64,000 bases of DNA from an uncultured Cohaesibacter sp. GTDB taxonomy: Bacteria; Pseudomonadota; Alphaproteobacteria; Rhizobiales; Cohaesibacteraceae. The stretch is from positions 558,001-622,000 of the forward strand of contig NZ_OY762934.1 of the NCBI RefSeq assembly GCF_963667045.1, in the 5' to 3' direction. Below the pieces are notes generated by a model that did no database searches, was not told the DNA's origin, and was given only the letters and a program-made list of their open reading frames with translations. This document shows, piece by piece, positions 1 through 64,000 of this stretch. How positions within the stretch are numbered: position 1 is the first letter of the stretch; the number at the start of each line of letters is the position of its first letter. A program made the position numbers and the translations under genes.

Positions 1-1352
1 TGGACGTGAAGGCTGCCCCGGCGGTGGCCAGTCAGCTCAAAGCAGGAAGCCCGGTAACCGTTCTGATCACACAGACGCCCAAGGGACCGCAGCTGACCAT
101 CAGCCCGATGCCGACCAATAGCGAAGGTCAGGGGCGCCCCATTGCGCCACCATCCACCGGCTCCGCGAGCACGAGCGGTTCTGCTCCGGCGTCGTCTCCA
201 CCTCAGCCTTCTCCGCCTCAATCGGCTGCGACCATGGCGCGCCCGGATGGCTATACTCCGGCCAAAAACGTTCCATCCCTTGCCAACCCGGCCTACAGCG
301 CCCGACCAACAGCAACCGCACCAGTCAGCCAAACACCCATTCCCGCGCCACTGGTTGCCCTGCAACGGCAGGCGATGACCCAGCAGCGGTCTCTCACCGA
401 GTTGTTTGCCAACCTCACGGCCTTCGTGGAGCAAGTAGAGGGCGGTGCGAGACCTGGCGTTTCGCCCGACCTTGTCGCAACCATGCGATGGATTCTCGGC
501 TTTCAACTGGCATCCGAGCGACCGCCCGCAGACAACAAAGCGGATGCAACGCTTCGTCAGCTTATTTCCGCACTGGGATTGTTGGGGCAGCACCCGAGCT
601 GGGCGCGTGAAAACGGCGCATCCCCAAATCTCAAGGCAGCACTCAGTCTGTTGCAGTCTTTGCTCCCAGACGATGGCAACATGCCCACGGCACAGAAGGC
701 TCAGTCCAGTGCCCCGACGCCCCCCGGCGTCAGCCGCGACTTTCCGCCGTTGAAAGCTGCGCCCCTTGAAGGGCAAGACACACGCCTTCCGACGTTTCTT
801 GCCTCAGATTCCAATCAAGTGGCGCTTTCGCGCATCAAGAGTGCGGTTGAAGCGGCGTTGGCGCGGATAACGCTCAGTCAGCTCGCTTCGCTACGCTCGA
901 CGTCCGCAGATCCGTCTTCTGGGGGCGGGCATGCAGTTCAAACCTTGCATGCAGAAATTCCGGTCGCTGTTGCCAACGGTACGGCTATCGTGCAGATGAC
1001 GATACAACAGGATCCAGCCAGTCCCTTTGACGAGGAAAACGACGAAGCTAAGCAAAGCGGCGAGCGAGAACGTGTCGGCTGGATTGTCCACTTCGCCGTT
1101 GACACTGAGCCGGTCGGTGCGGTCAGTGCCGCGCTACAATTGCGCGGGCAAAGCGTGCGCCTCACGCTCGAGGCCGAACGAGACGAGACACTCGCAATCT
1201 TTCAACACGGCACACCCTTGCTGCAAACCATGCTGGAAGAGGAAGGCCTCACGCTGGCGGGCCTTGTTTTCAAACAGCAAAAGAACGGGGACGCCGGTCG
1301 GCGCATGGATATCGTGCCCTCTCAAGACGCGCGACTGGATCGCAGGCTATGA
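1..1352 (+). CDS. fliK: Flagellar hook-length control protein FliK-like, 5' end outside window
   Basis: The reading frame is open from the first base, so the true start probably lies left of the window; the first visible start codon is a GTG at base 6. The visible 448 residues are Pro/Ala/Ser-rich for the first 130, as in the flexible ruler part of FliK proteins. A folded C-terminal domain (about residues 310-430) shows the Flg_hook pattern: W-I-V-H-F, then E-P-V-G-A-V, an L-x-G-x-S-V-R-L strand, AER and a terminal LxLAGLVF. FliK measures hook length and triggers the export switch of the flagellar type III secretion apparatus. The stop overlaps the start of an FlhB-like gene by four bases, which fits because FliK acts on FlhB. 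The assignment rests on the C-terminal domain; the N-terminal half is not conserved in this family. Confidence 0.7.
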   Translation, partial: DVKAAPAVASQLKAGSPVTVLITQTPKGPQLTISPMPTNSEGQGRPIAPPSTGSASTSGSAPASSPPQPSPPQSAATMARPDGYTPAKNVPSLANPAYSARPTATAPVSQTPIPAPLVALQRQAMTQQRSLTELFANLTAFVEQVEGGARPGVSPDLVATMRWILGFQLASERPPADNKADATLRQLISALGLLGQHPSWARENGASPNLKAALSLLQSLLPDDGNMPTAQKAQSSAPTPPGVSRDFPPLKAAPLEGQDTRLPTFLASDSNQVALSRIKSAVEAALARITLSQLASLRSTSADPSSGGGHAVQTLHAEIPVAVANGTAIVQMTIQQDPASPFDEENDEAKQSGERERVGWIVHFAVDTEPVGAVSAALQLRGQSVRLTLEAERDETLAIFQHGTPLLQTMLEEEGLTLAGLVFKQQKNGDAGRRMDIVPSQDARLDRRL

Positions 1353-1684
1353 GCAACAAGAACGACAATTTGCCCCCCATCCCAGATGAAAACGAACAAG
1401 CTTCTGGCGCGCAGAAATTGGCTGTCGCCCTGCAATATGACAAGGACAAGGACCCTGCTCCCCGTGTCACGGCAAAGGGCAAGGGCAAGACGGCAGAGCG
1501 CATTGTGGAGCTTGCGCGGGAGCATGGTGTCATTGTCGAAGGCAACCCGGCGCTTGCTCAGGCCCTCAGCGCTGTCGAGCTTGACGAGCAGATCCCGGAA
1601 TCCCTCTACGCCGCAGTTGCGGCTGTCATTCGGTTCGTCATGCAGGAATCAGAGAAGAAACGCCGCAGCGCGACAAAGCCGTGA
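1349..1684 (+). CDS. FlhB C-terminal domain-like protein (FhlB/EscU-type export switch homologue)
   Basis: This 111-residue protein overlaps the upstream fliK-like stop by 4 bp (ATGA), so the two are translationally coupled. Residues 25-105 resemble the cytoplasmic C-terminal domain of FlhB/YscU export-switch proteins (KLAVALQY; P-x-V-x-A-K-G-K-G; A-x-x-I-V-E-L-A-x-E-H; I-V-E-G-N-P-x-L-A). The membrane portion of FlhB is absent, and so is the autocleavage NPTH motif, for which KDPAPRV stands at the expected place. Stand-alone FlhB-C proteins are known in flagellated Alphaproteobacteria and other groups and can partly replace the FlhB C-domain. A direct role in substrate switching is an inference from domain and neighbour. 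Confidence 0.75.
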   Translation: MSNKNDNLPPIPDENEQASGAQKLAVALQYDKDKDPAPRVTAKGKGKTAERIVELAREHGVIVEGNPALAQALSAVELDEQIPESLYAAVAAVIRFVMQESEKKRRSATKP

Positions 1685-1727
1685 AGGATCAGCACCAGCG
1701 CCCGGCAGCAAGCCTACTTATTGCGCC

Positions 1728-2606
1728 TCAGGCGCCTCCGGGCTGCTGCACAGCGCGACTACCGGCAGCGACCCCTGCAGCGAGACAGACAGGCATTGGC
1801 CGCGCGCGCAACCACTGATCAATAAACCCGGCGTTGAAGGCGTCTCCCGCGCCTGTCGTATCGATCACCGGCACAGCTTGCGCGGGTTCCCTCCAGCGTC
1901 CATCAAACGAACGACAATAAGCCCCGTTTGCTCCGGCCTTCAGCGCAACATTGGGGAAATGAAGGGAAAGAAGATCAAGCATGTCATTGGGCGACGCTTT
2001 CCCTGTGATCGCTTGTGCCTCTTCCATATTCGGCAAGAACAGATCAACCCCTTTGCACCGCTCCAGCAGATCGGGCGCGTGGATCAGGGCATCATCCCAG
2101 CTTGGATCAAGGGAAACGGACAAGCCCGCCTCCTTGGCACGAGATACAAGGTCCGGCATTTCAGCCAGAGTGGCAAATTCGGCGATGTGAAGATGGCACG
2201 CTCCGTCCCAACGCAACGCGTCGTCCAGATGAGCAGGTTCGGCCCGACCCGCCCGCTTGGTCAAGAAGGCGCGTTCCGACCCGATGACCGACGCGACGGT
2301 GATTTGTGGCCCGGCCTCAGCGTCCCGCTCCAGAAAGGACAGGTCAATATCCCTGCCCTCGATCTGCGCGGCGACGTCGCAAGACAGGGCATCGGTTCCA
2401 AGTCTGGCGACAAGGGAAACGGCGCGTCCGACTTCGGCAAAATGGGCAGCGGAAATATAGGCCCCACCGCCAGCCGTCATGGTGAGGTCTTCGGCAAAGA
2501 CCTCCCTTCCGAGTGTCGGCATCCGACCCAGCCCAGTGAAAATCAGGTCACAGTAGATCCGCCCGACACACAGGACTGCGCCAGTATGCGCTTTTCTAGT
2601 CATCAT
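1728..2606 (-). CDS. PfkB/ribokinase-family carbohydrate kinase
   Basis: This 292-residue protein has the two PfkB signatures: a Gly-rich N-terminal stretch (MTAGGGAYISAAHFAE, about residues 43-58) that binds the sugar, and the C-terminal DTTGAGDAFNAGF motif (249-261) with the anion hole and catalytic Asp. It should phosphorylate a sugar or sugar-like alcohol with ATP in the cytoplasm. It is the last gene of the leftward transporter operon and overlaps the ATPase gene by 4 bp, so it probably acts on the imported substrate or a product of the lyase encoded two genes upstream. Substrate cannot be read from the sequence. It converges on the FlhB-like gene with only 43 bp between them. Confidence 0.88.
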   Translation of the reverse strand: MMTRKAHTGAVLCVGRIYCDLIFTGLGRMPTLGREVFAEDLTMTAGGGAYISAAHFAEVGRAVSLVARLGTDALSCDVAAQIEGRDIDLSFLERDAEAGPQITVASVIGSERAFLTKRAGRAEPAHLDDALRWDGACHLHIAEFATLAEMPDLVSRAKEAGLSVSLDPSWDDALIHAPDLLERCKGVDLFLPNMEEAQAITGKASPNDMLDLLSLHFPNVALKAGANGAYCRSFDGRWREPAQAVPVIDTTGAGDAFNAGFIDQWLRARPMPVCLAAGVAAGSRAVQQPGGA

Positions 2607-3643
2607 TTACGGCCCAGGCCTTTTTCGGTCTTCGCATCAAAAAGATAGAGTTTTCCAGTTTCCACCGAGCATTCGACAATGCAGCCCACTTGTGGCGCGA
2701 CATTGCCGGGCAAGGTCGCAATGACCGTTTCACCGTCTACACGCAAGTGAACCATAGTCTCCGGCCCCAGCGGTTCGCAAGCTTCAACTTCCCCCGAAAT
2801 GGTCAGGATTGCCCCTTCCTTTGGCGCATTCACGATGAGATCGTGCGGACGAACGCCGACCAGAATATCGGGATCGTGATCGGGAAGTCCGGTTTTGCCT
2901 GCAAGGAAGGCCATGGGGATCATGTTCATCGAAGGCGTCCCGATAAAGCGGGCCGTAAAGACATCGGCCGGGTTTTCATAAAGATCAACCGGCGTGCCCG
3001 TTTGCAGGATATATCCGTCCTTCATCACGACAATCCGGTCGGCCATGGTCATGGCTTCGATCTGGTCGTGAGTGACATAGACCGTTGTCGTCTTGAGGTC
3101 CTGATGAAGCTTCTTGATCTCGATCCGCATTTGTGCGCGGAGTTGGGCATCAAGGTTGGAGAGCGGTTCATCGAACAGGAAGGCCGATGGGTTCCGCACC
3201 ATGGCGCGCCCGATGGCGACACGTTGGCGCTGGCCGCCCGACAAGGCTGCTGGCCGCCGATCGAGATAATCGGTCAGGCCGAGGATGCGCCCAGTTTCTT
3301 CAATCCGCGCGTTCTTCTCGTCCTTGCTCAGGCTGGACGTATAGAGCCCGAAGCCGATGTTCTCGCGCACCGTCATGTGCGGGTAGATCGCGTAATTCTG
3401 GAACACCATGGCGATATTGCGCTGCTTGGGTGCCCGTTCATTGACGACCTCATCACCAATTCTGAGCTCTCCGCCCGAGATCTCTTCCAGTCCGGCAATC
3501 ATCCGCAATGTGGTGGACTTGCCACAACCAGAAGGCCCGACGAGGACTACGAATTCGCCATCTGCGATTTCAAGATCAATGCCATGGACGGCTTCAACCT
3601 TGTCGTAGCGCTTGACCAGTTTTGCAAGTGTAATGGACGCCAT
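2603..3643 (-). CDS. Sugar-type ABC transporter ATP-binding protein (MalK/UgpC family)
   Basis: The 346-residue protein shows Walker A GPSGCGKST (36-44), Q-loop, ABC signature LSGGQRQRVAIGRA, Walker B FLFDEPLSNLDA and the switch His in VTHDQ. A C-terminal TOBE/OB regulatory domain (about 240-340) is typical of the MalK/UgpC subfamily that energises import of di- and oligosaccharides, polyols and glycerol-phosphate compounds. Its start abuts the lyase stop (shared base region at 3643) and its stop overlaps the kinase start, so it is embedded in one transcript. It would pair with the two permeases at 5164-6968. Confidence 0.93.
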   Translation of the reverse strand: MASITLAKLVKRYDKVEAVHGIDLEIADGEFVVLVGPSGCGKSTTLRMIAGLEEISGGELRIGDEVVNERAPKQRNIAMVFQNYAIYPHMTVRENIGFGLYTSSLSKDEKNARIEETGRILGLTDYLDRRPAALSGGQRQRVAIGRAMVRNPSAFLFDEPLSNLDAQLRAQMRIEIKKLHQDLKTTTVYVTHDQIEAMTMADRIVVMKDGYILQTGTPVDLYENPADVFTARFIGTPSMNMIPMAFLAGKTGLPDHDPDILVGVRPHDLIVNAPKEGAILTISGEVEACEPLGPETMVHLRVDGETVIATLPGNVAPQVGCIVECSVETGKLYLFDAKTEKGLGRK

Positions 3644-5157
3644 TATGCATGTCCCCTCAAACGGGTGAAACAGAGATCCAGATCGCGCTTCGCTTCATCG
3701 AGCAACCGTGTCTGCCTTTCCCATTCGCTCCTGAAGCCATCGCTTTGCGTTTCATACTCGGACAATGCCTCGCCAAGCGGTGCTTCGGCAGGGCCGCCGA
3801 ACCGATCACGAACGTGGACGAAATATTCGGCAGATACGATTTCCTCAAAGGCGGCTTCATCAAGCCCGGTGTCTCTGCCGACGTGTTTTTTGAAAGCGGC
3901 GACAAACGGAGCAAAGCCATCTTTGCCAAGAGACCCCTCAAGGGCAACAACTGTCCTTGCTACTTCCGCCGCAATCTCGTGAGCCTGCCTGAAGGACAGT
4001 TGCTCCCTGCGAACGAGTGAGTCAGCAAGCTCGGTGATTGTGATACAGGAGCGATCAAGGTTGGACTTTACCCGTTCGCTATTGATGGACACGGAAGCAA
4101 TGAAGCTCGTCAGCAGATCCAGCACCCGATAGCCGGTTTCAAAAGCCTGATAGCCCATCGCCTGCGTCTCGCCTTCACTGTCGTTCATGTCGGTGAACGG
4201 CGTGTTATGCATGATGGTCAGCACCGACTGTGCTCGCCCCACTGTCTGGCTTGACAGGTGGCGCATATGCTCGATCGGCACGGGATTGCGCTTTTGCGGC
4301 ATGATGGAGGAAATCTGCACCAACGCATTGGGCACATAAAGCTGGGCAACCTCGAAGCTGCTCCAGACCTGAAAATCCTGGATAAGGCGACCAAGATGCA
4401 GGAAGAGCAATTCAAGCGCAGAATAGGACGCGGTTGTATAGTCGACGGCGGCGATGCAGCTGTAGGAATTGCGCAAGGGGGCCGAGAAACCCAACAGGCT
4501 GGCCACGCGATGACGGTCAATCGGAAACCCGGTGGTTGTGATGGCGGCTGCCCCCATCGGACACAGATTGACCGTGTTCCGGACTGTAAACAGCCTTTCG
4601 ATATCCCGTCCCAGCACTTCAATGGCTGCGGACAGATAATGCCCGAAGGTCGTCGGCTGGGCCGGCTGCCCATGCGTATAAGCCACAATCAGCGTGGCCT
4701 TCTCGCGCTTTGCGGTCTCCACCATCTGGGCATGGAGCGCAATGGCCTTGTCCAGAGCAACATCGATGTGGTGCCGCAATCCAATCTTGAACAGTGTGTG
4801 GTCAATATCGTTGCGCGAGCGGGCGGTATGGAGCCTGCCGCCAAGATCTGCGCCCAAGCGGGCTTTCAGCTCCTTTTCGATCAGGAAGAAATAGTCTTCC
4901 ACCTCACCGGTATATTCCAGCGCCGAAGGGTCAATCTCCTCGTCAATGGCAACCAGCGCATCGGCGATCCTTGCCGCCTGGTCCGGGGCGAGAATGCCGG
5001 TCTCTGCCAGCATGACCAGATGGGCTCTGTCGATGCTTCTAAAGCCTTCGACAAAATTGTTCTTGGCGCCATCAAACAGCGGCTTCAAAACGGTCTGCTT
5101 GTAGACAGGGTCCGGAAACACGCTCTTGTCTTTGGCAGAATTGGTCTCTTCTGACAT
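3643..5157 (-). CDS. Argininosuccinate lyase-like enzyme (fumarase/aspartase superfamily)
   Basis: This 504-residue protein carries all three conserved regions of the superfamily: TARSRND (111-117), THGQPAQPTT (161-170, with the general acid/base His) and SSIMPQKRNP (283-292, with the catalytic Ser loop). Argininosuccinate lyase eliminates fumarate from argininosuccinate with C-N cleavage. Here the gene sits between the permease and ATPase genes of a sugar-type importer rather than with arginine genes, and it is about 40 residues longer than typical ArgH. I therefore infer a catabolic lyase that removes fumarate from an imported N-substituted aspartate-like compound; the actual substrate is unknown. 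It is read leftward with a 6-bp gap from the permease and abuts the ATPase gene. Confidence 0.8.
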   Translation of the reverse strand: MSEETNSAKDKSVFPDPVYKQTVLKPLFDGAKNNFVEGFRSIDRAHLVMLAETGILAPDQAARIADALVAIDEEIDPSALEYTGEVEDYFFLIEKELKARLGADLGGRLHTARSRNDIDHTLFKIGLRHHIDVALDKAIALHAQMVETAKREKATLIVAYTHGQPAQPTTFGHYLSAAIEVLGRDIERLFTVRNTVNLCPMGAAAITTTGFPIDRHRVASLLGFSAPLRNSYSCIAAVDYTTASYSALELLFLHLGRLIQDFQVWSSFEVAQLYVPNALVQISSIMPQKRNPVPIEHMRHLSSQTVGRAQSVLTIMHNTPFTDMNDSEGETQAMGYQAFETGYRVLDLLTSFIASVSINSERVKSNLDRSCITITELADSLVRREQLSFRQAHEIAAEVARTVVALEGSLGKDGFAPFVAAFKKHVGRDTGLDEAAFEEIVSAEYFVHVRDRFGGPAEAPLGEALSEYETQSDGFRSEWERQTRLLDEAKRDLDLCFTRLRGHA

Positions 5158-5163
5158 GTTGTA

Positions 5164-6021
5164 TTAGCCTTTCACACCGGCGAGCATGACGCCGCGCACG
5201 ATATATCGCTGGAAGAGAAGAAATACGAGCAAGGTGGGGATGGTTGCCAGTGCGGCACCGGTCATGATCATCTCCCACTGGATGGCGGCTTCCACGGCAA
5301 AACTGGAAAGCCCCACCGGTAGCGTATAAAGCTCGCTGGATGTGGTGACGATCAGGGGCCAGAAGAAGGCCGTCCAGTTGCCAAGGAAGGTGAATATCGC
5401 CAGTGCAGACAGCGCAGGCGCGACGAGCGGCATGGCAATCTTCCACCAGATGACAAATTCGTTCATGCCATCAACCCGAGCTGCTTCCATGAAGTCATCA
5501 GGCACGCCCTCGAAGAACTGACGCATCAGGAATGTGCCGAATCCTGTCATCATGCCGGGGAACATGATGCCCCAATAGGTATCCAGCCAGCCGAAGTTTG
5601 CCGACATCAGATACCATGGAATGACCAGCATTTCGGTCGGTATCATCAACGTCGACAGAATGGCCAGAAAGATGAAGCGGCGGCCACGGAACCGGAATTT
5701 GGCCAGCGTATAGCCTACGAGACTATCAAAGAAGACATTCGAGCAAGTCACGGTGACCGCGACGAGCATCGAGTTGAAAAACCAGCGCACAAAACCGGTG
5801 CTGGTCAAAACGGCGACATAGTTGGACAATGTCGGATGCGCCGGGATCAGGCGCAGATCATAGACGTCACTTGCGGGTTTCAGCGACGTCGAGAACATGA
5901 ACAGCAACGGCGTTATCATCACGATGCCGCCAATGAACAGCAGCGTCCAGACAAGGATACGGCCAGGGCGCATCTTGATGCGATAGCGTGAGAGCACTTC
6001 CTGACGGTCGATATCAGTCAT
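5164..6021 (-). CDS. Carbohydrate ABC transporter permease (MalG/UgpE type)
   Basis: The protein has 285 residues with six predicted membrane segments, the first near residues 20-42 and the last near 245-270. The EAA loop motif (EAARVDGMNEFVIWWKIAMPL, split here as EAARVDG and IAMPLVAPALSA) that contacts the ATPase is present around residues 180-210. The PTEMLVIPWYLM stretch is typical of MalG-like permeases. It overlaps the preceding permease gene by 4 bp and is followed by the lyase gene 6 bp further on. It forms the inner-membrane channel together with the neighbouring permease. Confidence 0.92.
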   Translation of the reverse strand: MTDIDRQEVLSRYRIKMRPGRILVWTLLFIGGIVMITPLLFMFSTSLKPASDVYDLRLIPAHPTLSNYVAVLTSTGFVRWFFNSMLVAVTVTCSNVFFDSLVGYTLAKFRFRGRRFIFLAILSTLMIPTEMLVIPWYLMSANFGWLDTYWGIMFPGMMTGFGTFLMRQFFEGVPDDFMEAARVDGMNEFVIWWKIAMPLVAPALSALAIFTFLGNWTAFFWPLIVTTSSELYTLPVGLSSFAVEAAIQWEMIMTGAALATIPTLLVFLLFQRYIVRGVMLAGVKG

Positions 6022-6968
6022 TTTTTGTCCCTCAGAATCCAGAGCTGAAGAAGCGAGATCACCAGCAGAATGAGAAAGAGAACCACGGTTTGCGCGGCAG
6101 CATAGCCCATCTGATAGGATGAAAATGCCGACTGGTAGATCATCAGGACGAGCGGCTTTGTCGAACCCAGCGGGCCGCCGGGATCATTGGTGGTCATGTT
6201 GTAGACCTGATCGAAAATCCTGAGGAACCCGATGGAAGACATCACAACCAGAAAGATCGTCGTGGGCTTCAACAAGGGCAAGGTGATCTTTTTGAGGATT
6301 GCCCACTCCCCTAGCCCATCGATCCGCGCCGCTTCATAGAACGTGGTCGGAATGGCACGCAGGCCCGCCATGAAAATGATGATCTGGAAGCCCAGACCCG
6401 CCCAGATGGCCGTCACCATGATGGACGGCAGGGCTTGGGTTGTAGAGCGCAGAAAGGGCTGCTGCATCAGACCGAACGAGGATAGAAGATCATTGATCAC
6501 CCCGATTGGGGCAGGCTGATAAAACCATCTCCAGACCCAGGCCATGGCCGCGGCTGTCGTCAGGAACGGCAGGAAATAGAGCGCCCGGATGAAGCTATGA
6601 CCAAATCGGATCCGGTCCAGCGCAAAGGCGATCGTAAAGGAAATGAGCAGTGAAATGGGCGTACCGAGGACCAGATACGCAAAGGTATTCCGAAAAACCT
6701 GCCAGAATTTCGGGTCCGAAAAGAGCTCGGCGTAGTTTTCAAACCCGATGAATTTCGGTTTATTCATCAGGTTCCAGTCCGTCAGGGAAAGACGGAAGGC
6801 ATCAATTGTCGGATAGAAGCGGATAATCGAGTAGAACAGCACAGGCAGCGCCAGAAACGTCCAGACCCAGAATAGCCGCTTCGTGCGCATCGAGAAGCGA
6901 TCGGCATAACCGCCGCCCTCGGGGCGGCCTTGGGCCGCCCCTTTGGATGTCTGAACCGTGCTTGGCAT
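6018..6968 (-). CDS. Carbohydrate ABC transporter permease (MalF/UgpA type)
   Basis: This 316-residue permease has six predicted membrane helices, an N-terminal cytoplasmic tail (about 30 residues) and an EAA loop (FYEAARIDGLGEWAI then ITLPLLKPT). SLTDWNL and FVGFENY-type motifs (here FIGFENYAELF) are hallmarks of MalF/UgpA permeases. It starts 14 bp after the solute-binding protein gene and overlaps the second permease by 4 bp, so the order binding protein, permease, permease is the standard one for CUT1 importers. Confidence 0.92.
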   Translation of the reverse strand: MPSTVQTSKGAAQGRPEGGGYADRFSMRTKRLFWVWTFLALPVLFYSIIRFYPTIDAFRLSLTDWNLMNKPKFIGFENYAELFSDPKFWQVFRNTFAYLVLGTPISLLISFTIAFALDRIRFGHSFIRALYFLPFLTTAAAMAWVWRWFYQPAPIGVINDLLSSFGLMQQPFLRSTTQALPSIMVTAIWAGLGFQIIIFMAGLRAIPTTFYEAARIDGLGEWAILKKITLPLLKPTTIFLVVMSSIGFLRIFDQVYNMTTNDPGGPLGSTKPLVLMIYQSAFSSYQMGYAAAQTVVLFLILLVISLLQLWILRDKK

Positions 6969-6982
6969 GGATTTTTTCCTGC

Positions 6983-8233
6983 TTACATCGCGTCGTCGAT
7001 GATCTTCTGTTCCTGCTTGGCAGCTTCAGCGACACTCTCTTGAGGGGCCTGACCGTTGATCAGCACGCGGTTGGCCATATCCATTGCTGTCTGGCGTTGG
7101 GCTGCCTCATCCACGAACAGGGTCGTGTGCGCATAGGCCAGACCCTTGAGGAACGGACCATAGATCGGGTTGGCCGTATTTTCATCCGTCAACGCCACTT
7201 CGCGTTTGGCAGGAAGCTCACCAACAACGTCAAGCCAGACTTTCATGGCTTCCGGAGAGGTCACGTAGGCGAGGAATTTTTCAGCAGCTGCGAGCTTTTC
7301 ACCTTTGACCTTGGCACCAATGCCGTTGGCAAAATAGCTTGAATAGTTCGACTGGTAGCCGTCAGCATTGGCTGGCAGCTCGGTAACGCCCCATTCGAAA
7401 TCCTTGATCTGTTTGAAGGAACCAAGACGGAAGGTACCGTCGATGGTCATGCCGGCCTTGCCGGCGCGGAACGCAGCCTGACCTTCATCCATGAAGCCGA
7501 TCTGACCGACCTTTTCCTTGAGCTGCAGATCCGTGTAGAAAGACAGCGCCTTGGCACCGGCTTCGCTATCATATTTCACGGTGCGGTAGTCATCCGTGTA
7601 GGGTTCTCCGCCAAACTGACGAACCAGCACTTCACGCCACCAGTGATGGTCCTGCCCACTCATGTCCAGCGTCATGCCTTCGGTCAGCATGTTTCCGGCA
7701 TCATCATGCTTGGCAAGCGCCTTGCTCGCGGCAACAAGCTCATCAAGAGTCTTGGGCGGGTTTGCCGGGTCCAACCCGTTATCAGCAAACAGCTTCTTGT
7801 TATAGAACAACGCCAGTGAGCGCACGGCAGTCGGAAGCCCGTAGTATTTTCCATTGCGCTGCATGGCCGTCACGATCGGGAAGAAATCGGCTTCGATCTT
7901 ATCGTGCGGGAATGCGTCCTTGCTGAGCGGCTGCAACAGGCCACCTGCAACGAATTTGTCGAGCCAGCCGTAGAACAGCTGCATGACATCCGGCCCTTTG
8001 CCTGCCATGTTGGCGGCAACGATCCGGGTCTGGTAGTCAGCATATGGGAAAGTGACCTGCTTCACGGTGATGTCAGGATTGGCAGCCTCAAAATTCTTGA
8101 TCAGCTGATCCATGGCATTGACGCGGGTCTCGTAGATATATTGCCAATATTCAATTTCCACGGCCTGAGCAGCAGTAAATGCAGGCAGGCTAAAACCGGA
8201 CAGCAATCCGGCAAGCAGCAGCGCTTTTTTCAT
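6983..8233 (-). CDS. Extracellular solute-binding protein (ABC importer, family 1)
   Basis: I place the start at the ATG at 8233, which gives MKKALLLAGLLSGFSLPAF followed by a signal-peptidase site near AQA-VEIEYW, with a GGAG ribosome site six bases upstream; an in-frame start further upstream would add 18 residues before the signal peptide. The mature protein of about 390 residues has the IEYWQY opening, the FNK-type KLFADNGLDPANPPKTLDELVAA block (split: KLFADNGLDP, PKTLDEL) and the overall length of SBP family 1. It should bind the substrate in the periplasm and deliver it to the two permeases. First gene of the operon; the promoter region lies in 8234-8523. Confidence 0.9.
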   Translation of the reverse strand: MKKALLLAGLLSGFSLPAFTAAQAVEIEYWQYIYETRVNAMDQLIKNFEAANPDITVKQVTFPYADYQTRIVAANMAGKGPDVMQLFYGWLDKFVAGGLLQPLSKDAFPHDKIEADFFPIVTAMQRNGKYYGLPTAVRSLALFYNKKLFADNGLDPANPPKTLDELVAASKALAKHDDAGNMLTEGMTLDMSGQDHHWWREVLVRQFGGEPYTDDYRTVKYDSEAGAKALSFYTDLQLKEKVGQIGFMDEGQAAFRAGKAGMTIDGTFRLGSFKQIKDFEWGVTELPANADGYQSNYSSYFANGIGAKVKGEKLAAAEKFLAYVTSPEAMKVWLDVVGELPAKREVALTDENTANPIYGPFLKGLAYAHTTLFVDEAAQRQTAMDMANRVLINGQAPQESVAEAAKQEQKIIDDAM

Positions 8234-8523
8234 TGAAAACTCCAATCCCTGTTGACGGCAAAATGCCCTGATCGTCTGCCAACGCACGAAAGATCAAACC
8301 ACTGGTTTCATCGTCCGCGTGATGGTGTTCAATTTTTTGATTGTATGGAGCCAATTTGCCCCACCTCTGTTTTTGGGTGGTTATTTGATTGCCTGACCCA
8401 CCCTTTGCGTTAAGCGTTGCGTAACATTTGGATTTTGTCAATAAGATAATTTAATTGAATTAATATATTGACGAGCGAGCCTATCGACCCCAGACTAGGA
8501 AAATTGACAAAATCGGAACGATC
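8234..8523. promoter_or_regulatory. Divergent promoter/operator region between ABC operon and ROK regulator
   Basis: This 290-bp gap holds no gene. Leftward, a TTGACA (8493-8498 region read on the minus strand, near the CAATAAGATAA stretch at 8437-8450) can serve as a -35 box. An AT-rich block at 8430-8475 is flanked by an inverted pair GTCAATA...TATTGAC and contains TTTAATTGAATTAA, a dyad of the kind bound by ROK/NagC repressors. A GCGTTAAGCGTTGCGTAAC stretch (8404-8424) contains a near repeat. The operator assignment is an inference from the dyad and the adjacent ROK gene. Confidence 0.5.
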
Positions 8524-9741
8524 ATGACGAAGAAAATACGCGCGGCAACCCATTTCGCGATTGGCAACAACCCAGAGAGAAGCCGGGAACACAATCGACG
8601 TGTCGTGCTGGATATCATTCGCCAGCATGGCAGTCTGGGACGCATGGAGATTGCCCGGCGCACCCATCTGACCGCTCAAGCAGTCGCCAACATCGTAGAG
8701 GAGCTGGTCGAGGCGAACCTGGTCAGGAACACCGGGCGCCGCCGCACCAGCAGAGGCCAACCGCCAGTCCAGTTTGCCATCAATCCGGAAGGGGCTGCGA
8801 CCATCGGGGTTGAGATAGCAACCGACCAGATGGCCACGACGGTATTGGATCTGACGGGCGACCTTCGCTACAAGCGGATCATTCCGCTCTCCGATACGAC
8901 ACCGGAAAAATGTCTCCCCATCTTCAAGGCCGAAACCAACCGGGCAAGACAGTCCTTTGCTTCGCCCTTGCTTGGAGTGGGGGTCGTCATGCCCGGTCCG
9001 TTTGACATTGACGGCATGAGCTCTGTTGGGCCCACCACCCTGCCCGGCTGGAGCAACATGAACGTGAAAGAAGCACTGGAGAAGGCCTGCGGCGCCAGTG
9101 TCACTCTGGAAAATGATGCGTCGGCAGCGGCCGTGGCTGAACGCCTTTTTGGAGCCGGTCACAAGGTCTCGCATTTCGGCATGATCTATTTTGGCACAGG
9201 CATCGGACTTGGGATGATTCAGGATGGCCTTCCCTATCGCGGAGCCTTTGGCAACGCAGGCGAAATTGGCCATGTGCTGGCGGTTCCCAATGGCCGTGCC
9301 TGTCCATGCGGACAGAAAGGGTGCCTTGAACGCTACGCCTCTTTGCATGCGTTGTACGAAAAATTCGAGGCGGCCGGTCGTTCGCGTCCTGATATTGACA
9401 CGCTTGAAGCGCTGCTCGAAGAGAATGATCCCATCGTTCTGGAATGGCTCGATGAAGCCTCGCTGCATCTGACCACGATTGTCGGGTTGCTTGAAAACAT
9501 TCTGGATCCGGAAACGCTGATCGTCGGTGGCATCCTGTCCGACCGGATTTTCGATGCCCTTCTTGACCGCATGAAGGCATTGCCGCGCTCGGTCGCAGGA
9601 AGGCGCATTCGAACCTTGCCACGTGTCATGCGCGGACAGACCGGACAATTCACCGCAGCCCTTGGTGCTGCTGCCCTGCCACTTTTTGAAATCCTCACCC
9701 CAAAGCTTGAAACGTCACCACCTGACCAGCAGGTTGCCTGA
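8524..9741 (+). CDS. ROK-family transcriptional regulator (NagC/XylR type)
   Basis: The 405-residue protein has an N-terminal winged helix-turn-helix (about 18-75: RRVVLDIIRQHG, MEIARRTHLTAQAVANIVEELV) followed by a ROK sugar-kinase-like domain. The zinc-binding signature CPCGQKGCLERYA (about 259-271) and the GEIGH motif before it are intact. ROK regulators sense a sugar or sugar phosphate and usually repress the adjacent uptake genes. It diverges from the ABC operon and is followed 19 bp later by the PIG-L gene, so it likely controls both. Ligand unknown. Confidence 0.9.
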   Translation: MTKKIRAATHFAIGNNPERSREHNRRVVLDIIRQHGSLGRMEIARRTHLTAQAVANIVEELVEANLVRNTGRRRTSRGQPPVQFAINPEGAATIGVEIATDQMATTVLDLTGDLRYKRIIPLSDTTPEKCLPIFKAETNRARQSFASPLLGVGVVMPGPFDIDGMSSVGPTTLPGWSNMNVKEALEKACGASVTLENDASAAAVAERLFGAGHKVSHFGMIYFGTGIGLGMIQDGLPYRGAFGNAGEIGHVLAVPNGRACPCGQKGCLERYASLHALYEKFEAAGRSRPDIDTLEALLEENDPIVLEWLDEASLHLTTIVGLLENILDPETLIVGGILSDRIFDALLDRMKALPRSVAGRRIRTLPRVMRGQTGQFTAALGAAALPLFEILTPKLETSPPDQQVA

Positions 9742-9760
9742 CAGTTACGGACTTGTTTGC

Positions 9761-12163
9761 ATGCTTACACCGCGCCAAAGAATCGAATACCAGATGACGT
9801 CGCCCAAGCTGACCTCTCTTTATCGGGCACTGACGCGGCTAAAGTCTTGCGTGACGCTCATGAACACGGGAGCGCACCCTGATGACGAGCAATCAGGGCT
9901 TCTTGCCTATCTGAGCCTCAAGTTGGGCATGCGGGTGATTGTCGGCTGTTCGACGCGCGGCGAAGGGGGCCAGAGTGTGCTGGGGCCTGAGCGCCTCGGT
10001 GCTTTGGGCGTGGTTCGGACATTGGAGATGCAAAAGGCGGCGCAGATTCTTGATGCCGATATCTATTGGCTCGGCCACGGACCGGACGACCCGGTGCATG
10101 ACTTCGGCTTTTCAAAAGACGGCGATGGCACATTTGCCCATTGGGGTGAGGAGCGCATCGTTGAGCGGATGGTCAGGGCCTATCGCGAAGAACGTCCAGA
10201 CATCGTGCTGCCGACCTTTCTTGACGTCCCGGGCCAGCATGGTCACCACAGGGCCATGACTCGCGCCGCGGAAACTGCGCTGGCGCTCGCCGCCGATGAA
10301 ACGGCCTATCCGGAGCATTTCAAGGAAGGTCTCAAACCCTGGTGCGTTTCGAAATTCTATCTTCCAGCCTGGTCTGGCGGCGGAGGAACCTATGACGACA
10401 CGGTCCCGCCCCCTCCGGCGACCTTGACGATAGACGCAACCGGCGTTGATCTGCCAACCGGAGCAGCTTTTGGGCGCTTGGGGGAATGGTCACGCTACTA
10501 TCATGCCTCACAAGGCATGGGTGGCTGGCCCGACCGCCCCGCCAGCCGCTGGCAGCTCCATTTGCTGCATGGGCCCTTCGGGTCGCAACCAGAGACCAAC
10601 ATATGTGACGCGCTTCCCACGTCCCTGTTGGCTCTTTGCGCGGGAGACGAGGCGGAGAAGAAACTCTCATCATTGTTAAAATCAGCGGACGAGGCGATCA
10701 ACAGTGCCGTTGATGCCTTCCCGGATCGCGCTGCAATCTGCCGCTTTCTTGTTTCCGCAAAAGAGGCAATTGTTGCAGCGCTTGACTGCGCACCACAGGC
10801 TTTCCTCGATCTCCACCAGCATCGGCTGCAACGCAAGCGCGTTGAAATCGATGCTGCGCTGTTTGAAACCGATGCGCTTTTCGAACGGGCCTACGCCCAA
10901 TCCGACGCCCTGACACAGGGTGGCTCGACAGATCTTACCATCGTCCTGCCGCAAGGCTTGCCCGCTCAGCCCGAAGTTTCCCTCACCTTGCCGCATGGGG
11001 TAACAGCCCGACTGACTTCCAGCGAAGACGGCTTGCTCCGCTACACCCTGTCAGCGCGGCTTAATGCGCCCCTGTCCTTGCAATACCCACCCAAGTGGTC
11101 ATCGCTGGAAGGCAATGGCGCCACCTTTATCACCGTGACGGCGACTATCGGCGGCCAGCGCGCCACCAAGACCTTCGATCTGGAATGTGATCTGCCGGTC
11201 ATTCCAGCCCATTCCCTTGAAATCGAGCCACCAGCATTTCTACTGCCCATAGGTCAACCGACCGACAAATTGCTGTTCAAGGTTCAATCCTCCTGTGATG
11301 ACGGAAGCTTGAGTTTCTCAGCGCCGGATGGCTGGGACGTTCAGCAGAGTGGCGCGGACAGTAAGGTCATCGCGCCTTCACAGATCGAGGCTGGGCGCAC
11401 CAGTATTGTTCCTCTCATTGATGGCGAACCAGCGTGTTCCGTCACTGAATTCAGTTACCCCCATATAGGCAGGGGACGCCATATCAAGCCTGTGACTTTG
11501 GATATTCTCTGCCTTGATCTCAAGCTGCCGGAAGACGTCCGTGTCGGCTATGTCGGAGGAGGAGCCGATAATGTCGCGCCTTGGCTCGGCAGAATGGGCA
11601 TTCAATGGGAAGAACTCGACCCTTCGGCGTTGTCGGGTGATCTTTCCCGTTTCACCACGATCCTTGTCGGCATATTTGCCTTCGGGTTGCGCAAGGATCT
11701 CGCGGCATCGACCGACAGGCTACGCACATTCGTGGAAGAAGGCGGCCATCTTGTCACGCTCTATCACCGGCCATCTGACGGCTGGGTTCCGGAAAAGACA
11801 CCTCCCCGGTTTCTTCAGATAGGCTCGCCTTCCCTTCGTTGGCGTGTCACCGACCCGAATGCAAAAGTGACGGTGTTGAACAACAACCATCCTCTGCTTG
11901 TCGGCCCCAACCGAATAGGCCCTGAGGATTGGGATGGTTGGGACAAGGAGCGCGGGCTCTATTTTGCTTCCCGTTGGGACGAGGCATATGAGCCGTTGCT
12001 CACGCTCCATGATGCCAATGAAGCCCCACTCACCGGGGCTCTGGTCTCGGCCAGAATCGGCAAAGGAAGGCACACCCACACCAGTCTCGTCCTGCACCAC
12101 CAGATGGATAAACTGGTGCCCGGCGCATTCCGCCTGATGGCCAACCTGTTGCAAAAGGCCTGA
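9761..12163 (+). CDS. PIG-L family deacetylase with C-terminal sandwich and amidotransferase-like domains
   Basis: From the ATG at 9761 the protein has 800 residues (a second ATG at 9794 is also possible). Residues 30-220 form a PIG-L/LmbE domain: the AHPDDE zinc motif (38-43) and a downstream HGHH cluster in PGQHGHH. Such enzymes deacetylate N-acetylglucosamine-type groups on glycoconjugates. A Pro/Thr-rich beta-sandwich region (about 430-600) follows, then a region beginning VRVGYVGGG that resembles ThuA/GATase1-like folds (about 620-790) but lacks a clear catalytic Cys. No signal peptide is seen, so the enzyme appears cytoplasmic. With the ROK regulator and importer it suggests processing of an N-acylated sugar conjugate. 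Confidence 0.82.
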   Translation: MLTPRQRIEYQMTSPKLTSLYRALTRLKSCVTLMNTGAHPDDEQSGLLAYLSLKLGMRVIVGCSTRGEGGQSVLGPERLGALGVVRTLEMQKAAQILDADIYWLGHGPDDPVHDFGFSKDGDGTFAHWGEERIVERMVRAYREERPDIVLPTFLDVPGQHGHHRAMTRAAETALALAADETAYPEHFKEGLKPWCVSKFYLPAWSGGGGTYDDTVPPPPATLTIDATGVDLPTGAAFGRLGEWSRYYHASQGMGGWPDRPASRWQLHLLHGPFGSQPETNICDALPTSLLALCAGDEAEKKLSSLLKSADEAINSAVDAFPDRAAICRFLVSAKEAIVAALDCAPQAFLDLHQHRLQRKRVEIDAALFETDALFERAYAQSDALTQGGSTDLTIVLPQGLPAQPEVSLTLPHGVTARLTSSEDGLLRYTLSARLNAPLSLQYPPKWSSLEGNGATFITVTATIGGQRATKTFDLECDLPVIPAHSLEIEPPAFLLPIGQPTDKLLFKVQSSCDDGSLSFSAPDGWDVQQSGADSKVIAPSQIEAGRTSIVPLIDGEPACSVTEFSYPHIGRGRHIKPVTLDILCLDLKLPEDVRVGYVGGGADNVAPWLGRMGIQWEELDPSALSGDLSRFTTILVGIFAFGLRKDLAASTDRLRTFVEEGGHLVTLYHRPSDGWVPEKTPPRFLQIGSPSLRWRVTDPNAKVTVLNNNHPLLVGPNRIGPEDWDGWDKERGLYFASRWDEAYEPLLTLHDANEAPLTGALVSARIGKGRHTHTSLVLHHQMDKLVPGAFRLMANLLQKA

Positions 12164-12173
12164 AGGAGCAAAA

Positions 12174-12204
12174 GCTGTGGAACTGGATTGCAGTGTTCTA
12201 CAGC
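12174..12204 (+). terminator. Hairpin downstream of PIG-L gene, possible terminator
   Basis: GCTGTGGAAC (12174-12183) pairs with GTTCTACAGC (12195-12204), a 10-bp stem with one G-U pair, followed by TCCTTT. The T run is weak, so termination is only likely, not certain. An outer GGAGC/GCTCC pair extends the stem. Confidence 0.4.
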
Positions 12205-12264
12205 TCCTTTCAGCTGCAGCATCAATCAATAGGCAACCCACAAGACGTAATCAAGCGGAGCCCC

Positions 12265-12603
12265 TCAGTCCCGCTTGCGTTTCTGGGATCGGATGTCGAC
12301 TTCCAGGCTGAGATCAAGAGAAACCTCATCAGTGATTGGGGTCTTCTGCTTGAGGCCCTCGCGCTGAGGCAGCGCATCCCGCAATGCATGCAAATCACCG
12401 ATATTGGCAGCAAGCCTCAGAGTTTGATTGTCCCAACTCAATGACAGCACCGTCGCCATTTCGGCGGGTTCGATGACGACGCCCAGAACCTGATCCGCAG
12501 TCAGATGAGTTAACTGACTTATGCTCATCCCGCTGCACAAGCATTCCAGTTCAGCCTTGTCAATCCGAAACCGCGCAGTCTGACCATCAATACGAAAATT
12601 CAT
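12265..12603 (-). CDS. Conserved-looking hypothetical protein, 112 aa
   Basis: I start it at the ATG at 12603 (MNFRIDGQTARFRIDKAEL), preceded by an AAAGGA ribosome site; the longer frame upstream lacks support. The protein is soluble, rich in beta-type alternation in the first 60 residues (ISQLTHL, VLGVVIEPAEMATVLSLSW) and ends in a charged KRKRD tail. I do not recognise a family with certainty. It converges on the PIG-L gene and is the last host gene before the tRNA and prophage. Confidence 0.6.
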   Translation of the reverse strand: MNFRIDGQTARFRIDKAELECLCSGMSISQLTHLTADQVLGVVIEPAEMATVLSLSWDNQTLRLAANIGDLHALRDALPQREGLKQKTPITDEVSLDLSLEVDIRSQKRKRD

Positions 12604-12914
12604 GATATATCCTTTTGATGAAGTCCAATCGAAGCCCTGCAGCACCGCTTCAATACTCTTGAGCATCGCTTGAACTCATGCACACATATCAGGATCTGCT
12701 GGAATCTTCGGCTTGTCAACGCCGCTTCCATCTCAATGGCATCTGGATGGGCAACCAATAGCATGGCCCCAACTTGGATTACTGCATCGCGATTCACAGA
12801 GACGTATTGCGGGAGATCTTTAGAGCCTGTGCCAGTGCCGTTTGCGGCCAACCCTGGGGCACAGGGTCTTGAACTTCAGGAGATTTTTGGAAGATTGATA
12901 GCTTAAGAGGGGAA
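12604..12914. other. Intergenic host stretch without a supported gene
   Basis: About 310 bp between the 112-aa gene and the tRNA. Short frames exist on both strands but none has a ribosome site or recognisable product. The promoter of the 112-aa gene is expected at its left end. Confidence 0.5.
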
Positions 12915-13004
12915 TGGCGGAGAGGAAGGGATTCGAACCCTCGAGACAGTTACCCGCCTACGCCCTTAGCAGGGGCGCGCCTTCGACCACTCGGCCACCT
13001 CTCC
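12915..13004 (-). tRNA. tRNA-Ser (anticodon GCT)
   Basis: On the minus strand the sequence starts GGAGAGGTGGCCGAGTGG, has the anticodon loop CTGCTAA (anticodon GCT, Ser codons AGC/AGU), a long variable arm (GCGGGTAACTGTCTC), T arm GAGGGTTCGAATCCC, and acceptor end CCTCTCC followed by GCCA, so the 3' CCA is encoded. The length of 90 nt fits a class II tRNA. The gene is intact, but its 5' half is the attachment repeat, so sequence upstream of it is now phage DNA. Confidence 0.97.
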
Positions 13005-13007
13005 GCG
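12962..13007. repeat. attL: attL: 46-bp core shared with attR, in 5' half of tRNA-Ser
   Basis: Identical over 46 bp to 59,902-59,947; the match ends at T versus G after 13,007 and at C versus A before 12,962. It runs from three bases upstream of the tRNA 5' end through the anticodon loop. Tyrosine recombinases often cross over at the anticodon arm. Confidence 0.95.
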
Positions 13008-13039
13008 TTCTTTGTACGATACAACCCCCTGAGACACAA
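13005..13039 (-). promoter_or_regulatory. Phage-supplied promoter candidate for tRNA-Ser
   Basis: Read leftward, TTGTGT (13039-13034), 17 bases, TACAAA (13016-13011), then six bases to the tRNA 5' end. The -10 matches 4/6 and the -35 matches 3/6 of the sigma-70 consensus. This is phage DNA except for the last three bases, so it would replace the host promoter left behind at attR. Confidence 0.45.
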
Positions 13040-13087
13040 GGGTTTTTTGCCCCCCTTTAAATTTCTTTCACTGTCCTGATTTATGTC

Positions 13088-13292
13088 TTGTGCTGCGGCG
13101 CGGCACAATCGCAGCAAATCGCAGCACAACCGCTGCTTCCCCCTGCGCGACCCCCGCTACTGTCCTGTACTGTGTCCTGTTTTAGCTCCTGTGAAAAAGG
13201 CCCGCCTTAGCGAGCCTTTCCCACAAATCCGAGGGTTTTCCCCAGCCAAATACCGGCGGCGCGAACGCCCCCAAATTTGGATTTGTGCTGCG
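13088..13292. promoter_or_regulatory. Candidate integrase arm-type sites near attL
   Basis: TTGTGCTGCG occurs at 13088-13097 and 13283-13292, and its reverse complement at 13120-13129 next to a near copy at 13110-13119. The same 10-mer recurs at 59734-59743 beside attR. Clustering at both ends of the prophage suggests arm-type binding sites; function is inferred. Confidence 0.35.
13194..13219 (-). terminator. Rho-independent terminator ending the leftward late operon
   Basis: Stem AAAGGC-CGC / GCG-GCCTTT (13196-13205 with 13210-13219, one bulged pair, CTTA loop); on the minus strand it is followed by TTTTT. It lies 130 bp beyond the stop of the last late gene and would shield the tRNA from late read-through. 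Confidence 0.75.
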
Positions 13293-13348
13293 ATTGCGCT
13301 GCGATCACCGCAAGTATTGAGCTTTTTACCCTTGGTCCCGGCGTGCCC

Positions 13349-16300
13349 TTATCGCGGCGCAGTCTTGGCCCCCCTCTCCCCCACCGTTGCATCCGCGAAG
13401 CCGGACGCCGCCGAGTAGGACGAGCCGTAAACCATAGCCGCGTACCGGGCCAGCCAGCTCGCCGGGCCGGAGGTCTCAAGAGCGCTAAGCCCAATATTGA
13501 GCGCCGGGACCATCGCCAGCCGGTAAACAGACTTCATGGCCGTGTGCTCGGCGGTATTCGTGCTGGCCGAGTTACGAGGCCCCCACGGGCTGCCGTTGAT
13601 GATGTTCTGAATATCGGCGAACGCCGTCGTCAGGCCGGGGCCTGCCCACATGGACGTCAGGTCGCGCTCGTACTTCAGGCCGGTATAAGCGTTATAGAGC
13701 GGATCGAACGGGCCGAAGACGCCCGTCCGGGTCAGCGTCAGCTTTGCCAGCCAAGAAATCTGGTCCTTGTCTTTCTTGTGCTTATCCCACTGCTCGCTCG
13801 AAAAGGCCGCTTCGCGGGCCACTGCGATTGCGAACTGCGCCGCGTAGAGCTGAGCGAAGCCGAGGGCGAGCGTCCGTCCTACATGCCCGGCAGCTCGCAT
13901 TCCGGCTTGCTTCCGACTCTCGCCGTGCTTGATGCCGGTTTCGTACTTCATCTTGGCAACGTTCATGTTATAGAGATGGACGTTGCGGAAAAACGTATAG
14001 AGGAACGCCGTCAAAGCATACATCGAGCGGCCCACCGGAGACGCGGCCATCATCGGCTTATCAACGCGCCGGGGGTTCTGGATCGTCTGGTCGATGAACC
14101 GGGAGATCGCGTCCGCGTAGACCCGGCCCTCCCGCGTCTCCCAGTCCGCCAAAGACGGCAGCCCGTCCTTGGAACGGGCCCAAGCGATCATGTCCTCCAT
14201 CTGGTGCTCCGGAATACCCTGATCACGGAAATGGTTCTCAATGATCTCCTTGTCCGCGCCGGTCGCTTTCTCGTGCCGGACGGCCAGATCGTGGAGCCAG
14301 AAATGCGCCCCGACGAAGACGGCCCGGCGCTGGGCGTTGGTGAGCTGGGCAAGGCCGTTGGCCCGGAAGAACTTGGCCAAGATCGAGTTACCGACGCCGA
14401 CGTGGCCGAAGTCCCCGTTAACGCGGTTCATCAGGACGACGTCGTGCAGCGGCGTGGCCACAAGACCGATCTGCCGGGCAATTGCGGCCCGCTCCTGCGT
14501 GTCCTTGGCCTCGCGGAATGCTTCCTGCATATACGCGTGCATGACTTTCATGGACGTCTTGAACTCTCCCGTCCGCATGTAGAAGGTCATTGGCTCTGTC
14601 AGGGCGGTAACAGCCGCGCGGGGCAGCAGCTTGATGTATGTGTAGAGATAGACACCAGCAGCGAACCGGCTCATGAAGTGGTTGACTAGGCTCTGGTCCT
14701 TGCGCCCTGTTACGTCCTGAACATAGCCACGAGCATGCTGCACGTCCTCGCCGTTGGCTCCGAACTCCTGCGCCTCCCACAGGGCCATCTCCAAGATGTT
14801 GTCCGTCTTGGGGTTGGCCAGATCGTTCAGGATGTTGAGACGTCCTTGCGCGGTGTCGGCGTTGTACTTGTTCGGGTTGGCCTTGATGCGGTGCTGCACG
14901 TCCGGGCGCTTGATCACGTCCCGGAGGCGCTTGACTTCTGAGCCGGACTTGCCGAAGCGCTCTTGGTACGCAACCCGCGAATAGACGTCATGGGCGTAGT
15001 TGAGCGTGGAGTGGAGGACGTCCGTGTCGTACCAGTCCTTCAGCATAGCGTCGGCCTCCGGCGGGAGCGTCCGGGGCTTGGTAAAGTTTGTGCTTGGGCC
15101 GTGGCTGTCATAGGTCGAGCTGTCGCCGATCAAGATGCGCCCGGCCCAATCGCGGGCCGCCCTATTGGCGTAGGCCGGTTTCAGCTCGTCCAGCAAATCC
15201 TCTTGCGCCTTTTTGATATCGGCCTCTGCAGCTGCCTCTTCCTGCGGAGTTTTGGCCTTCTTGAGGTCTTTCTGGGCTTTGCGGACCGCCTTGGTAAGCG
15301 CCGTCAGAGCCGGATTTTCGAACTCGAACTGCCGGGCCAGCTTGACCGCCGCGTCCGCGTCCAGATCGCCCCGGAAGTTTTCGAACACGGTTTCGTAAAC
15401 CTTGATCGCGTCCCGCACGAACGCCTCGACGTTCTGCTGAACACGCGCCCGGACAATAGAGCGCGGGAGGTAGCCCTTGTCCTCAACATAGCCGACGTCA
15501 ATACCGGCCTCAGTCGCGGCCCGGTAGGCGTCGTCATAAATGCGGCGCAGCTCGGCGGCGACGGCAATGTGGTCCGGCGTCGGCGTCTTGCCGGGCTTCT
15601 CATTGATCATCAGGGACCGGATAATGTCGGCGTCCTCTGTCGAAAGGCTTTCCCGGAAACCGTGGTTTAGCAGCGTGGATGACATGCGGTTGGCCACCTT
15701 CAGGGCTTCGCGCTCACGGGCCTCTTCAAACGTCACCCCTTGGTTCTGCTTGCCTGTGCCCGGATCGGACATGATCTTCGAAAAGATATGATCGAGGAAC
15801 GGCTGCGCGTCCTTTGGCTGGCGCTTGTTGATCGCCTTCAGCATCCCACGGGACGAGTAGGCAAGGAACCGGGAGACGTCCGCGATCCGGCGCATTGACT
15901 CTCGCAGCCCGTCGCGGTCCGTCGGGACGCCGACGCTCTGCAAGTAGGCCGCCGTGGACATGAGCGCACCTTTCGCGGTCGGGCGTTTCCCGTCAGCGAG
16001 GTTCTTGCCCATGTTGATGATCCGCTGCGCTTCCGTCTTGAGCTGGGCAGCGAACCCCTGCTCTCCCCGGAGGGTGGCCAGCTTGTTCCAGTTCTGCGGA
16101 GCAAGCAAGTCCCGCGCGTCCGGAGCCTTGGCTGCGGCATCACTGCCGAAGAGCTGCTGGTTGCGCATGAGGTCAAAGATATCATCGAAGGCCGCGAAGA
16201 TGCGCAGCCGGTCAGCTGCTTTCGGGAAGGTCTTGGCCAGACGCGTGTCCGCGTCCGAAAGGTAGGCTTTCTCCCCCTTGGTAATGAAGGCGTTATCGCC

Positions 16301-19000
16301 ATCATTCGCGGCGACACGGCTGGCGACATACGCCTCGAAGGCGCGGGCCATCAGCTCATGGACGCTCGCCCAATAGCCGCCGCCGCCGTACTCGGCGCTG
16401 TTCTTGCGGTATTCGCTAGGCTTGATCTTCAGGCGGGTGTTGCCCGCAGTCAGCCGCTCGATCTGCATCTGCGCGGCGATTGCCTTCTTGGTCGGGTTGC
16501 CCTGCTTGTCCACACTCTGGGCGTCCCGTTCCAGCTTGGCGACACGCACGGCGAGGTCCGCGTCATCAAAAAACATGGTGTTGACCAAGTGGGCGACCGA
16601 CGCCTCAAGGCTAACAGACGGGTCCATACCTTCCGCACGGGCGGCGCGGGTCGCCAGCGTTGCGCTGCTGTTCGGCTTGAGCTGGTCAAGTAGGTAGTGG
16701 TCGAGCGCGTGGCCCCATTCGTGCGCAAACGAGTTGGAACGACCTGGCATGTGGATCGTCTTCGTCTCCGGGTTATACGCGCCGAAGTACGCGCCGTTCT
16801 TGCGCTCAAGGGATACGTTGACGCGGCCCCCAAGGCTGATAGCGGTCGCCGGGATATTAAGCGAATGCGCCATCATCTGAAGGTTGTTAAACGCGTCGTT
16901 CATCTGGTCCACGCTGTCCACGATGGACGCGGGCCGCTTGGCGCTACGGGTGACGTCAAGGTCAAACTGGTTCTTCAACGACCGGGCCAGAACGTTGAGC
17001 TTTTGCTTTGGCGGGAGCAGAACACCCTGATCCGGATCAAGGCCAGCAGCCCGGAACGCGCCGGTAAACTTGGACGCGCCGGTGGAGTACGACACGTCCT
17101 CTGTCTGCGGCGTAAGCTTTCCCGTCGGTGCGCGGGACGCGTTGTCCGCGAACATGCCGTCCACGGCCCCAAAATCACCCTCGCCCGTATTCGTTTCATT
17201 TGTATCGAAAAGGGTTAACTGGCTACCATTTTCATTTGCAACGGCTTTTTTCTTACCTTCTGATTTTGTGATGTTATCCCCTACGCCTGCCCCCGAAATA
17301 CCCGCTTCATCCGGCCCTTCTTCAGGCTGACTTTTTTGGTATTCAAAATCAAATTCGCCCTGAGCTGGCGCTGCGCCTTCGGGCTGGGCAACCGGCTCTT
17401 GGGTGCCTTCGGCAGGGGCATCAGCCTGCAAAGTGTCGGGGCTGTCAGCGGGAACAGCTTGCACGTCAGGAACAGCAGGTTCAACAGGTAAATCATTCGC
17501 GGCCTCTCCGGCGGGTGCTTCGTTGTCGTAAAGGTCTTCAGCCATCTGCTGCGCGAACGCCGGGGGCTCAGTCCCCTCCGGTTCGGCCGCTGCTGCTGGC
17601 TGGGCTTTTGTCAGGGCGTCAACCGGCTCTCCGGCTACGCGAGCGCCAGCCCGGCGAGCCATGACAATGCCGGGGACTTCAACAGCCGCTCCGGGGACTT
17701 CTGCAACGCCTTCGAGCATGACCTCCGCAGGGGAGTTGATTTCGCCGGTGGAGGCGAGCTGCGCGGTCGCTTCACCGGCGGAACCGCCTGCGCCCTGTAC
17801 GACTGCTTCGGCCCCCGCCCCTGCGAGCTTTGCGCCGGTCTGACCCATGCGGGACGTAGCGCGGGCAACTGGCCCGGCCACCTTCCCGGCGAGGCCGCCG
17901 CTAATCATGTCAAAAACGCCGACGGACATGCCGCGTTTTGCTGCATAGTCGCGGGCCTGCGCCATGACCTCCGGGTTCTGGATCGCAGCGACGAGCGTGT
18001 CCCGATCTGCGGCGTAGCCCTTGTCTTCGAGGAAGCCGGTGATTGAGTTCAGAAATTCGGTTGCGCCGGAGGCAGCGCCCGCGCCTACCGCGCCACCCGC
18101 TACCGTCCCGACGCCGGGGACTGCGGAGCCCGCCATCGCGCCCAAGGCCGTGCCGCCCACGGTCGCGCCAATGGTCGGTAGGCTCTCCATGGCGACCTGT
18201 GTGACGACGCCGGGATTGGTCACGGCTTCGCCCAGCATGCTACCTGTTGCCTTGGCAACGTCCCACTTGCTGGCGTTCGGATCGTTCCACGTCTCTTTGA
18301 CCCGGTCGCCTGTGGTGAGGATGTTCTGCATGGCCGCTGCGTCGTCCGGGTGCTGCGGGTAACTCTCCGCCTCCGCTTTGTCCTTGAGATACGCGTCCAC
18401 GAATTCGTCCGGGTTCAGGATGCCGGAAGAAAGACCGATAACGTTTGCCGCTTGGTCCATCGTGTTGTTCTTGCCACGCCCCAGCGGGTTCAGGACGTAG
18501 CGATCAAGGAAGCCCATGTCCTTTGGATTGGGGGTGTTGATATTGCCGATAGTCTCGAACTCGTTGGCCCCGTCCACCTCTGCACCGAGGGCGCTAGACC
18601 GCTGTTCGGCGAACTGGACTGCTTCATCGATAGACCCAAAGCCGCGCAACTTCGCGCCGGTTTCCGGATCAAAGCCGCCATTCGCGGCGATGATATCCGC
18701 CGCCTCAGCATCCCCGACGATTTTGCCGCCGAACATGGTCGGGATGTTGGTGGGCATCCCGCCATTAATGCGGTCGTCCGTGATCGTAATGGTCCGCTCT
18801 GTGGAGACGCTGCCGTCCTCGTTGCCGACAATCGGGCGGCCCCCCTGTGTCGTGCCAAATACCGCGCCGGTGGAAGCGGGCATAGTCTTCTGGGAGTTCA
18901 CGTTGCCGACCAGCTCGAAACCGCCGAGCCCCGCGTCCGTAGGCGCAGGCGTCGGCGCAGCGGAGTTCACGTTGCCGATCAATTCAAATTCATTATCCAT
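13349..19000 (-). CDS. Giant internal/ejection protein, 1,883 aa, zincin-like domain, polyvalent architecture
   Basis: The largest gene in the window and the last of the late operon. The N-terminus has three copies of an FE-x-IGN-x-N motif (near residues 4, 27 and 145). A TITITD...NGGMPTNIPT...GKIV domain follows, of a type common in phage ejected proteins. Residues about 275-315 are a Gly/Ala-rich hydrophobic stretch that could cross a membrane. A Pro/Glu-rich linker leads to a metallopeptidase-like domain with HEWGH near residue 760 and HELMARAFEAYV further on, as in large polyvalent proteins (LPD1-like). The remaining 1,000 residues contain helical regions resembling other LPD domains. It is probably packaged and ejected with the genome, as the T7 gp15/gp16 proteins are; the enzymatic role is inferred. 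Confidence 0.75.
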   Translation of the reverse strand: MDNEFELIGNVNSAAPTPAPTDAGLGGFELVGNVNSQKTMPASTGAVFGTTQGGRPIVGNEDGSVSTERTITITDDRINGGMPTNIPTMFGGKIVGDAEAADIIAANGGFDPETGAKLRGFGSIDEAVQFAEQRSSALGAEVDGANEFETIGNINTPNPKDMGFLDRYVLNPLGRGKNNTMDQAANVIGLSSGILNPDEFVDAYLKDKAEAESYPQHPDDAAAMQNILTTGDRVKETWNDPNASKWDVAKATGSMLGEAVTNPGVVTQVAMESLPTIGATVGGTALGAMAGSAVPGVGTVAGGAVGAGAASGATEFLNSITGFLEDKGYAADRDTLVAAIQNPEVMAQARDYAAKRGMSVGVFDMISGGLAGKVAGPVARATSRMGQTGAKLAGAGAEAVVQGAGGSAGEATAQLASTGEINSPAEVMLEGVAEVPGAAVEVPGIVMARRAGARVAGEPVDALTKAQPAAAAEPEGTEPPAFAQQMAEDLYDNEAPAGEAANDLPVEPAVPDVQAVPADSPDTLQADAPAEGTQEPVAQPEGAAPAQGEFDFEYQKSQPEEGPDEAGISGAGVGDNITKSEGKKKAVANENGSQLTLFDTNETNTGEGDFGAVDGMFADNASRAPTGKLTPQTEDVSYSTGASKFTGAFRAAGLDPDQGVLLPPKQKLNVLARSLKNQFDLDVTRSAKRPASIVDSVDQMNDAFNNLQMMAHSLNIPATAISLGGRVNVSLERKNGAYFGAYNPETKTIHMPGRSNSFAHEWGHALDHYLLDQLKPNSSATLATRAARAEGMDPSVSLEASVAHLVNTMFFDDADLAVRVAKLERDAQSVDKQGNPTKKAIAAQMQIERLTAGNTRLKIKPSEYRKNSAEYGGGGYWASVHELMARAFEAYVASRVAANDGDNAFITKGEKAYLSDADTRLAKTFPKAADRLRIFAAFDDIFDLMRNQQLFGSDAAAKAPDARDLLAPQNWNKLATLRGEQGFAAQLKTEAQRIINMGKNLADGKRPTAKGALMSTAAYLQSVGVPTDRDGLRESMRRIADVSRFLAYSSRGMLKAINKRQPKDAQPFLDHIFSKIMSDPGTGKQNQGVTFEEAREREALKVANRMSSTLLNHGFRESLSTEDADIIRSLMINEKPGKTPTPDHIAVAAELRRIYDDAYRAATEAGIDVGYVEDKGYLPRSIVRARVQQNVEAFVRDAIKVYETVFENFRGDLDADAAVKLARQFEFENPALTALTKAVRKAQKDLKKAKTPQEEAAAEADIKKAQEDLLDELKPAYANRAARDWAGRILIGDSSTYDSHGPSTNFTKPRTLPPEADAMLKDWYDTDVLHSTLNYAHDVYSRVAYQERFGKSGSEVKRLRDVIKRPDVQHRIKANPNKYNADTAQGRLNILNDLANPKTDNILEMALWEAQEFGANGEDVQHARGYVQDVTGRKDQSLVNHFMSRFAAGVYLYTYIKLLPRAAVTALTEPMTFYMRTGEFKTSMKVMHAYMQEAFREAKDTQERAAIARQIGLVATPLHDVVLMNRVNGDFGHVGVGNSILAKFFRANGLAQLTNAQRRAVFVGAHFWLHDLAVRHEKATGADKEIIENHFRDQGIPEHQMEDMIAWARSKDGLPSLADWETREGRVYADAISRFIDQTIQNPRRVDKPMMAASPVGRSMYALTAFLYTFFRNVHLYNMNVAKMKYETGIKHGESRKQAGMRAAGHVGRTLALGFAQLYAAQFAIAVAREAAFSSEQWDKHKKDKDQISWLAKLTLTRTGVFGPFDPLYNAYTGLKYERDLTSMWAGPGLTTAFADIQNIINGSPWGPRNSASTNTAEHTAMKSVYRLAMVPALNIGLSALETSGPASWLARYAAMVYGSSYSAASGFADATVGERGAKTAPR

Positions 19001-20585
19001 AGAGGCGTCCGTTCGCGATCATGTCTGCAAGGGAGTTGTTCTGCGACCGCGCGGGCATGAGAGCCGCGAGTATCGCTTCGTATGGGTTGCCCGCCGCCTG
19101 CGGCGCTACGGCCTGCATTTGTGCCCCCGGAATACCGGCCCGCGTGAGTTCCGGGTTGGCATCAAGCCGAGGCATCCGGCGGGTTGCCGCCTGCATCCGG
19201 GCGGACTGCTGTGCCCGCGCCATCTCAAGCATTTGGGCCTCCTGCTGGGCGGCCTCGTTCGCGGCTGCGCCGTTGTTCACCATAGCGCCAGCAAACCCAG
19301 CGAGGGCGCTTGCAATGTTCGTCCCTCGCGACGTCCCCGCGCTAGTGCCGTCCCCCGCGCCAGCGTTCCCGCCTGTGAACAATTGCCGGAGCTGATCCAT
19401 TACGCCCGGAGCGCCGGGAGCCGACTGGGGTATCTGGGCCATCTGGGCGGCGTCCGGCTGGACCGGAGTGACCGGCGCGTCCCGGACGTAAACCGGCGGA
19501 TCGAGCGGCAAAAGACCTGCCTGCGCCTGCTCCATTGGGACTGGCTGGGGCTGGGGCTGTTGGATCGCAGCGAGCCCGTCCATAATGGTCATGCCGGTTA
19601 GCGGCTGCTCCTGCGCGTAGAGCTGTGGGAGCTGGCCGGACAGCCCTGCGGCCATGGCCTGCTCCATCGCCGGGGTGTAGGTGCCGCCCTGCCGGGCGTA
19701 GTTCCACGCCATGCCGCCGCCGGGTGGGGGTGTCCTGAACTCGTCAAGATGAATGCCGCCGCCGTTCATCTCCATGCCGACACCGCCGAACTTCTTAGCC
19801 GCCCAATACTGGCCGATGGGCGCGAGTGCGTCCCCGCGAACCTGCGCCCCGTCCGGTGTGAAGACGCGGACGTCGGCGGCCCGGCCATTGTTGTGCCGGA
19901 CGGACCCGGTGCGATTTGGCCCGGTGGACGGCTGTCCGCCGGAATAAACCTCAACACGGGAGCCCGGCCCATAGACGTCAACCGCCGCCTGCTCAAGCTG
20001 TAGCTTCAGGCCGTCGGTGATCGGCAGATTTCGGATAGCGCCCTGATTGGCGTAGGAAACCTCACCGCGCAACTTTTCGCGCGGAGCGTCCTGCGGGAGT
20101 GTATCCATCGTGCGCGGCTGCCCCGCCGGGAGATTTCCGGCGCGGGGTGTCCTCCCTGCGTAATCAGGCGAAAACCGCTGGCGTCCTACCGCCCTCCCGT
20201 CCTCCTGAGCGAACCGCGTCCCCCTGCGTCCTGTTACGTCCCGGTTCTGAAAGAAGAAGGCGTCAGGAACGACGCGCTCCGCCCGACCGGTCAAGACTTC
20301 GCCCGCATATTTGGCCATGTCCTGCCGCCAGTTGGCCGGGGCCGCCGGGAGGCTATCCACGGAGCCGAAGCGTTTGACCGGCTCGAACTGATAGACCCGG
20401 TTGCCCGTCTTCTTGGAGACGTGGCTCTGGCTGACAACACCCCGGACGGTGTTGGGGAAGTCCGGGGACGCCAGCCGATTGAGGATCACGTCCACCACCG
20501 CCCGGCCCGCCTCCGGTCCATCGACGGAAGACTCGGCGTGAGAGATGCGGGCAATGAGGTCATAGTCGTCATTGCTTAAAGACAT
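18993..20585 (-). CDS. Virion-associated cell wall hydrolase: SleB-like plus M15-like peptidase domain
   Basis: I choose the ATG at 20585 (MSLSNDDYDLIARISHAES), which follows the upstream stop by five bases; the longer frame lacks phage-like sequence. The 530-residue protein opens with a SleB/cell-wall-hydrolase domain (about 1-120: ARISHAES with catalytic Glu, AGRAVVDVILNRL, FQNRD). A second domain (about 230-350) has RHNNGRAADV and GGIHLDEF, the paired His/Asp and His ligands of zinc DD-peptidases. The rest is Gln/Ala/Pro-rich. It likely degrades peptidoglycan locally during genome entry. It overlaps the giant ejection protein gene by 8 bp. Confidence 0.75.
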   Translation of the reverse strand: MSLSNDDYDLIARISHAESSVDGPEAGRAVVDVILNRLASPDFPNTVRGVVSQSHVSKKTGNRVYQFEPVKRFGSVDSLPAAPANWRQDMAKYAGEVLTGRAERVVPDAFFFQNRDVTGRRGTRFAQEDGRAVGRQRFSPDYAGRTPRAGNLPAGQPRTMDTLPQDAPREKLRGEVSYANQGAIRNLPITDGLKLQLEQAAVDVYGPGSRVEVYSGGQPSTGPNRTGSVRHNNGRAADVRVFTPDGAQVRGDALAPIGQYWAAKKFGGVGMEMNGGGIHLDEFRTPPPGGGMAWNYARQGGTYTPAMEQAMAAGLSGQLPQLYAQEQPLTGMTIMDGLAAIQQPQPQPVPMEQAQAGLLPLDPPVYVRDAPVTPVQPDAAQMAQIPQSAPGAPGVMDQLRQLFTGGNAGAGDGTSAGTSRGTNIASALAGFAGAMVNNGAAANEAAQQEAQMLEMARAQQSARMQAATRRMPRLDANPELTRAGIPGAQMQAVAPQAAGNPYEAILAALMPARSQNNSLADMIANGRLYG

Positions 20586-20589
20586 GGCA

Positions 20590-21663
20590 TTAGCCCCCGT
20601 ATGGATAGAGCTGGCCAGAACGAACAACGAAAGTGCTGCCGTTCTTAGCCCGTAGGATATCGCCCTCATTTGCGTTAGCCGGTGCCGGGCCTGCCGGAGC
20701 CGCTTGCTGGGCTGGGGCCGCCTGCTGCGTGGGCGCACGCTGCGCGGGCGCACGCTGCTGCCCCCGGAGAGTGACCGTCCTGTCGAACGGCAGCCAAGTA
20801 TCATGGACGTCGCGCTGGATATCGAAGTCCTGTAGTGTGTCATAAACGGCCCGCTCCATGCTCCGGGTCTGCTGGTAGCGTTCGGTCACGCGGTTGCGCA
20901 GGGCCTGCTGCAACTGAGGGTCGATGCTGTCGAACTTGCCCTCGAACTGCTGGTCGAGCCGGGCATTGATCTCGTCCCAAAGGGCCTGCGTGTCCTTGAG
21001 GTCCGCTGCGATGGGAGCGCCGTTGTTCGGGTATGGGTTGTCCACCCGGTAACGGTTCATTTCCTCGTTGCTCGCGTTCCGGGACTGCTGGATGGTGAAG
21101 TTGTTCTGGTTCTTCATGTCCTGAAGCCGGAGGGCATTGGCCAGCTCCGCCGAACTCTGGGCCTGCTCGGACTGCTGCTTGATCCGCTGGGCCTCGATTG
21201 CGCTCTGGTTGTTGCCGGTAGCAACAGCCTGCGCGTTGGCCAGCGCGTCGGTGACGCCGGGCTTGGTGTTCTGGTACGGCGTCCCGGTTGCCATCAGGAC
21301 GTTGGCGAGCTGGTTGTCATCAAAGGTGCCCGGATTGACGAACGTCGTCGCACCGGTTGCGAACTTCGGCCCGTACTGAAGGCCCTCCGGGACGCCGGAA
21401 AGGTAGCCCATCATGCGGGACCGGTTCGCCGGGTCGTTGAGGTCCGCGCCGCTAGTTAGCAGCGAGCGCAGATTGTTCTGGGCTGCCGCCTGCGTCTGCA
21501 TAGTCGAAAGCTGCTGCTGCTTGATAGCGGTCTCCGCCATGATCTGGTCGCGCTGCTTTGCGGCCAGATCGGCGTTGATGCGGGCCTGCGGGTTCGGAGC
21601 CAGCGCATGCGCCAAGGTGTTGAAGCCCTGAGCAAAGCCGGGATTGCGAATTGTGTTATACAT
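20590..21663 (-). CDS. Putative internal virion protein, 357 aa
   Basis: A Gln/Ala/Asn-rich, mostly helical protein. It starts MYNTIRNPGFAQGFNTLA and has repeated Q-rich coiled segments (residues 30-75 and 155-200) and an AQ-rich, low-complexity tail with APTQQAAPAQQ-type runs. The C-terminal 25 residues (GDILRAKNGSTFVVRSGQLYPYGG) look like a small beta unit. No membrane segment. Position between the 209-aa protein and the cell wall hydrolase in the late operon points to an internal or ejection component; sequence alone does not identify it. Confidence 0.55.
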   Translation of the reverse strand: MYNTIRNPGFAQGFNTLAHALAPNPQARINADLAAKQRDQIMAETAIKQQQLSTMQTQAAAQNNLRSLLTSGADLNDPANRSRMMGYLSGVPEGLQYGPKFATGATTFVNPGTFDDNQLANVLMATGTPYQNTKPGVTDALANAQAVATGNNQSAIEAQRIKQQSEQAQSSAELANALRLQDMKNQNNFTIQQSRNASNEEMNRYRVDNPYPNNGAPIAADLKDTQALWDEINARLDQQFEGKFDSIDPQLQQALRNRVTERYQQTRSMERAVYDTLQDFDIQRDVHDTWLPFDRTVTLRGQQRAPAQRAPTQQAAPAQQAAPAGPAPANANEGDILRAKNGSTFVVRSGQLYPYGG

Positions 21664-21667
21664 GCTG

Positions 21668-22297
21668 TTACCCTGCGAAGCTGGAAACGAGACCGCCGGT
21701 CCCGGAAAGAATGTCCGCGAACGTGGTGTTAGGAGGCGAGACCACCGCCGGGGAGATGCTCTGCTCTTGGTTGGAGACAGACAAAGACCCGCGCCGGATG
21801 CCGTTGAGCGTCGTCAGAAGACCGGCGCTGTCGTTGAGCGCGATGCCGCGCGACTGGCCCGTCGTCCCATACGCGTTGAGCTTGGCGAGGGCCTGCACGC
21901 GTTTCCGCGTTTCCTCTGCCGCGCTATTGGCCTGAGACGCGATCTCGTCCGTGATCGTCTTGTTCGAGAATTTCTGCCCGGACAGCATGGCCCCGTACTG
22001 GTCCGACTTCGGAGCCTCGTTGTTGAAGTAGTCAACAAAGCTCTGCGCGTCGGCCTGCTGGGTCTGGTCGTAGTTTTCCCGATTCAGGGCCGTCTGGGTG
22101 TCATCAAAGTACCCCTGCGCCTGTTCTTCAAACTGCTTCTGCCGCTCGATCTCACTTTCGCGGGCACGCTTCGAGATATCATAGGCGTCCCGGCGGGCTT
22201 TGTTCTGGGCGCCCACGTAGGACTGCTGCGCCATGCCTTGCGCCGCACCGGCTGCGAGGGACATGGCCCCGCCGATAATTGCAAACGGATCACACAT
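21668..22297 (-). CDS. Putative internal virion protein, 209 aa
   Basis: The protein begins MCDPFAIIGGAMSLAAGAAQG, a short hydrophobic Gly/Ala stretch, followed by a long charged coiled coil (about 30-75) and a helical region with QANSAAEETRKRVQALAKL. This N-terminal pattern is common in small internal virion proteins of T7-like podoviruses (gp14-type). It sits four bases before the 357-aa gene and behind a similar 211-aa gene, so the three are probably co-assembled in the virion core. Family assignment is tentative. Confidence 0.6.
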   Translation of the reverse strand: MCDPFAIIGGAMSLAAGAAQGMAQQSYVGAQNKARRDAYDISKRARESEIERQKQFEEQAQGYFDDTQTALNRENYDQTQQADAQSFVDYFNNEAPKSDQYGAMLSGQKFSNKTITDEIASQANSAAEETRKRVQALAKLNAYGTTGQSRGIALNDSAGLLTTLNGIRRGSLSVSNQEQSISPAVVSPPNTTFADILSGTGGLVSSFAG

Positions 22298-22300
22298 GGA

Positions 22301-22936
22301 TTAGCCCCCCGTCACGTTGCGTGTGTTGTTCGTGGTGCCGCTGCCGAAATAGGTGTTCGCCACGTTGCTGTTGTTGCTGGCCGTCATGTAGTTGCCGATG
22401 CCCGACGCAAAGCCCGCGAAGATATCGCCGAGGGGGCTGTAGGACGGCTGTGCGGTAAAGAGGTTCTGGGACCGGGACAACGCCTCGTTGGACGCCTGTG
22501 TCGCGTCACCGGTTGCGTTGAGCTGCGAGACAAGCGCAGACTTTTCGTTGGCTACGCGGGACTGCTGCTCCGCAACCGCGTTGTTGGCCTGAGACAGGAT
22601 CGAGGCCCGCTGGTCGTCATACTTCTGTGTCAGCTCGGCCTGCTTGTCGGCGGCCATGGACGAGTTGAGCGTCCCGGAGCGGGCCAGCGCGAAGGTCAAG
22701 TCCTTGCGGGCGGCCTCATACTGGTCATCGACTTGGGGGTTGTAATAGTCCAGATAGGACGACCGGGTGCCGTTATAGAAGTCGTCGTTAAACTGGGAAA
22801 AGTTACTGTTGATACTCTCGGTGCCCTGCTGGATGCGAGCTTGGCGCTCTTCCTCCCGCTGGCGTGCGTCCTCGGCTTCCTGAAGCTGCTGACGCTGGAT
22901 GGAGTTGTCAACCTTGGGGGCTGAAAACAAGCACAT
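22301..22936 (-). CDS. Putative internal virion protein, 211 aa
   Basis: Start at ATG 22936 gives MCLFSAPKVDNSIQRQQLQ; a GTG two codons upstream is possible and has the better spaced AAAGG. Residues 10-45 are a Gln/Glu/Arg coiled coil and 120-165 another Ala/Gln-rich helix. The C-terminus is Asn/Gly/Thr-rich. Composition and position mirror the next gene (21668-22297), and both begin with Met-Cys, so they may be paralogous internal proteins. Function not otherwise recognisable. Confidence 0.55.
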   Translation of the reverse strand: MCLFSAPKVDNSIQRQQLQEAEDARQREEERQARIQQGTESINSNFSQFNDDFYNGTRSSYLDYYNPQVDDQYEAARKDLTFALARSGTLNSSMAADKQAELTQKYDDQRASILSQANNAVAEQQSRVANEKSALVSQLNATGDATQASNEALSRSQNLFTAQPSYSPLGDIFAGFASGIGNYMTASNNSNVANTYFGSGTTNNTRNVTGG

Positions 22937-23023
22937 GCGCACGAATGCCTTTTATCCGACTTGCCGGAGAAACAGCCGCAGACGCGGGGCGGTGCTTCTT
23001 GTGGCGGCGGATTGAAAAGCGGA

Positions 23024-23530
23024 TCAGGCTAGGCCCTCGATCAGCTTTTCAGCTTTGGTGCGCGTCCATGTGTATAACGTATAGTTTTGCCCCCTTTTCC
23101 CCCAATTTGCAAGGGTTTCGCCACCGGTTGCGCCAAGGTACTCAAGCCACGCTCTGGCGTCCGTATGACTATCAAGGGACATTGCGTCAACGCGGATCGC
23201 GCCGGTCTTGTAAATCGCCGGCATTAGGACCGACCGAATGGTCCGTGTCACCGACAAGACGACGTGTTTCCAGTCGTCCGTCCCGAAGGCGAAGGCCGAC
23301 CAGACGCGGGGCCACCGGGGGTAAGCGCCGAACACCGCAGCGGGACGCCCGTCAACGTATGCAACCCAGTAGAAGCCGGAGCCGACGACGTCGCGGGCCA
23401 CCTCGTTCGCGTCCTCGCCATATCGGGTGGCGTAGATTTCCTCGCGGTCCCGCACCCGCATATGCTTGGCGATTTCGAGGACGTCGAAAAATGGTGCCTT
23501 CCGGACTATGGTGACTTTACGCTTGCGCAC
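23024..23530 (-). CDS. T7 gp13-like internal/assembly protein (GNAT-like fold, DUF2833 type)
   Basis: The 168-residue protein opens with a basic MRKRKVTIVRKA segment and shows HMRVRDREEIYATRYG, GFYWVAYVDGRPAAVFGAYP and RVDAMSLDSHTDARAWLEYLGA, the acetyltransferase-like arrangement of T7 gp13 and its relatives (strand with pyrophosphate loop, then a closing helix). Gp13-type proteins help form infectious particles. It lies between the tail protein and the internal proteins, the same relative place as in T7-type genomes. Confidence 0.7.
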   Translation of the reverse strand: MRKRKVTIVRKAPFFDVLEIAKHMRVRDREEIYATRYGEDANEVARDVVGSGFYWVAYVDGRPAAVFGAYPRWPRVWSAFAFGTDDWKHVVLSVTRTIRSVLMPAIYKTGAIRVDAMSLDSHTDARAWLEYLGATGGETLANWGKRGQNYTLYTWTRTKAEKLIEGLA

Positions 23531-23564
23531 TGTGGCCCGCCTTCCTATTCAACTTATCAACAGT

Positions 23565-25118
23565 TTAGCTGCTTTCGCCGGACGAGTAATGGACCGCGAC
23601 CGAGGACAGCTTGTTTTCCCCAGCCGGGTTGGCCGCCCCGGAACGAAACCGGATCGCCATGTGCGTTGAGCGCATGTCAATCGGGACACGGGCCTGCTGG
23701 TGCGTGGCGTGGTCAATCGTGGCGATATGCGTCCAGTTGACGTCTTCCGGCGTCGTGGCGTCGAGGCTGACGTCGATGTGCCATTCCCCGGTTGCTGAAA
23801 CGTCGATGCCCTCCCAGTCCTTGCTTGTCGCCGGGGTTCCCGTATGGATGAACGGCGTTGTCGCGACTGCCGAGAATTCGTCCTGGCTATCGTCCGGGTA
23901 CTGCGTCGCGCTGTAGCTTGGGAATGGCTTGGCGTCTGTATCGGGCGCAGTGAGTGCTCCGCCAAATGTTGTCCCCGCGCTGTCCACCGGGGATGGGCCA
24001 TAAACGAAGATGCGGTCATCGTCAGACCGTAGCACAATATACCCCCCGCGAACGGCAACGTCCCGCACCTCGAATGGCAGCTCGAAAGTGCTCCAAGCGT
24101 TGATCTTCGCCGTTGGGTAAGACGACAAGATATAGGCGGTGCGCCCCCAGATCATCCAAAAGTTACCCGTGTTCGGGTCGATCAGCGCCCGGATGCGGCT
24201 GGCCTGTTCCGGGGTGAGAGACTTCAGCCGTTCCCTGATCCACGGGTCAATCGCCGAACCGACGTCGTTCAGGGACGCCGAGTTCGAGCTGTCGCGCGAC
24301 CGCAAGGAGCGGATGCCGTTGCGGGCAAGAAACAGGATATCGCCGGTCCCGTAACGGGCAAGCGCACGCGGCCCCACAAGGCCGATGTTGTGAACGGCCT
24401 GCCGGTAGCGGTTCAGCGTCGGGTCTGGGTCAAGATACCAGAATTGCACAGAGTTCTCGCCGAACAGTGCGACTTGGTCATAATAGGGTTCGCAGGCCAT
24501 CAGTGAAAACGCCCCGGCGGTCTGCGCGTCCAGACTTAGGACGCCAGCGCCCACTCCGGTTTCTGCGTTCCACTCTGTCGCGTCCCCGATAGCCGAGAAA
24601 CGTAGGTTCGACGTCCGGGACGAAGCGTAGAGCTTGGACCCGAACGGCAGAAAATGGGACAACACCTCTCCCGTCGGCAAAGTGGTGATAAGCGCGTCGT
24701 TCCAGTGCGCAAAGTTCGCGATTGGGCGACCCGCCGCGTCATATTGGAGGATGTTCGCGAACGGGATGCCGTTGAAGTAGGTCGCCTGCCCAAGCGAGAC
24801 GCGTTCCGCCCCAGCCACAAGCCCCGTCCCAGCAATCACGTCAACAGCAAGCAGGCCGTTGCCCTTGACGACCGGGGTCTCGTCGTCCTGCAAACGATAG
24901 GTCCGCAGGACGCCGGACGCGTCAAAGCGCAGGCCGACAGTGTTGGCCAGTTCGTCGGTCAGCGTAAGGTAGTGCGCGAAGGACTGGCGCTTCACGATCT
25001 CGCCGCCGGACGTTACGACGGCATTTTTCAGCTCGCGCAAAGACCCTTGGTCCGCGTCCATCGCGCTCTTGCGAACGTCAACACCCTTGGAAAAGTTCTC
25101 AATCAGGAAATATCCCAA
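23565..25118 (-). CDS. P22 gp10-like tail hub / packaged-DNA stabilisation protein
   Basis: The 517-residue protein is beta-rich throughout, starting MGYFLIENFSKGVDVRKSA. The middle has YYDQVALFGENSVQFWYLDPDP, FLARNGIRSLRSRDSS and WMIWGRTAYILSSY, blocks typical of P22 gp10-like proteins that close the portal channel below the head-tail adaptor. The last 110 residues look like an extra beta-sandwich (DWEGIDVSATGEWHIDVSLD), perhaps a carbohydrate-binding or fibre-contact domain. The gene follows the fibre and chaperone genes in the late operon. Confidence 0.7.
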   Translation of the reverse strand: MGYFLIENFSKGVDVRKSAMDADQGSLRELKNAVVTSGGEIVKRQSFAHYLTLTDELANTVGLRFDASGVLRTYRLQDDETPVVKGNGLLAVDVIAGTGLVAGAERVSLGQATYFNGIPFANILQYDAAGRPIANFAHWNDALITTLPTGEVLSHFLPFGSKLYASSRTSNLRFSAIGDATEWNAETGVGAGVLSLDAQTAGAFSLMACEPYYDQVALFGENSVQFWYLDPDPTLNRYRQAVHNIGLVGPRALARYGTGDILFLARNGIRSLRSRDSSNSASLNDVGSAIDPWIRERLKSLTPEQASRIRALIDPNTGNFWMIWGRTAYILSSYPTAKINAWSTFELPFEVRDVAVRGGYIVLRSDDDRIFVYGPSPVDSAGTTFGGALTAPDTDAKPFPSYSATQYPDDSQDEFSAVATTPFIHTGTPATSKDWEGIDVSATGEWHIDVSLDATTPEDVNWTHIATIDHATHQQARVPIDMRSTHMAIRFRSGAANPAGENKLSSVAVHYSSGESS

Positions 25119-25127
25119 AGCACCCCC

Positions 25128-25616
25128 CTATTCCGGCCACGCGGCAGACGGCAATTCAGCCAGCAATTCTTCGACAGTCGGCTGCGCACGCTCCCCGCTT
25201 TGCACAAACGCGAGCTGCTGATACGCGTATGCCCAGACAGCATCCCTCCAAGCCACAAACGCCCGCGCCTCCGCAGCCCAAACCGCATTCGTAGAGTTAA
25301 CGTAGGTGGCCATAGTATCGCCCGATGTGTAACGCCGCTCTATTGCTGCCTGATCGAGCATTGTCTGAATGGCCTTGGTGTAGTCGGCCTCGACAGGTGG
25401 CACAGTGGCAGGTTCGTCTGCTGGCTCGATTACCGGGTTGTTCGTCGCCAGATCGATCTGGATAGCTTCCGCTATCAGGCCGGTGTCGCCATCACGGAAG
25501 ATGAAGGGGCAACGTTCAGGCACACCATCAAACGCGATTGTGACGTCCACGCAAAGCGCCTCCGGATCGCTGGAGGAGACCCGTTTGTAGCCATGTATCT
25601 GAATTAGCTTTATCAT
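25128..25616 (-). CDS. Tail-fibre assembly/chaperone-like protein
   Basis: A 162-residue protein coupled to the fibre gene by a 4-bp overlap. The first 75 residues are beta-type, the rest helical with many Trp/Tyr/Ala (WAAEARAFVAWRDAVWAYAYQQL), like phage tail-fibre assembly chaperones encoded just downstream of fibre genes. It ends LLAELPSAAWPE, a pattern frequent in that group (LxxLP). Role inferred from position and composition. Confidence 0.6.
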   Translation of the reverse strand: MIKLIQIHGYKRVSSSDPEALCVDVTIAFDGVPERCPFIFRDGDTGLIAEAIQIDLATNNPVIEPADEPATVPPVEADYTKAIQTMLDQAAIERRYTSGDTMATYVNSTNAVWAAEARAFVAWRDAVWAYAYQQLAFVQSGERAQPTVEELLAELPSAAWPE

Positions 25617-27502
25617 TGTGCAACCTTTTCAACCAAAGCGAATTCGCCAAAAACTCCACGGAGAGCCCATGTGCCAGACAACGCAGCGCCTGCCCAATAT
25701 CCCTTTCCGTTGCCGCCGATACTTGCTGCGGAGTAGTAACTGCCGACAAACGAGGACTGTCCGCTTTGGGTGAGGAAGACCAGAATGTGCTGATTACGTT
25801 TCCAATAAACGGTGCTTGTATCACCAACGGCGATAATCAGTTCGGTGCCAACGGGAAAACTGGTATTTTTAGCGTCAGAGCCTGTATAGACCCCCGGCCA
25901 TCCTGAAATCCCGGCAAGGTCTGACGCCTTGGCAAAGTAGCTCGCGTGCTGGCCGTCCAACTTGTCGGCATCGAGACCTGATCCCGATCCATCAGTACCT
26001 GCCGTCCAGACCTTCTGCGCCGTCCCCGCGTTGTCCTCCATGTAGAGGGCGTTGGCACTATCGTTCCAGAACAGCGTCCGCCACGTATCGCTGTTGTCGT
26101 CATAGAGATAGATGTTGGAGTTACCGCCGCCGTTCTTACCAACGTAAAGGTCGCCGTTGACCGTCACGTTGATGTTGAAGCTTTCGGAGATATCCGTGCG
26201 GGCGTAGTTGGTGCTGGCCACGCCGTTCAGGAGCTTGGAGTCAGCCGCCTTGGCAGTCTTGCCGAGGAACGCCGCGTCCGCTGCCGTCATGGTGTAGTAG
26301 CGACCGTCCGCTGCCGTCATCGTGTAGTAGCGGGCGTCAGACGCCGTCATGGTATAATAGCGAGCGTCAGACAGGGTCTTCGTATAATAACGGTCGTCGT
26401 GGTTGTGGTTGGACGAGTCCGCGCCTTCAGCCAGCAAAATCCATTTCTTCCCATCTGTCCCCGGTACGACGTTGGTGTTCGTCGCCAAGCACATCCAAGA
26501 CGAGCCACCATAATAGGCCGCGTCAGTGGAATGATAGGTGTAGGCGCTCGTCCACGTCCCGCGCCAGACGATGCCGACGGGGCCAGTCGGCCCTGCGGGG
26601 CCGGTTGGGCCAGTTGGGCCAAGAGGCCCCTGAATGCCGGTTTCACCCCGCACGCCTTGCGGACCCTGCGGCCCCCGTGGTCCTACGACGCCCTGCTCAC
26701 CCTGCGGTCCTGTGGGCCCGGTAGCGCCGACGACGCCCTGCGGTCCTGCCGGGCCGGTCTCACCCTGCGGCCCCTGCGCCCCGGCGGGGCCTTCAGGACC
26801 GATATCGCCTTTTTCGCCTTTGACACCCTGTGGCCCCTGCGGGCCTTGGGAGCCGGTTGGGCCGCGTCCGAAGGCGATGCCGTCCGTCCAGTGGGCAATT
26901 GTGTTGGACGCCTTCCAGTAGATCATGCCCTCGTCAATGGCGAGATAGGACCACATAAAAGGCATAGTGTCATAGTCCGCCCGGTTCACCCGGAGGCCCA
27001 TGCTATCCACTTCATAGCTTTCGCCCATTGGACCTTCCGGGCCTTGCGGCCCCTGCGGCCCCTGAATGCCGGTCGGCCCTTGGACACCTTCAGGACCGCG
27101 CAAACCCTGCGGCCCCTGCGGGCCAACGATGCCCTGCAAACCCTGCGGCCCCTGCGGCCCTTCCGCACCAGTCGGGCCGGTGGCCCCCTGCGGTCCCTGA
27201 ATACCTACCGGTCCCTGCGGGCCGGTTTCTCCGGTCGGTCCTTTAGGGCCGATAGGCCCCTGCGGGCCGACGGGTCCGGTGGGGCCTTCCGGGCCGGGGT
27301 TGCCGTCCGGCCCCTGCTCACCAATCGGGCCGGGGACGCCGACGGCTGGGTCATATGACTGAATGGCATAGCCGCCGGGCGTGATGCCATCATGGATACG
27401 AAGAGACGGCGTCTCCATATCCAACGTCACCTCGCGGGCCTTGCCAACATAGGCGTCGTTTTCGGCCTTTGTGCCGCCGCGCCACTGGATTTCAATAGGC
27501 AT
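25613..27502 (-). CDS. Collagen-like tail fibre protein
   Basis: This 629-residue protein begins with a domain similar to the N-terminus of phage tropism proteins ([26 protein letters not shown]). Two blocks of Gly-X-Y collagen-like repeats follow (about residues 55-160 and 215-310), separated by a non-collagen segment. After this come four to five copies of a 10-residue D-A-R-Y-Y-T-M-T-A-x repeat (about 365-415) common in phage fibres, and a beta-rich C-terminal region (from about 420) that should bind the host receptor. Its start overlaps the stop of the adaptor gene (TAATG). Confidence 0.85.
26274..26394 (-). repeat. 30-bp tandem repeats in fibre gene
   Basis: Four consecutive 30-bp units encode the 10-residue fibre repeat YYTMTA-x-D-x-R. 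Units differ at several bases, so they are an old duplication. Such repeats allow fibre length variation. Confidence 0.7.
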
Positions 27503-28335
27503 TACATGTCTCCCATGTCAGACGAGCTGTCTGCCGGTTTGGCAACAGAACCGAGGTCAAACGTGCGCCCGTCGGAGAAGCTGGTGCCGTCCTGCCCCGG
27601 CAAGGTTGTCGGGATGTTCGGGCGGACGCGCTGTTTCGGCTGGATCGCCGCAAAGTTGATCCGCTTGGTGGACTTGGCCGCGTTACGCCGAAGCAACAGC
27701 TCCGTGCGCTGCTGAGCCTTTTGCAGCTTGACCTGCGCGTCCTCCGCTTTCTGGGCGGCGAGAATTTCAACCGCCGCGTGGAGCGCGATCAGCGGGCCGT
27801 CGAGCGTCGTATAATCGGTGTCTGCCTTCAGCGGATTGAGGGCGCATTTGCCCTCAATCAGCAGGCGGACGTCACGGTCCGGATACGGGTAAAGCTCGAT
27901 CTGCGTCCCGTCGTACTGTGGGCCGTCCGGACTGTTGGCGTTGAGCTGCCAAGCAAGCGGCGGGTATCCCTGAGTAGGTGGGCGGAGGATATCCCCGCGC
28001 ACCCAGTCTGCTTTGCCCTGCCAGCTATCGACCGGATGACCGAACGGGAGCGGGTCGCTCACCTCGTCGGACTCGTTGTCAACGTAATAGATGTTGCCGA
28101 TACCGGTCGGGTCGAACTCCGCCGGGAGCGGGACGTAGTCCGCGAAAGCGGGGTGCGTCAGCGCCTGCCGGTAGCGAAGCTGCGGCCAATCGTGTGCAAG
28201 AAAGAGGTCTTCCTGCGTCCGCTCCAAGAGGGCCTTGTAGGACTCTTCAAGGTGCAGCGCGTGGCCCGCGTCCGTGCTCAGCCTCGCCTCTTGCTTGAAG
28301 CGGACCAGCAGGTCCGCAAGCGTCATGCGGTGCAT
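27502..28335 (-). CDS. Head-tail adaptor / tail tubular protein A-like (P22 gp4-type)
   Basis: The 277-residue protein starts MHRMTLADLLVRFKQEARLS after an AAGGA ribosome site. It has an N-terminal helical bundle (1-60), a beta-rich middle with YIPL-type strands (DYVPLPAEFDPTGIGNIYYVD) and WQLNANSPDG plus IELYPYPDRDVRLLIEGKC. These blocks resemble gp4/gp11-type adaptors that join the portal to the tail. A helical Ala/Gln region (about 190-235) and an extended tail follow. It lies between coat genes and fibre genes as expected. Confidence 0.7.
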   Translation of the reverse strand: MHRMTLADLLVRFKQEARLSTDAGHALHLEESYKALLERTQEDLFLAHDWPQLRYRQALTHPAFADYVPLPAEFDPTGIGNIYYVDNESDEVSDPLPFGHPVDSWQGKADWVRGDILRPPTQGYPPLAWQLNANSPDGPQYDGTQIELYPYPDRDVRLLIEGKCALNPLKADTDYTTLDGPLIALHAAVEILAAQKAEDAQVKLQKAQQRTELLLRRNAAKSTKRINFAAIQPKQRVRPNIPTTLPGQDGTSFSDGRTFDLGSVAKPADSSSDMGDM

Positions 28336-28345
28336 CTATCTGTCC

Positions 28346-28771
28346 TTAGTTTTCGATCAGGGCGTCCAGCGCCCCGGCGTCAGCGGCAGGAGCTGCTTTT
28401 GCGTGCGCCTTGGGCTTCTTGGACGTGCGGACCTTCTCGCGGGCCTCGCGGGCCGCGATCTCTCCTGCACGGACTTCCTCGATAGTCGGGAAACTGTCGT
28501 CTTCGAGCGGCAAGGTGGCCTTGGAGCCGACCATGGGGAAAAGCTGGCCGACGATGCCGCCGTAGGTGTGGGCAAGGCGGTTTACTTCGCTGCGGGTGTC
28601 GCGCTCTTCGCGACCGATCTCAACGATGGTGTGGACGGCGTCCTCACCATGGATGCCCTGCAAGACGGTGATCTCGGCAAGAGTGAGGGGGCGGTCGATA
28701 CCACGGACGACGGTATGGTTGTGATTGCCGCCGATGTTGATGTGGGCGGACAGAAGCTGAAACTTAGGCAA
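28346..28771 (-). CDS. Hypothetical structural-region protein, 141 aa, TTG start
   Basis: The best start is a TTG at 28771, nine bases after a GGAG ribosome site; an earlier in-frame TTG at 28831 has no such site and would cross a GC palindrome. The protein runs PKFQLLSAHINIGGNHNHTVVRGIDRP (here broken as PKFQLLSAHINIGG and NHNHTVVRG), then a helical middle with a GGIVGQLFPM segment, and an Ala/Lys-rich tail. It follows the coat gene; many phages have a small decoration or completion protein here. I do not recognise the family. Confidence 0.55.
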   Translation of the reverse strand: MPKFQLLSAHINIGGNHNHTVVRGIDRPLTLAEITVLQGIHGEDAVHTIVEIGREERDTRSEVNRLAHTYGGIVGQLFPMVGSKATLPLEDDSFPTIEEVRAGEIAAREAREKVRTSKKPKAHAKAAPAADAGALDALIEN

Positions 28772-28802
28772 GGAATGGGTCTCCGGTTGACGTTGGGGTG
28801 GC

Positions 28803-28820
28803 CGGGGCGCGTGCGCCCCG
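28803..28820. other. GC-rich palindrome between coat gene and downstream gene
   Basis: CGGGGCGC-GT-GCGCCCCG is an 8-bp inverted repeat. It has no T run, so it is not a typical terminator; it may lower downstream expression after the highly expressed coat gene or stabilise the coat mRNA end. Confidence 0.45.
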
Positions 28821-28839
28821 ACCGTTGGCAACGGGTGAC

Positions 28840-29985
28840 TTACTTGATGTCAATCACCAGAGAAGAGTTGAGCTGCTTGGCGATCATCTGCCCGGTGGAC
28901 GTGATCGAACGGCGCAACACAAACTTGTCGTGCGGGCGAGCCGGGTTGTGGTTACGACGCCACTCGCCCTGCATCTTCATGAGGGTGATCTTGTTGCTGT
29001 CGAACCAGTAGCCGCGCTTCGCAAAGCCCAGGTCATCGAGCGTCGGGTCGTATTCGATGGTGGTCCCATCGAACAGAACAGAGCCCATGGCACCGTCCTG
29101 ATTGCCCTTGTAGTTCCGGACCTGCACGTTGCCGTTCGCACGCTGCTCGCGTTCGTAGGCGTCGATAAAGTCGGAGCCAGCAAGAAAGACGTCAGGGCGA
29201 CCGCCGTAGCGGATAAGCTGGCGCTTCTCGTACTGAAGAACCTGCGTCAGTGCGCCGCCGTCTGCGACGTCGTACTGGACCGCGTCACCGCCCCAGCGAA
29301 TTTCTTCCGAGGCGGCCTTCCCGGACGCGTCGAAAGCAGTCTTGTAGGCTGCGGTGCGGGCGCGGTTGGTGAAGTATTCACCAATGGCGGACGCGCGGTC
29401 GATGCCGCCGGTCGTGCCTGCAAGGGGGTTCGCCAAGAGGAAATACTGCAACCCGTGCAGCGCTTTAGGGTCGGCGGTGCCGTCGCCCCAGAGCAACAGG
29501 TTCAGGCTATCGGCATAACGCTCGCCGAAGTCGAACAGCTTGTTTTCCCAGAGGTTGACGAGCGCAGTGGCTTCACGTCCGCCCTTCTCGGCGGTCTTAC
29601 CAGCTTCGTCGGTGACGGTGATGCCGTCCTGCTTCAGCTCGGTATGGGTGACGGAAAGACCGATGTGGTGCTCCTTCCAGTCATAGGCAACGCGGTTCAT
29701 CTCGTTCGGATTGTAGAACTCGACCGTGTCGTCTCCCTCGTAGCCCTTAAGGGTCGCGGAGGCGGTGCCGCCGCCAGCAGGATCGCCGACGCCATTCGCG
29801 CCGCGTGCGCCCTGAATGGCAAAGCTCAAGCCAGCCTTACCGGACGGGAACTCTTTGGCCTTGCGTTCCATGATGGCGACGAGAGGACGCGCCTGCATGG
29901 CCTGCTGAAGGGCCTCGCCCTTGTTGAGGTAGTAGTCCGTCGCGGAGTCCGCGACGTACTGGATTACGTTTGCAGAAATTGGCAT
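28840..29985 (-). CDS. Major capsid (coat) protein, P22 gp5/N4-type HK97 fold
   Basis: The 381-residue protein follows the scaffold gene by 18 bp and has a strong AAAGGT ribosome site. It begins MPISANVIQYVADSATDYYL and includes the EFYNPNEMNRVAYDWKEHH region, a helix (LVNLWENKLFDFGERYADSLNLLLWG) that reads like an HK97 spine helix, and VFLAGSDFIDAYEREQRANG resembling the A domain. Length and order (portal, scaffold, coat) match P22-like podoviruses. Specific fold is inferred from context. Confidence 0.82.
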   Translation of the reverse strand: MPISANVIQYVADSATDYYLNKGEALQQAMQARPLVAIMERKAKEFPSGKAGLSFAIQGARGANGVGDPAGGGTASATLKGYEGDDTVEFYNPNEMNRVAYDWKEHHIGLSVTHTELKQDGITVTDEAGKTAEKGGREATALVNLWENKLFDFGERYADSLNLLLWGDGTADPKALHGLQYFLLANPLAGTTGGIDRASAIGEYFTNRARTAAYKTAFDASGKAASEEIRWGGDAVQYDVADGGALTQVLQYEKRQLIRYGGRPDVFLAGSDFIDAYEREQRANGNVQVRNYKGNQDGAMGSVLFDGTTIEYDPTLDDLGFAKRGYWFDSNKITLMKMQGEWRRNHNPARPHDKFVLRRSITSTGQMIAKQLNSSLVIDIK

Positions 29986-30003
29986 TGCCAGTGACCTTTA
30001 CAG

Positions 30004-31131
30004 TCAGCGGGCAGCGCTAAGTCCCATCAGGATCGCATCTTTCAGCGATGAAGGTTCGCGGGAAGCACCACCAGCGGGCGCTGCGCCTCCTGAACGCGGA
30101 CGTTGGCCTGTCGGCTTGGGAGCCGGGCGCAAACTCTGAACCATGCGGTTGACTTCCTCATACGCTTGCTTCGCGTACAGGACAGCCTCGTCCGGGGTCC
30201 GGGGTGCGCCTTTCTGAGCGACCATTGCCTGCGACACTCTCAGGAGAGCATCAGCTTTGCGGTCAAAGTCGGGGTCAGTCTGCCGGGCTTGATCCTGCCA
30301 AGTCGTCACCGCGTTCCAGACGTCCTGCCTGTTGCGGTCTGCTTGGTCCGTCTGCTGCCTCCGCGCGTCCGCGTCCCGCTGTGCCTCAAGGGCTACACGG
30401 GCCTGACGTTCGCGGCCAAAAAGTTTTGCAGCATCCTCGGTCATCTCGCCGTTGTCCACGCGCTCTGTAAGATCGCGGGGGACTGCGCGCCCTGTCGCTT
30501 CGAGAGCGGTCTGGACGACTGGCATCACCCGGTCGATAAACCGGGTAAGACGTTCGATGTTGCCCGACTTGAGGTCGGCACCAAGCAGAAACAGCTCGGC
30601 AACTTCTTGGTCAAGCAGGTTGTTATCCTGCATGAAAGACTGGATTTTACCGTAGTTTTCCGCCTGTGGCCGGATGGTCTCCAACTCGGTGCGGATGGTG
30701 CGGCGCTGATCCAGCAGACGCTCGATCCGTTTGCGGATATTTGGCTTGTAGGAAGCCAGCTCTTCCGCCGTGGGATCAGGGTGTTCGTCCTCGTCTGAAC
30801 CGTCTTTGACTGGTTCATCGGACTCCTTGTCCCCTTCGGTCCCCGCGTCTTCTGCCGTGGCGTCCTGATCGCCGCGTTCCTCTCCCGTCTTATCAGAAGT
30901 GGAAAGCTCTGCGGCTTGCTCTAGTGCCATGTCAACGGCTTCGGCCATTGAGCGCGGTTCGGGTGGGAGGGTATCGGTGTCCGTTGTTTCGCTGGACGAT
31001 TGCGAAGCGGCCGGGCTTTCGCCCGGCAAGGTGGCGTCCGATGGGTCTGCGGTCAGATTGGTATCGTCTGAGACGGCGGGCGGGTCCATCGTTGCAGAAT
31101 TTGCGCCCTCAAGATCGAATTGCTTAGGCAT
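30004..31131 (-). CDS. Scaffolding protein
   Basis: A very acidic, Asp/Glu/Ser/Thr-rich protein of 375 residues, mostly disordered up to about residue 125, then long helices (IRKRIERLLDQRRTIRTEL..., ARVALEAQRDADARRQQTDQADR) and a basic C-terminus with a helix (SSLKDAILMGLSAAR) that may dock to the coat protein. Position between portal and coat and this composition are typical of P22-like scaffolds, which direct procapsid assembly and then leave. Start ATG 31131 has AGGA four bases before it. Confidence 0.8.
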   Translation of the reverse strand: MPKQFDLEGANSATMDPPAVSDDTNLTADPSDATLPGESPAASQSSSETTDTDTLPPEPRSMAEAVDMALEQAAELSTSDKTGEERGDQDATAEDAGTEGDKESDEPVKDGSDEDEHPDPTAEELASYKPNIRKRIERLLDQRRTIRTELETIRPQAENYGKIQSFMQDNNLLDQEVAELFLLGADLKSGNIERLTRFIDRVMPVVQTALEATGRAVPRDLTERVDNGEMTEDAAKLFGRERQARVALEAQRDADARRQQTDQADRNRQDVWNAVTTWQDQARQTDPDFDRKADALLRVSQAMVAQKGAPRTPDEAVLYAKQAYEEVNRMVQSLRPAPKPTGQRPRSGGAAPAGGASREPSSLKDAILMGLSAAR

Positions 31132-31222
31132 ACTTTCCTATCAAGAAATTAGCCAACACCGTGACAATAGGCACAGTGTTGGTCGTTTGTCAATAACTCA
31201 GGACACTAAGGACACAACAAGC
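31132..31222 (-). promoter_or_regulatory. Promoter/operator region for scaffold and coat genes
   Basis: Read leftward, TTGACA (31193-31188), 18 bases, TATTGT gives a promoter. A 30-bp palindrome CCAACACcGTG...CACaGTGTTGG (31153-31182) overlies the -10 side. A 17-bp operator-like unit CAGGACACTAAGGACAC (31199-31215) lies just upstream, of the family also seen at 36571, 41329 and 44907. Confidence 0.6.
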
Positions 31223-33388
31223 CTAGTTAGAGAAGGTCTGTTGCGCTGGCGCAGGTGCCCTTGGGGCCGCGTTTACCTGTGCAGGCTGGGTGCCGGGGGC
31301 GTTATTGCCGCCCTCGGCACCCTGTTCGTTGGGGTCAGACCCGGCTTGCGCCGCAGTCATCTGATTAAGCCGGTTCATCATCTGGACAGACGGCATACCG
31401 GCGGAGAATGCGTCCGCGATATCGAGCCGGTCGTCCAGACGGCGAAGCAATTCGGACGCCAGCCATTCGGGGGACAGGCCGGGAATTTGCATCAGCAGCG
31501 GGAAGACCTGTTGCGCATTCTGGATTTCCTGCGCTTGGTTCGGGCGTCCCGTGCTGGCCGCCTCAACTTCGAGGTGGATTTCACGGGCCACCTCGTCGCG
31601 GGACAGATCGGGCCAGACGGCACCGGGTCCGACGGCCTGCATGACTGTTTCCTTGGACGTCTCAAGCAGGAGTATCTGACCGGCGGCGCGGGCCACCTCT
31701 GTCAGGAACTCGTCCAGATCGTCCACAACGGAAGAGACGCCGGAGACGCGGGAACCCTCTGCGATAGACGCCTCGGTCGCCGTGGCGTTGGACGTGCCGC
31801 CAAGGTTGGCCTCCTGCTGGCCGAGCGTCCGCAGATAGTCGTCATAGACGGGGGACGGGTCGTAAAGACGCTGATCGATCGGGGGGCCTTCGTGCGGCTG
31901 AAGCAGATCGCCGACCTTTTCGCCGGGGGCCAGCCCCTCAAGCTCGATCACCTCGTTTGCCTTGCAAGCGATGATCGAGTCCTTGTCGTCATCTGACAGG
32001 GCTCCGGCGCGGACAAAGGTCTTTGGCCGGTTCGCGGTGCGATGTTCGCGCAGGCCCTGCCGGGCACGGTTGAGTTCCATCTGCATGTTGCGCATCAGCG
32101 AAACGTCGGACAGGGGGAAGATGTTCTCTTCGTCGCAAAGCTCGTTGAAGACCAGCGGGAACCACGGGAAGAAACGCTCCATCCAGATATCGGGGGCCGC
32201 TGGCTCGCGTAGGAAGTCGGAGTACCCGTCGCAAACGACGTAGACGAGCCCGTCCTCCTTGTTGAAGATTTCCCAGACGCAATGCGTCTTGGTCTTGCCC
32301 TCGTCCTCCGGGGTGCCCTCTTCGTTGCGGTCTACACGGGTGTAAGCCGTGGACTGGTCCGGCTTGTAGGTCCGGGCAGAAGACCCGACGTCGATCCGGT
32401 ATGTCTCCTTGATCTCGTCGGAGCTGAGGTAAAACTCTTCGGCCACCCAGTTCGCGCCGACGAAGCCCCGGAGCTGCTTTGTGTTCGGGTCCGGGATAAT
32501 CGCCGTCGAGGACGGATAGGACAGCAACAGGCCCTCGCGGATCAGGATTTCCGGCTGCATTTCAAGGGCAGCGATGGCAAGGCGGAGCTGTTCCGCCTCC
32601 GCGCCGTCGGGCGTCGTCTCGCCGTCTTGGATATCGGCTGACAGGCGCTCGATAGCGGCGAGCTGCTGGGCCATGTCGTTGAGCTGGTTTTCGACGTCCG
32701 CGGATTTTTCCATGACGCGCTGATAGCCCAATTTGACGTAGCCAACGCCGGTCGTCAGCGTCCGGCGCACGTTGGCTTTCATCTGCACCTTGAACGGGAC
32801 AGGCTGCTCGCTGATCTCATGCTCGAACAGGAGTTCAAGCGTCTTGGCGATCTTGGCCTGCATCTGCTTTTGCTGCATGGTGTTCTGCGCGTCCGCGATG
32901 ACCGCCATGGCGTTCGGATCGGGGATCATGACGCCCGTGGCCTGCTGCTGTGCGACGGACTGCATGGCCTGCTGTAGCTGCTGCATGGTGCCGTCCCAGA
33001 CGGTATTCAACATGCGCTCGCGGCGGCGGGCGACAATCTTGGGGTTCTTGCCGTAGATCGACGCCGTCCGCTGCTGGATGTGGCGGAGCGTGATGTTGGC
33101 GACGTAGCTCTCTTCAGGAGCCGCGACAAACTGGCTGTTGGCCGTGTCCGGCCACTGGTGCCCCGCCGCGAAACGCATATCCTCGCGCATACGCTTGAAC
33201 GCCTTGGCGTCCCAGTAGGACCGGGCGTGAATGCAACGGCTCTCCCAAGCGTGGACAAGGGCTGCACGCGCCTGCTCTGGGGTCGGCTGGTCCCTCAGAA
33301 TGCTGGATTTCTGTTCCTGCGGTTCTGGCTGCTCCCCGGCGAGACCAGCCTCAACAGCGGCGGCCACGCCCTGTTCGTCGTCTAACAT
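31223..33388 (-). CDS. Portal protein (P22-like)
   Basis: Started at the ATG at 33388 (MLDDEQGVAAAVEAG), nine bases after GAGG; an in-frame TTG three codons upstream is less likely. The 721-residue protein has the P22-type opening (WESRCIHARSYWDAKAFKRMREDMRFAAGHQW), YVANITLRHIQQRTASIYGKNPKIVARRR, and the later YDPSPVYDDYLRTLGQQEANLG helix region. It ends in a Gln/Ala/Pro-rich tail (AAQAGSDPNEQG...APAQQTFSN). The portal forms the DNA channel at one vertex. It lies directly after the large terminase gene. Confidence 0.88.
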   Translation of the reverse strand: MLDDEQGVAAAVEAGLAGEQPEPQEQKSSILRDQPTPEQARAALVHAWESRCIHARSYWDAKAFKRMREDMRFAAGHQWPDTANSQFVAAPEESYVANITLRHIQQRTASIYGKNPKIVARRRERMLNTVWDGTMQQLQQAMQSVAQQQATGVMIPDPNAMAVIADAQNTMQQKQMQAKIAKTLELLFEHEISEQPVPFKVQMKANVRRTLTTGVGYVKLGYQRVMEKSADVENQLNDMAQQLAAIERLSADIQDGETTPDGAEAEQLRLAIAALEMQPEILIREGLLLSYPSSTAIIPDPNTKQLRGFVGANWVAEEFYLSSDEIKETYRIDVGSSARTYKPDQSTAYTRVDRNEEGTPEDEGKTKTHCVWEIFNKEDGLVYVVCDGYSDFLREPAAPDIWMERFFPWFPLVFNELCDEENIFPLSDVSLMRNMQMELNRARQGLREHRTANRPKTFVRAGALSDDDKDSIIACKANEVIELEGLAPGEKVGDLLQPHEGPPIDQRLYDPSPVYDDYLRTLGQQEANLGGTSNATATEASIAEGSRVSGVSSVVDDLDEFLTEVARAAGQILLLETSKETVMQAVGPGAVWPDLSRDEVAREIHLEVEAASTGRPNQAQEIQNAQQVFPLLMQIPGLSPEWLASELLRRLDDRLDIADAFSAGMPSVQMMNRLNQMTAAQAGSDPNEQGAEGGNNAPGTQPAQVNAAPRAPAPAQQTFSN

Positions 33389-33390
33389 GT

Positions 33391-34968
33391 TTACCAACCT
33401 CGTTTTGCTCTGGCCAAACGTTCAGTCCGCTGATCGGCGCGGATGCTGGCGAACATTTGGTTGAATGATCCCGGCCTTGCGGTGTCCTGCGCCCGGCGGA
33501 TGGCGTTGGCAGAGACTTGCTGGTCAAGGCCGAGGCCGATGTAGGCGAGCGCGTCCACAAAGTCGTCGTGCGTCCCGTGTGGGAATTTCAGGAGCTGGTC
33601 CCTCGCCTCCGGCCACCAGCGGGCGCTCTTGGGAAAGAACACCTTCCCCATAGACATACGGGCTTGGATGGACTGGGCGCGGGACTGCTTGTCCCGGACG
33701 GGGGTGATCTCGATAATAGATGTGTAAGTCCGCTCTTCCCGCATACGCTTGCGCAGGAACGGGCCGATTGACTTCGTGATCTGGCCGCGTTCCGCCCACC
33801 AGAACAACGGCTTGCGCTGGCGCATAATCGCCAGCATGGCCTCCACCGCTTGGTCAGAGGCGGCCCTGCGCCAGAAGACGTCGGGCAGAACGTAGATGTT
33901 GTCTTCGTCGTCCACGCCGACGGGGATGATCGCCGTCTTGTCTCGGGCCTGTTCGGTCGAGACGGCATGGTCGGACGCGACGTAATACCGGAGGTTCTGC
34001 GGGAGCTGATCCGGGGTGTATTCGTGCAGGTGGTGCGCGTGGAAGAATGCGCCCTCCCCGGAGCTGGGGCGGCCCTGATAGAGCGCCTGAAAGCCGCGCG
34101 GGTCGAGGCGCTGCTGTTCCAGCAGGAATTTACGGCTGAAGCGCTCCGGCCAAAGAGCCTCACCCGGCTTGCGTCCGAGAACGTCGTCTTCCAATGCCAG
34201 GGCGGGAAGATCGATGACGTCCCACTGGGCCGCTTCGTCGGGGTCATAATATGGGTTCGTCGGATCGGTCAGGCGGCCCACGAGGTCATCCTCGTGCCAA
34301 CGGGTCTGAATGACCATGACCCACGCGTCCTCAGTCATGCGGCGCGTACCGATAACCTGCGTGAACCACGTCCAGAGCTGATCGCGGATTGTCTTGCTGT
34401 CCGCCTCCTTGCGGTCCTTAATCGGGTCGTCAATGACAATGCCGTGGCCGCCGCGTCCGGTGATCGTACCGCCGCGCCCCACGAATGCCAGAATGCCACC
34501 AGCCATGGTCTCAAGGCGCTGGGACGCGGACGAGCCGTCCTTGAGGGAGTATTCCGGGAAAACAATCTGATGTTCTGGGGACTGCGTGATCTCCCGCACG
34601 GCGCGACCGGCGTCGGCAGCGAAGTTCTCGTTATATGTCCCAAAGATCAGGCTTTCCTCTGGGTGACGCCCGGAGTACCACGAAATGAAGCGCTTCGATG
34701 CAAGCTCGGTCTTACCGTGGCGGGGGCCGCAGTTGATGATCACACGCTTGGACCGCCCCTGCTCGATCCGGTGCAACGCCGCCGCGATGGCCTCGTGCTG
34801 CCGTCCGATCAGATACCGGGTGCGCGGGTTCGGGCTTGGGTCTTTTGCGTCCGGCATAGTGAAGCAGGTATAACGGAGCAGGTCTTCCTCAGCCTCCTGC
34901 GCGTGCATGAGGCGGGTCAGAAGGTCTTTCTTGCGCTGCTGGATCGGGTCAAAAGTAGGCTTGCTCAA
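33391..34968 (-). CDS. terL: Terminase large subunit
   Basis: The 525-residue protein has Walker A GPRHGKTE (about residues 86-93), Walker B GIVIDDP (about 177-183), and a RNase H-like nuclease domain with Asp-containing strands (YVASDHAVS, AIIPVGVDDEDNIYV, FVDALAYIGLG). It cuts and pumps DNA into procapsids. The start overlaps the stop of the 98-aa gene by 4 bp and its stop is three bases from the portal start. Confidence 0.93.
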   Translation of the reverse strand: MSKPTFDPIQQRKKDLLTRLMHAQEAEEDLLRYTCFTMPDAKDPSPNPRTRYLIGRQHEAIAAALHRIEQGRSKRVIINCGPRHGKTELASKRFISWYSGRHPEESLIFGTYNENFAADAGRAVREITQSPEHQIVFPEYSLKDGSSASQRLETMAGGILAFVGRGGTITGRGGHGIVIDDPIKDRKEADSKTIRDQLWTWFTQVIGTRRMTEDAWVMVIQTRWHEDDLVGRLTDPTNPYYDPDEAAQWDVIDLPALALEDDVLGRKPGEALWPERFSRKFLLEQQRLDPRGFQALYQGRPSSGEGAFFHAHHLHEYTPDQLPQNLRYYVASDHAVSTEQARDKTAIIPVGVDDEDNIYVLPDVFWRRAASDQAVEAMLAIMRQRKPLFWWAERGQITKSIGPFLRKRMREERTYTSIIEITPVRDKQSRAQSIQARMSMGKVFFPKSARWWPEARDQLLKFPHGTHDDFVDALAYIGLGLDQQVSANAIRRAQDTARPGSFNQMFASIRADQRTERLARAKRGW

Positions 34969-35261
34969 TCTGGCCGCCTTTCTGACAGGCTGGCCACCGC
35001 GTCCTTGAGGTTGCGCAGTTCTGTTTTCAGCTCGGCCAGCGCCCGCGCCAGCTCCACCCGTTCGTCGCTCAGGTTCTTGATCGTCGTGTCGATCTTGCCC
35101 TCGGACTTCTCGATCCGGGTACTAAGGGTGTCGATCATGCGCCGGTTTTCTTGGATGCTGGACGCCATGATCTGCCAGCCGCTGGCCATGCCAACCAGAA
35201 GCGTTAGAAGCGTCAGCAGATTGCCGAGGGACAGGTCGGAGTTGAAACGGATTTGGGGCAC
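34965..35261 (-). CDS. Small membrane-anchored coiled-coil protein in lysis cassette (holin candidate)
   Basis: A 98-residue protein with one hydrophobic segment (about 12-34, LGNLLTLLTLLVGMASGWQIMA) and a long heptad-patterned coiled coil (40-93: IQENRRMIDTLSTRIEKSEGKI then ELARALAELKTELRNLKDAVASL). It sits between Rz1 and the terminase. XhlA-type lysis accessory proteins have a similar combination in the opposite order. No other holin is obvious in the cassette, so it may supply or modulate hole formation; this is an inference. Confidence 0.55.
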   Translation of the reverse strand: MPQIRFNSDLSLGNLLTLLTLLVGMASGWQIMASSIQENRRMIDTLSTRIEKSEGKIDTTIKNLSDERVELARALAELKTELRNLKDAVASLSERRPD

Positions 35262-35264
35262 GCC

Positions 35265-35576
35265 TTACCTCAGCTCTTCGCGTAGTTTGTCGTATTGCAC
35301 CGCGCAGGCCCGGATCGTGGCGTTAGCCAGATCGAGCTGCCTGCGCTCGCGCTTCAGGACGGAACGGGTTTCTCCCCCAACGTTCAGCCCGGCGTGCTCA
35401 AATTCCTTGCGGCAATGCTCCGGGAGCTTCGGGAGGATGACGCGCGCTTCAGCAATGCCCTGCTTGGTGGCGGCGTCCTCAAGACGCCCGCCGTCAGTTG
35501 AGCAGCCAGTCAATGTCGTCAGCAGACAAGTCGCAGCGAGCGCCAGCGCGTTCGAGTGCTTTTTCATGCTCTGCAA
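35265..35576 (-). CDS. Rz1-like outer membrane spanin lipoprotein
   Basis: The 103-residue product has a signal sequence with lipobox L-T-G-C (Cys25), then a mature chain that is helical and charged (ARVILPKLPEHCRKEF, SVLKRERRQLDLANATI). Its start lies inside the 3' end of the Rz gene in another frame (83-bp overlap), the arrangement typical of spanin pairs. It is longer and less Pro-rich than lambda Rz1. With Rz it should fuse inner and outer membranes during lysis. Confidence 0.75.
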   Translation of the reverse strand: MQSMKKHSNALALAATCLLTTLTGCSTDGGRLEDAATKQGIAEARVILPKLPEHCRKEFEHAGLNVGGETRSVLKRERRQLDLANATIRACAVQYDKLREELR

Positions 35577-35880
35577 TATCCTGTTCTAGCTGCCGGATTT
35601 GCTGGTCGTGGAGGGCCTGCTCCCGTGCGAGTGCGTCGTTAAGTTCTTGGATTACTGAGTTTCCGGTGGTGATCTGCCGGAGGCGTTCTGAATTGGCGGC
35701 GGCTTCGGCCTTGGCTTCGGCCCGCGCGATGCAGGCTGCGGCTTCGGCTTTGCGAATAGCTGGGTCGTCCACGTACCGGTCAAAAAGTGCGGCGAGGACC
35801 AAGGCCCCCGCCGCCCCAAGGAGGACCGGCAGAAAGGCTCTAAGACCGGTCAGGACAGACATGAGAGAGGTGAGGATCAA
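35494..35880 (-). CDS. Rz-like inner membrane spanin
   Basis: The likely start is TTG at 35880, which overlaps the endolysin stop (TTGA) and has GGAGG eleven bases upstream; an ATG at 35862 is the alternative. The 128-residue protein has one N-terminal membrane segment (FLPVLLGAAGALVLAALF) and a long periplasmic coiled coil (AIRKAEAAACIARAEAKAEAA; ELNDALAREQALHDQQIRQLEQDI split here), ending in DDIDWLLN. Overlap with the Rz1 gene supports the i-spanin assignment. Confidence 0.75.
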   Translation of the reverse strand: MILTSLMSVLTGLRAFLPVLLGAAGALVLAALFDRYVDDPAIRKAEAAACIARAEAKAEAAANSERLRQITTGNSVIQELNDALAREQALHDQQIRQLEQDIAEHEKALERAGARCDLSADDIDWLLN

Positions 35881-36566
35881 CGCTTGAATCGCCTCCAAAT
35901 CGCGTAGGCGGTCACGCCGATGATGCAGGCGGCGATCAGGACGCGGATAACGTCCCCGGATGAAAGCTCGGCCTGCTGATCGGTGAGGACGTTGGACATG
36001 TTGCTCAGGGCTTCGAGCGGGTTGGCCTCGTTGAGGACCGCACCGCCGAGGGCTACCGTGGGGACGGAGTCCCTGACAGCGGCCTGCTTTTCGGTCTGGT
36101 CCTGATACGGGGCGTGCCCCATGAGGGACGCGACTTGGCTCGCCGTGTGCTGGGCCGGGTACTTCTTCCAAGGGAGCTGCCAGTGCGGCCCGTCCTTGAA
36201 GGTGCGCCAGTCGCCGCCCCACTCGATGGAGACGCGGACGTCCTTGGCGGCCTGCTTGATGTACGGTGCAAGCTTGTAATAGGACGGCCAGTGGTAAAGC
36301 TCTTTGGTGCTGTACTTGCCGTCGTGGTTCAAGTCGATCAGCGGGGTGAGGTCCACGGCGTGGCCGGTGATGTGGCGGGAATTCATGGTCTTGGACGCCC
36401 CGGAGGCCACGAGCTGCCGCTGCTTGGAGAGGGTGCGCGTCCCTTCCGTGACACGGAAGCGGACCGGGCTGATCTCTGCTGCGCGGCGGATAACTTTCAC
36501 GAGGTCCGGGTGCACCCCGGTAAGGAGGCGTTCGTCTCGCGCGGAAAGAATAAAACCTGTGCCCAT
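35877..36566 (-). CDS. Endolysin: L-Ala-D-Glu-type M15 peptidase with C-terminal membrane anchor
   Basis: The 229-residue protein has the M15C/VanY-like catalytic core: SRHITGHAVDL (63-73, zinc ligands His65 and Asp72), KDGPHWQLPW (His128 third ligand), and a WGGDW stretch. It should cleave the peptide stem of peptidoglycan. Residues about 206-223 (VLIAACIIGVTAYAIW) form a C-terminal membrane segment followed by RRFKR, so it is predicted to be tethered with a short basic tail inside. There is no N-terminal signal peptide. It is the first gene of the lysis operon, 5 bp downstream of an operator-like pair. Confidence 0.85.
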   Translation of the reverse strand: MGTGFILSARDERLLTGVHPDLVKVIRRAAEISPVRFRVTEGTRTLSKQRQLVASGASKTMNSRHITGHAVDLTPLIDLNHDGKYSTKELYHWPSYYKLAPYIKQAAKDVRVSIEWGGDWRTFKDGPHWQLPWKKYPAQHTASQVASLMGHAPYQDQTEKQAAVRDSVPTVALGGAVLNEANPLEALSNMSNVLTDQQAELSSGDVIRVLIAACIIGVTAYAIWRRFKR

Positions 36567-36570
36567 GTCG

Positions 36571-36622
36571 GTGTCCTTGGTGTCCTGTATGCAATATCAT
36601 TACCACAAGACACTACGGACAC
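36571..36622. promoter_or_regulatory. Operator-like pair before endolysin: two 17-bp units inverted, 18 bp apart
   Basis: Unit 1 GTGTCCTTGGTGTCCTG (36571-36587) is itself a direct repeat of GTGTCC with 9-bp period; unit 2 CAAGACACTACGGACAC (36606-36622) is the same kind of unit in inverse orientation. The spacer contains GCAATATCAT. The same architecture with an identical 18-bp spacer is at 44907-44958. Confidence 0.65.
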
Positions 36623-36977
36623 AAGGGTTTCAAATCAGGGCCGGTTGGCGTTGACCGTTTTTATGCCTGTCTGATCAGACAGAAAGATCGGCAGATTTCT
36701 GCAAATTTTTTACCGGTAGCCTCTGTCACACCAGACAGAAAGATCAGAAAAGCGCCGCTTTGTGTGAGCGTAATATAAGATAATCGGGCCGCCGGTCGGG
36801 TCAGCCGGAGGGGTCGGGGTCGGCGTCCTGCGGGTCCGGGTGGCGTCCTGCCCTGTCCTGCGGCTGTGGACAATGCCCGGCGGAGGCAGGGCGCGCCCTA
36901 AGTGAGGGCACCGACTCTCTTGGATTTCCGCCGGTTTTCTGTCGCGGTTGTGCCGGGATCGCGGCACAAAGCGGCTT
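36623..36977. promoter_or_regulatory. 355-bp non-coding stretch with duplicated dyad CTGTC-N6-GACAG
   Basis: No supported gene. CTGTCTGATCAGACAG (36667-36682) is a perfect 16-bp palindrome followed by AAAGATC; 56 bp further CTGTCACACCAGACAG (36723-36738) is followed by the same AAAGATC. The dyad TGTC-N6-GACA also occurs at 46981-46994 and 54856-54869. A GC-rich block (36780-36900) with several CGTCCTG words follows. Operators or mRNA-end hairpins are both possible. Confidence 0.5.
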
Positions 36978-37370
36978 TTACCCCCCGATAGAGGCCAGTT
37001 CAGCCATGATTTCCGCCCTTGTGAGTGATCCAACCGGTTTGCCGTCGCTGGGCGGCTTTGCGTTGCGTCCTAGCTGCCCGACCATCTCGGCCAGCGTCCT
37101 CGCGGCCTGCGCCTTGGCTGCGGCTGGCGCTGTCGGGTCGGTCATGATCTGGCGTAACGTGAGCCGGATCAACGCCTTATCCTCCGCGCTGGCCAGATCG
37201 TCAAAAGCCCCGGTTTCGCTATCATCTTGATTTATTTGGCTTTCTACGAATGTATCACCTAACGCGTTCGCTACTTTTTTAGTAGCGACTGCGGTCCCCG
37301 TCCTTTTTGCCGTCCTGCTGGTGGTCTTTTTGGTGGCCTTTGCCGCCCCCGGCGTCCTGCTGGCGTCCAT
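36978..37370 (-). CDS. Probable terminase small subunit, 130 aa
   Basis: Started at ATG 37370 with AAAGGA nine bases upstream. The N-terminal third is basic and Thr/Ala/Lys-rich (ATKKTTSRTAKRTG), as expected for DNA contact; the rest is helical (DKALIRLTLRQIMTDPTAP, QAARTLAEMVGQLGRN) and ends SLTRAEIMAELASIGG. Size, basic arm and location upstream of the lysis, large terminase and portal genes fit a small terminase. No family motif is decisive, so the call rests on context. Confidence 0.55.
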   Translation of the reverse strand: MDASRTPGAAKATKKTTSRTAKRTGTAVATKKVANALGDTFVESQINQDDSETGAFDDLASAEDKALIRLTLRQIMTDPTAPAAAKAQAARTLAEMVGQLGRNAKPPSDGKPVGSLTRAEIMAELASIGG

Positions 37371-37445
37371 CGATGCTCGTCCTTTGCGTCCTGCTTGGCG
37401 TCCTGCCAAACTTAGTCCAGGCGATTGTGCCCCGGATCGAGACAG

Positions 37446-37475
37446 CAAAAAAGCCCGGCGGAGATCCGCCGGGCT
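37446..37475 (-). terminator. Rho-independent terminator downstream of the 38-aa gene
   Basis: AGCCCGGCGGA / TCCGCCGGGCT forms an 11-bp inverted repeat (37452-37462 with 37465-37475); on the minus strand it is followed by TTTTTT (37452-37447). It separates the AAA+/VWA operon from the small terminase gene. Confidence 0.85.
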
Positions 37476-37502
37476 TATTGCTTGTGATTTGCTGCGCCTG
37501 TC

Positions 37503-37619
37503 TCAAATGATCCGGTTGATCACCGGGAGCATTACAAAGCAAGAGATGAAAAGGACTGCCGCGATAAACAGCCAAGGTCCGAATAACTCTATGAGCCGGT
37601 CTTTGGTCCTCCTGCTCAT
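37503..37619 (-). CDS. 38-aa membrane peptide coupled to the VWA gene
   Basis: ATG at 37619 overlaps the VWA gene stop (ATGA) and is preceded by GGGGAG eight bases upstream. The product reads [16 protein letters not shown] followed by a hydrophobic helix LFIAAVLFISCFVML and a short PVINRII tail, so one membrane span with a basic cytoplasmic N-terminus is predicted. A strong terminator begins 28 bp after the stop. Translational coupling suggests it works with the AAA+/VWA pair or serves as a small lysis or superinfection peptide; function unknown. Confidence 0.6.
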   Translation of the reverse strand: MSRRTKDRLIELFGPWLFIAAVLFISCFVMLPVINRII

Positions 37620-39727
37620 TTGGTCAGCTCCCCGGCGAGTAGCTCGCGCTCAAGCGCTTTCGGGAGATCGGCCAGATCATCAATGCGCGCCCATCCGGCC
37701 GCCCCGAAAACAGCGTCTAGGCCGCACTGCAAGCCGACCCCTAAATGTTGGATACCCTGCCGCTGCTGGTGCGCTATCTCCTGCGCAAAGGCCCGCTGGC
37801 CCCTCTCCCCCCGCTCGTTTGGCTCGCCATCGCAAAGCCACAAACAAACGCGACGTTCGGCCCGTTGCGCTATTAGCTGCGCACCGGCCCAACGCATCTC
37901 TCGAAGCATCGGCGTTCCCGCTGAGGGCAAGCCGGAGGACAGGACGCTGGTAATGCGCTGCGCCTTGGCTTTTTGTGACCATGCTTTGACAATGCCAACA
38001 GTCGCCAAGGCGTCCTGCCCAAAGCCCCCTTTTCGGCCATTGTCGTCGTATTCGGCATTGGCGAACACGGCCAGCGAACATTTAGCGCCTGCGCGTTCGA
38101 TGGCTTCCAGCGTTTGGGCTGTCGAGGGTAGGACAGCCGCCCAACGGGTTGTCTCGATGCCGCCGGGTAATAGGACTTTGTCGTTCATGCTCCCCGATCC
38201 GTCCAGCATGATCAGTATTGCCGTTGTCATGCCCACGTCGTGGCGGCGCTGGCTGAAAACGTCCATTGCGCCGGTCTGCATCCGGGCGATAGACCGCCGG
38301 TCCATCCTGCCGGTTGACTGGCGGCGGCTGTGCGTGACCATCTCAACAGATTTAAGACCACGGCGGAGCGCATCGGCTAACGCTCTCGTGCTGGTCTGCT
38401 GCGCGATTGCGGCCAACTGCCCTTGGATTTGTGTTATCCGGTCGCCGTAGTAGACCTGCGCCGCCGAAAATGACCGCGCAAAGGCGTCGCAATCGGCAGC
38501 GCGTGCAAGCCCGGAGGGCAAGCAAGCGGCCTGCGTATCCTCTGGGGTGACGTTGGGCGCGGCTGATGCCAGCGCGGCCTGCCTCATGGCATCCGGGTTG
38601 ATATTGGTCCGGGCCTGCTGGCCCTTGCCGTCCTGCTGGCCCTGCTGGCCCTTGCCGTCCTGCTGGCCCTTGCCGTCCTGCTGGCCCTGCTGGCCCTGCT
38701 GGCCCTGCTGGCCCTGCTGGCCCTTGCCGTCCTGCTGGCCCTGCTGGCCCTTGCCGTCCTGCTGGCCCTGCTGGCCCTGCTGGCCCTTGCCGTCCTGCTG
38801 GCCCTGCTTGCCCTTGCCGTCCTGCTGGCCCTGCTGGCCCTTGCCGTCCTGCTGGCCCTTGCCGTCCTGCTGGCCCTTGCCGTCCTGCTGGCCCTTGCCG
38901 TCCGGCTGGCCCAGCTGCTGCCGCTGCTCTAGCGTGTCCAGCGCTCGCAGTGCGGCCCCTATGATTTCATATCGCACGGTGGTCGCTGCCTTGCGGCGCC
39001 GGGGTGCCTGATCTACTTGCAAGAGATCGCGCATTGCCCGGTCAACAATCGCCCGAACATCCTGCCTTGAGGCGCGGAGCGCGTCCTTTTGCAGCGCGTC
39101 AAGGGCTGGCGTGTCCTGCTGGCCGTGGTCATTAATCCGGGAGCAAACAATAGCGGTGGCGTGCTGAAATACGTCCCCGGCGGTTGCCCTAATGCTGTCC
39201 GCGATGGTGCCTTGGCACTCGGTCACGTACATCAGGTCATTGAGACCGCCAAGCAACGCGGGAGCATTGCCGGTAAACAGTGCGCCCGGCGCGGTCCCTG
39301 CGGTTTCAATAAAATAGTCCTCCAAGGCGTTCATAACACCATGATATCGTGGATAGTTCGCGCGGATATCAATTGCCCTGCCTGCCCTCTCGATATCCCG
39401 AAGGACATGCGCAATAACCGGGTCGAGTACGACGATATCAGTTAGCAAAATATGCAAGGTCTCATGAATGATTAGCGCGATTGTGCGCTTAGCCATGTCG
39501 GACGTTATGAGCGTATGCACCGGGATAGCCGGTAGGCTCATGTTGATTATGTTATTGCCTGCGTCCAGATCAACGGACGCTGTCATGTCCGCACGGTTGG
39601 CGCGGACACAAATTTTAGGGTTGCGGCCTTGGTTGGCCAGCATGGCGCGGACTGTAGAGGCGGCGGCTTCCACGAATTCGCCATATTCAACGCGCCCTGT
39701 CCAGTCGTAAATCGTTAGGCTTTTCAT
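37616..39727 (-). CDS. VWA-domain protein with putative metallopeptidase N-domain (MoxR partner)
   Basis: The 703-residue protein has an N-terminal zincin-like region with HETLH (88-92) and NALED (133-137), the arrangement of the putative metallopeptidase domain seen before VWA in DUF2201/CobT-like proteins. Residues about 275-375 are a Gly-Gln-Gln/Asp-Gly-Lys low-complexity linker. The C-terminal VWA domain has an intact MIDAS: DGSGSM (about 505-510), a later Thr (AGTPML) and CDGEPNE. VWA proteins of this type work with MoxR-family AAA+ ATPases as chaperones or metal-inserting machines. The ATPase gene lies 15 bp upstream in the same operon. Role in the phage is unknown. Confidence 0.8.
38618..38915 (-). 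repeat. Degenerate 9/12-bp tandem repeats encoding the GQQ/DGK linker
   Basis: About 300 bp of near-identical CTGCTGGCC and CTTGCCGTC words (plus strand) encode alternating GQQ and DGK. Such arrays change length easily; the array length should differ between related phages. Confidence 0.85.
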
Positions 39728-39742
39728 TGGTTTCCACCCCTG

Positions 39743-41266
39743 TTACGCGTTAAGTTTTGCGGTTTGCACGTTGGCGGTCCAAAGCTGCCGCATCGGTTCT
39801 TTGTCGTCGTGTGGCGCGGTCTCGATCACCGCCAGTTGAAAGGCGCAATCGGCGTCAACACCGTTGACAATCTGCCGTGCAAGCGCGGCCAAACGCCTAA
39901 ATCCGAGCCCGTGCGATAGGTGCCCATCCCCTGTCTTGGCACGAGTGATCGCGGCAAAGCTGGCCAGCATTTTCGACTTGTTGAGTTCAAGCCCGGTGCG
40001 CGATTGCAAGGCGTCCGCCTCCTGATCCGCTGGCAGATAGTCGAGCTTTACCGTGATATCTGCCCGATCCAGAAAAGCTCGGTTGAGCCTGCGCGTGCTC
40101 TCATACGCTCCACTTTCGTCGCCGGTCCCGTTGGTGTTATCCGCCAAAATAAATACAACGTCCTCAGCGCACCGGATAACTTCGCCGGTTTCTGCAACGT
40201 GCATTGCCCGGTCCCCATCAAGCAAAGCCTGCAAGACAAACAAAGCGCCTGCGCGCGCGACGGACGGTTCATCGATTAAGATGATTGTGCCCGGCTTGCG
40301 GATCGCTGCGGCCAACTGGCCGTCCTGCCATTTAACGCCATCCTTGCCATTGGGGACGGTCATCCCTGTAAGCGTTGCGGCTTCCGTCTGGTCATCGCAA
40401 GAGATGCGGACAAAAGGTCGGCCATAGTGCGCGGCCAACTGCTGGGCAAAGGTGGTTTTGCCTGTGCCTGCTGGGCCATACAAAAACACATTGCCGCCGG
40501 TTGCGAGCGTCGAAACAATTGGCCCTGTCGCTGCTGGCCAAATATAGTCCGGGTCAATTTCCGGGCTTTCTGGCGTCTCGTAAACCGCCATTTTTGTTTT
40601 GGCGTCGTTCACCCGCATGAGGGACGGGATACCAAGGCTTTTCAGCGTGGCGTCACCGGTGCATTTCGGGATAACGCCTTTGATCTGGTCGGCGCTGTAA
40701 GCCGCTGCGGCCTGCTTGATGACTTGCGTTTTAGGCTCCAGCGCCTTGTGCGCCATATCGTTTAGGGCTGCATCAAATCCAGCGTAGTCGCCGATGGCCA
40801 ACTTAGCCCGGATATCTTGGACCAGTTTTACCGCCGGGTCGTCTTTGGTGCCCTGCTTGGTGTCCTCTTCTGCCTCGGCGTCCTCTTCTGCCTTGGCGTC
40901 CTCTTCTGCCTTGGCGTCTTCTTCTGCCTCGGCGTCCCCCTGCTGGCTGGCTGCGCTGCCGCCGGTCAGGTCTGGGACTCCCGCCGCAAATTCAATGCCC
41001 CGCCCCCCAAGGCCAAAAGCTGCGGCTATTGTGTCGGCTGCTGTAAAGCACTCCCTTGCCTTGCGTCCTGCCTGCTTTGCCTCTTCATAGGCTTCGCATT
41101 CGACCACCTGCGGGATATCAAGCCCGCATGCTGCGGCGATTTCCAAAAGCTCGGCCTTGGCCAGTGCGGATACTGACCGGCCATTGAGCGCGGTTGCGGA
41201 CTGGGAGTGCCTGCGGACTCGTGCCCGGAGGATTGCGCGTTGGCTGTCGGTGAGCTGGGTTGCCAT
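39743..41266 (-). CDS. MoxR/CobS-type AAA+ ATPase
   Basis: The 507-residue protein has Walker A GPAGTGKTTF (about 264-273), Walker B LIDEPSVA (about 330-337), a sensor Asn in FILADNTNGTG and an arginine-rich STRRLNRAFLDRAD segment, typical of MoxR/CobS-family AAA+ proteins. The N-terminal 115 residues contain a Lys/Ala helix region and an acidic A-E-E-D-A-K repeat (about 115-140). Its partner is the downstream VWA protein. It is the first gene of a leftward operon whose promoter (TTGACG-N17-GATAAG) lies in 41330-41352. Confidence 0.85.
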   Translation of the reverse strand: MATQLTDSQRAILRARVRRHSQSATALNGRSVSALAKAELLEIAAACGLDIPQVVECEAYEEAKQAGRKARECFTAADTIAAAFGLGGRGIEFAAGVPDLTGGSAASQQGDAEAEEDAKAEEDAKAEEDAEAEEDTKQGTKDDPAVKLVQDIRAKLAIGDYAGFDAALNDMAHKALEPKTQVIKQAAAAYSADQIKGVIPKCTGDATLKSLGIPSLMRVNDAKTKMAVYETPESPEIDPDYIWPAATGPIVSTLATGGNVFLYGPAGTGKTTFAQQLAAHYGRPFVRISCDDQTEAATLTGMTVPNGKDGVKWQDGQLAAAIRKPGTIILIDEPSVARAGALFVLQALLDGDRAMHVAETGEVIRCAEDVVFILADNTNGTGDESGAYESTRRLNRAFLDRADITVKLDYLPADQEADALQSRTGLELNKSKMLASFAAITRAKTGDGHLSHGLGFRRLAALARQIVNGVDADCAFQLAVIETAPHDDKEPMRQLWTANVQTAKLNA

Positions 41267-41328
41267 TGTTTAGAGCCTTTCAATTGTGGACGTGCCGGAA
41301 TGGCCGTCTGTCCTGTCCCATTTCTTAT

Positions 41329-41378
41329 CTGTCCTTTGTGTCATGACGTCAAGCATTAATACAGGACACCTGCCATTT
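41329..41378 (-). promoter_or_regulatory. Promoter and operator pair for the AAA+/VWA operon
   Basis: Read leftward, TTGACG (41352-41347), 17 bases, GATAAG (41329-41324). Operator-like unit CTGTCCTTTGTGTCATG (41329-41345) and an inverted CAGGACACC half (41362-41370) are 16 bp apart and embrace the -35 region. Confidence 0.55.
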
Positions 41379-41452
41379 TTCGTCCTGTCCGTCCTGCCCG
41401 TCCCCAGATCGGGCCCAGCGCGTCCGCGCCGGGCCGGGCTGGCGGTTTTTTG

Positions 41453-41517
41453 GTCACTGGACAACCCGCGTTGCGCGGGTTAGCCTTCCGGGCAGTGACG
41501 GGACAACCCGCGTTTTT
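41453..41517 (+). promoter_or_regulatory. Attenuator-like leader with alternative hairpins
   Basis: CGCGGGTT (41474-41481) can pair with AACCCGCG upstream (41463-41470) or with an identical AACCCGCG downstream (41505-41512), which is followed by TTTTT. An outer GTCACTG/CAGTGAC pair (41453-41459 with 41493-41499) supports the first fold. The second fold looks like a terminator. The leader precedes the gene at 41541. Confidence 0.45.
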
Positions 41518-41540
41518 ATGGGAAAGGACACAAGCAACAA

Positions 41541-42095
41541 ATGCTCGAAGACGAACAGTTCGGCCTGAACAATGAAGGACACTTAGGGCACAAAAACAAA
41601 AGCGGAAATGGCCGGGGAATGACGACGGCGTCTAAGACGGCTTTAGACGCCTTTAGAAGCGGAACCCAGCTCGGAGGTCCGAACATACGCCGATGCAAGA
41701 GGTGCAACCGTGTGGCCGTCCGTGGGCTCTCTGTGTGCTTTTTCCACGGGGGCGCTCAGACCGTCTACAAGCGCAAGGGTCAAGAAAACGACATGACCAA
41801 GCACAGACGGGTGCGCAACAGGATCAGCGGCATGTTGCGCAACGGCAAGGTGCCCTTGGAGCTGATCCGCCAACCCGTGTTTCAACGGACGTGGGCCGTG
41901 GCCTCGCCGCGCCGGAACAATCGGGAGCCGATGCCGGTGGACATGTATCGGCGCTGTGTCGCCGCGCGGTTTCTGGCGTGGGAGCTAATAACGGCGTGGG
42001 CTCTTTTGGTGGGAGGGGAGGACGGCTCGCAGAACGGGGACGTCAAGCCTTGGGCGATGGCGGTCTCCAAAGCCAGAAAGCTCGGAATTGTCTAG
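41541..42095 (+). CDS. Small zinc-binding CxxC/HGG protein, 184 aa
   Basis: Residues about 50-72 hold RRCKRCNRVAVRGLSVCFFHGG, that is two Cys, a third Cys and a His before Gly-Gly, a pattern found in phage HGG-type zinc-ribbon proteins. The rest is basic (GRGMTTASK, KHRRVRNRISGMLRNGK) and could bind nucleic acid; residues 130-165 are helical (MYRRCVAARFLAWELITAWALL). It is the only rightward gene between the late operon and the primase gene and has its own leader. Function is not established; a transcription or DNA-metabolism factor is plausible. Confidence 0.65.
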   Translation: MLEDEQFGLNNEGHLGHKNKSGNGRGMTTASKTALDAFRSGTQLGGPNIRRCKRCNRVAVRGLSVCFFHGGAQTVYKRKGQENDMTKHRRVRNRISGMLRNGKVPLELIRQPVFQRTWAVASPRRNNREPMPVDMYRRCVAARFLAWELITAWALLVGGEDGSQNGDVKPWAMAVSKARKLGIV

Positions 42096-42117
42096 CGCAC
42101 ACTTACACCCCAAAAAA

Positions 42118-42200
42118 CAGGCCCTATAATATATACAGTATATATATATATATATTATATATATGTGAGTATGTGATAGGGTATATATTATATAGCAGTT
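42118..42200. other. Extremely AT-rich tract, candidate DNA-unwinding element
   Basis: Long runs of alternating TA between 42124 and 42165, then TATATATTATATAG to 42195, in a genome that is otherwise GC-rich. Non-coding on both strands. It neighbours the primase-helicase gene, so an origin of replication is possible. Confidence 0.4.
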
Positions 42201-42268
42201 TTAACTTGTCTTTTCATAGGGTTATAAGGATCACATTGCCTGCACACATGGGGTCTTATTATCAGGTC

Positions 42269-42354
42269 TTATCTGTGCGACTTGGGCCGAGCCCCGTACT
42301 TCTCGACGGGGAATAGCCAGTTTTCGCGCAAGACAACCCGTCTCGCACAGATAA
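42269..42354. ncRNA. Candidate structured RNA with 12-bp closing stem
   Basis: TTATCTGTGCGA (42269-42280) is the exact reverse complement of TCGCACAGATAA (42343-42354). Inside, CCCCGT (42292-42297) pairs with ACGGGG (42306-42311), CTTG with CAAG, and AGAC with GTCT. A terminator follows at 42389-42423. Strand of transcription is uncertain. Confidence 0.4.
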
Positions 42355-42384
42355 TCACTTCAAACCGGGCCCCCCCAATAAATG

Positions 42385-42423
42385 AAAACCCCAGCCCTCA
42401 CAGTGGAGAGCCGGGGCCTTTTT
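42385..42423. terminator. Bidirectional terminator between convergent genes
   Basis: CCCCAGCCCTC (42389-42399) and GAGAGCCGGGG (42406-42416) form an 11-bp stem that is fully paired with G-U pairs when read on the minus strand; TTTTT follows on the plus strand and TTTT on the minus strand. Confidence 0.75.
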
Positions 42424-42464
42424 ACGAGGTGTAAACAACCCGCCTACTTGTTTACACCATCAGC

Positions 42465-44900
42465 CTAGAAAGGCAGGGGCATCCGCGAGGCTGTCACCTC
42501 GTTGTGGTAGTGGTCCTCAAGCTGCTTGCTGTTGAGGCTGTAAACGTGGGCGCTGATGACCGGGTCCGCTGTGAGCGGCCCTTCCCACAACCTTACGCGA
42601 GTGGTGCCCTTTCCCGGTTTGGCTACCTGCTTGTTGGGGATCGGGCTGAGCCCAGCAACGCGCAGCGCTCCCCCTACCGTCTTTTGTGACGTCCCCTTGA
42701 TCTGGTTGACGTTGGTCTGCTGTGCCGCAGCTACGATCTCCCCCGTGGTGATCACCGTCCGGGACGCGAACAACCCGCCGGGCTGTAGCTGGTCGTAGAC
42801 CCAGCGTCCGCCGATACTCAGGCTCTCGACCTTCAGCAGGTCTTTACTGTCATCGAACTCAGGCGCGGGTCCGACTGCGTCAAAGTTGGAAATGTCCCTG
42901 TTCGTCAGCAGCCACAGAACCCGCCGAACTTCGCTCTCCGAATGCAGCTCCTTGTCCATGCGCTTGTACCATGCCCCTGTATTGCGGGCCGCAGGAGTGC
43001 TGTAGATCGCCCAGCGCCGGTCATCGTGCTCGATCCCGCTCAGGCTGTCCATGTGGTTCGTGCTGGCGAAGAAGTTGATCACAGGCTTGATCGAATAGGG
43101 CACGCCGTATTTCGGGTTGATGTGCGCCCATGATGCTGTTGTGGACGTCAGCCCCTTGATGCGGTTATAGAGCGTTCCCTTTTCGTCCAGCTTCAGCTCC
43201 GGCAGCAGTGCGAACTTGCAGCCTAGCCAGTCGTTGAAGTTTGACGCCAAGTCCTCCATAGAGACCTTACGATGGTTGTGCAACCCGATGATCTGGATGA
43301 ACGGCTCCAAGATCAGGTCTTTGCCGACGCCCTGCCCGCCAACGATCAGCGGGACGTGGGAGGACCGCTTGGCCGGGAACTGGATGTTGAACGCGAACCA
43401 GTCCAGCAGGTACTCCCGGTACTCTTTGTCCGGGATCACGTATTCCAAGCACTCAAGCCAAGCTGTCGGCGTCCCGGCCAGCGGGGTATACCCAGACCCG
43501 CGCCACTTGTTGCCCATCAGGACAAGCCGCCCGTTGTCGTCTACCTGCTCGACCAGAGGCTCGACGCTGCCGGGCACGATGGTAATGCCCTCGATAAAGC
43601 GCACCGTCCCCCTGTTGATCAGTTCATTGGTTGCTGATTTAAGCCCGGTTGGCCCCGCCGGGAGCAGCGGCGTCACCGCCGGGTGCGTATGGAACGCGTC
43701 TTTCTTCATGGGGACGCGCTCGACCGTGTCAAACCAAGCTCCGGCTTCCCGGTAGTAGACGAACCGGTCGCACAGATCATCCAGCGCCTCTTCATGGGTC
43801 AGCCGCCGGTTGCGGGCAATGTCCGTGGCTCTCAGGGACGCAGTGTCGGCTTCGGCCTTTGCGTCGTCTGCTGTCATGCCTGCCTTGGCCCCTTGTGTCT
43901 CGAATGCCGCCCCAGCCCGAAAGCTCTTGGCGTCGTTGCCGGTGACTTCAGCATATTTGGCGTCAATGGCATCCTTGAATTCCTTGCTGTCCCGGTGCTC
44001 GCACGAGCTGTGCGTGCAGTGAAACAACCCGCCGCCCAGATAGGCAAAACCGGTGTCCTCACGCCCATCTTGGGTGTGCCCGTCCATGAAAGGGCAGTCG
44101 CTTTCGACAACGCCAGGGCGACCATGTGCGTCCCGCAGGGGAAAGCCCGCCTCCTGCATCAGGACAATCCATTCGTCCGGGTTATTCAAATCCGCGGTAC
44201 GGGTCAGCCCGCCGCCAGCTTGGCTCTGCGCCATCTTCTCCCCGGCGACAGGCATCTGCGCGTCCCGCCAGCTTGGCCCGATAAGCCCACGGCCCAGCTC
44301 GTCCAGCGAGTAGCGGCGCGAGAAGTCCGCCGAGACCAGTTTGACGTCCGGGTACGATCCGTCTTTCTGCTTGTATTTTGGCTTGGTATTCTTTCCGCCG
44401 GGCAGGCGGATATAACGGGTGTTGTCGATCAGCCCCTTGTCGTTGAGTCCCCGCTCAGACATGGTTGCGCGGATCAGCGTCAGCAGCCGGGTATTCTCAA
44501 CATCGTCTCGCTCGATAGGTTTGTCCAGACACCAAAGCCATGTCTGGTTGCCCGGTGACGTCTCGATACGCAGGTTTGGTTGCGGGAACCCCAGCGCAAA
44601 AAGCATCTGGTACTTGACCGGGTCAATCTTGGTGCCGACGTCGTCCGCGATGATGGCGTATTCGCGGATGATGTTGCCGACGCCCCGGCGATCCGCAGCG
44701 GGATCAATCGTACCGATGCAGAAAAACTGGTTGTCTTCCTGCGGCAATTGTTGCGCAAGATGCGCAGGCATGTCCCCCGCCCGGCAGCCGAACCAACTGG
44801 CGTTGTCGAAATCCGGGAAGTGACAGACCCAAGCGTTCACCGCGTCCTGACCGAATATCTGGTCGAGGATGCGGCGGTAGCTGGCGGCCTCAATGCTCAT
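42465..44900 (-). CDS. Primase-helicase (D5/VirE-like superfamily 3 helicase)
   Basis: Started at ATG 44900 (MSIEAASYRRILDQIFGQ) with AGGA nine bases upstream, giving 811 residues. The N-terminal 300 residues resemble primase-polymerase domains that read a template (CIGTIDP, YAIIADDVGTKID, TRYIRLPGGKN). A CHC2-like zinc segment (CPFMDG...FHCTHSSCEHRD) follows. The helicase domain has Walker A GGQGVGKD (about 548-555), LLPELKLDEKG and FFASTNH with the sensor Asn. It should load on and unwind the replication fork. It is read leftward from its own operator-controlled promoter at 44907-44958. Confidence 0.82.
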   Translation of the reverse strand: MSIEAASYRRILDQIFGQDAVNAWVCHFPDFDNASWFGCRAGDMPAHLAQQLPQEDNQFFCIGTIDPAADRRGVGNIIREYAIIADDVGTKIDPVKYQMLFALGFPQPNLRIETSPGNQTWLWCLDKPIERDDVENTRLLTLIRATMSERGLNDKGLIDNTRYIRLPGGKNTKPKYKQKDGSYPDVKLVSADFSRRYSLDELGRGLIGPSWRDAQMPVAGEKMAQSQAGGGLTRTADLNNPDEWIVLMQEAGFPLRDAHGRPGVVESDCPFMDGHTQDGREDTGFAYLGGGLFHCTHSSCEHRDSKEFKDAIDAKYAEVTGNDAKSFRAGAAFETQGAKAGMTADDAKAEADTASLRATDIARNRRLTHEEALDDLCDRFVYYREAGAWFDTVERVPMKKDAFHTHPAVTPLLPAGPTGLKSATNELINRGTVRFIEGITIVPGSVEPLVEQVDDNGRLVLMGNKWRGSGYTPLAGTPTAWLECLEYVIPDKEYREYLLDWFAFNIQFPAKRSSHVPLIVGGQGVGKDLILEPFIQIIGLHNHRKVSMEDLASNFNDWLGCKFALLPELKLDEKGTLYNRIKGLTSTTASWAHINPKYGVPYSIKPVINFFASTNHMDSLSGIEHDDRRWAIYSTPAARNTGAWYKRMDKELHSESEVRRVLWLLTNRDISNFDAVGPAPEFDDSKDLLKVESLSIGGRWVYDQLQPGGLFASRTVITTGEIVAAAQQTNVNQIKGTSQKTVGGALRVAGLSPIPNKQVAKPGKGTTRVRLWEGPLTADPVISAHVYSLNSKQLEDHYHNEVTASRMPLPF

Positions 44901-44906
44901 GTAGTA

Positions 44907-44958
44907 TTGTCCTGTTTGTCCTGATTTGATGATGGTAAAACCAACACTAAAGACAAAA
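44907..44958. promoter_or_regulatory. Operator-like pair before primase-helicase gene
   Basis: TTGTCCTGTTTGTCCTG (44907-44923, direct repeat with 9-bp period) and CAACACTAAAGACAAAA (44942-44958, inverse unit) are 18 bp apart, the same spacing as at 36571-36622. Confidence 0.6.
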
Positions 44959-44990
44959 AAGCGCCCCAAGACACAATCTGTCAAGGGGCG
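44955..44990 (-). terminator. Terminator after the integrase gene
   Basis: CGCCCC/GGGGCG outer stem (44990-44985 with 44967-44962) with inner GACA/TGTC pairing; TTTTTT follows on the minus strand (44960-44955). It separates the lysogeny transcript from the primase gene. Confidence 0.75.
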
Positions 44991-44999
44991 TCTTACTGC

Positions 45000-46085
45000 C
45001 TAGTTGGAATTGTCTCGATTTGGCCGGGCGTTCATGGCGCTGCGCAGGTATTCCGGCTGAAGGTGTTTATAGTGCTTTTCGACGGTCTCATATGTGTCCC
45101 CCAGCACGTCCGCGATGTGGGTCAAGCTCACGCCCCACTGTGCGCGGAGGGTCGCCCACGTTCGCCGAAGGTCGTGGCGGGTGGAGTTGAAGCCGTGTTG
45201 GTCACGAAAACGGCGGAAGGAAGTATCCGTCCCGGCGCTAGACCCAAGCACGTATTTGTTATCTTTCCGTTCCCGGTTGCTCAAATCAGTGAGTATCGGC
45301 AACAGCCGGTCTGAAATTGGCACAGGCACCCGGCGTTTCTTCGTCGCCCGGCGATCCGGGTCGCGGAAATCGAGCAAGCCCTCGTTGAGATGGACGCGAT
45401 CCCAAGTCAGCGTTTCGATAGCTTCTGACCGGGCGGCCGTCTCAAGAGCGATGCAGATAAAATACCCAATCCGCCGCCGATGAAAGAACGTGTCAGACAG
45501 CGCCAGCTCGGACGCCAGCTTCCACATGCGCTCTTCCTCGTCTTCGGACAGGACGTTGGTCCGCCCGCCGCCGCCTTCCGGCAGATCGAACTTTGGCAGG
45601 GCATAGCTCTCGGGGATCAGCTTACCCTTGTCCTTGGCCCAGTTCAGGACGGCGCGAAACGCGCCAAGCTGGCGGCGCACCGTCCCCGGCTTGATGCCTT
45701 CCGCTTCTCGCGTCTTGCGGTGAGCGATGATGGCGTCCGGGGTAATCTCGCTCAAAAGGTAGTTGCCAAGGTATCGATCGATGATCCGCAGGCTGAAGCG
45801 TTGGCTTTTGTTGACGCCTTCGACGTCAATATACTGCTCAGTGTATGCCTTGATCAGGGAGCTGATGGTCGGGTCACTCTCAACGGCGAGCTGTTGGGCT
45901 ACCTGCTGTTGGGCCGCGAACCACGTAACGCGGACAGCTTTCGCCTCATTAGCGTCTTTTGTGCCACACGAGTAAGTACGCGTCCTTGCGCGTCCGGTGT
46001 CAGTGCGTTCGGTCCATCTGATCTCGAAGTATCCGTCTCGGTTTGTTGCGAGCCTCGTGTCTTCGATACTACTGGGGCAGAGCAT
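45000..46085 (-). CDS. int: Tyrosine recombinase (phage integrase)
   Basis: The 361-residue protein has an N-terminal arm-binding region (NRDGYFEIRWTERTDTGR), a core-binding SAM-like domain (70-165) and the catalytic domain with Arg219 (AARSEA), Lys249/250, His304 and Arg307 (RHDLRR) and nucleophile Tyr339 (EKHYKHL). The usual second His/Trp position in the LGH box reads LGD (330). It should recombine the 46-bp att core at tRNA-Ser. Unusually it lies in the middle of the prophage, 14 kb from attR. It overlaps the HTH gene upstream by 187 bp. Confidence 0.93.
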   Translation of the reverse strand: MLCPSSIEDTRLATNRDGYFEIRWTERTDTGRARTRTYSCGTKDANEAKAVRVTWFAAQQQVAQQLAVESDPTISSLIKAYTEQYIDVEGVNKSQRFSLRIIDRYLGNYLLSEITPDAIIAHRKTREAEGIKPGTVRRQLGAFRAVLNWAKDKGKLIPESYALPKFDLPEGGGGRTNVLSEDEEERMWKLASELALSDTFFHRRRIGYFICIALETAARSEAIETLTWDRVHLNEGLLDFRDPDRRATKKRRVPVPISDRLLPILTDLSNRERKDNKYVLGSSAGTDTSFRRFRDQHGFNSTRHDLRRTWATLRAQWGVSLTHIADVLGDTYETVEKHYKHLQPEYLRSAMNARPNRDNSN

Positions 46086-46255
46086 CGTTGCGTCCTCTTA
46101 TCATTGATATATCGCGCAATGTCGTCCTCGCGAATGCGGATCAATGCGCCGTCTTGGACATAGGGCAGAGACCCCTTTTGCCTAAGACGCGAAACCGTCT
46201 TGACGGAACAGCTCAACAAATCCGCCGCCTCGGCTTGAGTGATTAGCTTATTCAT
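45899..46255 (-). CDS. Excisionase-like helix-turn-helix protein, 118 aa
   Basis: Start at ATG 46255 (MNKLITQAEAADLLSCSVKT) overlaps the repressor stop. Residues 1-57 form a MerR/excisionase-type winged HTH: TQAEAADLLSCSVKTVSRLRQKGSLPYV and a RIREDDIARYI wing helix. The last 60 residues are read in a different frame over the integrase N-terminus, are Ser/Arg-rich and unlike known domains. The HTH part is convincing; the tail may be a by-product of overlap, or the frame may shift into integrase. Confidence 0.7.
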   Translation of the reverse strand: MNKLITQAEAADLLSCSVKTVSRLRQKGSLPYVQDGALIRIREDDIARYINDKRTQRCSAPVVSKTRGSQQTETDTSRSDGPNALTPDAQGRVLTRVAQKTLMRRKLSALRGSRPNSR

Positions 46256-46796
46256 TTGTCGGCTTGGTCTTCTTGGCCAGTTCAAGGGTCAGCCCTTCCA
46301 GCTCGTCCTCAAAAATGGACGTCGGTTCGTCCGCAGCGCGGGCGTCTCGCAGCTTTTCAAGGACCGCCATGAAGCCCATGAGCTTACTTGCCAGTTCCAG
46401 CGGCAAGATGGTGTCAATGCGGACTTGGGTCGTTTCGGCATTGCCGTCCAGCATCCGGAAGACGGCGCCGGTGTCGCGGGACGGGCTCGCGCTGTCCGGT
46501 GCGGGGACTTTCTCTTTTGCCCAGAACGGGGCCAGCTCTTCGGTTGTCACGTTAAGAGCGTCAGCCAACGCTTTGAGGTTGACGTCCGTCGGGGCGGCCT
46601 TGCCCGCTTCGTATTGGGATATGCGGTCCCGGTTTCGTCCGACTCGGTAGCCCTTTGTCGTCTCTGTATAGCCGAAAGTCTTTCCGGCAAGCTCGCTTTG
46701 ACTTAGTCCAAGATCGAGGCGTAATTCCCGCAGTTTGCGGGCGAATAGTGCCCGCTGGTGCTTCTTTTCCGGTTGTGTACTTCCTATACGTGGCAT
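46248..46796 (-). CDS. Phage repressor, XRE/Cro-CI type HTH
   Basis: Start at ATG 46796 (MPRIGSTQPEKK), eight bases after GAGG. The 182-residue protein has an XRE HTH (about 15-80: FARKLRELRLDLGLSQSELAGKTFG, RISQYEAGKAAP, LKALADALNVT). An unusual insert GYTETTKGYRVGRNRD extends the turn. No LexA-type Ser/Lys protease pair is visible, so induction probably does not use RecA-stimulated self-cleavage. The C-terminal half is helical and may dimerise. It is transcribed away from the Cro-like gene and with the HTH and integrase genes. Confidence 0.82.
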   Translation of the reverse strand: MPRIGSTQPEKKHQRALFARKLRELRLDLGLSQSELAGKTFGYTETTKGYRVGRNRDRISQYEAGKAAPTDVNLKALADALNVTTEELAPFWAKEKVPAPDSASPSRDTGAVFRMLDGNAETTQVRIDTILPLELASKLMGFMAVLEKLRDARAADEPTSIFEDELEGLTLELAKKTKPTNE

Positions 46797-47026
46797 CGTT
46801 TTTGCCTCTTGGTTGTGTCGCTTTTCGCAGCAAGTTGACGTTGCTGTCCTGTATAAGATGTTTTGTGTCACGAGTTTTGTCAATGGATAATTCCAAATAA
46901 ATTTGTCGCGCCCCCGGTGCTTATAGGTCTAGCCATCCGCAAAAACAGCACCCCTTGCGCCTGCCAAATTCTGCGGTTAATGTCAGGACAGACATAGGAC
47001 ACTAACCACACAGGGGCAAGAGGCAT
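46797..47026. promoter_or_regulatory. Lysis-lysogeny switch region
   Basis: Rightward: TTGCGC (46955-46960), 16 bases, TTAATG (46977-46982), with the dyad ATGTC-N6-GACAT (46980-46995) over the start point and a TAGGACACTAACCACAC unit (46995-47011). Leftward: TTGACA (46883-46878) with TTATAC further on, and GTGTC/CTGTCCTG words at 46846-46870. These are candidate repressor and Cro sites. Confidence 0.6.
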
Positions 47027-47266
47027 TTGGACAAATTTGTCGTCTGGAACGACTTGCGGCTACTCGCGGCTGCGGGAAAAAAGGTCGAACCTATCCGCAG
47101 GTTGCTACACGAAAACAAGCAACCGATCCCGTCTGAGAACGCCGTTGCACTTTGGCTGAGTAGGGGCAAAATCCCCGACGCGTGGCGTGCCCGGCTGGCG
47201 TTCAGCCTGCTCCGTACCGGGCGGATCACCGTCCCCGATCTGTTTACCAAGGGGGCGGCAGAATAA
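47027..47266 (+). CDS. Cro-like HTH protein, 79 aa, TTG start
   Basis: Divergent from the repressor, first gene of the early operon. No ATG fits; the TTG at 47027 follows AAGAGG. The core IRRLLHENKQPIPSENAVALWLSRGKIPDAWR has the short Cro/YdaS-type HTH, where the second helix reads AVALWLSRG. Small Cro proteins lower repressor synthesis and favour lytic growth. Its stop overlaps the RuvC-like start (TAATG). The start is the weak point of this call. Confidence 0.68.
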   Translation: MDKFVVWNDLRLLAAAGKKVEPIRRLLHENKQPIPSENAVALWLSRGKIPDAWRARLAFSLLRTGRITVPDLFTKGAAE

Positions 47267-47796
47267 TGACGGCAAAGGTTATCCTTTCGATTGATCCCGG
47301 TATCACCGGGGCGCTGGCGTGGCTGGCGCATGACCCTTTGGAGAACACGATCCGGCTGCTTGATGTACGGGATGTTCCTACCGTACAGATGAAGGTGGGC
47401 AAATCACTTAAAGAGATCGTTAACACGCAAGCCCTTGCAGATATTATGAAAAATCCATTTATCTTACCTCCGTCCGTCGCGGTGATCGAGGATGTTCATG
47501 CGATGCCCGGTCAAGGGGTGACGTCCATGTTCCGGTTCGGTGAGGTCGCCGGAATCTTGAAGGGGATCGCGTCCGGTTTAGGATACCCATTGGAGACCAT
47601 GCGGCCCCAAGATTGGCAGCGGGCAGCGCGTGTGCAGCAGGGAAAAGACGCCGCCCGGTTAACCGTATCGAGGCTTTTCCCACAGATGGCCTGCCGGTTT
47701 AACCTAAAGAAGCACCACAACCGGGCGGATGCAGTTTTGATAGGGTATGCCTATGCTTCCCGCGCTTCCGGGATGACACCTTTGCCGACTCTGTAA
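47266..47796 (+). CDS. RuvC-like Holliday junction resolvase
   Basis: The ATG at 47266 overlaps the Cro-like stop. The 176-residue protein shows the RNase H-fold acidic residues: LSIDPGITGALAW (Asp at strand 1), VAVIEDVHAMPGQG (Glu at strand 4) and a C-terminal KKHHNRADAVLIGYA with the last Asp. These are RuvC hallmarks. It would resolve branched replication or packaging intermediates. Confidence 0.88.
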   Translation: MTAKVILSIDPGITGALAWLAHDPLENTIRLLDVRDVPTVQMKVGKSLKEIVNTQALADIMKNPFILPPSVAVIEDVHAMPGQGVTSMFRFGEVAGILKGIASGLGYPLETMRPQDWQRAARVQQGKDAARLTVSRLFPQMACRFNLKKHHNRADAVLIGYAYASRASGMTPLPTL

Positions 47797-47825
47797 AGTT
47801 TTTTGATAATTTCCGTAGATTTTTG

Positions 47826-47894
47826 TTGACCTGTTTTCCGCGTGGTGTTTATGTTGCGTTCGTCCTGATGATACAAACAGGACACTACAAACAC
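47826..47894 (+). promoter_or_regulatory. Promoter with operator unit before the helicase gene
   Basis: TTGACC (47826-47831), 17 bases, TTATGT (47849-47854). An operator-like CAGGACACTACAAACAC (47878-47894) lies just downstream of the start point. Confidence 0.5.
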
Positions 47895-47956
47895 TCCCCA
47901 AGCAAAGCTGCCCCAAAGGCTGAAATTTTGCGTATAAGCGATTGCTAATATAGGGC

Positions 47957-49363
47957 GTGGATAACACAAGACAAAAACAGGCACGACAGATGCAGCAGGC
48001 AATGGCATTTCAGGACACGGGGACCGACTTTCTCGCCGGTTCGCCCTTTAGTGTCATGCTCTGCGACGACGCAGGGCTCGGCAAGTCCATGCAGATGATC
48101 CGGGCCGCAGACAAGCGCGGGTTCGCCCGCATTCTGGTTTGCTGCCCGGCAATTGGCCTCGTGTCTTGGGCCAAGGAATTTACAAAATGGCAGGCTATTC
48201 CCCGCACAGTCGTCGTCTACCCCTACCAGACGGGCGGTCTACTACCCGACGGGCCGCTCGCCGTCATCGTCACCTACGACTGGCTGTCCAGCAAAAAGAA
48301 GGCTGACGCGGCCCGCCGGTCGCTCGCAAAGGGCAAGTCCTTCGATGCGGCTTTCCTTGACGAGGCTCATTACCTGAAAACAGCGGAGGCCAACCGCACA
48401 CACGCCATCTATGGGCCGGGGCTCAATCTGTTGAATTCCGTCCTCTCGACGGTGTGCGGACCGACTTGGCCCGCCACGGCCACGCCGACGCCGAACCATG
48501 CGGGCGAACTCTATCCGACCATGCGGGCGTTGATGCCAGAGGTTCTGGACGCGCTTTTCGGCAAGCTCCCCAGCTACCTTGATTTTCTCAACGTCTTTTG
48601 CGAGCTGGATTACACGCCGTATGGCCTGAAAGTTACCGGCAACCGAAATGACAACATTCCGCGCCTTCGCCAAGCTCTTTCCCCGCGTATCCTGATGCGG
48701 CAAAAGTCGGACGTGATGAAAGAGCTTGGCCCCGTCAACGTCCTGCCTCTCGATCTGCCGGTGCGCGACAAGGGCGACAGCATCGACGCCACGATTGAGA
48801 AACTGGTCAGTCAAGACCCGTCGCTCGGCGACCTGGCGTTTGCGGCGCTCGCGGATCCGTTCATCGCAACCCGGCGTGCGGCCCTCGGAATGCTGAAGGC
48901 CCCGCAGGTCATCGACTGGGCGACCGATTTTCTCCTATCCAACCCGTACAAAAAGCTCGCGCTTTATGCGTATCACAAGGACGTCATTGATCTTTGCGCC
49001 GAGAAGCTGAAGCGTTTCGCTCCGGCGCTGATCACCGGGGGCACGTCCCCCGCTAACCGCGTCCGGGCTGTCGATAGGTTCATGGAAGACCCGGCTTGCC
49101 GTCTATGGGTCGGGCAGAATACAGCGGCAGCAACGTCGATCACCCTGACGTCCGCGTCCACCGTTGTCCTGATCGAGCCAGAATGGACCCCGGTCGCCAA
49201 TTACCAGATCATCAGCCGGTTCCACAGGATCGGCCAGAAAGAGACCGTCAACGCCTATTTCGCCTCGGCGGCGGGAACTGTTGACGACCTAATTACCAAA
49301 GCCGCCCGCAGGAAAGCTAACGACAACAAGCAGCTTTTCGGCGTCGATCAACTTAGCATCTAA
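47957..49363 (+). CDS. SNF2-type DEAD-like helicase
   Basis: The frame opens at GTG 47957; an ATG at 47990 is an alternative. The 468-residue protein has Walker A CDDAGLGKSMQ (about 31-41), DEAH (motif II, DEAHYLKTAEANRTHAIYG), a TATPTPN motif III, the C-terminal lobe SITLTSASTVVLIEPEW and motif VI SRFHRIGQKE, the signature of SNF2 ATPases. The protein is short, with no accessory domain. It likely remodels replication or recombination intermediates together with the neighbouring nuclease and ssDNA-binding-type proteins. Confidence 0.88.
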   Translation: MDNTRQKQARQMQQAMAFQDTGTDFLAGSPFSVMLCDDAGLGKSMQMIRAADKRGFARILVCCPAIGLVSWAKEFTKWQAIPRTVVVYPYQTGGLLPDGPLAVIVTYDWLSSKKKADAARRSLAKGKSFDAAFLDEAHYLKTAEANRTHAIYGPGLNLLNSVLSTVCGPTWPATATPTPNHAGELYPTMRALMPEVLDALFGKLPSYLDFLNVFCELDYTPYGLKVTGNRNDNIPRLRQALSPRILMRQKSDVMKELGPVNVLPLDLPVRDKGDSIDATIEKLVSQDPSLGDLAFAALADPFIATRRAALGMLKAPQVIDWATDFLLSNPYKKLALYAYHKDVIDLCAEKLKRFAPALITGGTSPANRVRAVDRFMEDPACRLWVGQNTAAATSITLTSASTVVLIEPEWTPVANYQIISRFHRIGQKETVNAYFASAAGTVDDLITKAARRKANDNKQLFGVDQLSI

Positions 49364-49381
49364 AGCAGCAGTGAGACTACA

Positions 49382-49849
49382 ATGGTTATCAAGATAGCAC
49401 TGGAAGGCACGCCGGAGGAAGTCCGCGTCATGGCGCTCGCCATCGCCGCAGCCCAATCCAACCCCGACGCGGTCACGCGTATCGCCCTCGGCAGCGAATG
49501 CAACGGCGGCATGGTGATCGATCCTTCGGTCCCGGAAACGAAGGCAGAGCCCAAAACCAAGGCCAAGGCCGCCGCGACCAAGGCCAAGGCCAAGGAAGAG
49601 CCCAAGGAAGAGCCCAAGGCAGGGACCGCTCCGGTGGCTGACGTCGTCAAAGACATGACCCCGGCTGAAGCCCGCGACAAGGGTATCCAGATGGTCCAGC
49701 AGCACTATGCGACCCACCCGGAAATCGCAGCGGAAATGCCTTCCCTCATGACTAAATACGGCGTCCAGATGTTCGTTGACGTCAAGGACGAGGATGCCCA
49801 TGCCTTCCTCGCAGACGTTCGTCTTTTGGTCAACGGGAACGGCTGCTAA
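49382..49849 (+). CDS. Hypothetical Lys/Ala-rich protein, 155 aa
   Basis: Residues 1-45 form a compact alpha/beta unit (MVIKIALEGTPEEVRVMALAIAAAQ). A Lys/Ala/Glu/Pro-rich linker (55-85) with repeated KAKA and KEEP words follows, then a helical domain (about 90-155: TPAEARDKGIQMVQQHYATHP). No family recognised. It lies between the helicase and the DUF2800 nuclease (TAATG overlap), so a replication or recombination accessory role is likely. Confidence 0.6.
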   Translation: MVIKIALEGTPEEVRVMALAIAAAQSNPDAVTRIALGSECNGGMVIDPSVPETKAEPKTKAKAAATKAKAKEEPKEEPKAGTAPVADVVKDMTPAEARDKGIQMVQQHYATHPEIAAEMPSLMTKYGVQMFVDVKDEDAHAFLADVRLLVNGNGC

Positions 49850-51141
49850 TGGCCCCAACGGCTCACTCCCAGTTCCCGGCTTCCAGCTCAAGCAGGCTCC
49901 TGCATTGTCCGGGCTCATACACTTTGCAACAGGCGTATGCGACCGGCGAGCGGACGTCCACCGTCTATTCAGCAGAAGGCACCCTCGCCCACTCGTTGAG
50001 TGAAGCGTGCCTTTTTGCCGGGGTGAAACCGGAGTCCTTCATCGGTCAGACACGATCTGCCGACGGCTTCGAGTTCAAGATTGACCACGTCTTTATTGAG
50101 GCGGTCGAGGTGTACGTCAACTTCATGAAGGGGCTCCGGGCCATGGGGTACATCATCGTCCTTGAGACGAGGGTGTCGCCGCAGGTCCACTGGGACGGCC
50201 TCGCAGACCTCGGCATTTCCCTGTTCGGGACGTCAGACTGCATTGCCTACCACCCGGCGCTCAAGAGACTGGTGATTGGAGACCTGAAGTTCGGGGCTGG
50301 CGTCCCGGTTGACGCGAAAGGCAACTCGCAGCTCAGATACTACGGCGCGGGCTCTGCTCATGAGGACGTGATCCGTCCTATCTGTGCGCAGGCCGGAGTT
50401 GAGTACAACGGGATCGATGACGTGGAGATGGTGATCGTCCAGCCACGCGCACCGCACCCGGACGGCCCGATCCGCAAGGATGAAATCTCGGCCAAGGACT
50501 TGAGAAGCTGGGCACGGACTGAGCTATATCTCGGCGTAAAGGCCGTTCTTGCTGACAACGGCAAGACCCTTTTTTCAGGCCCTTGGTGTAGGTTCTGTCC
50601 TGTTTTGGCGAATTGCAAACGCAACAGACAGGACGCAATCGACGCAGCCAAGGCAGCTTTCGCCGCCGCTCCGCTGTCCAACGTCCCGCCGGTCGGTAGC
50701 CCCGCAGCAGCGGGCTACCAGCTCCCGGCAGGCGCTTTGTCTGATGACGATCTAGCGTCCCTGCTGGACCAGATCGACCACATCAAGCCTTGGTTCAAGG
50801 CGGTCGAAGAACTTGCACACGAGCGGGCGCAAAAGGGCCGTCCTCTCAAGGGCTGGAAACTCGTCTCGAAGCGCAAGACGCGCCTCTGGGCCGGGGAGGA
50901 AGACGAGATGCTGCCTATCTTGGCAAGCGTCGTCAGCGACCCCGGCGTCTACACCGAGACGCGGCTCCTGTCCCCGGCGCAGGTCGAGAGCAAAGTCGGC
51001 AAGAAAGAGTTCGCTGCGACCTTCGGGCCGCACGTTGTAAAGGCTTCGTCCGGGACGACAATAGCCCCCGACGGAGACCCACGTTCACGCATTGAGCGCA
51101 TGACCGCACAGCAGGCGTTCGCTCCCGTTCAAAAGCCATAA
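49849..51141 (+). CDS. Cas4/RecB-like nuclease (DUF2800)
   Basis: The 430-residue protein has the DUF2800 outline: an early Ser/Thr-rich LHCPGS segment, HSLSEACL, VIGDLKFGAG (the Asp-x-Lys of PD-(D/E)XK nucleases), and WCRFCPVLANC, whose cysteines with the early LHC Cys can hold an iron-sulphur cluster as in Cas4/AddB. It likely processes DNA ends for recombination. It is followed by DUF2815, its usual neighbour. Confidence 0.82.
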   Translation: MAPTAHSQFPASSSSRLLHCPGSYTLQQAYATGERTSTVYSAEGTLAHSLSEACLFAGVKPESFIGQTRSADGFEFKIDHVFIEAVEVYVNFMKGLRAMGYIIVLETRVSPQVHWDGLADLGISLFGTSDCIAYHPALKRLVIGDLKFGAGVPVDAKGNSQLRYYGAGSAHEDVIRPICAQAGVEYNGIDDVEMVIVQPRAPHPDGPIRKDEISAKDLRSWARTELYLGVKAVLADNGKTLFSGPWCRFCPVLANCKRNRQDAIDAAKAAFAAAPLSNVPPVGSPAAAGYQLPAGALSDDDLASLLDQIDHIKPWFKAVEELAHERAQKGRPLKGWKLVSKRKTRLWAGEEDEMLPILASVVSDPGVYTETRLLSPAQVESKVGKKEFAATFGPHVVKASSGTTIAPDGDPRSRIERMTAQQAFAPVQKP

Positions 51142-51158
51142 TTACCAAGGAGATAGAC

Positions 51159-51827
51159 ATGGCTAGTTCAATCATGACCCCAATCGGCATTCTCAGCTTC
51201 CCTCACCTTTTTGTGCCGGTGACAAACCAGAAATACAAGGAGCAGGGGCCGCGCTATTCCGGTGTCCTGATCTTTGACGAGGCGGCAGTCGCCAGCCAGC
51301 AGTACGAAGCGCTGAAGCAGGAAGTCTATCAGGCTATCGTGGACACCTTCGGCGCAGCCAAGGCGCAGGACGCCAACTTCGTCAACAGCCTGTCCCTGCC
51401 ATTCCAAGACTGCTCGTCCAAGTCTTGGGGCGGCATGGAACGCGGCGTCAAGTTCATCTCGGCTTGGACCCGTGGCGAAGACGACAAGGGCAACCCGGAA
51501 CCACGTCCGGGCATCGTTGACCTCCGCTCGCAGGATATCGTCATGCCGGAGCGCGTCTTCGCAGGCCAGTACGCCCGCTTCATGGTTCGTCCTTACGGCT
51601 ACACCAAAGGTTCCGGCGGTGTGAACCTCGGCCTTGACCACGTCCAGATCGTGAAAGAGGACTGCGAACGTATCGACGGTCGCCAGTCCGCTGACCGTGC
51701 GTTCAAGGACGCCGACAACTCCCAGATGGCAGCTCTCGGCATCGACCCGAACGCGCAGACGGCAGCCGGACAGATGAACGGCGCGTCCGGTAAAGCCACG
51801 CCTCCGGCTGGCGGCCTGCCTTTCTAA
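51159..51827 (+). CDS. DUF2815 ssDNA-binding-type protein
   Basis: A 222-residue protein with AAGGAG before the ATG. It begins with beta strands (IGILSFPHLFVPVTNQK, RYSGVLIF) and has the GGVNLGLDHVQIV segment; the C-terminus is Gly/Ala/Pro-rich and ends GGLPF, a short hydrophobic tip as in single-strand-binding proteins. DUF2815 is regarded as a phage SSB-like family and commonly follows DUF2800. Confidence 0.8.
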   Translation: MASSIMTPIGILSFPHLFVPVTNQKYKEQGPRYSGVLIFDEAAVASQQYEALKQEVYQAIVDTFGAAKAQDANFVNSLSLPFQDCSSKSWGGMERGVKFISAWTRGEDDKGNPEPRPGIVDLRSQDIVMPERVFAGQYARFMVRPYGYTKGSGGVNLGLDHVQIVKEDCERIDGRQSADRAFKDADNSQMAALGIDPNAQTAAGQMNGASGKATPPAGGLPF

Positions 51828-51895
51828 TACCAGCCGACAGCGCGGGAGACGTGTGTCCGCGCTGTCCTTTCTGTCGGGAATAAGGACAAAAAAAC

Positions 51896-52150
51896 ATGAC
51901 AGACATATGCAGCTCTCTTGATAGCTACAGCGTAGCCGCAGCGATGCGGAACCGCATTCTCAACTACTGGGAAATGCGCGGCGCACGCAACGTAACCGCC
52001 GAGGTTGTCCGGGACTTCGTGAAACCGGAGACACAGGGCGGCGGGCACTACGCCATCCGCACAAACCTCGTCAACGGGCTACCGCCGGAAAACCTTGAAC
52101 ACGTTGATGTCGCGGTGATGCGCAAGCACAAATGGGGGTGGGAAAAATGA
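51896..52150 (+). CDS. Small hypothetical protein, 84 aa
   Basis: AAGGA lies nine bases before the ATG. The 84 residues are soluble and helical (SVAAAMRNRILNYWEMRGARN), with a segment HYAIRTNLVNGLPPE typical of small phage early proteins. Its stop overlaps the next start (ATGA). No recognised family. Confidence 0.65.
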   Translation: MTDICSSLDSYSVAAAMRNRILNYWEMRGARNVTAEVVRDFVKPETQGGGHYAIRTNLVNGLPPENLEHVDVAVMRKHKWGWEK

Positions 52151-52536
52151 GTGAAGACCTGAACAAGCCGGGGCAAGGCTGGAAGGCGGATAAGGGCAAG
52201 GTCCGGTTCGACCTGATCCCGCCGGAGCTGCTGTTCGGCGTTGGCACGATCCTGACGTTCGGCGCTGAAAAGTACGGTGACCGCAACTGGGAAAAGGGGA
52301 TGAACTACTCCCGCGCCTTTGCCGCGATGATGCGTCACATGTGGGCTTGGTGGGGTGGCAAAGAGCCGACGTCCCGGAATTTCATCTTCGGGACGCTCGA
52401 TCCGGAGACGAAGCATTCGCACTTATGGCACGCCGGTTGCTGCCTGTCTTTCCTGATCGCCTTCGAGGACCGGGGCATGACCCAACTGGACGACCGGCCT
52501 AACCATGTCCGGGGGCCTGAAGATGCGCAACATTGA
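52147..52536 (+). CDS. dATP/dGTP pyrophosphohydrolase (MazG-like, DUF5664 type)
   Basis: Start at ATG 52147 (coupled ATGA) gives 129 residues. Features of the family are clear: DKGKVRFDLIPPELL, LTFGAEKYGDRNWEKG, a helix MMRHMWAWWGGKE, and HSHLWHAGCCLSFLIAFED. The family includes phage MazZ-type enzymes that hydrolyse dATP or dGTP and alter nucleotide pools. No purZ gene is visible here, so a 2-aminoadenine genome is not indicated. Confidence 0.8.
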   Translation: MSEDLNKPGQGWKADKGKVRFDLIPPELLFGVGTILTFGAEKYGDRNWEKGMNYSRAFAAMMRHMWAWWGGKEPTSRNFIFGTLDPETKHSHLWHAGCCLSFLIAFEDRGMTQLDDRPNHVRGPEDAQH

Positions 52537-52831
52537 CCAGCTCGGCCTCCATCTTGAAGAGCTTAGGGGCATGGTCGATGAATTCGAGGCGACATGCCGC
52601 CCGCAGCCGTCCACGTTCGCAGAGGTGGGCCTGCTTGTCACGCGGTACGGCACCGCGCGAGCCGTCCGCGACTGCTGCGCCGCGTCCCCCGAGCACTACT
52701 TCCCGACCCCGCAGACCTTCTTGGGCTGGATGACCGATCCATCCACGCAGGGGCCCATCCCCCCGGTGTTCGTTGATTTCGTCACGAAGCACGTCAACGG
52801 CACGTTCAGGGAGGGACCGGATGCAAGCTGA
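52523..52831 (+). CDS. Hypothetical protein, 102 aa
   Basis: Two starts are possible (ATG 52505 or 52523); the second follows a purine-rich GGGGGCCTGAAG stretch. The protein begins MRNIDQLGLHLEELRGMVDEF and has YGTARAVRDCCAASPEHYFP then FVDFVTKHVNGTF. It is soluble and has four Cys within 80 residues, two of them adjacent. Both neighbours overlap it. Family unknown; position before the polymerase suggests a replication role. Confidence 0.6.
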   Translation: MRNIDQLGLHLEELRGMVDEFEATCRPQPSTFAEVGLLVTRYGTARAVRDCCAASPEHYFPTPQTFLGWMTDPSTQGPIPPVFVDFVTKHVNGTFREGPDAS

Positions 52832-54821
52832 AGAACTCGGCATTGACTTCGAAACAGCCTCACTCGCAGACCTCCGCAAAACGGGGGTCTACGCATATGC
52901 GGCGCACCCGTCCACCCGCGTCCTGCTTATGTGCTACGCGTTTGGCGACGACCCGGTCGAAGAGTGGCGCGAGGGGCAGCCTTTCCCGCAGCGCGTCCTC
53001 GTCCACGTCCTCGCCGGGCAGAAGGTCAGCGCGTGGAACGCGTCCTTTGAATGGCACATCTGGAACATGGTCCTCCTGAAGCAGATCGGCGCGGACCCAG
53101 ACCTCTATCAGCTCCGGTTATCCCAGCTCCGGGACACGATGATCCAAGCCGCATACTGGGGCCTACCGCTGTCCCTTGATCAGGCAGCGCCAGCCGCAGG
53201 GCTGGCCGTCGTCAAGGACAAGCAGGGCCACGCCCTGATGATGCGCATGGCCCGCCCCCGCAGCGTCAGCAAAAAGACCGGCGAGGTCACGTGGTGGCAC
53301 CTCACCGACCCGGAGAAATTCAATCGCCTGGGCGAATATTGCCAGCAGGACGTCCGCGTCGAGCGGGCGATTAAAAACTGCATCCCGCCCCTGCCCGACC
53401 GCGAGCAATACCGCTGGGAGATGGACCAACGGATTAACGAGCGCGGTATCGGCCTCGATCTGGACGCGATCCACGCGCTGCGCGAACTGGCCGATCAGGC
53501 CAAGAACGAGGGCAACACCCTGCTCGCCCGGCTGACCGGCGACCGCGTCAAGACTATCGGCTCAACGGCGGGGCTTTTGGCTTGGCTGAAAGAGCAAGGC
53601 TACCCCCACGACAACCTGCAAAAGGACACCGTTGAAACCCGGCTTGAAGACCCGGCTTGCGCCGGGCTCGAACGCGCCGCGCTTCAGCTCCGGGCCGACG
53701 TTGCCAAGACGTCGGCGGCCAAGCTGGACGCCATGCTCAACACGAACCCGTATGACGGACCCGTTACCGGGGTCGCCACGGCACGCGGGACGCTACAGTT
53801 TTACGGGGCCTTCCGGACGGGCCGCTGGGCTGGCAGACTTGTGCAGCCCCAAAACATGCCGCGCCCGTCCCTCAGCAAGCCGGAGACGGCGCTGGACGGC
53901 GTCTTGGCTGGGTTGATCCTGCCTGTCCTCGAAATGCTCTACGGCCCCGCCATGGGCATCGTCAGCTCCTGCCTGCGGTCCTGCATAAGGGCACGCCCCG
54001 GCAATATCATTTCCGTGGCCGACTATTCCCAGATCGAGGCCCGCGTCCTGCCGTGGCTGGCACGACAGTTTGACGTCTTGCAAGTCTTCCAGTCGGGCAA
54101 GGACGTCTATCTCTACACGGCGGCCAACGTCAGCGGCATCACGGAAGCGGAAGCCAAGGCAAGGGGCCTGCGCCAGCTCGGCAAGGTTCTGGTTCTGGCC
54201 TGCGGTTACGGCATGTCCGGCAAGAAGTTCCGGGAGCAGGCCGCGTCCTACGGCGTTATCCTGACCGAGGACGAGGCGGACGCGCTGGTCCGGGCATGGC
54301 GGGCCGCGAACAGCAAGATCGAGCAATTCTGGTGGGACTTGGACTCGGCGGCCCGCAAGGCCATCACCACGCCCGGCCAGACGTTCGACGTTGGTCCGGT
54401 CAAGCTGGCAATGCACGACGGCCACCTACTTGTCGGCCTGCCGTCTGGGCGGCACCTCGTCTATCGCGAGGCCCGGCTGATCCCGTCCACGTTCAGGCAG
54501 GGCTCCACTGACATTTCCTACATGGGGATGAACCAATATACCCGGAAGTGGGAAAGGTTACGGACCTACGGCGGCAAGATCGCGGAGAACATCACGCAGG
54601 CGGTTGCCCGCGACGTCATGGCGGAAGCTATGGAAGAGTGCGAACGCCTCGGTATCCCGGTTATCCTCACAGTCCACGACGAATTGCTCACAGAAGACCT
54701 TATCCATAAGGGGCAGTCAAACCTAGATACGCTGCTTGCGATCATGGCAAAACCGCCGAAATGGGCTCCCGGACTGCCCACAAAGGGCGACGGCTGGGTG
54801 GGCTACCGGTATAAAAAATGA
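52821..54821 (+). CDS. Family A DNA polymerase with 3'-5' exonuclease domain
   Basis: Start at ATG 52821, inside the preceding gene's end, with AGGGAGGG seven bases upstream. The 666-residue protein has an N-terminal DnaQ-like exonuclease (GIDFETASL, WNASFEWHIWN), and the polymerase motifs A (VADYSQIEARVLPW), B (RQLGKVLVLACGYGMSG) and C (VHDELL). There is no 5' nuclease domain. It should copy the phage genome in concert with the primase-helicase. Confidence 0.93.
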   Translation: MQAEELGIDFETASLADLRKTGVYAYAAHPSTRVLLMCYAFGDDPVEEWREGQPFPQRVLVHVLAGQKVSAWNASFEWHIWNMVLLKQIGADPDLYQLRLSQLRDTMIQAAYWGLPLSLDQAAPAAGLAVVKDKQGHALMMRMARPRSVSKKTGEVTWWHLTDPEKFNRLGEYCQQDVRVERAIKNCIPPLPDREQYRWEMDQRINERGIGLDLDAIHALRELADQAKNEGNTLLARLTGDRVKTIGSTAGLLAWLKEQGYPHDNLQKDTVETRLEDPACAGLERAALQLRADVAKTSAAKLDAMLNTNPYDGPVTGVATARGTLQFYGAFRTGRWAGRLVQPQNMPRPSLSKPETALDGVLAGLILPVLEMLYGPAMGIVSSCLRSCIRARPGNIISVADYSQIEARVLPWLARQFDVLQVFQSGKDVYLYTAANVSGITEAEAKARGLRQLGKVLVLACGYGMSGKKFREQAASYGVILTEDEADALVRAWRAANSKIEQFWWDLDSAARKAITTPGQTFDVGPVKLAMHDGHLLVGLPSGRHLVYREARLIPSTFRQGSTDISYMGMNQYTRKWERLRTYGGKIAENITQAVARDVMAEAMEECERLGIPVILTVHDELLTEDLIHKGQSNLDTLLAIMAKPPKWAPGLPTKGDGWVGYRYKK

Positions 54822-54826
54822 CTTTT

Positions 54827-54880
54827 TTGTCCTTAGTGTCCTTTTTTGTGTTGACTGTCAGGACAGACAGTGTCTTTATG
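54827..54880 (+). promoter_or_regulatory. Promoter with both operator types
   Basis: TTGTCCTTAGTGTCCTT (54827-54843) is a direct-repeat unit. TTGACT (54851-54856), 18 bases, TTTATG is a possible promoter; the dyad CTGTC-AGGACA-GACAG (54855-54870) overlies its -35 box. Drives the 54929-59677 genes. Confidence 0.55.
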
Positions 54881-54928
54881 TGATGCAAGACAGTCAAGGC
54901 ATAAACCAACATAAAGAAGGACACAGCG

Positions 54929-55006
54929 ATGCGGGACATACTGGCGCTTTTCGCCCTCCTAATTTTCAACTGCGGCCTTTATGCCGTGACCCAGATTTTC
55001 TCTTAA
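54929..55006 (+). CDS. 25-aa hydrophobic peptide
   Basis: ATG at 54929 is preceded by AAGAAGGACACAGCG (AAGGA eight bases before). The peptide MRDILALFALLIFNCGLY followed by AVTQIFS is mostly hydrophobic and could sit in the membrane. Directly after an operator-controlled promoter, it is a plausible early small protein. Function unknown; too short for ordinary gene finders. Confidence 0.5.
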   Translation: MRDILALFALLIFNCGLYAVTQIFS

Positions 55007-55033
55007 GCAGCTGAACCAAAAAGGAAAAGGCAG

Positions 55034-55765
55034 ATGAAACCTACCCATAAAATGATTGATTGCTACTCCAAGGCCGCCCCCCTTGGCGCCCTCATCATCG
55101 ACATGAAACCGGATGACAAGTTCAACCCGGCATGGCTTGAGCCGGTCACCGCTTTCATTGACGCCAAGCTGCGCCGCTTGGGCGCACCGGAGGACGGCAA
55201 GTCCATTGGGGTTAACATCGCCCTGAAAGACGACGGGGAGTTCACCATTTCCGCTCGCGGCATGGGGCTGCTTAAGATGAACGTCAAGGACAGCGTTTTC
55301 TTTGTTCCGCTTCACGCCCCGGCGGACGGCGGTTCGCTCTCCAAGGCGGTGCTCCCACATATCATGACCCCTATTAGCGGCGGTGAAGAGACCGGCGCCG
55401 AGCCGAAGGCGGGCAGCGACTGCGACGGCAGCCACCACGCGAAGATTGAAGGGGACGCCGCCCCGGCTAATTCCCAGTCCCGCAAGCTCTTCGATATCAA
55501 CGGGACCGAAGTTGACCCCGAAGGGTTCTACACCTCCGACGTGGACCTCGCTGAACTGATCGAGACGTGCCTCGATACCAACCGTGTCCGCAACCCGGCG
55601 ACCCGCAAGCTGCTCAACCGGACGCTGGACCGCCTGTCCCTTCCAGCCTACGCGGACCACGCCAACCCAATCCCAAACTTCAAGCCAAAGTGTGGGGCCT
55701 GGCACAGTGCAGAAGATGCAGTCCGCGCTGAAATGGCGAAGCTCTTGGACGCGTACCGCAAATGA
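55034..55765 (+). CDS. Hypothetical protein, 243 aa
   Basis: AAGGAAAAGG precedes the ATG. The first 95 residues have mixed alpha/beta structure (PEDGKSIGVNIALKDDGEFTISARGMGLL separated here as GKSIGVNIAL and GEFTISARGM). An acidic/Ala linker follows, and a C-terminal helical part (DLAELIETCLDTNRVRN; ADHANPIPNF). No membrane span, no family recognised. It is coupled (ATGA) to a 75-aa membrane protein. Confidence 0.6.
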   Translation: MKPTHKMIDCYSKAAPLGALIIDMKPDDKFNPAWLEPVTAFIDAKLRRLGAPEDGKSIGVNIALKDDGEFTISARGMGLLKMNVKDSVFFVPLHAPADGGSLSKAVLPHIMTPISGGEETGAEPKAGSDCDGSHHAKIEGDAAPANSQSRKLFDINGTEVDPEGFYTSDVDLAELIETCLDTNRVRNPATRKLLNRTLDRLSLPAYADHANPIPNFKPKCGAWHSAEDAVRAEMAKLLDAYRK

Positions 55766-55989
55766 ACCACGCGCTCAAGGCATACGCCCATTTTGTGGCT
55801 CTTGTGTTGGTTCTGTCCTGTGGTTGGGGCCTGTTGGCCCCAACACTCGTCTCAGCCAAAAGTGACGCAGCCTTCCTTCTCGGCATGGTCGTCGTAGTCC
55901 TGACCCCGGTTATCGCGTCTTTCTTCCTCACGTATTGCATCGGCCACATCATCGCGCTGATCGAAAAATCCAAGGAACCTAAAGAATGA
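55762..55989 (+). CDS. Small membrane protein, 75 aa
   Basis: Start overlaps the preceding stop. Two hydrophobic segments are predicted, FVALVLVLSCGWGLLAPTLV (about 10-29) and FLLGMVVVVLTPVIASFFL (about 37-55), followed by a charged KSKEPKE tail. The next gene starts in its stop region. It may act with the SPFH lipoprotein at the membrane. Confidence 0.65.
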   Translation: MNHALKAYAHFVALVLVLSCGWGLLAPTLVSAKSDAAFLLGMVVVVLTPVIASFFLTYCIGHIIALIEKSKEPKE

Positions 55990-56849
55990 AAATCACCCAT
56001 CTCCTGACTGCCGGTCTTCTGTGCGGAGCCCTCGCGGCCTGCGGCAAAGTCCCGGCTGGCAACGTCGGCGTCAAGGTCAACCTGTACGGCTCGGACAAGG
56101 GCGTCAACATGGAAGAGCTTGGCCCCGGTCGCTACTGGGTTGGCATGAACGAAGACCTCTTTGTCTTCCCGACCTTCACCCAGAACTACGTCTGGACGCA
56201 GGACGACACCGAGGGAAGCCCCACCGACGAGAGTATCAAGTTCCAGACGGTCGAAGGCATGACCGTCGGTGCGGACGTCGGCATCTCATATTCAGTTGAC
56301 CCCACGAAAGTCTCCCTGATCTTCCAGAAATACCGCAAAGGCATTGATGAAATCACAGGCACCTATCTGCGCAACATGGTCCGGGACGCGCTCGTTTCGG
56401 AGGGCTCCACCCGTGAGATTGAAAGCGTTTACGGCTCCGGCAAGACGGCCCTGATGCATGCCGTTGAAGACAGCGTCCGGGATCAGGTCGGCCCCATCGG
56501 CATCAACGTGGAACGCATTTACTGGATTGGCGAGCTGCGCCTGCCGGACTCGGTCGTGACGTCCTTGAACGCCAAGATCGAAGCCACCCAGAAAGCGCAG
56601 CAGCGCGTCAACGAGGTGCAGCAGTCCAAGGCGGAAGCGGACAAAAAGATCGCCGAAGCACGCGGAGACGCGGAGAGCATCAAGCTCAAGGCCAGCGCAA
56701 CTGCCGAAGCCAACCGCCTGATCGCCAAGTCCCTGACGCCTGAGCTGGTCAAGTTCCGCGCAATCGAGCGCTGGGACGGCGTCCTACCGCGCATGACCGG
56801 GGACGGCGCGGTCCCCTTCATCGACGTCACCAAAGACGCCAGCGAATAA
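55986..56849 (+). CDS. SPFH/band-7 (prohibitin-like) lipoprotein
   Basis: The 287-residue protein has a signal sequence with lipobox L-A-A-C (Cys19). An SPFH domain (about 25-185) includes GNVGVKVNLYGSDKGV, LGPGRYW, SIKFQTVEGMTVGADVGISY and the conserved VRDALVSEGSTREIE. A coiled coil (195-245, KAQQRVNEVQQSKAEADKKIAEA) leads to a short C-terminal unit. Band-7 proteins assemble into membrane rings around proteases or channels. Phage copies are known but uncommon; a role in membrane remodelling or in interfering with host quality control is a hypothesis. Confidence 0.8.
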   Translation: MKITHLLTAGLLCGALAACGKVPAGNVGVKVNLYGSDKGVNMEELGPGRYWVGMNEDLFVFPTFTQNYVWTQDDTEGSPTDESIKFQTVEGMTVGADVGISYSVDPTKVSLIFQKYRKGIDEITGTYLRNMVRDALVSEGSTREIESVYGSGKTALMHAVEDSVRDQVGPIGINVERIYWIGELRLPDSVVTSLNAKIEATQKAQQRVNEVQQSKAEADKKIAEARGDAESIKLKASATAEANRLIAKSLTPELVKFRAIERWDGVLPRMTGDGAVPFIDVTKDASE

Positions 56850-56854
56850 CACCT

Positions 56855-56946
56855 CCGCGCGACGGGCTCGAAGCAGGGTTGGCCCTGCCGGTAGCTCCGG
56901 CGTCCGGGACGGACGTGGGGATCGAGGCCCCCAGCCTGTCGCGCGG
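56855..56946 (+). ncRNA. Candidate multibranched structured RNA between SPFH and gp49-like genes
   Basis: A 14-bp closing stem CCGCGCGACGGGCT (56855-56868) / AGCCTGTCGCGCGG (56933-56946, one G-U) encloses GCAGGG-TTGG-CCCTGC (56873-56888), CGTCC-GGGAC-GGACG (56901-56915) and a GGGG/CCCC hairpin (56917-56931). No ORF spans it, and no T run follows, so it is not a simple terminator. Confidence 0.5.
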
Positions 56947-56968
56947 CCCCAGCTTTAAGGACAGAGAC

Positions 56969-57280
56969 ATGAACGACGAAATCCAATTTGAGAAAGAAAT
57001 CAAGCAGCGCGGTTTAGACGCGCCACGTGTGACGCCTGCCGATCTGGACGCTGTGATCGCGTCTGAAGATTACTACGTCTTCCCCCGCACCACGCTGACC
57101 GTCTGCTGCCTGACGCTGGTCAACGGCTTTACCGTCACGGGGGAGAGCGCCTGCGCGTCCCGCAAGAATTTTGACGAAGAGCTTGGCCGGATGATCGCCC
57201 GCAAGAACGCCCGTGAGAAAATCTGGGCGCTTGAGGGATACCGGCTGCGCTGCGACCTCGCCCGCAAAAAACTCGACTGA
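56969..57280 (+). CDS. Phage Gp49-like protein, 103 aa
   Basis: AAGGA lies upstream of the ATG at 56969. The pattern APRVTPADLDAVIASEDYYVFP...CCLTLVNGFTVTGESACASRKNFDEELGRMIARKNAREKIWALEGY matches the Gp49/66 family of phage proteins (broken here: APRVTPADLD, GFTVTGESACA, ARENA-type helix). The family is widespread in tailed phages and its function is not settled. It follows a structured intergenic region. Confidence 0.75.
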   Translation: MNDEIQFEKEIKQRGLDAPRVTPADLDAVIASEDYYVFPRTTLTVCCLTLVNGFTVTGESACASRKNFDEELGRMIARKNAREKIWALEGYRLRCDLARKKLD

Positions 57281-57466
57281 TTTTCAGAGCCGCCACTCCA
57301 AAGTCAGCCGCAGCAGCAACGGGACTTCACAAGGTCGGGTTCGAGAGGCGCAAAAAGGCGTGGGTTCTTGCATGTTTCCCGCGCTCGCTCCGGCGTCACA
57401 GACGCTGCATTAAAACGAGTAAATCCGTCAAGCTACTAACTCTTTCAATTACTTAGAGGGCACCAC
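57281..57466. other. Intergenic stretch, no supported gene
   Basis: 186 bp with a GGTTCGAG word and some GC-rich pairing but no full tRNA-type or terminator-type structure. The GAGGG at its end is the ribosome site of the next gene. Confidence 0.4.
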
Positions 57467-57715
57467 ATGGTGGACAACAGCAAGGTCATACGGGACAGGA
57501 CGGCCCAAGTAGAAAAACATTGGAGCGACTTCAGCGTCCACAAAACCGGTAGCTCACACCTATGCTTCACGCTCCGGCTGCGCGGACTGCACCGCCGGGT
57601 CTTTACCTCCCTAACGCCGTCGGACCGGCGCACCGGCAAGAACTTTGAGCGGGAAGTCCTGAAGCAGATAAAGCAGCTTAGGGAGGACGCCAATGCCCAT
57701 CCCATCCAAGAGTGA
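57467..57715 (+). CDS. Hypothetical basic protein, 82 aa
   Basis: GAGGG precedes the ATG by seven bases. The product is Lys/Arg-rich (LRLRGLHRRVFTSLTPSDRRTGK) with an alternating beta pattern and a final helix (FEREVLKQIKQLREDAN). A nucleic-acid contact is plausible. It overlaps the next gene by 23 bp. Confidence 0.6.
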   Translation: MVDNSKVIRDRTAQVEKHWSDFSVHKTGSSHLCFTLRLRGLHRRVFTSLTPSDRRTGKNFEREVLKQIKQLREDANAHPIQE

Positions 57716-58418
57716 TCTGCTCCAAAGCGCCGTCGCTCGCACGCCGGACAGCGAACTGGTGGACATGATGCTGAACACGATGCCGGACTGGGCCGTGAAC
57801 CGGTGGTCCAATGACGAGCTGGCCCGGACGATCCGGTCCTCTTTCGCGGCGGCAACCCCTTCGCTCGAAGCGGTGAACGCTGCGCGGTCCCGGCTGCTGG
57901 CGAGAGACCCGGACAAGGAGAAACAAATGGCTGAAATCACGTTCCAGATCGACCCGGAGCGCGTCAAGTTCAACTGCACACCGGATGAGATGGCCGAGGT
58001 GCACCGGGCGAAAAACGCGGCAGAATTGCCAGCCGCTCTCCGAGATTTTGTGTGCCACGAAGCCATCAACCAAGTTTCGATAGCAATGGACCGCCTGATC
58101 AAGCGGGACATTAGCCCGAATGGGAAGTGCATCACGATCCGGCGTGGCGCACGCGGCGGCCTCTTTGCCTCCGTCCCCGTCCCGGACATTGGCGGGGGCC
58201 ACCGTCCGGTCGTGGAGACCACTGCGTCCCGATTGCCCCCAGAGCCCCCGGTCGTTGAGGTCCGCGTCCCGCCGTCCGAGGACGAGTTGAACGCCCGGCT
58301 CCAGGACGCTGTCTCGAAGGTCGAGGACTTCACGTCCTCCCTGTCCCCCACGTCAAACGGCCCTTTTGTGGCCAAGACCATCCTCCGTATTTTGAAAGGA
58401 GAAATAGCCCCATGTTGA
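57693..58418 (+). CDS. Hypothetical protein, 241 aa
   Basis: GGGAGG precedes the ATG at 57693. Residues 1-70 are helical (SELVDMMLNTMPDWAVNRWSND, SFAAATPSLEAVNAA), the middle has ITFQIDPERVKFNCTPDEMAEV, the region 140-190 is beta-like, and the C-terminus has a helix (ELNARLQDAVSKVEDF). No family recognised. Overlaps the next gene by seven bases. Confidence 0.6.
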   Translation: MPIPSKSDLLQSAVARTPDSELVDMMLNTMPDWAVNRWSNDELARTIRSSFAAATPSLEAVNAARSRLLARDPDKEKQMAEITFQIDPERVKFNCTPDEMAEVHRAKNAAELPAALRDFVCHEAINQVSIAMDRLIKRDISPNGKCITIRRGARGGLFASVPVPDIGGGHRPVVETTASRLPPEPPVVEVRVPPSEDELNARLQDAVSKVEDFTSSLSPTSNGPFVAKTILRILKGEIAPC

Positions 58419-58741
58419 GCGCAGAACAATCCAGCGCCGAAGCGGCCCGCAAACAAGCGGAAGATCAATTGCTCAAGATCGCCAAAAAGGAAATCGAGGA
58501 AGACGTCCCCAAATTGCTGAAGCGTGTGAGCACCCGGATTGCCGAAGCGGTGAGCCGGGGCGAAATGAGCGTCAGCGTTGCGACTGAGTACGCCCCCGCG
58601 CGCGTCCTGAAAGCGGTCGAGCGCGACCTCAAGAGCCGGGGGTTCCGGGTCAAACGCCACACCGGCGGGGGCTGGCAGCTCCTGTTGTCTCCCTACGGCT
58701 TTGCGGACTCCATTTATCCGTCCGTTGAGGTGCGCTGGTAA
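58412..58741 (+). CDS. Hypothetical helical protein, 109 aa
   Basis: AAAGGAG precedes the ATG. The first 50 residues are a highly charged helix (SSAEAARKQAEDQLLKIAKKE), then LKAVERDLKSRGFRVKRHTGGGWQLLLSP, a small beta end. No family recognised. Its stop overlaps the next start (TAATG). Confidence 0.6.
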   Translation: MLSAEQSSAEAARKQAEDQLLKIAKKEIEEDVPKLLKRVSTRIAEAVSRGEMSVSVATEYAPARVLKAVERDLKSRGFRVKRHTGGGWQLLLSPYGFADSIYPSVEVRW

Positions 58742-59034
58742 TGGACACCTTGACCACATATGAGGACTGCGCAGCCGCCGGGCTGACGCAGGCCGAGACG
58801 GCCCGAATGCTCGGCGTCACCCCGACAGCCGTGTTCCGCTACGCGGAGCGTCACAGTCTGGCCTTTATCCTCCACCGGACGCGCGGCGTCCCATACTCCG
58901 GGTACAAATCTTACGCCGAGGCCGCACGGGCCGAAGGCATTTCACGGCAGGCGGTCTGGGAACGGGCTAACCCGAAAGGCAGCACCGCCAAGCACAAAGC
59001 CGCCAAGCACACGAAAGGGAAGACCCATGATTAA
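58741..59034 (+). CDS. HTH DNA-binding protein, 97 aa
   Basis: Two HTH-like segments are visible: LTQAETARMLGVTPTAVFRYAER (about 15-37) and SYAEAARAEGISRQAVWERAN (about 58-78). A Lys/His/Ala-rich tail (STAKHKAAKHTKGK) follows, which could bind DNA non-specifically. It may regulate early or middle genes. It overlaps the last early gene by eight bases. Confidence 0.68.
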   Translation: MDTLTTYEDCAAAGLTQAETARMLGVTPTAVFRYAERHSLAFILHRTRGVPYSGYKSYAEAARAEGISRQAVWERANPKGSTAKHKAAKHTKGKTHD

Positions 59035-59677
59035 AATCAGGCAGCACAAGCCGCTCACTACGCAGGACGCAATCCGCGCCACCGGGGAGCAAGTTCTGAA
59101 CGACGGCAACGGCCTCCTGCTCGCCACGAGCACCGCCGGTCCAGTAATGGGTAAGGTCTGGATCAGCAGCGGGCTTAAGCGCAACGGCGACCTATCCTAT
59201 GCGTACATCGGTCGGTTCCCGGACATTGGCCTTAAAGCAGCCCGCCACGCTGCGCGGAACCACCGGACCGCGAACGGGCTCCGCGCCGTAAGCAACCCGG
59301 ACATGGACGCGGTAGACCTGAAAAGCGTTTTCGAGCTAGCGGGCTTCAATCAGGAAAGCACCCCGGCAACCGTTCTGGCAGAGGGGCAAGCAGCGGAACC
59401 GGAGGTAGGACCGGACCCGATCCCAGAGGCCCCCAACCTCTACAAGCAGACGTCGAGCATCGTTCATGGCGTTATGCCGGTAGCGGCTTTCCGCTCATCG
59501 GACGGGCATGTTCATACGACGCGGACGGGGGCGTATGAGTGGGAGGCAAAGCTGCTCCTTGAGGAGATCACCGGGGCACGTATCGTTCGGTCGCCGGGCG
59601 CGGTAGCCGAGGGGATGCGGGGCACGCTCGATACTCTCCGGGCTCTGCTCGCCGAGACGGAGCAAAAAGCAGCTTGA
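59027..59677 (+). CDS. Hypothetical protein, 216 aa, last gene of early operon
   Basis: AAGGGAAG precedes the ATG. It starts MIKIRQHKPLTTQDAIRATG and contains GNGLLLATSTAGPVMGKVWIS, GLKAARHAARNHRTANGLRAV and a C-terminal half with RTGAYEWEAKLLLEEITG. The first half recalls the short DUF4102-type domain found at the N-terminus of some integrases (GLxL, ARxxARxxR), here without a recombinase. A terminator follows 28 bp later. Function uncertain. Confidence 0.55.
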   Translation: MIKIRQHKPLTTQDAIRATGEQVLNDGNGLLLATSTAGPVMGKVWISSGLKRNGDLSYAYIGRFPDIGLKAARHAARNHRTANGLRAVSNPDMDAVDLKSVFELAGFNQESTPATVLAEGQAAEPEVGPDPIPEAPNLYKQTSSIVHGVMPVAAFRSSDGHVHTTRTGAYEWEAKLLLEEITGARIVRSPGAVAEGMRGTLDTLRALLAETEQKAA

Positions 59678-59704
59678 CATGTTTTTGTCATGAGTTTTTG
59701 TCAT

Positions 59705-59731
59705 GCGTCGGGAGAAATCCCGGCGCTTTTT
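59705..59731 (+). terminator. Rho-independent terminator ending the early operon
   Basis: GCGTCGGGA-GAAA-TCCCGGCGC (9-bp stem with one G-U, GNRA loop) followed by TTTTT. Two GTTTTTGTCATG words precede it. Confidence 0.85.
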
Positions 59732-59733
59732 CT

Positions 59734-59743
59734 TTGTGCTGCG
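59734..59743. promoter_or_regulatory. Candidate arm-type site near attR
   Basis: TTGTGCTGCG, the same 10-mer as at 13088, 13283 and (inverted) 13120 beside attL. Confidence 0.3.
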
Positions 59744-59796
59744 GCCTGTCTAATTGGCGGCGTTCACGCTGCGGAGCGGCGCAACTTTGATCAGGA

Positions 59797-59868
59797 CAGT
59801 CCCAACACTTTCATGAAACAAAAAAAACGACTCTCCCAGTTATTGGCGGTTTTCTTAGTGTTTGGACT
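59797..59868. repeat. 13-bp inverted repeat beside attR
   Basis: CAGTCCCAACACT (59797-59809) and AGTGTTTGGACTG (59856-59868) are complementary at 12 of 13 positions, 46 bp apart and 34 bp from the att core. Possible integrase or excisionase sites; no ORF fits in between. Confidence 0.4.
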
Positions 59869-59901
59869 GTAGGGGGATGTTACTCTATAACAGGACGAAA
59901 A

Positions 59902-59947
59902 GCCCTTAGCAGGGGCGCGCCTTCGACCACTCGGCCACCTCTCCGCG
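59902..59947. repeat. attR: attR: second copy of the 46-bp att core (tRNA 5' fragment)
   Basis: Identical to 12,962-13,007. It carries only the tRNA 5' half (acceptor 5' strand, D arm and anticodon loop) and cannot make a tRNA. Confidence 0.95.
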
Positions 59948-59951
59948 GACC

Positions 59952-59980
59952 TGTTTAAAGATCATGGGGGGGTTAATCAA
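59952..59980 (-). promoter_or_regulatory. Original host tRNA-Ser promoter, orphaned by integration
   Basis: Leftward TTGATT (59980-59975), 17 bases, TAAACA (59957-59952), then seven bases to the tRNA 5' fragment. It now reads the 5' half-tRNA into phage DNA. Confidence 0.45.
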
Positions 59981-60264
59981 TGGCTATTTTGTCATGAGAA
60001 TGACATTTCCACATATGCCTCGTGGTGATCTGTCGTTTGCTCCCGGTTTGCCTGAATTCCATCGAGTTTTGCCAATTTCCACGCGCCGTCAATCACTTGT
60101 AGGGCATCCTGCAGGCATTAACGAAACAATCGTTGATCAATTTCATGACAGCAAGCCCCGCCCATTAGGGCAAGTATGAAAGCCGTGCATGAATAGGCAG
60201 CATGATTGGCCGGCGCTTTTCACCTATCAGCATAGCCCTCAACACCCGGGTTTCACCAGACCGT
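59981..60264. other. Host intergenic stretch without supported gene
   Basis: About 280 bp. A TGTCAT-GAGA-ATGACA palindrome lies at 59991-60006. No ORF with a ribosome site or family match is seen; nothing else is supported. Confidence 0.45.
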
Positions 60265-60885
60265 TCAGGCTTGCAGAACGCTGTTCAAATAGTGCTCGAA
60301 CACGGGATAGCCTTCCCGCGTAAAAGCGAAGTCACCAAACGGCAGCAGGGCCAAGTTGATCATGCCGATAAGAATATAGAGGAAGCCCATGGCAGCCTGT
60401 TCTGGCTCTACACCGGGGCGTAACTGTCCTGCATCTTGCAGCCTGGTGTAGGCGCAAAGGAAAACCTGTTTGTACAGCCGGTATTTGTCATCGAGAAATT
60501 CGGCAAGTTCGCGGTCCTTCACCGAGATTTCCATATTGTGCATGATGATGAAGAATGCCCGTCCAACAACGTTATTGTCTTCAAACAGTTCAAGAAGATT
60601 GTTGATTTCACGTCTGAATCTAGTCGCTGGATCGTGGTCCGGCAGGGTTAGTAGAGCGTCCTTGATCGGGTCAAAGAAGGGCATGATATGCTCTTGCCAG
60701 ATCGCCTTGATCACTTCGGATTTGTCGGGGAAATAGCCATAGAAGGCACCCCGTGTCACCCCTGCCCGCTCTGCTATTTCGTTCAGCGTCGTCGCCGTAT
60801 AGCCCTGCTTTTGAAACAGTTCTGCGCTGGCTTCAAGCAAGGCCTGATAGGTTTTTTCTTTTTCAGCTTTGGTCTTCCGGGCCAC
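60265..60885 (-). CDS. TetR/AcrR-family transcriptional repressor
   Basis: A 206-residue protein with the canonical N-terminal HTH: YQALLEASAELFQKQGYTATT, LNEIAERAGVTRGAFYGYFPDKSEVI. The C-terminal region is helical, with the length and Phe/Met content of AcrR/TtgR-type drug sensors (RREINNLLELFEDNNVVGRAFFIIMHNME). It diverges from the RND pump genes and should repress them from the palindrome at 60978-60991 until a ligand binds. Confidence 0.92.
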   Translation of the reverse strand: MARKTKAEKEKTYQALLEASAELFQKQGYTATTLNEIAERAGVTRGAFYGYFPDKSEVIKAIWQEHIMPFFDPIKDALLTLPDHDPATRFRREINNLLELFEDNNVVGRAFFIIMHNMEISVKDRELAEFLDDKYRLYKQVFLCAYTRLQDAGQLRPGVEPEQAAMGFLYILIGMINLALLPFGDFAFTREGYPVFEHYLNSVLQA

Positions 60886-60971
60886 TATCTTTGTCCATGA
60901 AACGCATCTGTTAACCTCGATCCTCCCAAAGAGGTGAATAGCAGGTGTGAGATAACATTTCCACTTTGCAT

Positions 60972-60997
60972 TTATTCATACACGAATGTATAGATAA
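60972..60997. promoter_or_regulatory. AcrR-like operator between tetR and pump genes
   Basis: ATACA-CGAA-TGTAT (60978-60991) is a perfect inverted repeat inside TTATTC...AGATAA, resembling the CATACAT...TGTATG operator of AcrR/TtgR repressors. Confidence 0.65.
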
Positions 60998-61062
60998 TTC
61001 CTGAACGGCGTAAAATTTGCAATACGCCAAAAGTACGCGTTAACTCACTCCCGGTTTGGTCA

Positions 61063-62160
61063 ATGACAAAAAATCTCGTGCTACTCGGCCTGATGGCTAT
61101 CATGCTGTCCGGATGCAACAGCGATTTGTTTTCTTCTGCCGATGCCAATGAAACAGCAATTGAAGACGCGTCCGCTCGCCCGGCCAAGATTGCGACCGCG
61201 CATCAGGCTGCCCTCAGCCTCCCCAAGGCCTTTCCCGGTGTGACCAAGGCGTCACGAAAAGCCATTCTTTCCTTCCGGGTTGATGGACAGATCGAAGACT
61301 TTCCGGTGCATGCCGGTCAGATCCTTCCCAAAGGCTCACTGATTGCCCAACTGGATGATACGCCCTATCACAATGTTGTTGATGCAAGGCAGGCTGATTT
61401 TGACCTTGCCAAGATCAGCCTGGAGCGGGCTCAGAAGCTGTTTGAACAGGACCACGTGGCCAAATCGACGCTGGATGCCGCTCGTTCAACCTTCCAGTCA
61501 GCCGAGGCTGCTTTGAAGGCAGCCCGCGACAATGTCGATTACACCAGCCTCACGGCGCCCTTCGATGGCCTGGTTGCCAAGACCTATGTCGAGCGCTACC
61601 AGACCGTTTCGGCCGGGATGCAGATCGTGCAGTTTGAAGGAACAGAGAATGTCGACGTGGTGTTCAACGTGCCTGAAAAACTGTTCCTGCGGTTCAACCC
61701 GAAGAAGCTGGCCATCAAGCCAACGCTCAACATCGAGTTCGATGCCCTTCCCGGCAAGAGTTATCCGGCTCAATACAAGGAAATCGACACCGTTCCGGAC
61801 AGTGTGACCCGCTCTTATGCGGTGACGGTCACAATGCCCCGGCCAGCTGATCTAACGGTCTTTTCCGGCATGAGCGTGACGGCAAGCCTCAATCTGGCAG
61901 AGCTTTTGTCCAACAGCGACGATGGCGGCGTTTTGATTCCGCTTGAAGCCGTGTTTGAACAGGACGGCAAACGCTGGGTCTGGAAGCTTGACGAGAATAG
62001 CGAGGCTCACAAGACCGAGGTGAAGGTATACGGTATTCAGGATGGCAGCATCCGCATTTCGGAAGGTTTGAAGGACGGCGACAAGGTGATCGCAATCGGC
62101 GTCTCCTACGTTACCGAAGGACTGAAGGTTCGCCCCTTCAAGAAGGAAGGCGGGCTCTGA
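61063..62160 (+). CDS. RND efflux periplasmic adaptor (membrane fusion) lipoprotein
   Basis: The 365-residue protein has a signal with lipobox L-S-G-C (Cys18). It has the HlyD/AcrA layout: lipoyl half (RVDGQIEDFPVHAGQILPKGSLIAQLDD), an alpha hairpin (DLAKISLERAQKLFEQDHVAKSTLDAARSTF), second lipoyl half (TAPFDGLVAKTYVERYQTV) and beta-barrel (VDVVFNVPEKLFLRF), then a membrane-proximal domain. It bridges the inner-membrane pump to an outer-membrane channel, which is not encoded in the window. Confidence 0.92.
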   Translation: MTKNLVLLGLMAIMLSGCNSDLFSSADANETAIEDASARPAKIATAHQAALSLPKAFPGVTKASRKAILSFRVDGQIEDFPVHAGQILPKGSLIAQLDDTPYHNVVDARQADFDLAKISLERAQKLFEQDHVAKSTLDAARSTFQSAEAALKAARDNVDYTSLTAPFDGLVAKTYVERYQTVSAGMQIVQFEGTENVDVVFNVPEKLFLRFNPKKLAIKPTLNIEFDALPGKSYPAQYKEIDTVPDSVTRSYAVTVTMPRPADLTVFSGMSVTASLNLAELLSNSDDGGVLIPLEAVFEQDGKRWVWKLDENSEAHKTEVKVYGIQDGSIRISEGLKDGDKVIAIGVSYVTEGLKVRPFKKEGGL

Positions 62161-62260
62161 TCAAGCCCTGCCGATCGCAGCCGTTCGATTGTCCAACCTT
62201 TTCGTGCAAGTGCGTCCCGGTGCTTGATGCCCGTTGCGGGGATGCTTCAGGAAGACAGCA

Positions 62261-64000
62261 ATGAAACTTACCGACTACGCCATTGAGAACAAAGTCTTCA
62301 GCTGGATGATGACCTTCCTGCTCCTCGCTGGCGGCATCTATGCCTACATGAATCTGGGCCGACTGGAAGATCCCGAGTTCACGATCAAGGAGGCTGTCAT
62401 CGTTACGGCCTATCCGGGCGCCTCCCCGCTGGAAGTGGAAGAGGAAGTCACCCTGCCTGTTGAAACCGCGTTGCAACAGCTGCCGTATGTCAAGCATATC
62501 ACCTCCATTTCCTCTTCCGGCCTTAGCCAGGTAACGGTGGAGATGAAGGACAAATACCGTAGTGCGGAACTCAGGCAGATCTGGGATGAAATGCGTCGCA
62601 AGATCCACGACATGGAATCATCCCTGCCGTCCGGTTCCTATCCTCCGATCATCAACGACGACTTTGGTGATGTCTATGGCATCTACATGGCCATTACCGG
62701 CGACGGCTACAGCCATCAGGAACTGAGTGACTATGCCGACTTTTTAAGGCGTGAGCTGGTGCTCGTTGATGGCGTGGGCAAGGTGACCATTGAAGGCACC
62801 CTGCAAAAGCAGATCATTCTTGAAATCAGTCGTGCCAAGCTGGCCGCGCATAATATTTCCGTAGCTTCGCTGACAGCCTTGTTGCAGAACCAGAATATCG
62901 TGAGCGATGCTGGCAGCATCCGGGTTGGCAGCGAGTATATCCGGATCAGTTCCACCGGCGACTACAGCAACGTCGACCAGATCAGGGACATCCTGTTGGG
63001 ACAGGCTGGCGGCGATGTGGTCTACCTTTCCGATATTGCCGACGTCAAGATCGATTATGCAGACCCGCCCAGCCACGTCTATCGCTTCAATGGCAAACCG
63101 GCGCTGACGGTTGGCATTTCCTTCGCCGACGGTGTCAACGTCACCGAAGTCGGCGATCTGGTCAGCCAGCGCCTCCAGCAACTGGAAAGCGGTCGTCCGG
63201 TCGGTGTCGAGCTCAACACGATCTACAATCAGCCAGAACAGGTCACGGCGTCAATCGACGACTTCTTGATCAACCTTGGCGAGTCGATCATCATCGTCAT
63301 TGTGGTTTTGCTGGTTACCATGGGGCTGCGTTCGGGCATCCTGATGAGCGTCATCCTGCTGCTGACCATTTGCGGTACCCTGATGGTAATGAAGCTGATC
63401 GGCATGCCGCTTCACCGCGTTTCCCTCGGGTCGATGATTCTGGCGCTCGGCATGCTGGTTGACAATGCCATCGTGATCACCGACGGCATCCTGGTGGGAT
63501 TGAAGCAGGGCCTGTCCAAGGTCAAGGCCGCCCACCGCATCGTCACCCAGACGGTTTGGCCTCTGTTCGGCGCGACAGCCATTTCCATCGTCGCCTTTGC
63601 GCCGATTGGCCTGTCACCAGACAGCACCGGGGAATATGCCGGGGCCCTCTTCTGGGTTCTGATGATTTCCCTCACGATCTCGTGGATTCTCGCCATCACC
63701 CTGACGCCGTTCCTCGCATCCGTCATGTTCTCCGAATCTGAGGTGCAACAGGGCGAAGGTGACGAGGCAATCGACCCCTACAAGGGGTTTGTCTACCAGA
63801 TCTACAAAGCCCTGTTGCTGTTCTCGCTCCGCTGGCGGTGGATGACGATGATCATCATGGCCGGAGCCATGGCTGCCGCCATCTATGGCTTCGGCTTTGT
63901 GGGGCAGTCCTTCTTCCCGACATCCAAGCTGCCGATGCTGACCGTCGACTATTGGCTGCCGCAAGGATCTGACATTCGCGCCACCATGGACGATATGGAT
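62261..64000 (+). CDS. RND efflux transporter (AcrB/MexB-like), 3' end outside window
   Basis: The frame starts at ATG 62261 and stays open to the end of the window (580 residues, roughly the first 55% of a typical 1,030-residue pump). It has the first membrane helix (FSWMMTFLLLAGGIYAYM), porter-domain sequence (DPEFTIKEAVIVTAYPGASP), and after about residue 335 the membrane block with GMLVDNAIVITDGI (helix 4 with the proton-relay Asp) and later helices. The DxEFTI-type opening resembles the subgroup that pairs with lipoprotein adaptors such as the one upstream. Export substrate unknown. Confidence 0.93.
   Translation, partial: MKLTDYAIENKVFSWMMTFLLLAGGIYAYMNLGRLEDPEFTIKEAVIVTAYPGASPLEVEEEVTLPVETALQQLPYVKHITSISSSGLSQVTVEMKDKYRSAELRQIWDEMRRKIHDMESSLPSGSYPPIINDDFGDVYGIYMAITGDGYSHQELSDYADFLRRELVLVDGVGKVTIEGTLQKQIILEISRAKLAAHNISVASLTALLQNQNIVSDAGSIRVGSEYIRISSTGDYSNVDQIRDILLGQAGGDVVYLSDIADVKIDYADPPSHVYRFNGKPALTVGISFADGVNVTEVGDLVSQRLQQLESGRPVGVELNTIYNQPEQVTASIDDFLINLGESIIIVIVVLLVTMGLRSGILMSVILLLTICGTLMVMKLIGMPLHRVSLGSMILALGMLVDNAIVITDGILVGLKQGLSKVKAAHRIVTQTVWPLFGATAISIVAFAPIGLSPDSTGEYAGALFWVLMISLTISWILAITLTPFLASVMFSESEVQQGEGDEAIDPYKGFVYQIYKALLLFSLRWRWMTMIIMAGAMAAAIYGFGFVGQSFFPTSKLPMLTVDYWLPQGSDIRATMDDMD

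Follow-up and report, generated by a model that had tools for sequence, protein, structure and literature searches.

FtsH unites a membrane anchor, an AAA+ motor and an HExxH zinc protease. For the jumbo phages of group 2.2, Iyer et al. (2021, PMC7824862) described a MoxR-vWA pair whose vWA protein carries a metallopeptidase domain at its N-terminus. The 'CobST' genes of tailed viruses were read as cobalamin enzymes and the peptidase annotation was called mistaken (Liu et al., 2021, PMC8651126; PMC9503304). NorQD is the MoxR AAA+/VWA chaperone of nitric oxide reductase; it acts on membrane-bound cNOR, and a twisting motion has been proposed as its way of inserting metal (PMC13036017).

The window, the whole stretch of 64,000 nucleotides analyzed here from an uncultured Cohaesibacter sp., carries a prophage of ~46.9 kb with a three-gene operon on the minus strand, whose coordinates and frames were checked and found to be exact. 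The prophage is supported by a repeat pair overlapping a tRNA-Ser and by an integrase and a TerL, which were also detected. The following features were identified:

12962 and 59902: 46-bp repeat pair, overlapping tRNA-Ser
37451..37476, minus strand: intrinsic-terminator-like hairpin with T-run on the minus strand, closing the operon
37503..37619, minus strand: single-span peptide of 38 aa with basic N-terminus (ATGA overlap with the VWA gene, hydropathy)
37616..39727, minus strand: CobT-like VWA protein of 703 aa (zincin-like N-domain, linker, VWA)
37619..38230, minus strand: VWA domain, residues about 500-703 (structural match to NorD VWA)
38189..38203, minus strand: MIDAS motif DGSGS, residues 509-513, completed by T605 and D633
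38615..38908, minus strand: GQQ/DGK low-complexity linker (sequence; pLDDT mostly 30-40)
38915..39727, minus strand: predicted zincin-like N-domain, residues 1-271 (AF2 model)
39305..39331, minus strand: NALEDYFIE, residues 133-141, with proposed third ligand E136
39452..39466, minus strand: HETLH, residues 88-92
39743..41266, minus strand: AAA+ ATPase of MoxR/CbbQ/NorQ type, 507 aa (Pfam, PHROG, residue conservation)
41453-41472 and 41495-41514: two 20-nt direct repeats upstream of the AAA gene, candidate operator

The gap between the AAA stop and the VWA start is 15 nt, and the ATG of the peptide gene shares ATGA with the VWA stop. The AAA, VWA and peptide genes are probably located on a single transcript. 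An earlier note on this DNA had placed behind the operon a strong terminator, whose sequence pattern was confirmed (11-bp stem, T-run), and an operator-controlled promoter in front of it. For the latter, the repeat pair was found (2 matches observed, 0.02 expected), but no sigma-70-like promoter on the minus strand upstream of the AAA gene was listed in the promoter scan, so that such a promoter stays putative. The operon shares its strand with the late genes and lies a few kb from TerL, and an M15 endolysin gene is situated ~0.9 kb downstream of the 38-aa peptide. The neighbor that the earlier note had named small terminase showed no family match above the cut-off.

The AAA protein matched Pfam AAA_5 (1.3e-18) and phrog_249 (9.5e-53) and reached 21.3 bits for CbbQ_C (cut-off 20.6). 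The residues G264, G269, K270, D332, E333, N377, R396, R401 and R457 were kept in all eight aligned sequences and T271 in seven of them; we take these to be the Walker, sensor and arginine residues. With its AAA_5/CbbQ-type ATPase residues and an adjoining VWA protein carrying a MIDAS, the pair matches the MoxR-class AAA+/VWA systems by sequence. The first ~230 aa at the N-terminus have no recognised fold; a SAP-like N-domain had been suspected and found no support on testing.

The best solved matches of the VWA domain were the NorD VWA in NorQD (E 1e-10). The order of N-terminal domain, linker and VWA is also shared with NorQD, which inserts metal and for which a zincin motif is not described in the accessible part of the source (PMC13036017). 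The MIDAS residues D509, S511, S513 and D633 were conserved in 16/16 aligned relatives and T605 in 14/16, confirming the previously noted intact MIDAS, and the previously noted 300-bp GQQ/DGK linker was recovered with a length of ~290 bp.

The AF2 model of the N-domain (pLDDT 85.2, pTM 0.85) contains a helix at residues 15-32, strands at 38-44, 51-55 and 60-66, the HExxH helix at 76-95 and the E136 helix at 121-145. This predicted secondary structure agrees with the zincin core, defined as a three-strand sheet, an HExxH helix and a distal E on the next helix (PMC5512222). H88, E89, H92 and D137 were conserved in 16/16 and E136 in 15/16 aligned relatives. HExxH was found in 10/10 VWA proteins from named phages and plasmids and in 26/26 proteins from a scan patterned on the MIDAS alone, the HMM of which was built from HExxH proteins and five hits of which (L415, L416, L417, L420, L441) come from contigs whose VWA was known from the preceding searches. 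Another scan gave 61/61, a biased count because its search patterns touch the HExxH region. Foldseek returned nothing at E<=0.001 among solved structures, the best relevant one being SPRTN (6mdw, prob 0.38), and two significant matches in BFVD, one unnamed and the other a phage CobT. The zincin-like N-terminal region claimed in the earlier note is borne out by motif conservation and by the predicted core, whereas its folding as a zincin is favored by the model and lacks a significant match to a solved structure. Motif and model suggest that the N-domain may bind zinc and cleave protein.

Homology to cobaltochelatase CobT sets in at the NxxED helix and includes the VWA domain, the family profile A5 matching cellular CobT with 1.7e-32; for the N-domain, a single hhalign comparison with CobT gave E 4.5e-5 and a probability of 69%. 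HExxH was present at the aligned place in 0/30 cellular CobT vs. 16/16 phage relatives, in an N-domain alignment that is collinear with weak support, and cellular CobT mostly has A/S, a hydrophobic residue and R/K at the positions of H88, E89 and H92. The phage proteins are thus related to CobT in both domains but differ from it in these residues. This absence of HExxH is expected if HExxH is the working site in the phages, and CobT, the vitamin B12 protein from which the pair usually takes its name, seems to be a related protein that lacks this site. In the AAA tree, the 28 cellular CobS formed one clade and all 45 phage AAAs tested, which are thus not members, fell outside it (support 100/99); the tree was calculated without the CbbQ set (lost, probably to the Walker-A pattern), and with several long branches its deep joins are unsure. 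The cellular CobT and CobS were taken from the best 30 of 41 matching genomes, the other 11 being weaker and partly divergent.

Close-relative scans with the VWA or the AAA protein alone gave no match in viral_contigs, nor did the VWA protein alone in genome_contigs; relatives were recovered by alignment-based searches instead of single proteins. The best 80 of 206 relatives in genome_contigs match the AAA part only (26-32%, best segment), and the other matches of the VWA protein, its own genome aside, cover the linker or the VWA part only. At 1e-10, the VWA alignment matched its own genome and one other among 385 genomes of the class, so that the module looks rare in chromosomes (2/385). The pair does occur in related phages, contrary to the absence that the earlier note had named as a refuting condition, and TerL was present in 8/8 records, which were chosen for carrying the pair. 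The idea of a module core to the lineage was dropped, with AAA or VWA within the retrieved flank in 7 of the 80 TerL relatives listed, many of them on short contigs. Eleven named phage or plasmid stretches were read and the complete pair was visible in nine. Replication/recombination genes were found in 9/11 and an annotated virion gene in 0/11 (many genes are hypothetical); conjugative plasmids account for two of these stretches. In the named P70, the VWA motif was absent from the three following ORFs that were checked. In four relatives (L040, L041, L042, L044), the next long gene on the operon strand is collagen-like (tail by resemblance), and in L216-L219 collagen-like and other genes lie between the VWA end and TerL.

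Compared with the jumbo phage pair, the arrangement is the same, an AAA+ gene beside a vWA/N-terminal metallopeptidase fusion, a likeness by description. Here, however, the carrier is a temperate phage (~46.9 kb), and the pair is joined by a membrane micropeptide with a coupled gene, a feature that the accessible part of the source does not mention for jumbo phages (PMC7824862). The viral 'CobST' (PMC8651126; PMC9503304) is the same gene pair, yet the phage proteins keep the peptidase motif. CobS of Mae-Yong1326-1 (PMC9503304) has 44% identity to the window AAA over 344 aligned columns, its CobT retains HETLH, and a 29-aa single-span ORF follows CobT with one 74-aa gene between.

Of ten distinct close-clade VWA ends (window, L040, L041, L042, L044, L127, L129, L130, L131, L135; deduplicated by hand), nine are followed by a peptide of 27-47 aa, compared with 20/1243 other ORF ends in the pooled control, whereby the peptide criterion was defined after the first cases were seen and the three control sets overlap by a few contigs. 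L135 has its peptide behind the AAA gene and none at the VWA end. The first set comprised 38 VWA-HMM rows, 23 of them with micropeptide (redundant contigs included). Among the other rows of this set it was present in L136/L137, L139 and L141 and, only with a TTG start, in L140; it was absent from L142/L145-L147, L143, L144, L148, L149, L150, L152, L156 and L007, the L142 group having a 55-aa ORF 7 nt past the stop with a hydropathy of 1.89, slightly below the cut. AAA genes were followed by a peptide in 5/56 rows, representing three distinct cases (L042, L043, L135). The controls of this set amounted to 5/468 once two VWA ends with peptide (L160 and L165) were removed from 7/470.

A TerL-based hold-out yielded three VWA ends, two on known contigs and a new one (L296) without peptide (controls 14/635). 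In a second hold-out from the wider family, reduced from 104 by 7 ends without MIDAS, 16 on known contigs and 24 near-duplicates, the peptide was found at 5/57 new distinct VWA ends (with L409 contributing two rows), at 0/67 AAA ends and at 1/140 control ends. The 5/57 exceed the pooled control (P 0.004) and refute a general occurrence of the micropeptide. Named phages and plasmids had it at 0/10 VWA ends, and widening the close clade by Mae-Yong, L152, L156 and L296 gave 9/14; the hold-outs contained no independent new close-clade member for testing the criterion. The peptide is clade-specific, and since it is mostly missing in the wider family and absent from the named elements, the pair works elsewhere without it. 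The peptide sequences of the relatives showed no visible alignment, the window peptide has no PHROG family, and two peptide pairs gave 2 synonymous/0 non-synonymous and 2/3 changes, too few to decide. Within the close clade, the third small membrane gene is thus conserved in position and topology but not in sequence.

The operon is tentatively read as a membrane-tethered or membrane-recruited three-part AAA+ metalloprotease (probability about 0.4), because HExxH with its E and D, the MIDAS and the ATPase residues are kept and a zincin core is modelled, because the nearest match of the VWA domain is NorD, a part of NorQD, whose client cNOR is membrane-bound (PMC13036017), and because the peptide is enriched at close-clade VWA ends over the controls. 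An AAA+ hexamer, as presumed from the family, would engage the VWA protein in the manner of NorQD, while the MIDAS would bind the target protein. By pulling or twisting the VWA/linker, the AAA ring could pass the target on for cleavage by the zincin-like N-domain. The peptide, whose translation starts at the VWA stop and whose basic N-terminus presumably lies in the cytoplasm, may anchor the complex at the inner membrane or tether a membrane substrate; both complex assembly and anchoring are inferred. The proposed layout is like that of FtsH, here by analogy and spread over three genes, and is best read as a likeness in layout, not in descent: no Pfam match to the Peptidase M41/FtsH family was found for P0002, nor among 25 of 37 matches listed for P0001. 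It is rather doubtful whether phages and plasmids hold the live AAA+/VWA metalloprotease, with CobT as a catalytically dead offshoot and the FtsH plan reached convergently in this lineage, as a three-gene membrane-tethered protease, by means of a 38-aa anchor whose gene is coupled to that of the VWA protein.

A virion-assembly chaperone and processing protease that remodels and trims a structural protein is unlikely. In jumbo phages that carry this fusion, such a role was proposed by analogy to Acidianus two-tailed virus (PMC7824862), and the late-gene strand near TerL and the collagen-like next genes are consistent with it; the named neighborhoods, with replication/recombination and without annotated virion genes, and the conjugative plasmids, which form no virion, argue against it. 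Nothing was found that connects the operon with the giant ejection protein, a client suggested in the earlier note. Improbable is also a NorQD-like chaperone whose N-domain binds a target or metal without cleavage: the NorD-like VWA, the AAA above the CbbQ_C cut-off and the twisting proposed for NorQD (PMC13036017, accessible part) would fit, but HExxH is kept in the mobile forms tested and not in the chelatase homologue.

The 38-aa peptide could be a small holin unrelated to the pair, given its single span, basic N-terminus and the nearby endolysin, and no holin family was detected among the proteins scanned (a general, not holin-directed scan). This is hardly probable, as a terminator lies between its gene and that of the endolysin, the peptide occurs behind the AAA gene in three relatives, and the VWA end is split from TerL in L216-L219. 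Least of all do the data favor an accessory CobST chelatase acting with host CobN and boosting cobalamin, as proposed for viruses (PMC8651126, accessible part), which is very improbable. Although CobT homology is evident and the host encodes a CobN/Mg-chelatase-family protein, the host owns a CobT beside an AAA gene that falls in the CobS clade, the phage AAAs lie outside, and the N-domain has a protease motif that CobT is without.

The earlier note regarded the combination of the AAA/VWA pair with a membrane peptide in the late region as a non-standard phage module; the pair itself is not new and was published as "CobST" or as MoxR-vWA-metallopeptidase pair (PMC8651126, PMC7824862, accessible parts). 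Beyond this, the results comprise the HExxH contrast with CobT, the separation from the CobS clade and the clade-specific micropeptide. Phage 'cobS/cobT' genes are widespread and currently read as vitamin B12 genes or assembly chaperones. The data favor an AAA+ metalloprotease as a third reading, which a single catalytic residue makes testable. Should CobT be a dead protease, a specific hypothesis would follow, namely that a metal chelatase arose from a protease that remodels proteins. A genuine micropeptide would mean that a 38-aa gene, easily missed by annotation, can move such a machine to the membrane.

The window covers positions 558001-622000 of a 5.24-Mb chromosome (G000:C1) and contains a prophage of about 46.9 kb, which is flanked by the two copies of a 46-bp repeat as attL and attR. 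The features concerned are:

12915-13004, tRNA-Ser gene
12962-13007 and 59902-59947, perfect direct repeat of 46 bp, copy one overlapping tRNA-Ser(gct)
37503-37619 (minus strand), 38-aa membrane micropeptide
37616-39727 (minus strand), CobT-like VWA protein
39743-41266 (minus strand), MoxR/CbbQ-type AAA+ ATPase (AAA)
45000-46085, integrase, inside the prophage

Further prophage genes encode a primase-like protein, an SNF2 helicase, a family A polymerase, TerL and an M15 endolysin. A giant protein of 1883 aa (13349-19000, minus strand) matches Pfam LPD1 (2.8e-14) and carries HEWGHALDH, a zincin-like motif of the polyvalent-protein type and the second such motif of this phage.

On the minus strand, the AAA gene (507 aa) is followed after 15 nt by the VWA gene (703 aa), which is joined by an ATGA overlap to the micropeptide gene; a strong hairpin with a T-run lies downstream. 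The AAA protein was assigned to AAA_5 and also exceeded the CbbQ_C cut-off (Pfam); its best phage family was phrog_249 ('porphyrin biosynthesis'). The VWA protein by itself had no Pfam match above the cut-off (VWA_2 at 0.11), and CobT_C and VWA_2 were matched by 8 and 11, respectively, of the 16 members of the VWA-protein alignment. The AAA gene is separated from a divergent gene (184 aa, 41541-42095, plus strand; phrog_3678 at 0.00019, CxxC-type motif) by a region that contains two copies of a 20-nt direct repeat (GTSACKGGACAACCCGCGTT), together with a hairpin, at 41453-41514. No additional copy of the repeat was found in the window with up to 3 mismatches. The ORF adjoining AAA in the relative L222 resembles the divergent gene, as judged by eye.

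Within the N-terminal domain of the VWA protein, H88, E89 and H92 of the HExxH motif as well as D137 do not vary among the 16 aligned proteins, and E136 is present in 15. The AlphaFold2 model of this domain (16 sequences; pLDDT 85.2, pTM 0.85) shows a helix, three strands, the HExxH helix and the E136-bearing helix in this order, the same elements as in the zincin core as far as the available text of PMC5512222 defines it. A Foldseek search with the model returned no significant solved structure, SPRTN and BlaR1 being among the weak matches; the two BFVD matches at E ≤ 0.001 were an unnamed protein and a phage CobT. HExxH was found in all 26 distinct proteins retrieved by a pattern for the MIDAS metal site only, and in 10 of 10 VWA proteins from named phages and plasmids.

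The profile of the phage VWA-protein alignment matched cellular CobT (9uka) at 1.7e-32 over a region that starts at the NxxED helix and extends through the VWA domain, and the N-domain alone was collinear with 30 cellular CobTs in a single profile-profile comparison (E 4.5e-5, probability 69%). These CobTs, the best 30 of 41 matching genomes, carry A/S/Q/P/G at the H88 position, mostly I/F/L/V/Y at E89 and R/K/Q/E at H92; none of the 30 has HExxH at the aligned place; the E136 position is E in 28. HEPAH occurs in one CobT ORF, within the stretch preceding the CobT start. In a 73-row tree of AAA proteins, the 28 CobS proteins all form one clade (100/99) with all 45 phage AAAs outside, the window AAA being placed in a 15-row phage clade (95/92). 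The host itself encodes a CobT with CobS next to it, as well as a protein of the CobN/Mg-chelatase family. A cobalamin role was proposed in PMC8651126, the available text of which considers the peptidase annotation mistaken. By inference, the phage proteins are not subunits of a chelatase and CobT is possibly a dead relative, the direction of change being unproven.

For jumbo phages with the same fusion, the accessible part of PMC7824862 proposes a role in assembly and processing. Of 11 named phage and plasmid stretches, nine show the whole pair; only VWA is seen in pAsa4 and only AAA in P70. In 9 of the 11, at least one gene for replication or recombination is present (RecA-like ATPase, ligase, primase, polymerase, clamp, RuvC, YqaJ or toprim); the CRP-810 stretch shows a repair glycosylase and an integrase, and that of Camerico a methyltransferase. 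No annotated virion gene was found in the 11 stretches, where many genes are hypothetical, and two are conjugative plasmids. A general virion-assembly role is disfavoured by this context. The window lineage differs in that its operon lies near TerL and, in L040, L041, L042 and L044, near a collagen-like gene. In the conjugative MOBH plasmids L204 and L205, the HExxH-VWA gene adjoins a DUF3150 gene, and a gene for a YqaJ recombinase or a toprim gene lies close by.

Microcystis phage Mae-Yong1326-1 (described in PMC9503304, seen in part) has the same gene order as the window, its AAA being 44% identical over 344 aligned columns. IMG/VR contigs yielded first six AAA relatives, then 25 VWA loci and at least 48 AAA loci. 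TerL was 56-70% identical to that of the window in 8 of 8 contigs, which were selected because the pair was present. In L218 and L219, upstream ORFs resemble the window integrase and primase by eye. The viral contigs L127, L129, L130, L132 and L134 start within the VWA gene, past the N-domain, perhaps due to linker repeats breaking assemblies, so the remainder of the operon is hidden.

Micropeptides were defined by a start at -20 to +12 nt from the stop, a length of 22-60 aa and a mean hydropathy over 18 residues of at least 1.9, a criterion fixed after the first cases had been seen. They were found at 9 of the 10 distinct VWA ends of the close clade (window included) versus 20 of 1243 pooled control gene ends (5/468, 14/635 and 1/140; Fisher P ~5e-15). 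The nine are 27-47 aa long, with a net positive charge ahead of the span in eight, and show no visible alignment with each other. The tenth member, L135, has its micropeptide behind the AAA gene instead (after 5251), where single-span micropeptides also occur in L042 (2949-3053) and L043 (after 8488). In Mae-Yong, a 29-aa single-span ORF lies behind the VWA gene with one gene between. The micropeptide was absent at the VWA ends of L152, L156 and L296. In the wider family, 5 of 57 VWA ends that were new and distinct carried it and none of 67 AAA ends did; the named phages and plasmids, by the same criterion, had it at 0 of 10 VWA and 0 of 10 AAA ends; these VWA counts rule out a family-wide trait. 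The micropeptide is a third gene specific to one clade.

As far as the available portions of the publications go, the AAA-VWA pair was noted in haloviruses (PMC7911831), MoxR-vWA conflict systems were described (PMC7159879) and the NorQD mechanism is covered by PMC13036017. Among titles and abstract openings, including few subscription papers, none was found that deals with the micropeptide or treats CobT as a dead zincin. A protease function of the pair is better supported than a chelatase function. The system is a phage AAA+/VWA-zincin pair of a known kind with a lineage-specific membrane micropeptide, for which a putative membrane tethering is plausible.
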